NCBI GenBank assembly: GCA_019510405.1
Contig: JAEKKK010000258.1
Span: 1-33,909 of the forward strand
Source of the DNA: Gemmatimonadota bacterium
GTDB taxonomy: Bacteria; Gemmatimonadota; Gemmatimonadetes; Gemmatimonadales; Gemmatimonadaceae
Direction: 5' to 3'
DNA: 33,909 nt
The notes under the pieces were generated by a model. That model had not been told where the DNA came from. It searched no databases and worked only from the letters and a program-made list of their open reading frames with translations. Shown piece by piece: positions 1 to 33,909 of the stretch. How positions within the stretch are numbered: position 1 is the first letter of the stretch; each line of letters starts with the position of its first letter. The position numbers and the translations under genes were made by a program.

Positions 1-921
1 CGCGTGATGGCGCCGACGCTGGCCGCAGCCGACGTCGAGATGGCGCGCGAGCAGATGATCGCCAGCGCGCGCCAGCGCACCACGCATCCGGACGACGCGG
101 CGGCGACGCTCGCGGACAGCCTGCTGTACCAGCAGCATCCCTATGCGGTGCCGCCGACCGGCACGCCGACGTCGCTCGCCTCGCTCACGCTGCCCCAACT
201 GCGCGCCTATCACGCCGCGCAGTTCGTCACTTCGCGCATGCTGCTCGTCGTGGTGGGCAACATCGATCGGCCTCACGTCGAGCGCCTCGTCCGCGCGACC
301 ATCGCACAGCTGCCGCGTGGCAACTACAAGTGGACCCCGCCACCGCCGACCGTCGTGCCCGGGCGCGCTCTGGCGATCGAGAATCGCGCCCTGCCGACCA
401 ACTATGTGCTCGGGTACGTGCCCGGCCCGGCGGCGACGACGTCCGACTACGCGGCGCTCCGCGTCGCGACGGCGGTGTTGTCGGGGCGGCTGTACACCGA
501 GGTGCGCTCGCGTCGAAACCTCAGCTACGACGTCGAGGCGCAGTTCCTCGAGCGCGCCAACGCCGTCGGCGGCCTGTACGTCACGACCGTCGACCCGAAC
601 GCGGTGCTTCGCATCATGCGGCGCGAGCTCTCGACGCTGCAGAACGAGCCGGTCGATCCCGAAGGGCTCAAGCGCCTCACGCAGCAGTTCATCACCGAGT
701 ACTACATGAAGAACGAGACGAACGCGGATCAGGCGAACGCGCTCGCTCGTGCCGAGGTGTTCACCGGGGACTACCGCGAAGTCGACCGCTTCATGGATGA
801 GCTGCGGCGCGTCACGCCGGCCGACGTACAGCGCGCGGCGCGACAGTATCTCAGGGATTTCCGCTTCGCCTACGTCGGCGACGCGTCGAAGCTGGATCGC
901 TCGCTGCTCGGCCAGTTCTGA
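1..921 (+). CDS. M16 family zinc metallopeptidase, C-terminal part (5' end outside window)
   Basis: The reading frame is open from base 1 to the TGA at 919-921, so the gene starts upstream of the window and the first visible ATG is internal. The 306 visible residues match the C-terminal half of an M16 (insulinase/processing-peptidase-like) protein: a domain beginning near LPTNYVLGYVPGP, the family's typical segment RSRRNLSYDV, which lies near the active site in the folded pair of domains, and a helical C-terminus ending near RVTPADVQRAARQYL. The HxxEH zinc site belongs to the N-terminal half and is not in view, so activity cannot be judged. In such bacteria these proteins are usually secreted or periplasmic peptidases, often encoded as pairs. 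It converges with the his operon, whose last stop codon is 14 bases away. Confidence 0.85.
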   Translation, partial: RVMAPTLAAADVEMAREQMIASARQRTTHPDDAAATLADSLLYQQHPYAVPPTGTPTSLASLTLPQLRAYHAAQFVTSRMLLVVVGNIDRPHVERLVRATIAQLPRGNYKWTPPPPTVVPGRALAIENRALPTNYVLGYVPGPAATTSDYAALRVATAVLSGRLYTEVRSRRNLSYDVEAQFLERANAVGGLYVTTVDPNAVLRIMRRELSTLQNEPVDPEGLKRLTQQFITEYYMKNETNADQANALARAEVFTGDYREVDRFMDELRRVTPADVQRAARQYLRDFRFAYVGDASKLDRSLLGQF

Positions 922-931
922 AAAACTGGCC
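910..931. terminator. Hairpin between converging M16 and hisIE genes
   Basis: Perfect 8-bp arms GGCCAGTT (910-917) and AACTGGCC (924-931) enclose a 6-base loop and overlap the M16 stop codon. The position between two converging genes fits a two-way terminator, but no strong T tract follows on either strand. Confidence 0.4.
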
Positions 932-934
932 GCG

Positions 935-1561
935 TCAGCGGCGCGGCGCGCCGACGCGGGACGAGAGCACGCCACGCACGTCGGCCATCGTGCCACCAAC
1001 GGCGCGAAGCGCAACGAGTGCGTGATAGAGGAGATCGGCACACTCTTCGACGGCACGAGACTGGTCGCCGTCGGCGCATGCGGTGATCAGCTCTGCCGCC
1101 TCCTCGCCGACTTTCTTCAACCGCAGGTTGCGATCGTCGAGCAGGCGGCGCGTGTAGCTCGGCTTCTCCGTCGTGGGCTCGGGCGTAGACTCGGCGGCGC
1201 GCGCCTCGATCGTAGCGTCAAGCGCACCGAGCACGTCCGCCGAGAGCGCCGGCGTACCGAAGCACGACCGCGCACCGGTGTGACATGCAGGACCAGCCGA
1301 GCGCACGCGCGCGAGCACCGCGTCGCCGTCGCAATCGGAAAGCAGGGCGACGACCTGCTGCGTGTTCCCACTCGTCGCACCCTTATGCCAGAGGCCGCGC
1401 GTCCGGGATCGATAGTGCATCTCGCCCGTATCGAGCGTGCGTTGCAGCGCCTCGCGATCGGCGTGGGCCACCATGAGCACGGCGCCACTCTCCGCATCCT
1501 GCGCCACCACGGTGACGAGCCCCTCCCCCTTCGCGAAGTTCAACGCGTCCAGATCAAGCAT
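935..1561 (-). CDS. hisIE: Bifunctional phosphoribosyl-AMP cyclohydrolase / phosphoribosyl-ATP pyrophosphatase
   Basis: A fused HisI-HisE protein of 208 residues catalysing steps 2 and 3 of histidine synthesis: PR-ATP to PR-AMP, then ring opening to ProFAR. The N-terminal HisI domain shows [20 protein letters not shown] and the metal-binding stretch SDCDGDAVL...[12 protein letters not shown]. The C-terminal HisE domain shows the MazG-like helix motif [13 protein letters not shown] and [13 protein letters not shown]. The length equals the usual fused enzyme (about 200 residues). The start at 1561 lies one base after the hisN TGA, giving tight translational coupling; an in-frame ATG at 1594 would overlap hisN and is less likely. 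It is the last gene of the his operon. Confidence 0.93.
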
Positions 1562-1562
1562 G

Positions 1563-2399
1563 TCAGGGCCGGTTGGAGGAAGTGGACGCGGCATGGGCGA
1601 GTATCCCGCGGACTTCCGTGTCCAGCGCGCGGTTCGTCGCCACGACGCTTCCGCCGAACGCGGTGGCAACGCCATCCCAGTCGGTGAACGTGCCACCCGC
1701 CTCTTCGATGATCGGCTGCAATGCCGCGGCATCCCACGGCGACATCACGGGATCGCACATCACCTCGGCGCGCCCCGTGGCGACGAGCAGGTAACCGAAG
1801 CAATCGCCCCAGGTCCGGCTGACGGCAGCCGCGTCGGAGAGGGCCCGCCACCCCGCTCGCCGCTCGGGCCGCTCGCGGAAACGCTCGTCAGTAGTCAGCA
1901 CCGTCGCCTTGGCCAGCGCGTCGATCGTCGACACGTAGCAACGACTGCCGTTCCACCAGCACCCGGCACCGGGCGCTGCGGCGACCATCTCGTCCACGGC
2001 GGGGAAATACGCCGCACCAGCCAGCACGCGCGTACCTTCGCACAGCGCGACGAGCGATCCCCAGAGTGGGGTGCCCCGCACGAATGATTTCGTCCCGTCG
2101 ATGGGGTCGATGACCCATCGCCGCGGCGCGCCGGGTCGCTCCTCACCCAACTCCTCTCCGAGCACGCCGTCGTCCGGAAAGCGGCTGCGAACCCATGCAC
2201 GCGCCGCGGTCTCCGCCGCACGATCCGCCTCGGTCACCGGCGAACCGTCCGCCTTCGTCTCGACCGTGAGGCGTGAACGGTAATGTCGGAGCGCGACCGT
2301 ACCCGTCAGCCGAGCCAGCTCCGCCGCTGGTGCGATGCGATCATCCAGCACGAGCGCGGCGTCGGCTCGGTGGGTCGTGTTCGGACGCTGCACGCTCAT
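1563..2399 (-). CDS. hisN: Histidinol-phosphatase, inositol monophosphatase type
   Basis: A 278-residue member of the inositol monophosphatase (IMPase) superfamily. The Mg2+ sites are visible: GEELGEE, then [15 protein letters not shown] (the DPIDGT signature) and the C-terminal [15 protein letters not shown]. Family members act on several phosphate monoesters. Placement inside the his operon, together with a HisB that has only the dehydratase domain, indicates that it hydrolyses histidinol phosphate (HisN). The start at 2399 gives an ATGA overlap with the hisF stop; the open frame extends 42 codons further upstream, but only inside hisF. Confidence in the family is very high and in the substrate high by context. 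Confidence 0.9.
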
Positions 2400-3154
2400 G
2401 CGGCCCTCACAGGAATGTGCGCCGCGCGCATCGCGGCCTTTACGGCACTCACCGTCGTCACCTCGTCGTGCAGGATCCCCGCGAGCAACGCGGCGTCCGC
2501 ACCCGCATCGGCGAGCACTTCGCACACGTGCGAGGCAGTCCCTGCACCGCCGGACGCCACGACGGGCACGCGTACCGCCTCGACGACGGCCCGCGTCAAC
2601 GCGAGATCGTAACCTGTGCGCGCTCCGTCACGGTCGATGCTCGTGAGCAGCACCTCGCCCGCGCCGCGGCGCACGCAGTCGGCTGCCCACTCGACCGCGT
2701 CGAGCGACGTCGCCTCGCGTCCCCCCTTCACGTACACGCGCCACCGCTCCCCATCGCGCTTCGCGTCGATGCTCGCGACTACGCACTGCGATCCGAAACG
2801 CTCGGCCGCCTCGGTCAGGATCTCCGGCCGAACGACCGCCGCCGAATTGATGCTCACCTTGTCGGCGCCCGAGCGCAGCGCTCGCGCGACGTCGTCGACG
2901 GTCCGCACACCGCCGCCGATCGTGAGCGGCACGAAGAGACACTCCGCCGTGCGACGCGCGACATCGAGCAGCGTACTCCGCTCCTCGGCGCTCGCCGAGA
3001 TATCGAGGAACACCACCTCGTCCGCCCCCTCGCGCTCGTACCGGGACGCGAGCGCCACGGGATCGCCCACGTCGCGCAGCTGCACGAACTGCGTCCCCTT
3101 CACGACGCGTCCGCCCTTCACGTCCAGGCAAACGACCAGACGCCGCGTCAACAC
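2396..3154 (-). CDS. hisF: Imidazole glycerol phosphate synthase, cyclase subunit
   Basis: A 252-residue (beta/alpha)8 barrel that takes ammonia from HisH and converts PRFAR to imidazole glycerol phosphate and AICAR. The first strand carries CLDVKGGRVVKGTQF, with the catalytic Asp; the second catalytic Asp is in VVASIDAKRDGERW; phosphate-binding glycines lie in IGGGVRTVDD and VASGGAGTASH. Translation appears to start at a GTG (3154) directly after the hisB TAA, with no intergenic base. Length and motifs are those of a normal enzyme. Its partner hisH is encoded two genes upstream in the same operon. Confidence 0.95.
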   Translation of the reverse strand: MLTRRLVVCLDVKGGRVVKGTQFVQLRDVGDPVALASRYEREGADEVVFLDISASAEERSTLLDVARRTAECLFVPLTIGGGVRTVDDVARALRSGADKVSINSAAVVRPEILTEAAERFGSQCVVASIDAKRDGERWRVYVKGGREATSLDAVEWAADCVRRGAGEVLLTSIDRDGARTGYDLALTRAVVEAVRVPVVASGGAGTASHVCEVLADAGADAALLAGILHDEVTTVSAVKAAMRAAHIPVRAA

Positions 3155-3694
3155 TTATCGCTCCTCCACCCGCAGCGCGACGCTCCCCTTCGTGCTGAAG
3201 ACCGCGCCTGAATCGACGAATGCCTCCCGCACGGCGAGACCGAGCGCCTTGAACGCGGCTTCGACGATGTGATGGCGATCGGTTCCGCGAAGCACGCGGA
3301 GGTGCAGCGTGGCCTTCGCGTTGTCGCTGAGCGATCGCATGAAGTGGTCGTAGAGCGTGCTCGGAAGCGGCCGGTAGAACGGCCGCCCACCGAGATCGAG
3401 CGCGCAGTGCACGAGCGCCTCGTCCATCGGGATGCTCCGGTCCCCGTAGCGCGCTGCCGTCGCGGGGAGCAGCGCGGCAATGGCCGCGCCGAGGCAGATC
3501 GCGACGTCCTCGATCAGGTGATGCTGGAGATCGCCGGTGGCCTGGAGCGTCAGGTCCAGGCCACTGTACCTCGAGAACGCGACGAGCATGTGATCGAGGA
3601 ACGGCTGCCCCGTCGCCACGTTCGCGCGGCCGGAGCCGCGCGTCAGCTCACATCGAATGTTGGTCTCCGACGTTTCGCGGACGACGACGGTCAT
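3155..3694 (-). CDS. hisB: Imidazoleglycerol-phosphate dehydratase (monofunctional)
   Basis: A 179-residue dehydratase making imidazole-acetol phosphate. The two His-rich metal-binding repeats are present: FLDHML with LQHHLIEDVAICLG, and DRHHIVEAAFKALG; PMDEALVHCALDLGGRP is also typical. It is a little shorter than the usual 190 to 200 residues, with small gaps before the first HH motif and after GGRPF; these look like a lineage variant because the frame and motifs are intact. There is no phosphatase domain, which agrees with the separate hisN. The ATG at 3694 has a GAGAGAGAG ribosome site just upstream; the gap to hisA is 46 bases, the widest inside the operon. Confidence 0.92.
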   Translation of the reverse strand: MTVVVRETSETNIRCELTRGSGRANVATGQPFLDHMLVAFSRYSGLDLTLQATGDLQHHLIEDVAICLGAAIAALLPATAARYGDRSIPMDEALVHCALDLGGRPFYRPLPSTLYDHFMRSLSDNAKATLHLRVLRGTDRHHIVEAAFKALGLAVREAFVDSGAVFSTKGSVALRVEER

Positions 3695-3740
3695 CGCTCT
3701 CTCTCGTTCGAAAGGGTTCTGTGCCCCACGTGGTGAGGGC

Positions 3741-4454
3741 TCATTCGCCGAACTCACCGGCAACCACCACCGGATCCATTGCGCCCGTATACAACGCCAT
3801 CCCGATCACCGCGCCGGCGAGCCCTCGATGCTCGAGCGCGCGCAGGTCCTCGATCGACGCTACGCCGCCTGACGCAAAGACGGGAAACTGCGAGCTCTCC
3901 GCGACGTCCTCCATGAGGGGAAGGTCGGTACCCCGCAGCTGCCCTTCCTTGTGTACTGCGGTCACGAGCAGACCGCCGAGCGGGAGCCCGTTGAGCTCTT
4001 CCACGACGTCGAGAATGTCCACCGGGAGCGTGTGCGCCCAGCCTCGCGTCGTCACCCGCCGCTCTCGCACGTCACAGGCGACGACGATCTGTCCGGGATG
4101 CCGCTGCGCGAGCTCGGCGAGCCAATCGCGCTCCTCGATCGCTCGCGTGCCGACGATCACCGAGGCCGCGCCAGCGCTGAGCAGCTCCTCGACTCGTTCG
4201 TCGGAACGCACGCCGCCACCGACCTGCACCGGTACGTTCACATCGGAGAGGATGTCGCGGATGAGCGAGAGGTTGGATCCGCGCCCCGTTGCCGCGTCGA
4301 GGTCGACGAGGTGCAGCCGATGGAAGCCATAGTGCTCCCAGCTGCGCACCACGTCCAGCGGATTCCCAAGCCGCACGCGTTCTTCCGCGTACGAGCCGCC
4401 CACCAACTGCACGCACGCACCCTCGCGAAGGTCCACAGCCGGAATGGCGATCAT
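3741..4454 (-). CDS. hisA: ProFAR isomerase (1-(5-phosphoribosyl)-5-[(phosphoribosylamino)methylideneamino]imidazole-4-carboxamide isomerase)
   Basis: A 237-residue (beta/alpha)8 barrel homologous to HisF, catalysing the Amadori rearrangement of ProFAR to PRFAR. The N-terminus IPAVDLREGACVQLVGG carries the general base Asp; the opposite catalytic Asp is in VVACDVRERRV; phosphate sites are QVGGGVRSDE and FASGGVASIED. The ATG at 4454 overlaps the hisH TGA as ATGA. The open frame runs far upstream only because hisH is free of stops in that register; that extension has no HisA similarity. Confidence 0.95.
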   Translation of the reverse strand: MIAIPAVDLREGACVQLVGGSYAEERVRLGNPLDVVRSWEHYGFHRLHLVDLDAATGRGSNLSLIRDILSDVNVPVQVGGGVRSDERVEELLSAGAASVIVGTRAIEERDWLAELAQRHPGQIVVACDVRERRVTTRGWAHTLPVDILDVVEELNGLPLGGLLVTAVHKEGQLRGTDLPLMEDVAESSQFPVFASGGVASIEDLRALEHRGLAGAVIGMALYTGAMDPVVVAGEFGE

Positions 4455-5062
4455 CGTGGTCTCCGGCTCGTTCGAGCCTCGTCGAGGAATGCACGCAGCC
4501 AGCGCACGCCGGCCGTCGAGCTCTTCTCCGGGTGAAACTGAGCACCGACCGCCGCTCCCGCGCGCACTGCGGCGGGAAAGCGATCCGCCTCGTGCTCGCT
4601 CCAGGCGATCACGCCCGTCGGCTCGGTCGGCCGACAGACGAAGCTGTTCGCATAGTAGGCGATGGAAAGCGGTGCGGCGTCGAACAACGGATCCCGCTGC
4701 GCCTCGAGCGCATTCCATCCGATCTGCGGCACGCGCTGCGCCTCGAGCCGCGAAACGCGTCCCGCGACCACCCCGAGACCTGCGCCCTCCCCTTCGTCGC
4801 TTCCCTCGAAGAGCAGCTGCATGCCCAGGCAGATGCCGAGCGTCGGCAACCCGCCGACAATCGCCTCGCGCATCGCGTCCCGTCCTGGTGCCAACCGACC
4901 GGCCGCCGCCCCGAACGCTCCGACGCCTGGCAGCACGAGAGCATCGGTTTCGATCGCGCGGGTGGGGTCCTCCTCGATCCGAACCTCCACGCCACCTCCT
5001 TCGATCGCCTTCGCCAGCGAGTGCAGATTGCCCGCGCCGTAGTCGAAGATCGTCACGCGCAT
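4451..5062 (-). CDS. hisH: Imidazole glycerol phosphate synthase, glutamine amidotransferase subunit
   Basis: A 203-residue class I glutamine amidotransferase supplying ammonia to HisF. The triad is readable: nucleophile Cys in LGICLGMQLLFEGSDEG, and His and Glu in GAQFHPEKSS. The N-terminus IFDYGAGNLHSLAKA and the oxyanion-strand segment LVLPGVGAFGAAA are typical of HisH. The ATG at 5062 lies 10 bases inside the end of hisC, and its stop overlaps the hisA start. It should work as a HisH-HisF heterodimer. Confidence 0.95.
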   Translation of the reverse strand: MRVTIFDYGAGNLHSLAKAIEGGGVEVRIEEDPTRAIETDALVLPGVGAFGAAAGRLAPGRDAMREAIVGGLPTLGICLGMQLLFEGSDEGEGAGLGVVAGRVSRLEAQRVPQIGWNALEAQRDPLFDAAPLSIAYYANSFVCRPTEPTGVIAWSEHEADRFPAAVRAGAAVGAQFHPEKSSTAGVRWLRAFLDEARTSRRPR

Positions 5063-6156
5063 GCGAGTGCCTCCACGAATGCATCCAGCACGCGTTCCAT
5101 GGCGTCCCACGGACCGACCCCGATGCGCAACGCATTGCCGCCGGTTGCGGCGAGCGCGGGAATGTCCTGCGGCAGACCGGAGAGCGCGCGCACGAGCACC
5201 CCACCCCGGCACATGGCCTGGGCGATCACCTGCGCGCGTGCGACGGGGACGAACAGAAAGTTTCCCGCCGCCGGCGCGGGCTCGAAGCCGAGCCGGCGCA
5301 GCGCGGCCGCCAACCGTGCTCGATTCTCGACCGCCAGAGCGGCGTGAGCGGTGACCCACCCGATCCCGTCACCGCCCTCGCCGAGCGCAGCGATCGCAGC
5401 GGCCTCCGCGAGCGCGTTCACCTTGTACGGCCCGCGTGCGCGTATGATCGGCTCCACGACGTCGGTGCTGCCGACCCCATAGCCGACCCGAAGTCCGGCG
5501 AGCCCGAACGCCTTCGAGAACGTCCGGATCACGACGAGCCGCTCGACCTTCGTCACGAGGTCGACGAACGATTCCGGCGCGAACTCGGCATAGGCCTCGT
5601 CGATCACGACCAGACCGGCCGCGTGGTGCACCACGTACTCCACCGTCGCGCGCGACAGCGCGGTCGACGTCGGATTGTTCGGCGAACAGAGATACGTGAT
5701 CTTCGCACGTCGATCGACCAGCTGTTGCGGATCGACCTCGTAGTCGGGCGTCATCGGCACGGCCACGGGGACCAGGCCATTGAGCCGAGCGAAGGTCGGG
5801 ATCATCGCGAACGTCGGCGCCGCGAACACGATCTCATCTCCGGGCTCGCCGAACGCCCGCATCGTCGCGTCGAGCACGTCATCCGAGCCACACGCCGACA
5901 CGACGTCGATGCCCTGGCCGTCGGACAGTCCGAGGTAGCGGAGGACGGCATCGCGAAGCGGTGCGGCGTAGACCGAGGGATAACGGCTCGCGGACATGGC
6001 CGTCGTCGTCAGCGCGCGAAGCGCGGCCGGCGGAGCGCCCCACAGGTTCACGTTGTCGCTCACGTCGACGACGCAGGGCGTGATGTCCGGAGCATACCGG
6101 GGCAGCGCCACCACGTCACGGCGTGCCAGCGTCGTGATGCCACAGGTGGAGATCAT
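5053..6156 (-). CDS. hisC: Histidinol-phosphate aminotransferase
   Basis: A 367-residue fold-type I PLP enzyme that transaminates imidazole-acetol phosphate to histidinol phosphate. Visible motifs are YLCSPNNPTSTALS, the PLP-ring Asp/Tyr in VVIDEAYAEF, the Schiff-base lysine in RTFSKAFGLAGLRVGYG, and the C-terminal substrate Arg near GNALRIGVGPWD. The ATG at 6156 gives an ATGA overlap with the hisD stop, so it is preferred to the start eight codons upstream. Length is normal for HisC. Confidence 0.94.
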   Translation of the reverse strand: MISTCGITTLARRDVVALPRYAPDITPCVVDVSDNVNLWGAPPAALRALTTTAMSASRYPSVYAAPLRDAVLRYLGLSDGQGIDVVSACGSDDVLDATMRAFGEPGDEIVFAAPTFAMIPTFARLNGLVPVAVPMTPDYEVDPQQLVDRRAKITYLCSPNNPTSTALSRATVEYVVHHAAGLVVIDEAYAEFAPESFVDLVTKVERLVVIRTFSKAFGLAGLRVGYGVGSTDVVEPIIRARGPYKVNALAEAAAIAALGEGGDGIGWVTAHAALAVENRARLAAALRRLGFEPAPAAGNFLFVPVARAQVIAQAMCRGGVLVRALSGLPQDIPALAATGGNALRIGVGPWDAMERVLDAFVEALACA

Positions 6157-7487
6157 GCGACGGGCGCTCCCTCGCGCCACGCGCGCGCCGTCGAGGCGTG
6201 TCCGGGCAGCCCCTCGGCGTCGGCGAAGATGCCGACGTCGTTCGCGAGCCGTGCGGCGGCGTCGCGCGTCACCCGCTGGTACGTGGTCCAGCGCACGAAG
6301 TCGAGCGTCGAGAGCCCCGAGTACGAACGCGCGAGCCCGCCGGTGGGAAGCACGTGGTTGGCCCCGGTCATGTAATCCCCGAACGCGACGGACGCCGTCG
6401 GTCCGATGAACACCGTTCCCGCATTCCGAAGTGCCGCCAGGGCGTCGTCGAGCGACTCGACGATCAACAGCAGGTGCTCCGCGGCGTAGTCGTTGGCGAA
6501 CGCGATCGCATCCGCCCGCGATCCCGCGAAAAGCACGGCGCCTTGCCCCGCGAGTGCCGCACGGCAGATCTCTGCACGAGGATGGGCCGCGAGCCCTGCC
6601 TCGAGCGCCGCGAGGATGTCATCGACCGCCCGCGCACTCGTCGTCAATGCGACGACCGCCGCGAGAGGATCATGCTCGGCCTGCGCCAGCAGCTCGCGGG
6701 CGACCAGCGCAGCGTCGGCGGTCTCGTCGCAGAGGACGAGGAGCTCGCTGGGGCCGGCGGGCGAATCGATCGCCACGGCGCTGGAGACCTGCAGCTTCGC
6801 TGCCGCGACGTACGCATTGCCGGGCCCCACGATCCGATCGACCCGGGGCACGCTCGCGGTACCGTAGGCCATCGCCGCGACTGCCCCTGCGCCGCCAAGT
6901 GCAAAAACCCGGTCGGCGCCGGCGAGTGCAGCCGCAGCGAGAACGACACTCGACGGCATGCGCGTGTCGCGCGACGGTGGCGAGCAAAGCACGATCTCGC
7001 CGACGCCGGCCACGCGGGCCGGCACGATCCCCATCAGTACGCTGCTCGGATACGCCGCGCGCCCGCCAGGTGCATACACGCCGACACGCCCGAGGGGATC
7101 GGGACGACGTCCGACGATCACACCCGCCTCGCTCTCCGTCTCCTGGGTCACCGGAAGGAAGGCGCGATGCACCCGCTCGATGTTCTGAGCCGAACGGTCC
7201 AGTGCCTGACGCAGAGGGCGCGGCAGGTCGTCCAGCGCCGCGTACCATCGCGCTCGCGGCACCTCGAGCGTGTCCAGCGCGACGCCATCCAGCTCGGCGG
7301 CGAGTGCATGAAGGGCGTCGTCGCCCTCGCGCCGCACTCTTGCGATGATGCTCGAGGTACGGTCGCCAATCACCGCGTCGGTCCCTGCGGTGCGGTCGAA
7401 CAGTGCACGTCGATCCGCACCGGTCAGTGCGTCGCACGAGCCCGTCCATCGCACCGTCGAGTTGCCCGCTGCGCGCTTCGCGCTCAC
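6153..7487 (-). CDS. hisD: Histidinol dehydrogenase
   Basis: A 444-residue zinc- and NAD-dependent enzyme oxidising histidinol to histidine (last two steps). Signature stretches include GRVGVYAPGGRAAYPSSVLM, VDRIVGPGNAYVAAAK, DSPAGPSELLVL, the active-site Glu-His of DYAAEHLLL, and zinc-ligand regions QAEHDP and GANHVLPTGG. The start is a GTG at 7487 forming a GTGA overlap with the hisG stop. Length is normal, and no defect is visible. Confidence 0.95.
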   Translation of the reverse strand: MSAKRAAGNSTVRWTGSCDALTGADRRALFDRTAGTDAVIGDRTSSIIARVRREGDDALHALAAELDGVALDTLEVPRARWYAALDDLPRPLRQALDRSAQNIERVHRAFLPVTQETESEAGVIVGRRPDPLGRVGVYAPGGRAAYPSSVLMGIVPARVAGVGEIVLCSPPSRDTRMPSSVVLAAAALAGADRVFALGGAGAVAAMAYGTASVPRVDRIVGPGNAYVAAAKLQVSSAVAIDSPAGPSELLVLCDETADAALVARELLAQAEHDPLAAVVALTTSARAVDDILAALEAGLAAHPRAEICRAALAGQGAVLFAGSRADAIAFANDYAAEHLLLIVESLDDALAALRNAGTVFIGPTASVAFGDYMTGANHVLPTGGLARSYSGLSTLDFVRWTTYQRVTRDAAARLANDVGIFADAEGLPGHASTARAWREGAPVA

Positions 7488-8347
7488 GACATCAGCCTCT
7501 CGATACGGGTGACCAGAATGCCTTCGGCCCCGAGGGCCTTCAGGTCGGCGATGGTCCGATAGATGGTCGCGGCTGATACGACGGCGTGCACGGCGACGAA
7601 CTTGCCGCCGTTCATGATGTCGATGATCGTTGGCCCATTGAGACCCGGGATGACACGCTTCACTTCGTCGAGGCGGTCGCGCGGCACGTTCGCCATCACG
7701 TAGCGCTTGTCGCGCGCGGCGAGAACGCTGCGAAGTGCCGCCACCAGTTCGTCCAGGGCGCGCCCACGAGCGACGTCCTCCCGCGCGTCCGGCGCGGCGA
7801 TCAGGCGCGCGCTCGATTCCAGAACCGTCGCGATCTCCCGTAGCCCGTTCACCCGCAACGTGGACCCGGTCGAGACCAGGTCCACGATCACGTCGGCGAT
7901 CCCGATGTGCGGCGCGATCTCCGCGGCGCCCGATACGGGCACGATCTCCACCTGCCGCCCGACCGACGCAAAAAATTCCGCCGTGACCCGAGGGAATACC
8001 GTCGCCACGCGCGTGCCCGACCGCAGATCCTCGAGTGCCAAGAGGCCGCTCTCCTCAGTGGCAGCGACGGCCAGACGGCAGCGCCCGAAGGTGAGATCCG
8101 TCAATTCTCGGAGAGCTCGGCCAGACTCGCGAACCAGGTCGGCGCCGGTCACTCCGGCGTCCGCGGCGCCGTCCGCAACGAATTCGGGAATGTCCTGCGC
8201 CCGGACGAACAGCGCCTGGAACTCGCCGCCCAGCGACGCCGTGAGGGCGCGCGGGCCAGCGGCGCGGATCTCGAGTCCGGCGTCGGTGAACAGTTCGCGA
8301 GCTTCGTCCGCGAGACGTCCTTTGTTGGGGAGGGCGATTCGGAGCAT
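7484..8347 (-). CDS. hisG: ATP phosphoribosyltransferase, long form with regulatory domain
   Basis: The committed step of histidine synthesis, joining ATP and PRPP. At 287 residues this is the long form: two periplasmic-binding-protein-like catalytic lobes (start LRIALPNKGRLADEARELF; PRPP loop in IVDLVSTGSTLRVNGL) and a C-terminal ACT-like domain (from about residue 215) that senses histidine. A HisZ partner is therefore not needed. It is the first structural gene of the operon and lies about 45 bases beyond the attenuator terminator. No clear Shine-Dalgarno sequence precedes the ATG at 8347. Expression is probably set by attenuation and the enzyme by feedback inhibition. Confidence 0.95.
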   Translation of the reverse strand: MLRIALPNKGRLADEARELFTDAGLEIRAAGPRALTASLGGEFQALFVRAQDIPEFVADGAADAGVTGADLVRESGRALRELTDLTFGRCRLAVAATEESGLLALEDLRSGTRVATVFPRVTAEFFASVGRQVEIVPVSGAAEIAPHIGIADVIVDLVSTGSTLRVNGLREIATVLESSARLIAAPDAREDVARGRALDELVAALRSVLAARDKRYVMANVPRDRLDEVKRVIPGLNGPTIIDIMNGGKFVAVHAVVSAATIYRTIADLKALGAEGILVTRIERLMS

Positions 8348-8391
8348 GGGTGGCCAGACGGCCGTGAAGGTGAAAGGGCTGACGGACGGGC

Positions 8392-8420
8392 AAAAAAAAG
8401 CCCGTCCTGATGGACGGGCT
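8392..8420 (-). terminator. his attenuator terminator
   Basis: Read on the minus strand, AGCCCGTCC (8420-8412), loop ATCA and GGACGGGCT (8407-8399) form a perfect 9-bp stem running into eight T residues (8399-8392). This is a textbook intrinsic terminator, yet it lies between the leader peptide and hisG in the direction of the operon. That position makes sense only as a conditional attenuator. Confidence 0.9.
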
Positions 8421-8514
8421 GCGAGCCGATCGGCGCCGCGGGAGGTGAGCTCTCGCCCTACCCGTGCATGCGCGTCTCGCCCCGGCCCGTCTGACCGTGG
8501 TGAGCATGCGCATG
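8413..8514 (-). promoter_or_regulatory. Alternative RNA pairings of the his attenuator
   Basis: Three pairing segments can be drawn by eye on the transcript. CATGCGC (8514-8508, inside the His codons) can pair over 7 bp with GCGCATG (8473-8467). GACGGGC (8491-8485) lies in that loop and can pair over 7 bp with GCCCGTC (8419-8413), the 5' arm of the terminator. A ribosome stalled at the His codons would break the first stem and free GACGGGC to act as antiterminator. The pairings are complementary as stated; relative stabilities were not computed. Confidence 0.65.
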
Positions 8515-8538
8515 ATGGTGGACGCCAGTGATCGACAT
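8458..8538 (-). CDS. hisL: Histidine leader peptide
   Basis: ATG at 8538 to TAG at 8460-8458 encodes 26 residues. Residues 6 to 15 read VHHHAHAHHG, so six of codons 7-14 are His; a seventh His is codon 25. His is normally about 2% of residues, so this density is not expected by chance in a frame with a start, a stop and a terminator just downstream. The peptide has no enzymatic role: the ribosome's passage over the His codons senses charged tRNA-His and decides whether the terminator at 8392-8420 forms. The start has only a weak upstream AGG and may be leaderless, because a -10-like TAGGTT ends 6 bases before the ATG. Confidence 0.9.
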   Translation of the reverse strand: MSITGVHHHAHAHHGQTGRGETRMHG

Positions 8539-8544
8539 GCCGGC

Positions 8545-8573
8545 AACCTAACAGCGACTCGCGGACGGGTCAA
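8545..8573 (-). promoter_or_regulatory. his operon promoter
   Basis: On the minus strand, TTGACC (8573-8568) and TAGGTT (8550-8545) are separated by 17 bases. Transcription would start about 7 bases after the -10, at or beside the A of the hisL ATG (8538). The same -35 and a TAnnnT -10 with 17-base spacing occur before the cold-shock gene at 14217. Confidence 0.65.
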
Positions 8574-8635
8574 CGTGACGGCGCGCGGTATGCACGCCTC
8601 CGGTACGACCCAAGGTACGGCAGTGAGCGGCCGAT

Positions 8636-8664
8636 TTGCGCTTACAAAACATTGTGAATAAATT
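8636..8664 (+). promoter_or_regulatory. Candidate promoter of cupredoxin gene
   Basis: TTGCGC (8636-8641) and TAAATT (8659-8664) have 17-base spacing, which puts the start near 8671 and a leader of about 58 bases. A weaker alternative -10 (CATAAC, 8692-8697) would place the start near 8703, with the CRP-type palindrome about 42 bases upstream, as at class II activated promoters. Sequence alone cannot choose between repression and activation. Confidence 0.4.
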
Positions 8665-8669
8665 CACAA
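8652..8669. promoter_or_regulatory. CRP-family operator (perfect TGTGA-N6-TCACA)
   Basis: TTGTGAATAAATTCACAA is an inverted repeat with 8-bp perfect arms and contains TGTGA-N6-TCACA, the consensus core for CRP-type regulators. It sits between the divergent his leader and cupredoxin genes in an unusually AT-rich patch. A CRP-family protein with the matching Arg-Glu recognition residues is encoded at 32192-32908. Confidence 0.75.
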
Positions 8670-8728
8670 AACGGCGCGGGTCCCGCGTCGCCATAACCAC
8701 GATCAGGTCCTACTGGAGGCCCTCAGAA

Positions 8729-9274
8729 ATGCGGTTCCACGGTATTGCGCTTCTCGCGAGCGCGACCATCCTCGGCGCCTGCGGCGGCGAGAAGACGCCC
8801 GCCGCCGACACCACCGCGACGGCCACGCCGGCGCCCGCTGCTACGACCACCCCGGCCGATACGGGAGCGGCTGCTGCTGCCGCAGCGCCCGCCGCCGCGG
8901 CGCCGGCTGCTGGCGCGGTTGCCGCTGCGCCGGCCACCGGCACGACGCATGAGGTCAAGATGATCGGTGACGCCACGGGCTATAAGTTCGAGCCCGCGAA
9001 CACCACCGTGAAGCAGGGTGATGCGGTCAAGTTCGTCATGGTCTCCGGCGGCCCGCACAACGTCACCTTCCAGAACGTCACCGACGCCGCGGCCAAGGCG
9101 CAGCTCGATGCGAACATGCCCGGCCAGAAGATGGGCGAGCTCGCCGGCCCGATGGTGATGCAGCCGAACGAAGCATACGTCGTTTCCTTCGCCAAGGTCC
9201 CGCCTGGCAAGTACGATTATATCTGCACGCCGCACGCGGCGATGAACATGAAGGGCTCGATCACGGTCCAGTAG
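8729..9274 (+). CDS. Plastocyanin-like (type 1 copper) lipoprotein
   Basis: A 181-residue secreted blue-copper protein. The N-terminus MRFHGIALLASATILGAC is a lipoprotein signal with lipobox LGAC (Cys18). It is followed by an Ala/Pro/Thr-rich linker to about residue 75 and a cupredoxin domain from about 77 to 181. Type 1 copper ligands are visible: His110 in GGPHNVTF and the C-terminal cluster Cys166-x2-His169-x4-Met174. It probably shuttles electrons at the outer face of the membrane. The ATG at 8729 is chosen for GGAGG at 8715-8719; codons upstream in the same frame are not part of a signal peptide. A CRP-type box lies about 60 bases upstream. Confidence 0.88.
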   Translation: MRFHGIALLASATILGACGGEKTPAADTTATATPAPAATTTPADTGAAAAAAAPAAAAPAAGAVAAAPATGTTHEVKMIGDATGYKFEPANTTVKQGDAVKFVMVSGGPHNVTFQNVTDAAAKAQLDANMPGQKMGELAGPMVMQPNEAYVVSFAKVPPGKYDYICTPHAAMNMKGSITVQ

Positions 9275-9302
9275 TTCTGATCGGCGCCGTTCGATTCGTG
9301 GC

Positions 9303-9330
9303 GGGGCAGGTGCGCATGCGCACCTGCCCC
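9303..9330 (+). terminator. 28-base perfect palindrome after cupredoxin gene
   Basis: Bases 9303-9316 (GGGGCAGGTGCGCA) are followed directly by their exact reverse complement at 9317-9330. It lies 29 bases after the cupredoxin stop. A stable hairpin at this place is probably a terminator or 3' mRNA protector, although the following GTTCGTCGTT is a poor U tract. Confidence 0.55.
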
Positions 9331-9440
9331 GTTCGTCGTTCGCAACGGCTGAGCGCTGGTGCACGTCGTGCAAGAGAAGCCCGCGTCCTGCGACGCGGCC
9401 ACGCGTTGCGTGCCGAGCGAAGCGAGGCGATCATCCACAC

Positions 9441-11195
9441 ATGAGTCCGCGCCGTCGTCCGACGCGAGAACGAGCCAAGCCACCCAGTCCCAGTCGTTCG
9501 ACGTGGATGGCTGCGCGTGCGCGCAATGCGCTCCGCCGGCCGGTGTTCATCGGCGCGGTGAGCATCCTGACGTTCATCGCCTCGCTCGTCGCTCTGGTCG
9601 TGGTCCCGCAACAGGCGCGACGTGCAGCGGCGCAGCTTCGGCCAGTCAGCACACAACGCCCCGATACCGAGCCCACCGTCGCGGCCCTTACCGAGGCAGA
9701 GCGTCAGGTGCGTGCCGCCGACTCGACGCTGCTCGTCGCACGAAACCAGATCTCGCAGCTGGTTGCCGCGACGGCAGGAGGCTCCCCCGATTCGCTCGCG
9801 GGAGGCGTCGTCCTCACCGATTCGATGCGCACTCGCCGCGACTCGCTGGCGACCCAGGTCGCGCAGCTTGGGCAGCTGTTGACCCGTGCCGACAACGCAC
9901 CGCTACTCGGATCGTACCGTGCACTCGCAGAGGCGCCCGCGATGCGCGGCGATGCGAGGGTCCGGCAGCTGCTCGATTCACTCGTCGAGATCGAGCGCGA
10001 ACGCGAGAGTTACAACGCGGTCGGTGGAGTCGATCCGGTGTTCGTCGCGTTGACCGCGCGTGCGAACGAGCTGGGGCGAGCCATCGAAGGAATGGCCACC
10101 GCCCGACGTAACGCCCTGCGCCAGGAGATCGCCGCACTCACGCCTGCAGCACCCACGGTTGCCGACATCATGGCGTCCCGAGGAATCCCGGATACGCTCG
10201 AACAGATCGGGAAGGCGACCTCCGCGCGCGCGGCCGCTGCCGGAGTTGCCGAGCGGCTCGCGCGTGAGCGAGCGGAGCTCGTCAAACTCGACGCGCGCGA
10301 GGAGCGCGCGCGGGAGCTCGCCAACCTGGGCGCATCGCCCCCCGCGATGCTGGCCGCCGCTCTCATCTTCGGCGCGGTAATCGGATTCGGGTTCGCCCTC
10401 GTGGATGAAGTCAGGCATCCACGCATCGCGGACGCGTACGAGGCGGAGCGTGCGACCGGGGTGCGCGTCCTTGGCGTGATCAGCCCCCTGCCCCGGTCAC
10501 CGGAACGCGGCCGACGCTCGTCCGACCGCAACGCCCCTCCATATATCGACCCGGGCGCCGACGGCCACCAACTGATCTATCTCCACGTTGCGACAGCCGG
10601 ATCCAACGTGCTGATGCTCACCATTACGGGAGACAACCCCGCCGTATCGGCGATCGTAGCCATTAACTTTGCCACGATCGCCGCGGACGAAGCGCGCAGC
10701 ACCCTCCTCATCGATACGGATGCAGGGGCATCGACGGTTGCGGCCGCGCTCCGGTTCCGCTCGAGTCAGGGGCTGAGCGGCCTCGTGACGCAGAAGCTGA
10801 GTTGGCCCGAGGCAGTCCGCTCCGCCCGGATCGGCCGCGACAGCGCCATCGACGTCGTTCCGAGTGGACCGGACGCTCCGCCTTTCCAGGCCGTCAGTGC
10901 GCTTCTACAGAGCGACGCAAGTCGGCTGGCTCGGCGCTACGACACCATTGTGCTGGTCAGTGCGGCAGAACAGGTCCTGAGCGGTCTCCCCAGCGTGCTC
11001 CCGATTCCGGACGTTGTGTATTGTGTGCGGGCGGGGCAGACGCCGATTGCGCAATTGAAGCGTGCCCTCGAGGACATCGAGCGGACCGGTGGTCGCATCC
11101 GCGGTATCGTGCTCTGGAACGCGCCCGATCCCGTCCTCTCCGAAGTACGCCCAGCCGAAGCGCGCCCGGCTGCCGAAGTCCCCGCCACCGTGTGA
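9441..11195 (+). CDS. Chain-length-determinant/tyrosine-kinase-like membrane protein with degenerate P-loop
   Basis: 584 residues with the architecture of Wzc-type bacterial tyrosine kinases. A transmembrane segment lies at about 34-55, a long periplasmic helical, coiled-coil-prone region (about 60-298, rich in Arg/Glu/Ala/Leu) follows, then a second transmembrane segment at about 301-321 and a cytoplasmic MinD/CpsD-like domain. In that domain the Walker A site, normally GxxGxGK(S/T), reads ITGDNPAVSAIVAIN (about 395-409) and has lost the glycines and lysine, whereas the Walker B-like strand STLLIDTDAGAS is kept. The C-terminus has no tyrosine cluster. This suggests a non-catalytic scaffold for polysaccharide chain-length control. 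No polysaccharide genes flank it. Start at 9441 by position; no strong ribosome site. Confidence 0.6.
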   Translation: MSPRRRPTRERAKPPSPSRSTWMAARARNALRRPVFIGAVSILTFIASLVALVVVPQQARRAAAQLRPVSTQRPDTEPTVAALTEAERQVRAADSTLLVARNQISQLVAATAGGSPDSLAGGVVLTDSMRTRRDSLATQVAQLGQLLTRADNAPLLGSYRALAEAPAMRGDARVRQLLDSLVEIERERESYNAVGGVDPVFVALTARANELGRAIEGMATARRNALRQEIAALTPAAPTVADIMASRGIPDTLEQIGKATSARAAAAGVAERLARERAELVKLDAREERARELANLGASPPAMLAAALIFGAVIGFGFALVDEVRHPRIADAYEAERATGVRVLGVISPLPRSPERGRRSSDRNAPPYIDPGADGHQLIYLHVATAGSNVLMLTITGDNPAVSAIVAINFATIAADEARSTLLIDTDAGASTVAAALRFRSSQGLSGLVTQKLSWPEAVRSARIGRDSAIDVVPSGPDAPPFQAVSALLQSDASRLARRYDTIVLVSAAEQVLSGLPSVLPIPDVVYCVRAGQTPIAQLKRALEDIERTGGRIRGIVLWNAPDPVLSEVRPAEARPAAEVPATV

Positions 11196-11213
11196 ATTGG
11201 CGCCAGTAAAACA

Positions 11214-11244
11214 ACACTAAGGCCGCACTACAAGACCATAGTGT
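11214..11244. repeat. CACTA repeats upstream of small membrane protein
   Basis: CACTA occurs at 11215-11219 and 11226-11230 (11 bases apart, one helical turn) and inverted as TAGTG at 11239-11243; ACACTA (11214-11219) and TAGTGT (11239-11244) are exact inverse partners. This AT-richer gap precedes the gene at 11284 and may be a regulator-binding region. No convincing -35/-10 pair was found. Confidence 0.35.
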
Positions 11245-11283
11245 AATAAAGACGCCTCACTTTCCAATACCGAGTGCCACGCT

Positions 11284-11709
11284 ATGTGGGCTGACACCCT
11301 GCTCGCCGCGGAGCGGGCGCATCTCCTCCGGCTAGCCCTCTGGGGTGCGGCGAGTCTGCTCGTCGGCACTGCCGTGGTGGTGATGCTCGCCGGCCGCTCA
11401 CGATCCTCGCTGCTGCAACACTTTGGAATTCAAACCGGGGTCTGGGGTGCCGTCGAATCTGGTATCGCGCTTGTCCTGTTACGTTCGCTGGCTCTTCGTG
11501 ATCTCACGAGCGCGACACAACTCGACAGGATGGTCTGGCTGAACATCGGACTCGATGTCGGCTACGCGCTCGTGGGCATCACGCTCGCCGTGATCGGCTG
11601 GCGAGTGGTTCAGCGCCTGGGGATGACCGGAGCCGGTATCGCGATCGTGCTCCAGGGCGGTGCATTGACGGTGCTCGACCTTCAGCTCGCCAGCCAGATT
11701 TCGCGTTGA
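11284..11709 (+). CDS. Small integral membrane protein, unknown function
   Basis: A 141-residue protein with four hydrophobic segments, near residues 15-36, 48-67, 83-105 and 112-134, joined by short loops with few charges. The second and third segments are linked by RSLALRDLTSATQLDRMVW. It resembles unnamed four-helix membrane proteins (DUF6992-like) known mainly from genome annotation; I do not recognise a catalytic motif. The ATG at 11284 lacks a clear Shine-Dalgarno site. It lies between the kinase-like gene and the HD-domain gene on the same strand, with separate intergenic structures on both sides, so it is probably its own unit. Confidence 0.6.
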   Translation: MWADTLLAAERAHLLRLALWGAASLLVGTAVVVMLAGRSRSSLLQHFGIQTGVWGAVESGIALVLLRSLALRDLTSATQLDRMVWLNIGLDVGYALVGITLAVIGWRVVQRLGMTGAGIAIVLQGGALTVLDLQLASQISR

Positions 11710-11710
11710 T

Positions 11711-11753
11711 GAGGCTCTGGCGATGACCGCGCTGTGCGGACCATCGCCGCCTC
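11711..11753 (+). terminator. Long interrupted hairpin between genes
   Basis: Nested arms pair GAGGC/GCCTC (11711-11715 with 11749-11753), GGCGATG/CATCGCC (11719-11725 with 11742-11748) and CCGC/GCGG (11727-11730 with 11736-11739). It follows the stop at 11709 directly. A terminator or transcript-end structure is likely; there is no U tract. Confidence 0.5.
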
Positions 11754-11800
11754 GGTATGTTTGAGCATAGTTCGACGACTGCCTGCCTTCCCGCGACCCG

Positions 11801-12430
11801 ATGTCGATCCGCGGCTACTCCGACCGAATCAATCACGCGCTCGCCTTCGCGGCGAAGCATCATGATCGACAGGTTCGGAAGGGTACGCGCCTGCCCTACC
11901 TCACCCATCCGGCGAATGTCGCCGTCATCCTGACCCGATATGGACAGGATGAGACGACAGTCGTGAGCGGCATCCTGCACGATGTGATCGAGGACTGTGT
12001 GCGCGACGGCTATACGCGCAATACGCTCGAGCAACGCATCGGGGACAAATTCGGGCCGGAGGTGCTGGAGACCGTACTTGCGGTTACCGAGCGGCAGGTC
12101 GACGAGGAGGGCATCGAGCTCTCGAGTGAGGAGCGGCGCGATGACTATCTCGCCAGACTCGCAGCCGCGCCGGAGCGCGCGCGCTGGGTCTGTGCCGCTG
12201 ACAAGATTCACAACGGCAGCACCATCCTCGCCGATCTCAAACGCACGCTCGATCCCGACACGGTCTGGTCGCGCTTCAACGCGGGACGTTCGGGGACGGT
12301 ACGATGGTACCGGCGCGTCTACGAACGACTGCAGGAAGTCGGCTTCGAGGCTTCGATCATGGACGAGCTCCAGTTCGTGGCCGAGGAGCTGGAGCGCGTC
12401 GTCGGGACGAGCAGTCTGTCGTCGCGCTGA
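11801..12430 (+). CDS. Stand-alone HD-domain hydrolase, small alarmone hydrolase (Mesh1/SpoT-HD) type
   Basis: 209 residues covering only the hydrolase domain of the RelA/SpoT family. Metal-site residues are visible: His36 in GTRLPYLTHPA, His60-Asp61 in GILHDVIED (with Glu64-Asp65 as in ppGpp hydrolases) and Asp134 in CAADKIHNGSTI. No synthetase, TGS or ACT domain follows, so it cannot make ppGpp. By family it probably removes the 3'-pyrophosphate of (p)ppGpp in the cytosol, though some HD relatives act on other nucleotides. The ATG at 11801 opens with SDRINHALAFAAKHH, the normal domain start; no ribosome site is obvious. It converges with ispG, 11 bases away. Confidence 0.75.
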   Translation: MSIRGYSDRINHALAFAAKHHDRQVRKGTRLPYLTHPANVAVILTRYGQDETTVVSGILHDVIEDCVRDGYTRNTLEQRIGDKFGPEVLETVLAVTERQVDEEGIELSSEERRDDYLARLAAAPERARWVCAADKIHNGSTILADLKRTLDPDTVWSRFNAGRSGTVRWYRRVYERLQEVGFEASIMDELQFVAEELERVVGTSSLSSR

Positions 12431-12441
12431 GCCGGATCTGC

Positions 12442-13640
12442 TCAGGTCGTGACGCTGGCCCCGGCCCCGGTGAGCGCGCCGGCCGTTGAAGCCGCCGGAT
12501 ACGTGCGCGCTACGTACTCCTCGAGAATACCGAGGAACTCCTGCACGATGTGCTCACCCTTGAGCGTAGTGAACAGGCGCCCGTCCACGTAGACGGGCGC
12601 TTTGGGCTCCTCGAAGGTGCCTGGCAGCGAGATACCGAGATTCGCGTGCTTCGACTCGCCCGGTCCATTCACGACGCAGCCCATCACGGCGACGTGCATG
12701 GTCTCCACGCCAGGATGCGTCTGTCGCCAGACCGGCATCTGCTCGCGGATATAAGTCTGGATGTCTTCGGCCATGTGCTGGAAGAAGGTCGACGTCGTGC
12801 GCCCGCACCCGGGGCACGCCGTCACCTGTGGCGCGAAGCTTCGCAGACCGAGCGACTGCAGGATCTGCTGCGCAACGAGCACCTCTTCGGTCCGATCGCC
12901 ATTCGGTTTCGGCGTCAGCGACACGCGGATCGTATCGCCGATTCCCTTGGCGAGAAGAATGGAGAGCGCCGCCGCACTGGCCACCTGCCCCTTCATGCCC
13001 ATGCCGGCCTCGGTCAGCCCGAGGTGCAGCGGATAGTCGCAGCGCGACGCGAGGCGTTCGTAGACATCGACCAAGTCGCGAGCATGGCCTCGATGTAGAC
13101 GTCCTTCGCAGTGCGCGGCGCCGCTGCGCGCGCGTTCTCGTCCATCATCTCCGTCAGCAGATCCTGGTCGAGCGAACCCCAGTTCACGCCGATGCGCACA
13201 GGCTTCCCGTGCTCGACGGCGATCTGCACGATCGTTCGGAAGTTTTCGTCCCGCCGCTTCCCGCCCACGTTGCCGGGGTTGATGCGATACTTGTCCAGCG
13301 CGCGCGCGCAGGCGGGAAAACGCGCCAGCAGCAGGTGACCGTTGTAGTGAAAATCGCCGACGATCGGCACGGTGACGCCGGCATCGCCGAGACGCGCCAC
13401 GATCTCCGGCACGGCTGCCGCCGCCGCCTCGTTGTTCACGGTCACCCGAACCAGTTGCGAACCGGCGCGCACGAGATTCTCGATCTGCGCCGCGGTGCTG
13501 CTGGCGTCGGCGGTATCCGTGTTCGTCATCGACTGCACGACGATCGGATGACTGGAGCCGACCGGCACGGAGCCGACGTACGCGGTAACGGTGGGTCTGC
13601 GTGGGGCGAAGGTCACGAGCAAACGGGGTGAAGGCGACAA
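12442..13640 (-). pseudogene. ispG: 4-hydroxy-3-methylbut-2-enyl diphosphate synthase, broken by an internal out-of-frame gap
   Basis: IspG makes HMBPP, the penultimate intermediate of the MEP isoprenoid pathway. The N-terminal barrel reads normally from a TTG at 13640 or GTG at 13616 ([52 protein letters not shown]). At 13079-13083 the frame changes, and the protein resumes as [21 protein letters not shown] and continues through the [4Fe-4S] domain ([27 protein letters not shown]). About 30 residues normally found between EAM and DLxxVY are absent, so some 90 bases are missing (length 1 mod 3). Both flanks are well conserved. The enzyme should be essential where the MEP pathway is the only isoprenoid route, so sequencing or assembly error is a serious alternative to true loss. 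Confidence 0.85.
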
Positions 13641-13736
13641 TGAAATCTAAGGCAAGGCCCCTGTGGCGCGTGCGAGGAAGGCGTAGTTTCCGCCCAGGCA
13701 AGCCGCACCGACCTCACGCGCATACGGAGGATTCAT

Positions 13737-14153
13737 ATGACGGACGAAGGGCAACAGGACGCAGCTGGCGCCCCCTCCCCGCGGCGTCGGCGCCGCTGGC
13801 CATGGATCCTGCTCGGCGTGCTGCTCGTACCCGTGCTCGGCCTAGCTGCGTGGACGGCGATCGCCCTCTCCTACACATACTCCACGGGGGATCGGGCAGG
13901 CTACATCCAGAAGCTCTCCCACAAGGGGTGGATCTGTAAGACGTGGGAGGGTGAGCTTGCGATGGTGAATGTTCCTGGTGCCGCGCAGGAGCGTTTTCCC
14001 TTCACCGTTCGATCTGACAGTCTCGCGGCAGTCCTCACCAAGATGATGGGCTCCCGCGTTTCGATCACCTATGAGCAGCACATCGGGCTTCCGACCTCCT
14101 GCTTCGGCGAGACCCAGTACTTCGTGGTCGGGGCCGAGAAGGCGGCGCCCTGA
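13737..14153 (+). CDS. Membrane-anchored hypothetical protein
   Basis: 138 residues: a basic N-terminal tail (SPRRRRRW), one transmembrane helix (about 22-45, WPWILLGVLLVPVLGLAAWTA), then a small exported domain with YSTGDRAGYIQKLSHKGW and GLPTSCFGETQYFVVG. It resembles a small family of anchored proteins that databases often label misleadingly as 6-phosphogluconate dehydrogenase; there is no nucleotide-binding motif to support that. The start is secure: GGAGG at 13726-13730 lies six bases before the ATG. It is divergent from ispG and followed by the cold-shock gene. Confidence 0.7.
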   Translation: MTDEGQQDAAGAPSPRRRRRWPWILLGVLLVPVLGLAAWTAIALSYTYSTGDRAGYIQKLSHKGWICKTWEGELAMVNVPGAAQERFPFTVRSDSLAAVLTKMMGSRVSITYEQHIGLPTSCFGETQYFVVGAEKAAP

Positions 14154-14216
14154 CTATCGTCCGGCGAGTCGCGTCCGTTCCATCCTCCGGGGGCGGATAG
14201 GCCCCTGCCCCGACTA

Positions 14217-14245
14217 TTGACCGTTCTTTTTGGGCTTGCTACGTT
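14217..14245 (+). promoter_or_regulatory. Promoter of cold-shock gene
   Basis: TTGACC (14217-14222), a 17-base spacer and TACGTT (14240-14245). The predicted start near 14252 leaves about 128 bases of untranslated leader, a length typical of cold-inducible csp mRNAs. Confidence 0.65.
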
Positions 14246-14251
14246 TGCGCT

Positions 14252-14279
14252 CGCCGAGCCAGGGATACAGGGCTCGGCG
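14252..14279 (+). promoter_or_regulatory. 5'-terminal stem-loop of csp leader RNA
   Basis: CGCCGAGCC (14252-14260) pairs perfectly with GGCTCGGCG (14271-14279) around a 10-base loop AGGGATACAG. It begins exactly at the predicted transcript start, so the mRNA would carry a 9-bp stem at its 5' end, a known way to slow decay, and possibly a temperature-sensitive element. Confidence 0.6.
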
Positions 14280-14380
14280 TTGTTCATCGCGACGGGACAC
14301 CGGTGCGCCCGCCGCACTGGCTATTGTCGGGGTACGGCGCGTTCCGCTCCCTAGACAATCAGTTTTCTCAGGAGTGGGAC

Positions 14381-14587
14381 ATGCGTACGACCGGCAAGGT
14401 GAAGTGGTTCAACGACGCGAAGGGCTTTGGCTTCATCACCCCCGATAGCGGCGAGAAAGACTGCTTCGTGCACTACAGCGCGATCCAGGGTAACGGCTTC
14501 AAGTCTCTCGCCGAGGGAGATGCGGTGGAGTTCGACATCGTCCAGGGCGCCAAGGGACCCGCAGCCGAGAACGTGTCGAAGACCTGA
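14381..14587 (+). CDS. Cold-shock domain protein
   Basis: A 68-residue CspA-family protein: a five-strand OB barrel binding single-stranded RNA and DNA, acting as an RNA chaperone. RNP1 is KGFGFITP and RNP2 is DCFVHYSAI; the opening [14 protein letters not shown] is the family hallmark. The ATG at 14381 has AGGAG at 14370-14374; the longer open frame upstream is untranslated leader. It is monocistronic, with its own promoter, structured leader and strong terminator. Confidence 0.95.
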
Positions 14588-14611
14588 CCCGATCGGGCTC
14601 ACCGAGGGACG

Positions 14612-14644
14612 GAAAGCGGGGCGGCCTCAGGCCGCCCCGCTTTC
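14612..14644 (+). terminator. Terminator of cold-shock gene
   Basis: A 15-bp perfect stem (14612-14626 with 14630-14644) around TCA, A-rich at the base of the 5' arm and T-rich on the 3' arm. It starts 25 bases after the csp stop. It may also serve the converging gene at 14657. Confidence 0.85.
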
Positions 14645-14656
14645 TCATCTCTGTCT

Positions 14657-15040
14657 TCAGGCCCGCGTTCGGTGACGCGGCCGCCCGCGTTGAGGCCGAG
14701 GGGCGCTCTCGAGCGCGTCCACTAGCCGGCGATGCAGGTCGTGCTCGAACCGCTCCCGGTCGACAGAGAGGGCCAGATAGGGCCCAGTCGCCAACTTGCC
14801 GTCGGAGGAGGCCAGAAGCGCGGCGCCGAGCGCCACGGCATCGCGCACCGAGCACCCGATTCGCATGTGGAGCTGGCGGATCATGGCGATGTGCACCAGC
14901 GCTGGCCACGAGATGCCGCGGGCGACGCCACGCGCCCTGCCCTGTACCCCGGGCACATGGTGGTGTGCAATCAGATTGTCGGTCCACTTCTCAGGCGCCT
15001 CTAGCGCAACCGACGCAATAGCAACGCTATAGAGTCTCAC
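14657..15040 (-). CDS. Putative helix-turn-helix (MerR-like) protein
   Basis: 127 residues starting at a GTG (15040) preceded by AGGA about nine bases upstream. The segment EKWTDNLIAHHHVPGVQGRARGVARGI.. and ..LVHIAMIRQLHMRIGCSVRDAVALGAALL looks like a small winged-helix/MerR-type fold: a turn with GVARGISW, then amphipathic helices in which an M-R-I-G-x-S-V turn precedes the next helix. The basic tail (RPQRGRPRHRTR) fits nucleic-acid binding. I do not recognise the family with certainty. Two identical-type palindromes lie directly upstream, one overlapping its ribosome site, suggesting a self-regulating DNA-binding protein. Confidence 0.5.
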   Translation of the reverse strand: MRLYSVAIASVALEAPEKWTDNLIAHHHVPGVQGRARGVARGISWPALVHIAMIRQLHMRIGCSVRDAVALGAALLASSDGKLATGPYLALSVDRERFEHDLHRRLVDALESAPRPQRGRPRHRTRA

Positions 15041-15048
15041 AATTAGTT

Positions 15049-15062
15049 CCTATTTCCATAGG
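15049..15062. promoter_or_regulatory. Operator-like palindrome 1 (CCTAT-N4-ATAGG)
   Basis: CCTATTTCCATAGG lies 9 bases before the GTG of the HTH-like gene and covers its AGGA ribosome site. It has the same arms and spacing as the palindrome at 15096-15109; the centres are 47 bases apart. Confidence 0.55.
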
Positions 15063-15095
15063 ACATTTATCAGAGCCTGACCGGTCTGAAATGGC

Positions 15096-15117
15096 CCTAT
15101 CAAAATAGGAAATTATA
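15096..15117 (-). promoter_or_regulatory. Operator-like palindrome 2 with TATAAT -10
   Basis: CCTATCAAAATAGG (15096-15109) is followed, upstream on the minus strand, by a perfect TATAAT (15117-15112). The predicted start (about 15105) falls inside the palindrome, so a bound protein would block transcription of the HTH-like gene. No good -35 was seen 17 bases further up. Confidence 0.55.
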
Positions 15118-15187
15118 ACGGCGTTGCGCCAGGGCGGCGTGCGAGACGGCATCATCGACCGCCACGCAAAGCACGCACTCTCTGCCA

Positions 15188-17563
15188 TCAACTACGTCGC
15201 TTGGCGCGGCGAGTCGGGAGCGCTCGAAGCGGATCGTCCGGCCACTCGTGCTTCGGATAGCGACCTCGCAGCTCGCGGCGGACCTCGAAGTAGGAGCTCT
15301 GCCAGAACCCCGCGAGGTCGCGCGTGACCTGCACAGGCCGATGGGCCGGCGAGAGGAGGTGCAGCGTGAGCCGCACCTCCCCGCCCGCGATGGCCGGCGT
15401 TTCCGTGAGCCCGAACAATTCCTGCAGCCGCACCGCGAGTACCGGCGCGAGGGGGTCCGAATAATCCACCCGGATGCTGGAACCGCTCGGCACTTCCACC
15501 GACACCGGGGCGAGTCGATCGAGCTCCGCGCGCTGCTGCCAGCTCACGCGCGAGAGGAGCAGTGCCGACAGATCGAGCGCTTCCACCTGATCCCGGCGGC
15601 GCAGACCCGTCAGATGCGGCAACAGCCAATCGTGCGCCGACGCAATGAGCGCCGTGTCAGCGACGTCGGGCCAGCCCGGTACGTGTGCGTGCAGAAATGC
15701 GAGACGCTCGCGCGTGCGTTGTGCCGCCGCGGGCCACCGAAAGCCGAGACTCTGGTTCGACGTCAAGCCGCGCAACAGCGCCTCCGCTACGAGGCCTTCG
15801 TTGCCCGCGCCCTGCACCGATTCGCGCAGCACCAGGGCGCCCAGCCGCTCCCGCCGCACCGCTGTCACGACGCCTTCGCCGTCCTTCCACTCGACGACGT
15901 CCTCACGGATGATCTGATCAGCGAACAGCGCCTCGATCTCTCCCGCCGACAGCGGCGCCGCAAGCAGGATACCGGCATGCGGGCGACGGCCGTCCACTTC
16001 GGCAACGGCCAGATATTCGACGCGTGATAGCGCCGAGCCTTCCGGCAACTCCGCACCCAACCCATTGCGCAGCAGGAAGCGTTCGCGTGCACCGGCCCGT
16101 CGTTGCGCGACGCGATCGGGAAACGCGAGTGCGACCACCAGTCCGACGTCTTCATCACGTGCGCGCTGATCATCCACACCGAGCGCGCGTCGCCAACGCT
16201 GCGCTTGCGCACGCATCCGATATAGTCCGTCGCGATCGACATCGGACACCGGATCGTGTGACACGATGCGAGACACGCGAGCACGCACATCCACGTCCTG
16301 CCCCTGGCCACCCCGCCCCGCATCGCGTTCCTCGAGCAGAGCGGCGACCGCACACGCGGTGGCCCCGAGGCCAAGATCGCGACCGCGCAACAACATGTGC
16401 GCCAACCGTGGATGCGTCCCGAGGCGCGCCATGGACCGGCCATGCTCGGTGACACGCAACTCCGGCGACAGTGCACCAAGTTGTTGCAGCAACTCGCGAG
16501 CGTGCGCCAGCGCCGGAGCAGGGGGCGTGTCGAGCCAGCGTAGCGTCCCTGCGTCGACGATGCCCGCCAGTGCCAGATCCAATGCCAGAGGCGTCAGGTC
16601 TGCGTCCAGCATCTCCGGACGATCGTGCTCGATGCGCGCCGAGAACGAGGGAATGCGCGACAAACCCGCGTCGATCACGACACGTACGCCTTCGATCGTC
16701 AGACTGGTTTCCGCGATCGACGTCGCAAGCACCACCTTGCGTGATCCGCTGACTGGGGCGGCGATAGCCTCGTCCTGTGCCGCTGCCGTCATTGCACCGA
16801 AGAGCGGAAGCACGCGGACATCGCGGGGCAGTGCCATCCGATCGAGTAGCGCCTTCGTGCGCCGGATCTCACCCACGCCGGGAAGAAACACGAGCACGCT
16901 CCCCTCGTGCTGATCGAGCACGTGTGCCACCGCGGATGCGACCGCGCCCTCGACCGGTTGATCGACACGGCGCGGCCGATAGTGCGTCACGACAGGAAAC
17001 GCACGGCCCTCGCTGCGAACCGTTGCCGCGCCGCCCAACAGCGCAGCGACCGCCGTGCCGTCGAGCGTGGCAGACATCACGAGCAGACGAAGATCCGGGC
17101 GCACCAACGACTGCGACTCGAGCGCCAGCGCGAGACCAACGTCGGCGTGCAGGCTGCGCTCGTGGAACTCGTCGAACAGGATGACACCCACCTGCTCGAG
17201 CGTGGGATCGCGATGCAGCATTCGCGTCAACACGCCTTCCGTGACGACCTCGATCCTGGTGCGCGGGCCGATGCGAGTGTCGCCGCGCGTTCGAAAGCCG
17301 ACGGTGCCGCCGACAGATTCCCCGAGCGACGCCGCCATGAATCGCGCGGCGGCCCGTGCCGCCAGCCGTCTTGGCTCCAGCATCACGATGCGCCGACCCT
17401 CCAACCAGTCGGCGTCACGAAGTGCAAGTGGCACGCGCGTCGTCTTGCCCGCGCCTGGCGGCGCCTGGAGTACCACGTTGGGCTGCGCTGCGAGTGCCTC
17501 GCGCAGCGGCGTCAGCACCTCGTCGATCGGCAGAGCGGGCTGAGACGGAACCGCGCGGCTCAT
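15188..17563 (-). CDS. hrpB: ATP-dependent helicase HrpB, lacking conserved motif VI
   Basis: A 791-residue DEAH-type helicase. Visible motifs: I (QAPPGAGKTTRVP), Ia (LEPRRLAARAAA), II (DEFHER), III (VMSATLDG), IV (VLVFLPGVGEI) and V (VLATSIAETSLTIEGVRVVIDAGLSR). Motif VI (QRxGRAGR) should follow, but the protein goes from IPSFSAR straight to IEHDRPEMLDADL. About 40 to 50 residues, including the arginine finger, are missing in frame (junction 16634-16642). The usual length is 820 to 850, matching the deficit. The C-terminal HrpB domains are intact. Without motif VI ATP hydrolysis should fail, so this is a defective gene or an assembly gap. The ATG at 17563 follows a TAGATT -10 by 7 bases. Confidence 0.85.
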   Translation of the reverse strand: MSRAVPSQPALPIDEVLTPLREALAAQPNVVLQAPPGAGKTTRVPLALRDADWLEGRRIVMLEPRRLAARAAARFMAASLGESVGGTVGFRTRGDTRIGPRTRIEVVTEGVLTRMLHRDPTLEQVGVILFDEFHERSLHADVGLALALESQSLVRPDLRLLVMSATLDGTAVAALLGGAATVRSEGRAFPVVTHYRPRRVDQPVEGAVASAVAHVLDQHEGSVLVFLPGVGEIRRTKALLDRMALPRDVRVLPLFGAMTAAAQDEAIAAPVSGSRKVVLATSIAETSLTIEGVRVVIDAGLSRIPSFSARIEHDRPEMLDADLTPLALDLALAGIVDAGTLRWLDTPPAPALAHARELLQQLGALSPELRVTEHGRSMARLGTHPRLAHMLLRGRDLGLGATACAVAALLEERDAGRGGQGQDVDVRARVSRIVSHDPVSDVDRDGLYRMRAQAQRWRRALGVDDQRARDEDVGLVVALAFPDRVAQRRAGARERFLLRNGLGAELPEGSALSRVEYLAVAEVDGRRPHAGILLAAPLSAGEIEALFADQIIREDVVEWKDGEGVVTAVRRERLGALVLRESVQGAGNEGLVAEALLRGLTSNQSLGFRWPAAAQRTRERLAFLHAHVPGWPDVADTALIASAHDWLLPHLTGLRRRDQVEALDLSALLLSRVSWQQRAELDRLAPVSVEVPSGSSIRVDYSDPLAPVLAVRLQELFGLTETPAIAGGEVRLTLHLLSPAHRPVQVTRDLAGFWQSSYFEVRRELRGRYPKHEWPDDPLRALPTRRAKRRS

Positions 17564-17570
17564 CGCGAGC

Positions 17571-17599
17571 AATCTAGCGGGGCTGGCCCACTGGATGAA
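17571..17599 (-). promoter_or_regulatory. Candidate leaderless promoter of hrpB
   Basis: On the minus strand TAGATT (17576-17571) ends 7 bases before the ATG at 17563; TTCATC (17599-17594) stands 17 bases further up as a weak -35. Transcription would begin at or next to the start codon, and no ribosome site is present. Confidence 0.45.
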
Positions 17600-17617
17600 C
17601 GTCCACGCCAGCACGGG

Positions 17618-17623
17618 TATAAT
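17618..17623 (+). promoter_or_regulatory. -10 element of zinc-ribbon gene
   Basis: A perfect TATAAT preceded by GGG, 61 bases before the ATG at 17685. The -35 is weak (ATGAAC at 17595-17600, 17-base spacing). Confidence 0.5.
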
Positions 17624-17684
17624 GTGGATCACCTGCACTCGACATGGCGCTTCGCGCTCCTTTGCACGGCACGATACGAGGACC

Positions 17685-17915
17685 ATGGCAAAATTCGGCA
17701 TCTTCCGCGACACCGAACTGGCGACGGACTGTGACCAGTGCGGCGGCCGCGTGGATCTATTGAAAGGCGGCGCCTGTGTGCGCTGCCGACGCATTCTCTG
17801 CTTCACGCACCTGCATGGCTCGTTCGTTCGCCGATTGGCGACTGACCTCGGTGCCGAAACGCTCTGCGTCCGCTGTCGGACCAGGGGAGCACCCAGGTCA
17901 TCCGACGACTCGTGA
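17685..17915 (+). CDS. Small Cys-rich (zinc-ribbon-like) protein
   Basis: 76 residues with four pairs or near-pairs of metal ligands: Cys16-x2-Cys19, Cys31-x2-Cys34, Cys39 with His42/His44, and Cys61-x2-Cys64. This is enough for two zinc sites in a treble-clef or ribbon fold. There is no transmembrane helix or signal. I do not recognise the family; RNA or protein binding is only a guess. The ATG at 17685 is taken because the sequence upstream has no Cys motif and GAGG precedes the ATG closely; a start at 17595 is open but lies before the -10 element. It is divergent from hrpB and upstream of a GGDEF gene. Confidence 0.6.
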   Translation: MAKFGIFRDTELATDCDQCGGRVDLLKGGACVRCRRILCFTHLHGSFVRRLATDLGAETLCVRCRTRGAPRSSDDS

Positions 17916-17961
17916 TCGACGCTCGGCAGCGGAACTGCTATCTTGTCGGACCCCGATAGCA
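17916..17961 (+). promoter_or_regulatory. Candidate promoter with inverted repeat, GGDEF gene
   Basis: TCGACG (17916-17921), 17 bases, TATCTT (17939-17944). The -10 is overlapped by TGCTATC (17936-17942), whose exact inverse GATAGCA lies at 17955-17961. This arrangement could be an operator; the promoter match is moderate. Confidence 0.35.
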
Positions 17962-18000
17962 TCCGCTGTCCCCGTCGGTCCTCCCAAGCTCGTCGCCGGC

Positions 18001-19692
18001 ATGACCCGTCGGTTCGTTCACGTCTTAGCGATGGTCTCCGCGCTCGGTGCGCCGGCGATGGCAGCCGCGCAAGAGGCGACCGCGCACAGCCGCTCCATCG
18101 CCGCCGCACTCGCGACGGAAGGCACGAATACGCCGGTGACGATCGCCGGCCGCGCCACGGTCGGGGCGGGGCAGCTCCAGTCGCGTGGATTCGAGGTCGC
18201 GGTGCAGGACGCGAGTGGTGGAATCCGCGTCTTCTCGCGCACGTTGAAGCTGCCCGTGAAGGAAGGCGACAGCGTCCTGGCCACCGGCACGATCAGACGC
18301 TATCGCGGCGATCGCGAGCTCCTCGTCACGAGCTTCCAGATCGTACCAGGTCAGCGGCGACTACCACCTCCGCGCGATCTCGCCATCGATACGGCAGCCA
18401 TGGCGCGACATCCCGGCGAGCTCGTACGCGTGAGTGGGCGCGTCACGGCGTCAGGACACAGCGAGGGCGGTCGGTGGATACGACTGACCGACGCGCGGAG
18501 GCCCGCGTCGAGCACCGTGACGGTATGGGTGCCAGCGAATCACGGTGCGCAGATCGATCTCACTTCGATCAAGGCACACGATAGCCTGATGATCGCCGGC
18601 ATCGTCACGTCGTATCAGGACAACCCCGACGATCAGGTGGTCTGGCAGTTGGTGCCGCGTACCATGGACGACGTGATCGTCATGGCCTCGGAGCCGGAGT
18701 GGCCCGCCTGGTTGCTCTGGTTACTGATCGGCGGCGGTGCCGCGGCGTTGGGGGTGCTCGCGCTCGTTCGTCTCAACTCGCGGCGACACCTCCGCACGCT
18801 GCGTGAGACCGATGCACGCTACCGGCAACTGCTGGCCCTCTCACCCGAGGCCGTGCTCGTCCACGCGAACGGGAAGATCCTCTTCACCAACCCGGCGGCG
18901 GCCGAGATGCTCGGCCTCTCGAACGAGGAAGCCCTTGTCGGGCGGCCGATCGACGATTTCGCCGACGAGGATACGCGTGTCGCGCTGGCCGGGCAGGCCA
19001 CCGACGATGCGGGCGGCCGAGCACCGCGCGTGCGCGGGCGCCTACGGACCGCCGGTGGAGGAACCCTGGACGTCGAGATCGTCTCGAGCCCATGCGTCTA
19101 TCACGACCAGCCGGCGGTGGTGGTGTTGGCGCGCGACATCAGCGCGCAGCTTCGCTACGAGCGCGACCTGCACGCCCTCGCACTGATCGACGAGCTGACC
19201 GGCCTGCACAATCGGCGTGGGTTCACGCTGTTCGCCGAACAGGAGCTCGCGCGCGCCCGCCGCCATGGACGTGTCCCCGTGCTCGTGTTCGCGGATCTCG
19301 ACGATCTCAAGGGAATCAACGACCTGCACGGCCATGCCTCGGGCGATACCGCCATCCGGCTCGTGGCCTCGGCATTCAAGAGCATCCTGCGCGAGGCCGA
19401 CATCGTTGCGCGCTGGAGCGGCGACGAATTCGTCGCTCTGCTGAGTGATGGCGATCAGGCGGCCGCGCGACAGATCGACGCTCGGCTTGCGAGCGCGATC
19501 GCGAGCCAGTCCCAGCCCGACCTTCCGTACCACGTCAGCGTGACCGTCGGCACCAGCACGCTCGATCCGATGCTGGCGCTGCGGGAAGCGCTCGAGCGAG
19601 CGGACGCCGAGCTGTACTCCCGAAAGAAATACGCGCGCCGCGGCCGCCTGTCGCCGGTGACGAGAATCGACGCGATCCGCGAACCGGACTAG
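18001..19692 (+). CDS. Membrane-bound diguanylate cyclase: periplasmic OB-like sensor, PAS, GGDEF
   Basis: 563 residues. Signal sequence 1-24 (ending APAMAAAQ); periplasmic region about 25-233 rich in beta strands with two repeats resembling OB-fold nucleic-acid-binding-like modules (VTIAGRATVGAG, LVRVSGRVTASG); transmembrane helix about 235-256; PAS about 270-385; GGDEF domain about 390-550. The active loop reads SGDEF (473-477), a variant found in working cyclases. The metal-binding Asp is in FADLDDLKGIND, and the inhibitory I-site Arg-Glu-Ala-Asp (464-467) sits at the standard five-residue spacing. It should make c-di-GMP in response to an envelope signal, with product inhibition. The ATG at 18001 opens the signal peptide. 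Confidence 0.85.
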   Translation: MTRRFVHVLAMVSALGAPAMAAAQEATAHSRSIAAALATEGTNTPVTIAGRATVGAGQLQSRGFEVAVQDASGGIRVFSRTLKLPVKEGDSVLATGTIRRYRGDRELLVTSFQIVPGQRRLPPPRDLAIDTAAMARHPGELVRVSGRVTASGHSEGGRWIRLTDARRPASSTVTVWVPANHGAQIDLTSIKAHDSLMIAGIVTSYQDNPDDQVVWQLVPRTMDDVIVMASEPEWPAWLLWLLIGGGAAALGVLALVRLNSRRHLRTLRETDARYRQLLALSPEAVLVHANGKILFTNPAAAEMLGLSNEEALVGRPIDDFADEDTRVALAGQATDDAGGRAPRVRGRLRTAGGGTLDVEIVSSPCVYHDQPAVVVLARDISAQLRYERDLHALALIDELTGLHNRRGFTLFAEQELARARRHGRVPVLVFADLDDLKGINDLHGHASGDTAIRLVASAFKSILREADIVARWSGDEFVALLSDGDQAAARQIDARLASAIASQSQPDLPYHVSVTVGTSTLDPMLALREALERADAELYSRKKYARRGRLSPVTRIDAIREPD

Positions 19693-19757
19693 CTTCCCGG
19701 GGTAGGAGTCGCACCGCTTCAGCGGAATTGGCACGTTTCACTCAGGACGCTCCGACC

Positions 19758-20246
19758 ATGGACGACACGCAGATGACGCGCCGCGCGTGGATCGCGCGCG
19801 CGGCGACGACCACGTTGAGTGGGGCAGTGCTCCTCGCGCTGCGTCCCGCCGTGAGCGCTGGTGAAACGGCGCCCATCGGCATCACGGTGTACAAGGATCC
19901 CTCCTGCGGATGCTGCACCAAGTGGGTGTCGCATCTGCAGGCCAACGGGTTCGCGCCCGAGGTACATGATCGCGCGGACATGGACACGCTGAAAGACAGC
20001 CTCGGCGTGCCGACCGCGTTGCGTTCGTGTCATACCGCCGTCGCCGGAAAATACGTGATCGAAGGTCACGTTCCCGCGACCGACGTGAAGCGGCTGCTCG
20101 CGGCGAAGCCGGCGGGAACACTCGGGCTTGCCGCCCCGGGAATGCCGGCGGGATCGCCGGGCATGGAGATGGGCGCACGTCACGACCGGTACGACGTCAT
20201 CGCGTTCGGCGCCAAGGGCACGACGAGCGTCTTCGCGCAGCACTGA
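19758..20246 (+). CDS. DUF411 family metal-binding (copper) protein
   Basis: 162 residues. The N-terminus has a twin-arginine-like motif TRRAWIA followed by a hydrophobic stretch and AVSAGE, so it is exported. The mature domain opens ITVYKDPSCGCCTKW (Cys50, Cys52, Cys53) and contains LRSCHTAV (Cys91-His92), YVIEGHVPATDVKRLL and GMPAGSPGMEMG, all hallmarks of DUF411. Members occur next to copper-resistance genes and are thought to bind copper; the exact role is not settled. The ATG at 19758, with AGGA ten bases upstream, is preferred to the TTG at 19728. It may act in the same metal economy as the cupredoxin at 8729. Confidence 0.85.
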   Translation: MDDTQMTRRAWIARAATTTLSGAVLLALRPAVSAGETAPIGITVYKDPSCGCCTKWVSHLQANGFAPEVHDRADMDTLKDSLGVPTALRSCHTAVAGKYVIEGHVPATDVKRLLAAKPAGTLGLAAPGMPAGSPGMEMGARHDRYDVIAFGAKGTTSVFAQH

Positions 20247-20310
20247 CGCTGGTCAATAGCGAAACGGCGCCGCGAAGCTCAACCGTCCCGATCACGCTTG
20301 GTCGTTGGAA

Positions 20311-20349
20311 CGGTCCATTTCTCGCACGCATTCCTCCGCGGTCCATTTC
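20311..20349. repeat. 11-bp direct repeat before WYL-like gene
   Basis: CGGTCCATTTC occurs at 20311-20321 and again at 20339-20349, 28 bases apart, the second copy touching the AGGAG ribosome site. No other copy was noticed in the window. Confidence 0.4.
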
Positions 20350-20360
20350 GAGGAGCAGCG

Positions 20361-20843
20361 ATGGAGGCGGCCGAGCTACGGGAGCAGCTCTGCGGGGCAA
20401 TTCGACGCCGATCGCTCGTGATGTTCGAGTACGGCGATCTGATCCGCGTCGTCGAGCCACACCGCTTCGGTGTGAACAGCGCCGGCCACGAGATGCTGAG
20501 CGGATGGCTCCGCGCGGGCTACAGCCGCTCCGATCCTGCAGGCGGCTGGCGCAACTACCTGCTGCACGAGGTCAGCGCGCTCCAGGTGCTCGACGCGCCA
20601 TTCGCCGGTGCGCGTCCTGGGTACGCCGCACATGATCCACGCATGCCCCAGGTGTACTGCGAGCTGGGGCCGACGGTCGAGGAGATGCCGGTCGAAGGAC
20701 CGTTCATCGTTCAGGACCATCCAGCGAGCACGCCTGCCTCGACGTCACCCATGAGTGGCGGCGATCGTGACGCACCGCCGCGCCCCACCGAGGCTGCGCG
20801 CACGCGCGACGGCGAGATCGATCCACCACAGGCAGCCGGCTAG
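20361..20843 (+). CDS. Small WYL-like domain protein
   Basis: 160 residues. Residues 1 to about 75 resemble a WYL domain, a ligand-binding SH3-like fold: AIRRRSLVMFEYGDLIRVVEPHRFGV, then MLSGWLRAGYS, and VSALQVLDAPF. There is no N-terminal helix-turn-helix, so it is not a complete WYL regulator. The C-terminal 60 residues are Pro/Asp/Thr-rich and probably disordered. The ATG at 20361 is fixed by AGGAG at 20351-20355. It converges with argH, 11 bases away. Function unknown. Confidence 0.55.
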   Translation: MEAAELREQLCGAIRRRSLVMFEYGDLIRVVEPHRFGVNSAGHEMLSGWLRAGYSRSDPAGGWRNYLLHEVSALQVLDAPFAGARPGYAAHDPRMPQVYCELGPTVEEMPVEGPFIVQDHPASTPASTSPMSGGDRDAPPRPTEAARTRDGEIDPPQAAG

Positions 20844-20854
20844 ACGACGCTGCT

Positions 20855-22306
20855 TCAGGGAATGGTGTTTGTGGATCGCGGCGTTGGTGGCGGAGCGAGC
20901 GCCGCCTGAGCGGCCTCGAGTTGTGCGCGTACGGCAGTCGGACCGGTGCCGCCCTCTACTTCACGATGCGTGACTGAGCGTTCGGCGCTCAGTGCCTCGT
21001 ACACATCCTCCGAGAAACGAGGATGAGCTGCGGTAAAGGACGAGAACGGAAGCGTCTGCATCTCCTGCCCGGTCGACTCGCTCTCGCGGACGAGCCGTCC
21101 GACCGCTCCATGTGCCTCGCGGAAGGTGGCACCCTTGCGCACGAGATAGTCCGCAAGATCGGTCGCCATCATGCTGCTCGAGAGCGCCGCGCGCATGCGC
21201 TCCGGCCGGAACGTGCACTCGGCCAATGCCCCCGACACGGCCGGAAGCACGAGCAGCAAGGTGTCCGTTGCGTCGAAGAGCACGCGCTTGTCGTCCTGCA
21301 GGTCCTTGTTGTAGCTCGACGGAAGCCCTTTGAGGGTTGCGAGCAGCGTCGTCAGGTTGCCCAGCATTCGTGCGGCGGAACCGCGCGCCAGCTCCAGCGC
21401 GTCCGGGTTCCGCTTCTGCGGCATCATGCTCGATCCTGAGGTGTAGCCCTCGCCAAACTGCACGAATCCGAACTCGCTCGAGCCGTAGATGATGAGGTCT
21501 TCGGCCAGGCGCGACAGATGGGTACCGATCATCGTCGCGGCGAACAGGACTTCGGCAATGAAGTCGCGATCGCTCACCGCGTCGATGGAGTTCGGTGAGA
21601 GCGCGTCGAAGCCCAACGTGCCCTGAATGAGGATGCGCGAGATCGGATACGCGCACCCCGCTACCGCTCCAGAGCCAAGCGGCAAGACAGCCGCCGAGCG
21701 ATGGGCCGCGCGGAGTCGCGCGCGGTCGCGCTCGAGGGGCCAGAAGTGCGAGAGCAGCCAGTGCGCCGCGGAGACGGGAATAGCGCGCTGCAGATGGGTA
21801 TACGACGGCATCAGCGCCGCCTCGAGGCCCGAGGCCTGCTCGAGCATCGTGCGCTGCAGTCCGCGCAGGGCGCTGTCGAGCTGCTGACAGACGTCGATCG
21901 TCCAGAGCCGCGCAGCGGTCGAGACCTGGTCGTTGCGGCTACGACCCGTGTGCAGCTTCGAGGCGACGTCACCGATCTCCTCGTGCAGCAGACGATCGAT
22001 CAACGTGTGCACATCCTCATCCGACGCCTGCGGCTGCTCACCACCCTGCAGCCGCACCGCCACGGTTTCGAGGCCCGTTTCGATCGCCTTGCTCTCCTCC
22101 AGCGTGAGCACGCCTGCGCCCCAGAGGGCAACAGCCCACGCCTGGGACAGCCGAATGTCGTAGGGCCAGAGACGGAAATCGACGCCAATGGAGTTGTTGA
22201 GCGCGTCGAACTCCGGCGTCGGGCCCGCGCCGAACCGCCCGCCCCACAGCTTGTGCGTGCGGGCTTGGGTCTGAGGCGCCGGCGGGGCCCCCAAATCGAT
22301 GTTCAT
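20855..22306 (-). CDS. argH: Argininosuccinate lyase
   Basis: 483 residues, fumarase/aspartase superfamily, splitting argininosuccinate into arginine and fumarate. Visible motifs: KLWGGRF at the N-terminus, SKLHTGRSRNDQVST, PSYTHLQRAIPVSAAHWL (catalytic His), and the signature loop SGSSMMPQKRNPDALEL with the catalytic Ser. It is slightly longer than the usual 460 because of N- and C-terminal tails rich in Pro/Ala. It follows argG by 25 bases, so the two are co-transcribed from the ArgR-controlled promoter upstream of argG. Confidence 0.95.
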   Translation of the reverse strand: MNIDLGAPPAPQTQARTHKLWGGRFGAGPTPEFDALNNSIGVDFRLWPYDIRLSQAWAVALWGAGVLTLEESKAIETGLETVAVRLQGGEQPQASDEDVHTLIDRLLHEEIGDVASKLHTGRSRNDQVSTAARLWTIDVCQQLDSALRGLQRTMLEQASGLEAALMPSYTHLQRAIPVSAAHWLLSHFWPLERDRARLRAAHRSAAVLPLGSGAVAGCAYPISRILIQGTLGFDALSPNSIDAVSDRDFIAEVLFAATMIGTHLSRLAEDLIIYGSSEFGFVQFGEGYTSGSSMMPQKRNPDALELARGSAARMLGNLTTLLATLKGLPSSYNKDLQDDKRVLFDATDTLLLVLPAVSGALAECTFRPERMRAALSSSMMATDLADYLVRKGATFREAHGAVGRLVRESESTGQEMQTLPFSSFTAAHPRFSEDVYEALSAERSVTHREVEGGTGPTAVRAQLEAAQAALAPPPTPRSTNTIP

Positions 22307-22331
22307 GCGACTCTCTGTCTCCCTTCGCGGC

Positions 22332-23606
22332 TCAGACGCCAGCGAGCACGGAAGACGCGGGCTCGGGCAGCGACGGTCGGCCGTTCCCCGCGGAGTGTGC
22401 GGCAACGAGCTCCTGATCCTTGATCGCGCGCACCCGTGCCGGGAGCGCGAAGAGCCGGATGAAGCCAGCCGCATCGCTCTGCTGGTACACGTCGTCCTCG
22501 CCGAAGGTGACGAACCGCTCATCGTACAGCGCATGCTCGCTCTGCCGCCCGACCACGGCCACCGAGCCCTTGTAGAGGCGCAGGGTGACGGTTCCGGACA
22601 GACGCTCCTGCGTCGCGTTGACGAAGGCATCGTACGCCTCGCGTTCGGTGGTCCACCACCGGCCCTCGTAAACGAGATCGGCGTAACGCGGAGCGATGAG
22701 ATCCTTTGCCGACAGCGTACGCCGATCGAGCACGAGCTGCTCGAGCTCCGAGTGCGCCGTGTAGAGCAGGGTGCCGCCCGGCGTCTCGTAGACACCACGC
22801 GACTTCATCCCGACCATCCGATCCTCGACAAGGTCGATTCGGCCGACACCGTGCCGACCACCGATCGTGTTGAGTGCCGCCACGAGCTCGACGGGACCGA
22901 GCGTCTTGCCGTTGACGCTGACCGGCGTGCCACGCTCGAAGCCGATCACGACGTCTTCGGGCGCGTCGGGGGCATCCGACGGCTCGATCGTGAGCATGAA
23001 CATGTCCGGCTTGGGAGCCGAATTCGGATCCTCGAGGTTGCCGCCTTCGTGCGAGAGATGCCACAGGTTGGCATCGCGCGAGTAGATCTTCTCTTTGGTC
23101 GCGGCGATCGGAATACCACGCGAGTTGGCGTAATCGATCGCGTCCTCGCGGCTGCGGATCGACCACTCGCGCCACGGCGCGATGACCGGGAGATCCGGGG
23201 CGAGGGTGGCGAAGGTCATCTCGAAGCGAACCTGATCGTTGCCCTTTCCGGTGCAGCCATGCGCGAGCGCATCTGCGTTGACGCGGCGGGCGATCTCGAC
23301 CTGCCGCTTGGCGATCAATGGACGCGCCATCGCCGTGCCGAGGAGGTACTTGCGGTTGTAGACCGCGCCGGCGCGGAGTGTCGGGAAGATGAAATCGCGA
23401 ACGAACTCCTCGCGCAGATCCTCGATGTAGCACTCCTCAGCGCCCGAGGCGAGCGCCTTTTCGCGCACGCCACGCAACTCGCCCGCGCCCTGGCCGATAT
23501 CGGCCGCGACGCAGATCACCCGAGCGTCGTAGTTCTCGCGCAGCCAGGGAACGATGATCGAGGTGTCGAGCCCCCCGGAATACGCGAGGACGATGGTGCG
23601 CGGCAT
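22332..23606 (-). CDS. argG: Argininosuccinate synthase
   Basis: 424 residues, ATP-dependent joining of citrulline and aspartate. The PP-loop [15 protein letters not shown] opens the protein; also seen are [35 protein letters not shown] and [25 protein letters not shown]. The length is normal. The ATG at 23606 has CAGGAG close upstream. The promoter and two ArgR-like boxes lie in the 111-base gap to argR. Confidence 0.95.
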
Positions 23607-23618
23607 GGCAGCTCCTGG

Positions 23619-23672
23619 GTGAGAATTATGCAGGCTTCATGCATATTTACACAGCAGGAGAACCCCCGTCAA
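23619..23672 (-). promoter_or_regulatory. argG promoter with two ArgR-like boxes
   Basis: On the minus strand TTGACG (23672-23667), 17 bases, TAAATA (23649-23644). Box A, TGTGT-AAAT-ATGCA (23653-23640), covers the -10. Box B, TGCAT-AATT-CTCAC (23632-23619), lies 21 bases away centre to centre. That is the tandem spacing of ArgR boxes in E. coli. Each box has one good half-site (TGCAT or ATGCA). Confidence 0.65.
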
Positions 23673-23717
23673 GCCATTGTGTTCCGTTGGGCGCGCGGGG
23701 CCGGCAGGGGCCAGGCT

Positions 23718-24179
23718 TCAACGAGCCCCGGCCAGGGTGCGCAGGCGCCCCGTCAGCGCGAGTCGAGCCTCGACGGAACGCGTCACGATCAGAATCGTAT
23801 CGTCGCCGGCGATCGTGCCGAGGACTTCGGCGAACTCCTCCTGGTCGATCGCCTCGGCGATGGGCTGGGCACCGCTGGCAACCGTATGGAGGACAATGAG
23901 CTCGCCGACGCCGTCGACTCGTGCGAATAGCTGCGGCAACAGGTTGGCGAGCAACGGCTTAGCATCATCCGCCGCGAGCGACTCCGGCAACACGTACCTC
24001 GCTCCCCCTGTCTCCGAGACGCGCGCCAGATGGAGGTCGCGCAGGTCGCGCGACAGTGTCGCCTGGGTGACGTCCATCCCCCGCGACAGAAGCAATTGAC
24101 GCAGCTCTTCCTGGCTGCTCACGACGTGACTGGCCACGAGCTCGAGGATCGCCGCCTGCCGCTCGTGCTTTCTGGTCAT
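23718..24179 (-). CDS. argR: Arginine repressor ArgR
   Basis: 153 residues. The N-terminal winged helix is visible (ERQAAILELVASHVVSSQEELRQLL, recognition region VTQATLSRDLRDLHLARV), and the C-terminal hexamerisation and arginine-binding domain contains GTIAGDDTILIVTRS. With arginine bound it represses arginine synthesis genes. AAGGAGG just upstream fixes the ATG at 24179 and rules out the longer start. It is transcribed toward argG and away from argC. Its likely DNA sites are the TGCAT-N4-ATGCA-like boxes before argC and argG. Confidence 0.93.
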   Translation of the reverse strand: MTRKHERQAAILELVASHVVSSQEELRQLLLSRGMDVTQATLSRDLRDLHLARVSETGGARYVLPESLAADDAKPLLANLLPQLFARVDGVGELIVLHTVASGAQPIAEAIDQEEFAEVLGTIAGDDTILIVTRSVEARLALTGRLRTLAGAR

Positions 24180-24201
24180 CGCTCCTCCTTGAGGCTCGCG
24201 C

Positions 24202-24230
24202 AGTCTATCATTCACGGTCGGGTCTGGAAA
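24202..24230 (-). promoter_or_regulatory. Candidate argR promoter
   Basis: Minus strand TTTCCA (24230-24225), 17 bases, TAGACT (24207-24202). A TGAAT half-site partly overlaps the spacer, so self-repression by ArgR is possible. The -35 match is only moderate. Confidence 0.4.
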
Positions 24231-24235
24231 GGCCA

Positions 24236-24264
24236 TTGACCGCTGAATCATGCATGATTATGCA
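24236..24264 (+). promoter_or_regulatory. argCBDA promoter with perfect ArgR-type box
   Basis: TTGACC (24236-24241), 17 bases, then TATGCA (24259-24264). TGCAT-GATT-ATGCA (24251-24264) is a perfect 5-4-5 inverted repeat with the ARG-box architecture and covers the -10. Bases 24246-24259 form a further perfect palindrome, AATCATGCATGATT. Transcription would start within a base or two of the GTG at 24272, so the mRNA may be leaderless. Confidence 0.65.
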
Positions 24265-24271
24265 TTATAAC

Positions 24272-25110
24272 GTGAATACGATCCCGGTGGGCGTCCTCGG
24301 GGCCAGCGGATACGCGGGCCGCGAGCTTTGCGCTCTCGTCGCCTCGCATCCGCGCGTCTCGCTCGCCTTCGCGACCGCGAATGAGCAGCGCGGGCAGACC
24401 ATCCGCGTCGGTGGACGCACGGTCACCTTTCAGGGGCCGGACGACGTCGCCCTCGACAGCGCGGCCGTGCCGGGCAGAATGGCGCGCTGCTGCGCGAGCA
24501 GATCCGCTCGGCAGACGTCGTCGCCAATCCGGGGTGCTATCCCACCTCGATCCTGCTCGCCCTCGCACCGCTCGTCCGCGCCGGAGTCGTGGCGCCCGGC
24601 GCCACGGTGATCGCGAACTCCGCCAGCGGGGTGAGCGGAGCGGGGAACACGCCGAAGCGCGAGTACCTGTTCGCCGAAATCGCCGGCGACTACCGCGCGT
24701 ACGGCGTCGGCAACACGCACCGGCATCTCAAGGAGATGACGGCCACGCTCGGCACCATCGGCGCGAATGCGGATCTGGTCTTCACGCCGCATCTGCTCCC
24801 CGTCGCCCGGGGCATCCTCTCGACGATCACGATCCCCCTCACCGCCGCACCCGACGACCCGCTTGCGATCTACCGCGAGGCATACGCCGACGAGCCATTC
24901 ATCGAAGTGGCCGATCAGCAGCCGACGCTGCACGACGTCGTGCGGCGCAACGTCGTGCGGCTGACCGCCACGATGATCGCAGGCACTCGCACGCCCACGT
25001 TGCTCGTCACCTCCGCCATCGACAACCTCGTCAAGGGCGCTGCCGGCCAGGCACTGCAGAACGCCAACCTGATGCTGGGGCTGGACGAGACGCTCGGGTT
25101 GCCCGCGTGA
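24272..25110 (+). pseudogene. argC: N-acetyl-gamma-glutamyl-phosphate reductase, broken by an internal out-of-frame gap
   Basis: ArgC reduces acetylglutamyl phosphate to the semialdehyde. The N-terminal NADP-binding part is normal (IPVGVLGASGYAGRELCALV, to PDDVALDSA). At about 24467-24472 the frame shifts, and the protein resumes as GQNGALLREQIRSADVVANPGCYPTS, with the catalytic Cys, and continues normally to the end (GVSGAGNTPKREY, GNTHRHLKEM, AIDNLVKGAAGQALQNANLM). Roughly 65 to 70 residues are missing between the two (about 200 bases, length 1 mod 3), including the FLALPHG region and the GDxR-type loop. Usual length is about 345. Either a real deletion or an assembly gap; intact, in-frame argB follows with GTGA overlap. 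The GTG at 24272 or ATG at 24260 are possible starts. Confidence 0.85.
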
Positions 25111-25874
25111 CGCGCGTCATCAAGATCGGCGGGCGTCCGCAGCTCGACGCCGCGCTGCCGCCCGCACTCGCGGCCGCGCATCGCGCTGCCCCCGGGTCGC
25201 TCGTCGTGGTGCACGGCGGCGGCGACGAAGTCAGCACGCTGCAGCGCCTCTACGGAGTGGAAGCACGGTTCGCCGGCGGACGGCGCGTTACGAGCGCGCT
25301 GGACCTGGAGATCATCCGGATGGCGCTCTCCGGCTCGGCCAACAAGCGCCTGGTCTCGTCGCTCACCGATGTCGGCGTGACGGCGGTCGGACTGTCCGGG
25401 GAGGATGGCAGCCTGCTCATGGCGGATCCTCTCGATCCGGAAAACTATGGTCACGTAGGCACCCCATCGGGTGTCAACGTGGAGCTGTTGCGCCATCTCA
25501 TGAGCGTCGCGCTGCTGCCGATCGTCTCGCCAGTGAGCCGCTCGACGGATCGTGCACTCGGCGCTACGCTGAACGTGAACGGCGACGACGCCGCGGCGGC
25601 GATCGCCGCCGCGCTCGACGCCGAAGAGCTGCTGCTCGTGTCGGACGTCGCAGGGGTCCTGCACGAGCAGCAGCCGGTCGCATCACTCGGCCCCGAGGAT
25701 GCCCACCGCCTGATCGAAGACGGTACGGCACGCGGTGGCATGGCGGCCAAGCTACAAGCCGCGCTGTCGGCACTCGACGGCGGGGTGCAACGCGTTCGCA
25801 TCTCTGACATCGCCGCGATCGCCGACGCGACGCGCGGCACGGTACTGACCCGTGAGGGGAGCATGTGCGCATGA
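25107..25874 (+). CDS. argB: Acetylglutamate kinase
   Basis: 255 residues, amino-acid kinase fold, phosphorylating N-acetylglutamate. Motifs: VIKIGGR at the start, LVVVHGGGDEVSTL, RRVTSALDLEIIRMALSGSANKRLV, VGLSGEDGSLL, ATLNVNGDDAAAAIAAAL and LLVSDVAGVL; GGMAAKLQAAL carries a conserved lysine. The GTG start at 25107 overlaps the argC stop (GTGA), and the gene ends with ATGA overlap into argD. There is no N-terminal extension helix of the arginine-inhibited hexameric type, so feedback control may differ. Confidence 0.93.
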   Translation: MTRVIKIGGRPQLDAALPPALAAAHRAAPGSLVVVHGGGDEVSTLQRLYGVEARFAGGRRVTSALDLEIIRMALSGSANKRLVSSLTDVGVTAVGLSGEDGSLLMADPLDPENYGHVGTPSGVNVELLRHLMSVALLPIVSPVSRSTDRALGATLNVNGDDAAAAIAAALDAEELLLVSDVAGVLHEQQPVASLGPEDAHRLIEDGTARGGMAAKLQAALSALDGGVQRVRISDIAAIADATRGTVLTREGSMCA

Positions 25875-27094
25875 CCGCATCGACCATGAAGCCGACGACC
25901 GAGAGCTCCGCGCAGGGCACTGCCTCCGCGGCCCCGGCTCCGTTGGAGAGCGCGATCCTCGGCACATACAAGCGCGCGCCGGTGGAGCTCGTGCGCGGCA
26001 GCGGCGTGTACCTGTACGATGCGGAAGGGAAGGCGTATCTGGACTTCGGCAGTGGCATCGCCGTGAACTCGCTCGGCTACGACGACGCGGGGCTCAAGGC
26101 CGCGCTGCACGCCGCCGCCGAGGGGCTGATCCACACGTCCAATCTCTACCACACCGCACCGGGCGAGCGGCTCGCCGCGGCACTCGTCGCGCGCTCGTTC
26201 GCCGACAAGGTCTTCTTCTGCAACTCCGGCGCAGAGGCCAACGAAGGCGCGTTCAAGATCGCGCGCCGTTGGGCGCGCACGCAGGGCGACGCGAAGCACG
26301 AGATCATTGCGCTCCGCGGCGCGTTCCACGGCCGGCTGTTCGGGACGCTCGCGGCCACTGATCGCCCCAACTACCGGCTGCCCTTCCGTCCGCTCGCGCC
26401 AGGGATCTCGATCTTCGAGCGCGACCTGAAGGAGCTGGATGCAGCGCTCGACCCCGACACGGTGGCGGCGGTGATCGTCGAGCCGATTCAGGGCGAGGGG
26501 GGCGTGCGCGTGATCGACCATGGGTTCCTCCGCGAGCTCCGCGCCGTCACCGCGTCGCGCAACATCGCGCTCATCTTCGACGAGATCCAATGCGGACTGG
26601 GTCGCACCGGATCGCTGTTCGCCTACGAACAGATCGGTGTGGTGCCTGATATCCTCACGCTCGCGAAGCCGCTGGCTGGTGGGCTGCCGATGGGCGCCGT
26701 GCTGATGACGGCGCCGATCGCGAGCGCCATGCAGTACGGTGACCATGGGACGACGTTCGGCGGTGGACCATTCGTCGCGTCCGTCGCGCTGCACGTGCTC
26801 GATCGGTTGTCTGATCCAGCGCTTCTCGCGCACGTGCGCGAGACCGGCGCCTGGTTCGGCCACGAGCTCGGGGAGATCGCGCATCGGACGAGTCGCATCC
26901 GGCAGGTACGCGGAACGGGCTTCATCTGGGGGCTCGACGTGATGGGCACCGCCGCGCACGTCGTGAGCGAAGCACAGGCAAACGGCCTCCTGGTCCTCAC
27001 CGCCGGCGAGTACACGGTTCGGCTGCTGCCACCGCTCGTCGCGACCAAGGAGGAGCTCGCCCGCGGGCTGCAGATCCTCGAAGAGGTCCTTTGA
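25871..27094 (+). CDS. argD: Acetylornithine aminotransferase
   Basis: 407 residues, class III PLP aminotransferase. Motifs: YLDFGSGIAVNSLGY, FFCNSGAEANEGAFKIARRW, IALRGAFHGRLFG, VEPIQGEGGV, LIFDEIQCGLGRTG, and the PLP lysine in LTLAKPLAGGLPMGA. It converts acetylglutamate semialdehyde to acetylornithine. The ATG at 25871 forms ATGA with the argB stop, and the stop forms TGATG with the next gene, so argC-B-D-A is one translationally coupled operon. Confidence 0.94.
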   Translation: MTASTMKPTTESSAQGTASAAPAPLESAILGTYKRAPVELVRGSGVYLYDAEGKAYLDFGSGIAVNSLGYDDAGLKAALHAAAEGLIHTSNLYHTAPGERLAAALVARSFADKVFFCNSGAEANEGAFKIARRWARTQGDAKHEIIALRGAFHGRLFGTLAATDRPNYRLPFRPLAPGISIFERDLKELDAALDPDTVAAVIVEPIQGEGGVRVIDHGFLRELRAVTASRNIALIFDEIQCGLGRTGSLFAYEQIGVVPDILTLAKPLAGGLPMGAVLMTAPIASAMQYGDHGTTFGGGPFVASVALHVLDRLSDPALLAHVRETGAWFGHELGEIAHRTSRIRQVRGTGFIWGLDVMGTAAHVVSEAQANGLLVLTAGEYTVRLLPPLVATKEELARGLQILEEVL

Positions 27095-27654
27095 TGGCCC
27101 CTGACGTGTTCGTGCGTCGGGCACGTCCGCAGGACGCAGTGGCGATCTCGCGGCTGAACAACTCGTTCGCCGCGGAAGGACAGATGCTGCTCCGCACCCC
27201 GGAGATGATCTCGCTGGCCATCGACGACTACATCGTCGCCCAGGGTCCGGCCGGCGAGATCCTCGCCTGCGGAGCGCTCAAGGAATACTCCCCGAGTGTG
27301 GCCGAGATCGCCGCGATCGCGGTCTCCCGCGATGCGCATGGCCAGGGGCTGGGCCGCGCGATCGTGCGGCGCGTGGAGGACCTCGCGCGCATGCGCGGGA
27401 TCTACGACGTGTTCGCGCTCACCCTGCAGCCCGAGTTCTTCTCCGCCATCGGCTACGAACGCGTGGACCGCGCGCGGTATCCGGAGAAGATCCGCCGCGA
27501 TTGTCTGGCGTGCACGCGCCGCTTCGCCTGCAACGAGATCTGCTTCGCGCGCAATCTGCTGATCGAGGCCGAGGCGCCGGATGCGCCCGTCGAACGGACG
27601 GGCCGCGCCGACGCCGCGGTCGTGGGGTCGATCCCCCGCGCGCACGCCGCTTAG
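27094..27654 (+). CDS. GNAT acetyltransferase, probable amino-acid (glutamate) N-acetyltransferase
   Basis: 186 residues with a single GNAT domain. The acetyl-CoA loop is IAVSRDAHGQGLGRAIV; the C-terminal part ALTLQPEFFSAIGYERVDRARYPEKIRRDC and the following Cys cluster (CLACTRRFACNE) match the GNAT region of N-acetylglutamate synthases. There is no kinase-like regulatory domain, so this is the short ArgA type. Its position as the last gene of the arg operon supports the first step, acetyl-CoA plus glutamate. The ATG at 27094 overlaps the argD stop. Confidence 0.82.
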   Translation: MAPDVFVRRARPQDAVAISRLNNSFAAEGQMLLRTPEMISLAIDDYIVAQGPAGEILACGALKEYSPSVAEIAAIAVSRDAHGQGLGRAIVRRVEDLARMRGIYDVFALTLQPEFFSAIGYERVDRARYPEKIRRDCLACTRRFACNEICFARNLLIEAEAPDAPVERTGRADAAVVGSIPRAHAA

Positions 27655-27724
27655 ATTTCGGCGCACTGCTGTCGGGGCAGGGAACGGCTCCCTGTCTCGG
27701 GCACCACCGATCAGGAAATAATAG

Positions 27725-29282
27725 ATGCCCCAGCGCCGGTTCCTGCGAGCCACTCCCTTCCTCGCGTGCGCGATCGCCGGAGCGCTCTTTCGCAGTGCGG
27801 CGGCAGCGCCAGTTCCTCCGCGCGCCGCTCCTCGACCGCAGCTCGTGGTCTTCATCACGGTCGATCAGATGCGCCCGGACTACTTCGATCGATGGGCGCG
27901 ACAGCTCACCGGAGGACTCGGACGCCTCTCCCGGCAAGGCGCCTTCTTCACGAATGCCTTCCAGGATCACGCCATCACGGAAACGGCGCCGGGCCATTCG
28001 GTGACGATGGCCGGACGTTTTCCGAGATCGACGGGAATCGTGCGCAACGCCGCCGGCGTGGAAGATCCACAGGCACCTCTCCTCACGTCGCGCGATCCAG
28101 GCGCCTCGCCGTTCCGGTTCCGCGGCTCCGTGCTGATCGACTGGCTGCGGATCAAGGATCCGCGCTCACGCGCGCTGTCCATCTCGCGCAAGGATCGTGG
28201 CGCGATCCTTCCACTCGGGCGCGCGAAGCAGAACGTGTTCTGGTACGCAACCTCGAACGGACAGTTCACGACGAGCCGCTACTACGCCGACACGCTCCCC
28301 GACTGGATCCGCCGGGTGAACGCTCGGCGGGTCCCCCAGCGGCTTGCGGGGCAAGCCTGGAACCTCCTGCTCCCCGCGCGCGAGTACGCCGAGCCGGACA
28401 GCGTGGCGCAGGAGTCGGGCGGCAGCGACTACACCTTTCCCCACGTGCTGCCGACTGACACGGCACGCGCGGCAGGTGCGTTCCCGGGGACGCCGATGAT
28501 GGACCAGCTCACGCTCGACGCCGCGCTCGAGGGACTGCAGGCGCTCAACCTCGGGCGCGGGCCACAGACCGACGTCCTCGCCATCTCACTGTCGGCGACC
28601 GATTACGTCGGCCATCGCTATGGCCCCGACTCACGGGAGCAGCACGACAACATCCTCCGGCTGGATCGTGCGCTGGGCGCGTTCATCGATTCGCTGTACA
28701 AGGTGCGCGACTCGTCGACGATCGTCTTCGCGCTCACTGCGGACCACGGTGTGACGCCATTCCCCGAGCTGACGGCGCAGCGCGCGCACCGGACGCCGCC
28801 GCCACGCTATGACGTCACGAAGCCATTCGCGACACTGCGGACGACGCTCGCGCGCTCGGGCGTCGACAGCTCGGCGGTCGAGTTCGATGGTGCGCTCGTG
28901 CTCGTGGATCGCGAGGCTTTCGCGCTCGCGCACGTCGATCCAGAGCCGGTGCTCGCGCGCTTCGCCGACGCGTTGCGCCGCCAGCCTGGGATCGCGCGCG
29001 CGGACCGGGTGCGCGACCTCGCGCGACGCGACACGGTGAATGACGCCGTGAGCCGACGCTGGCTCCACATGCTCCCACCCGATCTACCGATCGCCCTACG
29101 ACAACGATGCGCACGTCCCCGTGATCTTCTACGGGGCAGGCGTTCGTCCAGGACGCTATCCCGAGCGGGCGCTCGTCGCCGACGCCGCACCGACGCTCGC
29201 GCGCATCCTTGGCGTGACGCCGATCGAGCGATTGGACGGACACGTGCTCGAGCGCGCCCTGAGCAGCAGCGCGAACCACTGA
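27725..29282 (+). pseudogene. PafA-like alkaline phosphatase/phosphodiesterase, broken near the 3' end
   Basis: An alkaline-phosphatase superfamily enzyme with a signal peptide (FLACAIAGALFRSAAAAP). Metal-site and nucleophile motifs are present: FITVDQMRPDYFDRW, the Thr nucleophile region AITETAPGHSVTMAGRFP, LSATDYVGHRYGPDS and LTADHGVTPFPE. After RRWLHMLPPDLPIA (about 29090-29097) the frame breaks, and the expected C-terminus continues in another frame as SPYDNDAHVPVIFYGAGVRPGRY to DGHVLERAL with a stop at 29282. About 20 residues, including the HG of the usual HGSPY motif with a metal-ligand His, are missing (length 2 mod 3). Read without correction, the frame runs on to 29374 as nonsense overlapping the next gene. 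Start supported by AGGA at 27713. Confidence 0.82.
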
Positions 29283-29289
29283 CGTCGCG

Positions 29290-29904
29290 ATGGCGGAGTC
29301 ACGCCGGGTTCACGGGCTGGCGGGGCTGCAGCGTGCGTTCGACGAAGTCCGCTTCGGCGCGACGCGCACACTGAACCTGCGCGAGTCGCTCCCGACGGGC
29401 GCCGAGGCGGCTCGGCGTCTGGATGCATGGCTCCGTCAGCATCAGGTCCAGGAATCGGCCGAGCTCCTGGTGATCACCGGGCGGGGGAACAACAGCGAGA
29501 CCGGAATCGCCGTCGTGCGAGAAGCGGCGATCCGGGTCTTCCACGAGCTCCAGCGCAAAGGCGTGGTCGAGGGATTCGCCGAACATACCCCGGGATCGTT
29601 CGTCGTCACGGTCGCACCGATCAGCGCGATGGTCGAGGGCACGAAGCGCCGGCCCGAGCCGGACGCGGCGCCCGCTCCTGCAGCCACACCGACGCTGGCG
29701 GCGCTCGGCGCGGAGACGCGTCAGGCACTCCGCGTGCTCGCGGAGCGTTCGCTCGATGCACTCGGTGTTCGTGAACGAGGGCCATTCGTCGAGAGTGAGA
29801 TGCTGCGCCTGTTCGGCGTCCTCGCTCCCAGTGTCGGCAGTGCGGCGGAGCGCGAGTCACAACTGCGCATGGCGATCGAGCGAGCCATGGCGGAACTCGA
29901 CTGA
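29290..29904 (+). CDS. Divergent Smr-domain protein
   Basis: 204 residues. Residues 25 to 115 resemble a Smr (small MutS-related) domain: TLNLRESLPTGAEAARRLDAWL in place of LDLHG, LLVITGRGNNSETGIAVVREA in place of the HGKG loop, then VEGFAEHTPGSFVVTV. Both signature His positions (LDxH and HGxG) are replaced (LNLR, TGRG), so nuclease activity may be lost or different. The rest is a Pro/Ala linker (about 122-138) and a helical C-terminus. Starts 7 bases after the phosphatase gene, on the same strand, and is followed 17 bases later by the M28 peptidase. Role unknown. Confidence 0.6.
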   Translation: MAESRRVHGLAGLQRAFDEVRFGATRTLNLRESLPTGAEAARRLDAWLRQHQVQESAELLVITGRGNNSETGIAVVREAAIRVFHELQRKGVVEGFAEHTPGSFVVTVAPISAMVEGTKRRPEPDAAPAPAATPTLAALGAETRQALRVLAERSLDALGVRERGPFVESEMLRLFGVLAPSVGSAAERESQLRMAIERAMAELD

Positions 29905-29921
29905 TCTTCTCACGGCAACGC

Positions 29922-32171
29922 ATGCAATCATCCCTTTCCAGTCGCCTCGCACAAGTCGCGCTACTCTCGCTGACACTCGCCGGCGTGGTGGGCGCTCAGG
30001 ACGGCACGGCGCCGATGCCGGGCTTCACCACCGCGGGCGCGGCGCTGCAGCGAGCGCTGGAAGCGGACGCCATCGGTAGACCCAGTGCGAGCGCCGCGCG
30101 CGCGCACTCACGGGCGCTCTCGAAGGAGACCCACGTCGCGGGCTCACCGGCGCAGCAGCACACACGCGACTACGTGATCGAGCAGATGCGCGCGATGGGG
30201 CTCGAAACAGAAGTCCGTACGTACGACGCCTTCATGCCGTATCCCACGGGCGTACGCGTGTGGCGAACGGCACCGACGGAGAAGGAGCTGCCGCTCGAGG
30301 AGCCGCCAGTGGCGAGTGACTCGACCTCCGCCCTGCGGCAATACCTCACCGTGAACGGATACAGCGGCGCGGGCGACGTGACCGGCGACGTCGTGTTCGT
30401 GAACTACGGATTGATCGAAGACTATGCGCGTCTCGACTCGCTCGGCGTCTCGGTGCGTGGGCGCATCGCCGTGGCGCGGTACGGCCGATCGTTTCGCGGC
30501 ATCAAGGCACGTGAAGCCGAGCGGCATGGCGCGATCGGGCTGCTGATCTACAGCGATCCGCAGAGTGACGGCTTCGTGCGGGGCGACATCTATCCCGAAG
30601 GCCCGATGCGGAACTGGAATGGAGTTCAGCGCGGGAGTGTGCTGAATGGCGCCGGCGATCCAGCGACACCCGGCTACCCGAGCACGCGTGGCGCGCGGCG
30701 CCTGGAACCGGCGCAGATGGACATCCCGCACATCCCCGTCGTGCCGATCTCGTATGCCAATGCGAGCGAGCTGCTCGCCGGCTTGCGGGGGCAAGAGATT
30801 CCGACCGCATGGCAAGGTGGGTTGCCGTTTCGCTATCACCTTGGCCCCGGGCCGGTGCGCGCACGCATCCAGGTCACCGACGATCGGGCGAGCAGTGGTA
30901 CGAAGCCGATCTACGACACCTTCGGCGTGATTCGTGGCAGCGAGCGCCCGGACGAACTGGTGATCATCGGCGGCCATCGCGATGCCTGGGGGCCCGGCGC
31001 GGCCGACAATGTGAGTGGCACCGTGAGCGTGCTCGAGGCGGCACGCGCCGTCATGGAGGCCGTCCGTACCGGGCATCGTCCGAAGCGAACCATCGTCTTC
31101 GCGACGTGGGATGCCGAAGAGTGGGGGTTGATCGGATCCACCGAGTACGTCGAGGACGATTCGTTGCGGCTCGCACGCGGCGCGGTCGCGTATCTGAACC
31201 AGGATGTCGCAGTGGAGGGCGCACGATTCGGTGCCGGAGGGTCGCCGTCGCTGCGTGCGGTGGTGCGCGACGTGGCGCGCCTCGTCGCCGACCCGAATGG
31301 CAAAGGCAGCGTGTTCTCCGAGTGGCAGCGCGCCGTGGGCGCCGTGGACACCACCACCCCTCCGATGACCGACCCGGGTGGCGGCTCCGACTTCGCCGGC
31401 TTCTACAATCACCTGGGAATCCCGATTGCCGACTGGGGTTTCGGCGGCGAGTCGGGGATGTATCACTCGCAGTACGACGACTTCGCCTGGATGTCCCGCT
31501 TTGGCGACCCTGACTTCACGTATCATGCGACGGCGGCCCGGATCGGCGCCGCGATGCTGCTGCGCCTCGCGAACGCCGACGTGCTGCCGTACGACTACGT
31601 GGAGTTTGCCCGCACGATGCAGCGGTACGTGGCGCCCATCGAGCGGGTGCAGTCGCTGAAAGGATGGAGCGGGCCGACGCTCGAGTTGCGCAGCGCCATC
31701 GGCCGCATGGAGCGCGAAGCGACGAGCTTCGCCGCGGCGCGCGACTCCATGCTCGCCATGAGCAGCCCCGGGGTGCGGTTTGACGAGACGAACGCCGCAC
31801 TCCGTGACGTGGAGCGCGCACTGACGCGGCCGGCTGGTTTGCGTAGTCGGCCGTGGTATCGCAACCTTATCTACGTCGCGGACGAGAACAACGGCTATGC
31901 GAACATGACGTTCCCATCGGTCAACGAAGCGATTCGCGCGGGCGACGAGCGTCTCGTGGCAGACGAGCTTTCGGATCTCGCGCGCCGGTTCGACGACGCC
32001 ACTCGCGCGTTGACGCACGCGCACCGGGCCCTCGCGCGCCCGCGCAAAGGCGCGTCAGCTCCATCAGATGTTTCCCCCGGATTGCCTCTGCGGTTGAGCT
32101 CGCGCGAACCCTCCGGCCTGCCAATTGCGTCGCCGCGAAAGCCAGAACGTGTGGGGAGGCTACGTTGGTGA
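29922..32171 (+). CDS. M28 peptidase, glutamate carboxypeptidase II-like
   Basis: 749 residues. Signal peptide 1-25 (ending GVVGAQ); a PA (protease-associated) domain inserted at about 140-290; M28 zinc-peptidase domain about 330-560; helical dimerisation domain about 590-705. Zinc ligands are readable: His352 (GGHRDAWGPG), Asp362 (AADNVSGT), catalytic Glu399 and ligand Glu400 (ATWDAEEWGL), Asp428 (YLNQDVAV) and His515 (GMYHSQYDDF). It is presumably a periplasmic or secreted exopeptidase. After the usual end (THAHRALAR) the frame continues about 45 residues of Pro/Arg/Ser-rich sequence with no family match. Its TGA overlaps a possible GTG start of the next gene. Confidence 0.9.
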   Translation: MQSSLSSRLAQVALLSLTLAGVVGAQDGTAPMPGFTTAGAALQRALEADAIGRPSASAARAHSRALSKETHVAGSPAQQHTRDYVIEQMRAMGLETEVRTYDAFMPYPTGVRVWRTAPTEKELPLEEPPVASDSTSALRQYLTVNGYSGAGDVTGDVVFVNYGLIEDYARLDSLGVSVRGRIAVARYGRSFRGIKAREAERHGAIGLLIYSDPQSDGFVRGDIYPEGPMRNWNGVQRGSVLNGAGDPATPGYPSTRGARRLEPAQMDIPHIPVVPISYANASELLAGLRGQEIPTAWQGGLPFRYHLGPGPVRARIQVTDDRASSGTKPIYDTFGVIRGSERPDELVIIGGHRDAWGPGAADNVSGTVSVLEAARAVMEAVRTGHRPKRTIVFATWDAEEWGLIGSTEYVEDDSLRLARGAVAYLNQDVAVEGARFGAGGSPSLRAVVRDVARLVADPNGKGSVFSEWQRAVGAVDTTTPPMTDPGGGSDFAGFYNHLGIPIADWGFGGESGMYHSQYDDFAWMSRFGDPDFTYHATAARIGAAMLLRLANADVLPYDYVEFARTMQRYVAPIERVQSLKGWSGPTLELRSAIGRMEREATSFAAARDSMLAMSSPGVRFDETNAALRDVERALTRPAGLRSRPWYRNLIYVADENNGYANMTFPSVNEAIRAGDERLVADELSDLARRFDDATRALTHAHRALARPRKGASAPSDVSPGLPLRLSSREPSGLPIASPRKPERVGRLRW

Positions 32172-32191
32172 CCCGAGACGAAGGCACAGGC

Positions 32192-32908
32192 ATGGCAATC
32201 GCGCGCCTGTCCGAAAGCGAGCGCATCGCACTGCAGGGCTACGCCGCACGCGCGTCGTGGCCCGCAGGCTTTCAGATCTATGAGCGAGGCACGAGCGCGG
32301 ACGGGGTGTTCATCGTCACGCGCGGGCGGGTCGTCCTTCGCAGCCGGGTCCGCGCTGGCCGCGGGTTCGTCCCCTGGGTCGCCACGCCGGGTGAAACGTT
32401 CGGCGCGGAGGGCCTCTCGCAGCATGGGCAATACGCAACCGACGCGCGCGCCGACGAGGAAACGGAAACACTCTTTCTGAGCTCGGCCAACCTGCGCGCC
32501 TTCGTACGCGAACAGCCAAACCGCGCGCTCATGGTCATCGGCCAGATCATGGCGGAGCGGACCGCACTCCTCGAGAAACTTCGCGAACTGACGACGCTCT
32601 CGGTCGAGCAGCGGCTCGTTGCGGCGCTCCGCCGTCTGGCGACGCACGACAGCTTTCTCACCAGCGACGGGCGCATCGAGTTGTGCAGCTCGCGCTATCG
32701 GCTCCTCTGCGAGCTCGTGGGAGCGACACGCGAATCCGTCTCGCTCGTGCTCGGCCGATTGACCGGCGAAGGACTCGTCGAGCGGTCGGGGAGCACGCTG
32801 TTCGTGACACCGTCACAGCGTCTCTTCGAGCGCCTGGACCGGACCGGCGACGACCTCCTCCTCGTCCCCTCATTAGACGAGGTGTCGCAGACCGCGCCAC
32901 TGCAGTAA
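32192..32908 (+). CDS. CRP/FNR-family transcription regulator
   Basis: 238 residues: N-terminal cyclic-nucleotide-binding-type beta roll (about 20-115), long dimer helix (about 112-138) and winged HTH (about 140-210). The recognition helix reads GATRESVSLVLGRL, with Arg180-Glu181 in the same positions as the GTGA-contacting Arg-Glu of E. coli CRP, but Leu in place of CRP Arg185. There is no FNR-type N-terminal Cys cluster. The roll lacks an evident cAMP RxSxS phosphate motif, so the ligand is unknown. The ATG at 32192 has GAAGG eight bases upstream; GTG at 32168 overlapping the M28 stop is an alternative. A perfect TGTGA-N6-TCACA site lies at 8653-8668. Confidence 0.85.
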   Translation: MAIARLSESERIALQGYAARASWPAGFQIYERGTSADGVFIVTRGRVVLRSRVRAGRGFVPWVATPGETFGAEGLSQHGQYATDARADEETETLFLSSANLRAFVREQPNRALMVIGQIMAERTALLEKLRELTTLSVEQRLVAALRRLATHDSFLTSDGRIELCSSRYRLLCELVGATRESVSLVLGRLTGEGLVERSGSTLFVTPSQRLFERLDRTGDDLLLVPSLDEVSQTAPLQ

Positions 32909-32911
32909 GCC

Positions 32912-32929
32912 CGGTTCGCGAACGAACCG
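32912..32929 (+). terminator. Hairpin after CRP-family gene
   Basis: CGGTTCG (32912-32918), loop CGAA, CGAACCG (32923-32929): a 7-bp perfect stem four bases after the stop codon. There is no U tract, so termination may be partial. TATAGT at 32948-32953 is a likely -10 for the next gene. Confidence 0.45.
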
Positions 32930-32976
32930 AGCGCCGGATCGCGGGCTTATAGTCTCGCCGACGCCCGCGAGACTGT

Positions 32977-33909
32977 ATGTCCATCTCCAGCCCACTCGCC
33001 CCGCTGCTCACCTCCGACGAGCAGCAGCGCTATCACCGCCATCTGATTCTTCCCGAAGTAGGGGAAGAGGGGCAGCGACGGCTCAAGGCCTCCCGCGTGC
33101 TGCTCGTCGGTGCAGGGGGGCTCGGTGCCCCCGCCGCGCTCTATCTCGCTGCCGCCGGCATCGGGCACCTCGGCATCGTCGACGCCGATTCGGTGGAGTT
33201 GAGCAATCTGCAGCGGCAGGTGATCCACGACACCCGTGACGTCGACCGGGCCAAGGTCGCCTCGGCCGAGGCGCGCATTCACGCGCTGAACCCGCACGTC
33301 GACGTCACGGCGTATCGCACACGCCTCACGAGCAGCAATGCGATGGAGCTCCTCGCCGACTACGATGTGATCATCGACGGGAGCGACAACTTCGCGACGC
33401 GCTACCTCGTCAACGACGCATGCGTCCTGCTGAGGAAACCTGACGTCTCGGGAAGCGTCCTCAGATTCGAGGGCCAGGCCTCGGTCTTCGCGGCGGGCGA
33501 CGGTCCCTGTTACCGCTGTCTCTTCCGCGAGCCGCCACCACCGGCGCTGGTACAGAATTGCGTCGACAGCGGCGTGTTGGGCGTGGTGCCAGGGCTGATC
33601 GGAATCATTCAGGCTGCCGAGACGATCAAGCTGATCACGGGGATCGGCGAGACGCTGGTCGGGCGGCTGCTGCTCGTCGATACACTACGCATGCGATTCC
33701 GGACCATCGACCTGCAGAAGGATCCCGACTGCGTCGCCTGCGGCCGACACGAGATCACGTCGCTCATCGACTATGACGTGTTCTGCGGCCTGGCCCGGCA
33801 TGCCGCTGAACCGGCCGGAGACGCGGCCGTCGACGAGATCACGCCGACCGCGCTGGCCGCTCGGCTCGAGCGCGGCGATGCGCCCTTGCTGCTGGATGTG
33901 CGCGAGCCA
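32977..33909 (+). CDS. moeZ: MoeB/ThiF-type sulfur-carrier adenylyltransferase with rhodanese domain (3' end outside window)
   Basis: 311 residues are visible and the frame is still open at the window end. The adenylation domain shows LLVGAGGLGAPAALYLAAAG (ATP loop), DADSVELSNLQRQ, and IDGSDNFATRYLVND. Zinc cysteines are Cys178-x2-Cys181 (GPCYRCLF) and Cys252-x2-Cys255 (DCVACG); Cys195 in LVQNCVDSGVLG corresponds to the conserved MoeB/ThiF cysteine. From about residue 290 a rhodanese domain begins (PTALAARLERG, LLLDVRE), cut by the window. Such MoeZ-type fusions activate and then thiolate small sulfur carriers (MoaD, ThiS, CysO). Which carrier is used cannot be told here. Confidence 0.88.
   Translation, partial: MSISSPLAPLLTSDEQQRYHRHLILPEVGEEGQRRLKASRVLLVGAGGLGAPAALYLAAAGIGHLGIVDADSVELSNLQRQVIHDTRDVDRAKVASAEARIHALNPHVDVTAYRTRLTSSNAMELLADYDVIIDGSDNFATRYLVNDACVLLRKPDVSGSVLRFEGQASVFAAGDGPCYRCLFREPPPPALVQNCVDSGVLGVVPGLIGIIQAAETIKLITGIGETLVGRLLLVDTLRMRFRTIDLQKDPDCVACGRHEITSLIDYDVFCGLARHAAEPAGDAAVDEITPTALAARLERGDAPLLLDVREP

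Follow-up and report, generated by a model that had tools for sequence, protein, structure and literature searches.

A putative leaderless His-rich attenuator upstream of the his operon in Gemmatimonadota

The his operon and its upstream region

The window, i.e., the whole stretch of 33,909 nucleotides that was analysed, is an entire contig (C210) of a 3.74 Mb assembly, 77% complete, from a soil bacterium of the Gemmatimonadota. It carries a his operon headed by hisG, which encodes the long form of ATP phosphoribosyltransferase (NCBIfam matches TIGR00070, E=2.7e-62, and TIGR03455, E=4.7e-28). The gene order hisG-hisD-hisC was unbroken in every locus long enough to show it. The nearest HisG loci in named records are from Gemmatimonadetes or Gemmatimonadaceae MAGs; the host is accordingly a Gemmatimonadaceae MAG, and the Gemmatimonadota-like host supposed in the initial annotation is correct. 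On the other side of the upstream region a divergent gene (8636-9274, plus strand) looks, judged by its sequence, like that of a plastocyanin/azurin-type lipoprotein. The features of the his locus are as follows:

8568..8573, minus strand: -35 box, TTGACC, read in the sequence
8545..8550, minus strand: -10 box, TAGGTT (TAnnnT), with a 17-nt spacer to the -35 box and 6 nt between it and the leader ATG
8458..8538, minus strand: leader peptide ORF, MSITGVHHHAHAHHGQTGRGETRMHG, 26 aa, ATG at 8538, conserved in homologues
8497..8520, minus strand: sensor block, codons 7-14 of the leader in the sequence, HHHAHAHH (6 His of 8)
8467..8514, minus strand: pre-emptor hairpin, with an outer stem of 7 bp (8514-8508/8473-8467) and an inner one of 5 bp (8497-8493/8487-8483), sequestering part of the antiterminator strand
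8485..8491, minus strand: antiterminator 5' strand, GACGGGC, within the leader ORF (codons Gln-Thr-Gly-Arg), pairing with 8419-8413
8412..8420, minus strand: terminator 5' arm, AGCCCGTCC, of which GCCCGTC (8419-8413) doubles as the antiterminator 3' strand
8392..8420, minus strand: predicted intrinsic terminator, 9-bp stem, ATCA loop and 8 T
7484..8347, minus strand: hisG, first gene of the his operon, start codon at 8347
935..7487, minus strand: hisD, hisC, hisA, hisB, hisF, hisN, and hisIE, downstream of hisG and codirectional with it, NCBIfam matches

For comparison HisG loci were sampled from 59 genomes of the family and from named genomes. The resulting 94 distinct upstream regions span Gemmatimonadota, Myxococcaceae (Myxococcus, Corallococcus, Pyxidicoccus, Archangium, and Hyalangium) and Eisenbacteria MAGs. 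A leader ORF was found directly after the promoter in 90 of the 94, and nearly all relatives examined have both a His-rich frame and a terminator upstream of hisG, so that the absence from relatives named in the initial annotation as a refuting outcome is clearly not what is seen. These counts are lower bounds, the automated finders having missed some promoters (L006, L068, and L077) and some terminators (L011, L024, L085, and L106).

Leader peptide, promoter and RNA structures

A leader-peptide attenuator requires a leader rich in codons that match the operon, and the 26-codon frame described in the initial annotation, with six His codons within eight, was recovered exactly and its His richness is conserved. 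The cluster is the sole one with at least five His in eight codons in the six frames of the window, and clusters with at least six in eight occurred in none of 30 Markov-shuffled windows; it is not due to chance. In homologues the His codons are CAC (285) and CAT (293) in about equal numbers, so that the encoded amino acid, and not the base, is what stays constant. A terminator before a gene can simply end an upstream transcript, and it could be argued that the terminator here is partial and constitutive and that the His-rich frame arose by chance and senses nothing. Apart from the uniqueness of the cluster in the window and its absence from the shuffled windows, this reading would have to explain at least four His per ten codons in all 90 called leaders (at least five in 86 of them), from three phyla. 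The comparative data make it very unlikely, and we give it almost no probability.

The promoter of the initial annotation, TTGACC-N17-TAGGTT, is present base for base, and TTGAC is found at the same spacing in nearly all homologues. The leader start lies 5–11 nt from the -10 box in 89 of the 90 homologues with a called leader, and 2 nt from it in the remaining one. In the alignment of homologues the leader has an information content of 0.47 bits per position, which drops to 0.04 on the upstream side of the -35 box, i.e., the likeness between loci is not a general similarity of the region. As the ATG is located 5–11 nt after the -10 box (6 nt in the window) the his leader mRNA is probably leaderless, with its 5' end at ~8538. 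It is conceivable that attenuation operates without leaderless initiation, with transcription beginning further upstream and ribosomes loading via an upstream site. The promoters match by consensus only, and a few homologues have no promoter called by the scan. However, the near-constant spacing between -10 box and start codon and the lack of conservation upstream of the -35 box speak against this, as does the rarity of the promoter-ATG combination: TTGAC-N18/19-TAnnnT-N5-10-ATG occurs just 7 times in the genome of the window vs. once for a reversed control (a reversed-pattern control was applied both to this promoter pattern and to the scaffold pattern), and the other six matches lead straight into open frames. 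A longer leader mRNA is therefore considered unlikely. The open frames following these six matches include mutL, mscS-like, and arsR/marR-like genes, and the pattern may mark leaderless genes (mutL, mscS-like, arsR-, and marR-like regulators) in this genome.

The intrinsic terminator sits between the leader ORF and the first structural gene (AGCCCGTCC-ATCA-GGACGGGCT at 8420-8399 with the T-run at 8399-8392; -17.8 kcal/mol). Its 9-bp stem and eight U residues were as annotated base for base, and only 44 nt separate the T-run from the start of hisG, which had been described as following directly. The antiterminator, formed between GACGGGC (8491-8485) and GCCCGTC (8419-8413) over 7 bp, and the terminator are mutually exclusive since the terminator 5' arm is common to both. 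The antiterminator strand is hidden by the pre-emptor, a hairpin that also takes in sensor codons. Its outer stem is a 7-bp pairing of CATGCGC (8514-8508) with GCGCATG (8473-8467), and its inner stem in the window is a 5-bp pairing of CGGUC with GGCCG. The 7-bp antiterminator and pre-emptor pairings were thus both found where the initial annotation had placed them. The annotation had also put forward RNA folding as a check, and the outcome agrees with it: the 194-nt leader RNA is 2.95 sd more stable than dinucleotide shuffles, and simulated ribosome stalling favours the antiterminator (see below).

In an alignment of 63 homologous leaders RNAalifold, given no hypothesis, returned the pre-emptor and the terminator, the former with the His codons paired to the end of the leader ORF and with an inner CGGCCC/GGGUCG stem. 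Both show covariation, with pair counts that exceed all shuffles on the main measures. For the pre-emptor 85% of cells are paired, with double changes at 11 of the 17 pairs and 43 double-change cells (0/500 shuffles); for the terminator 99.6% of cells are paired, with 21 double-change cells (0/500 shuffles). The antiterminator is paired in 88% of cells, vs. at most 48% when slid, and its 3 double-change cells in the 63 homologues are no better than shuffles. Little variation is expected here because the strand is common to three structures, although this does not amount to positive evidence for the pairing. The strand is also coding sequence for xTGRG in the leader peptide (the motif [TSAPV]GR[GD] is found in 52 of 90 leaders), and its location immediately after the last sensor codon is kept in homologues.

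The effect of a stalled ribosome was modelled by equilibrium folding of transcripts ending at the terminator 5' arm, with the RNA masked up to the ribosome. For the window RNA the expected number of antiterminator pairs increased from 0.02 in the free RNA to 6.98 with the ribosome on His codon 1, 2, or 3. Among 84 homologues the mean rose from 3.2 (free) to about 6.9 (stalled); 50 gained more than 2 bp on stalling and none fell by more than 2 bp. The other 34 stayed within 2 bp in the equilibrium model because their unstalled RNA already forms antiterminator pairs. When the codons preceding the antiterminator strand were shuffled, the free RNA formed 6.1 instead of 3.2 bp of the antiterminator (p=3e-10), which indicates that the real order of the sensor codons holds the antiterminator back, while shuffling the codons after the strand gave no rise in unstalled antiterminator pairing (2.0 vs. 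3.2 bp). The antiterminator of the window RNA also forms (6.6 bp) when the ribosome is placed on the stop codon, and the model consequently needs ribosome release or kinetics that are invisible to an equilibrium fold.

Distribution of the element and related leaders

A covariance model built from the leader alignment (R1; its E-values are rough) matched in 124 of 298 Gemmatimonadota genomes and in 71 of the 195 genomes scanned under the phylum of M. xanthus. Strong matches adjoin hisG wherever both positions are known. Among family genomes present in both the HisG and the R1 listings, 37 have HisG together with the element, G031 alone has HisG but no element, and ten have neither; the his element tracks HisG within the family. 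Ten near-complete Gemmatimonadaceae have no HisG match (G006, G011, G014, G020, G023, G025, G035, G037, G039, and G049), and these are possibly histidine auxotrophs or carriers of a different HisG. Some individual loci deserve mention. Two divergent HisG loci (L151 in G187 and L153 in G005) have a His-rich leader upstream and a different terminator sequence, suggesting that the terminator was gained separately or replaced. One genome carries two near-identical his attenuators, before hisC and before hisG (L142 and L143; G127 contig C210). A record labelled Comamonas sp. KCTC 72670 (L057) contains HisG and an attenuator of the myxobacterial type, and one labelled as a Ca. Kuenenia MAG (L092) contains HisG and an attenuator of the Gemmatimonas type; both records are probably mislabelled or contaminated.

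Among the weaker R1 matches were leaders built on the scaffold of the his element but with Tyr-rich sensor blocks, located before the genes for DAHP synthase (aroF) and phenylalanine 4-monooxygenase. These Gemmatimonadaceae leaders resemble the his element in their TTGAC promoter, adjacent ATG, run of sensor codons, xTGR antiterminator codons and GGCCCGTG...CACGGGCC terminator, but their sensor codons are Tyr/Phe and their targets are genes of aromatic amino acids. Tyr-rich leaders on this scaffold are located before phenylalanine 4-monooxygenase, which makes tyrosine from phenylalanine, at L141, L144, and L275 (gene identity confirmed for L275). At L145, L147, L148, L149, and L150, from several genera of the family, the leader is Tyr-rich or closely akin to such leaders and is followed by a DAHP synthase gene (gene identity confirmed for L149). 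Three other weak matches (L152, L277, and L279) looked on inspection like chance or terminator-only matches. Outside the family a Thr-rich frame followed by a GC-rich hairpin was found before aspartokinase/homoserine dehydrogenase in Myxococcus xanthus (L276) and before thrS in an Archangium MAG (L278), both being candidate Thr attenuators. No Trp-codon leader of this type was present in the trpE upstream regions of 26 genomes.

Besides the his element, the genome of the window itself appears to have two further leaderless attenuator-like leaders, before aroF and leuA. The first (L205; G000 contig C270, start near 21130, minus strand) is a Tyr/Phe-rich leader, VTQSTRSYYFSSFFYYGFPYAGRDWRRTRE, which together with a terminator directly precedes aroF; it has the his scaffold and is predicted to be leaderless. 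The second (L218; G000 contig C80, start near 27918, plus strand), likewise putatively leaderless, is a Leu/Ile-rich leader, MQHQSVLLLSSALGRIIIIGRGISCMGGRTE, with a terminator GGCCCCTCCC...GAGGGGCC-T5 and competing hairpins, some 490 nt ahead of the leuA match. It is kept in three congeners, and leuA regions outside the genus had no comparable leader, bar one weak case. The survey was a targeted search, and as the genome is 77% complete the absence of more attenuators from it means little.

These relatives also bear on the question whether the His-rich micro-peptide is itself the product, e.g., for metal binding, with the terminator merely ending its transcript and no regulation of hisG. A block such as HHHAHAHH could serve as a binding site for Ni, Zn or Cu. 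Leader peptides can moreover act in trans, as does peTrpL (PMC7298713). On the other hand the element precedes hisG and tracks its presence, scaffold relatives have Tyr, Phe, or Leu/Ile blocks before matching pathways, and the covarying pre-emptor and terminator are accompanied by a GACGGGC that has been kept complementary to the terminator; we consider a free-standing peptide quite improbable. It is tempting to speculate that Gemmatimonadota use modular leaderless leader-peptide attenuators as a main control of amino acid synthesis, with one scaffold and an exchanged sensor block (His before hisG/hisC, Tyr/Phe before aroF and phenylalanine 4-monooxygenase) and an analogous Leu/Ile element before leuA. 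This generalization is tentative, and we regard it as slightly less probable than its opposite. If true, it would include Tyr-sensing leader peptides, for which a literature search returned no example.

Proposed mechanism and comparison with known attenuators

The conserved His-rich leader and terminator of the relatives, the covariation of pre-emptor and terminator and the predicted thermodynamic switch support the attenuation proposed in the initial annotation. Very probably the element controls the his operon by ribosome-mediated transcription attenuation via a leader peptide, and its leader mRNA is leaderless. Transcription would start at or beside the A of the leader ATG, and a ribosome would load on the 5' AUG and translate the His-rich leader. 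When charged His-tRNA is ample the ribosome would clear the His codons, and their segment could then pair with the end of the leader ORF, including CGGUC with GGCCG, so that GACGGGC is hidden in the pre-emptor. The 9-bp terminator would consequently form, and transcription would stop before hisG. Under a shortage of His-tRNA the ribosome would be expected to stall on codons 7–9 and cover the 5' strand of the pre-emptor. The free GACGGGC could then pair with the terminator 5' arm once this is made, and the polymerase would read into hisG.

Alternatively the operon might be controlled by a leader that binds a protein or a tRNA (a T-box or riboswitch), since his genes of other phyla are under the control of histidine T-boxes (PMC9413887). 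However, no such family was found in the window at gathering score, and none for the leader up to E=10, and we regard this explanation as exceedingly improbable. More generally, the Rfam search of the window returned no known leader family for the element at gathering score, nor among the matches to E=10.

There may be several reasons why the element is of wider interest. First, it extends amino acid leader-peptide attenuation to a phylum for which no report was found. Second, it supplies an alignable RNA family that is absent from Rfam. Third, it ties attenuation to leaderless translation, as predicted here; if stalling ribosomes are indeed loaded directly on a 5' AUG, this would provide a natural test of the speed and reliability with which leaderless initiation is coupled to transcription. 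Finally, since leaders with different sensor codons are built on a common scaffold, the way in which new specificities evolve can be put to the test.

The his attenuator of E. coli and Salmonella (Rfam His_leader) likewise has a leader peptide with His codons, a terminator, an antiterminator and a pre-emptor before hisG. The E. coli his leader has its own A–F hairpin scheme. The Gemmatimonadota element has no sequence or covariance match to His_leader and, unlike the enteric attenuator, consists of three short hairpins, uses the coding sequence right after the sensor codons as antiterminator strand and has its start 6 nt from the -10 box.

Until 2010 leader-peptide systems were known in Proteobacteria and Actinobacteria only (PMC2965389), and no conserved element was found upstream of the his operons of Actinobacteria in 2005 (PMC1262725). 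His attenuators are known in Proteobacteria and have been proposed for three Firmicutes lineages, the B. cereus group, Peptostreptococcaceae and Erysipelotrichales (PMC9413887), and leaders of hisS and hisZ in Firmicutes were also proposed to be His attenuators (PMC2965389). As described, these resemble the present case in that non-proteobacterial his genes follow a His-rich ORF, an antiterminator and a terminator, but they belong to a different phylum. No report of a his attenuator in Gemmatimonadota was found in the open-access literature, and it is possible that Myxococcus elements were noticed earlier in subscription papers. The suggestion in the initial annotation that this could be an independent or little-described case accordingly holds for the phylum as far as reports are concerned, but the element is not isolated, being part of a phylum-wide RNA family shared with Myxococcaceae and Eisenbacteria MAGs, and non-proteobacterial his attenuators had already been proposed in Firmicutes.

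Leaderless leader peptides have been described as well, i.e., trpL of Sinorhizobium meliloti (PMC7298713) and leuL, trpL, and ilvL of Streptomyces lividans (PMC8079986). They have in common with the his element, by prediction, that the leader peptide is made from an mRNA beginning at the start codon, and they differ from it in that the amino acids are other than His. Both his attenuators outside Proteobacteria and leaderless leader ORFs were therefore already known in principle, and the Gemmatimonadota element is a phylum-wide addition to them, unusual in that a single scaffold is reused with different sensor codons.
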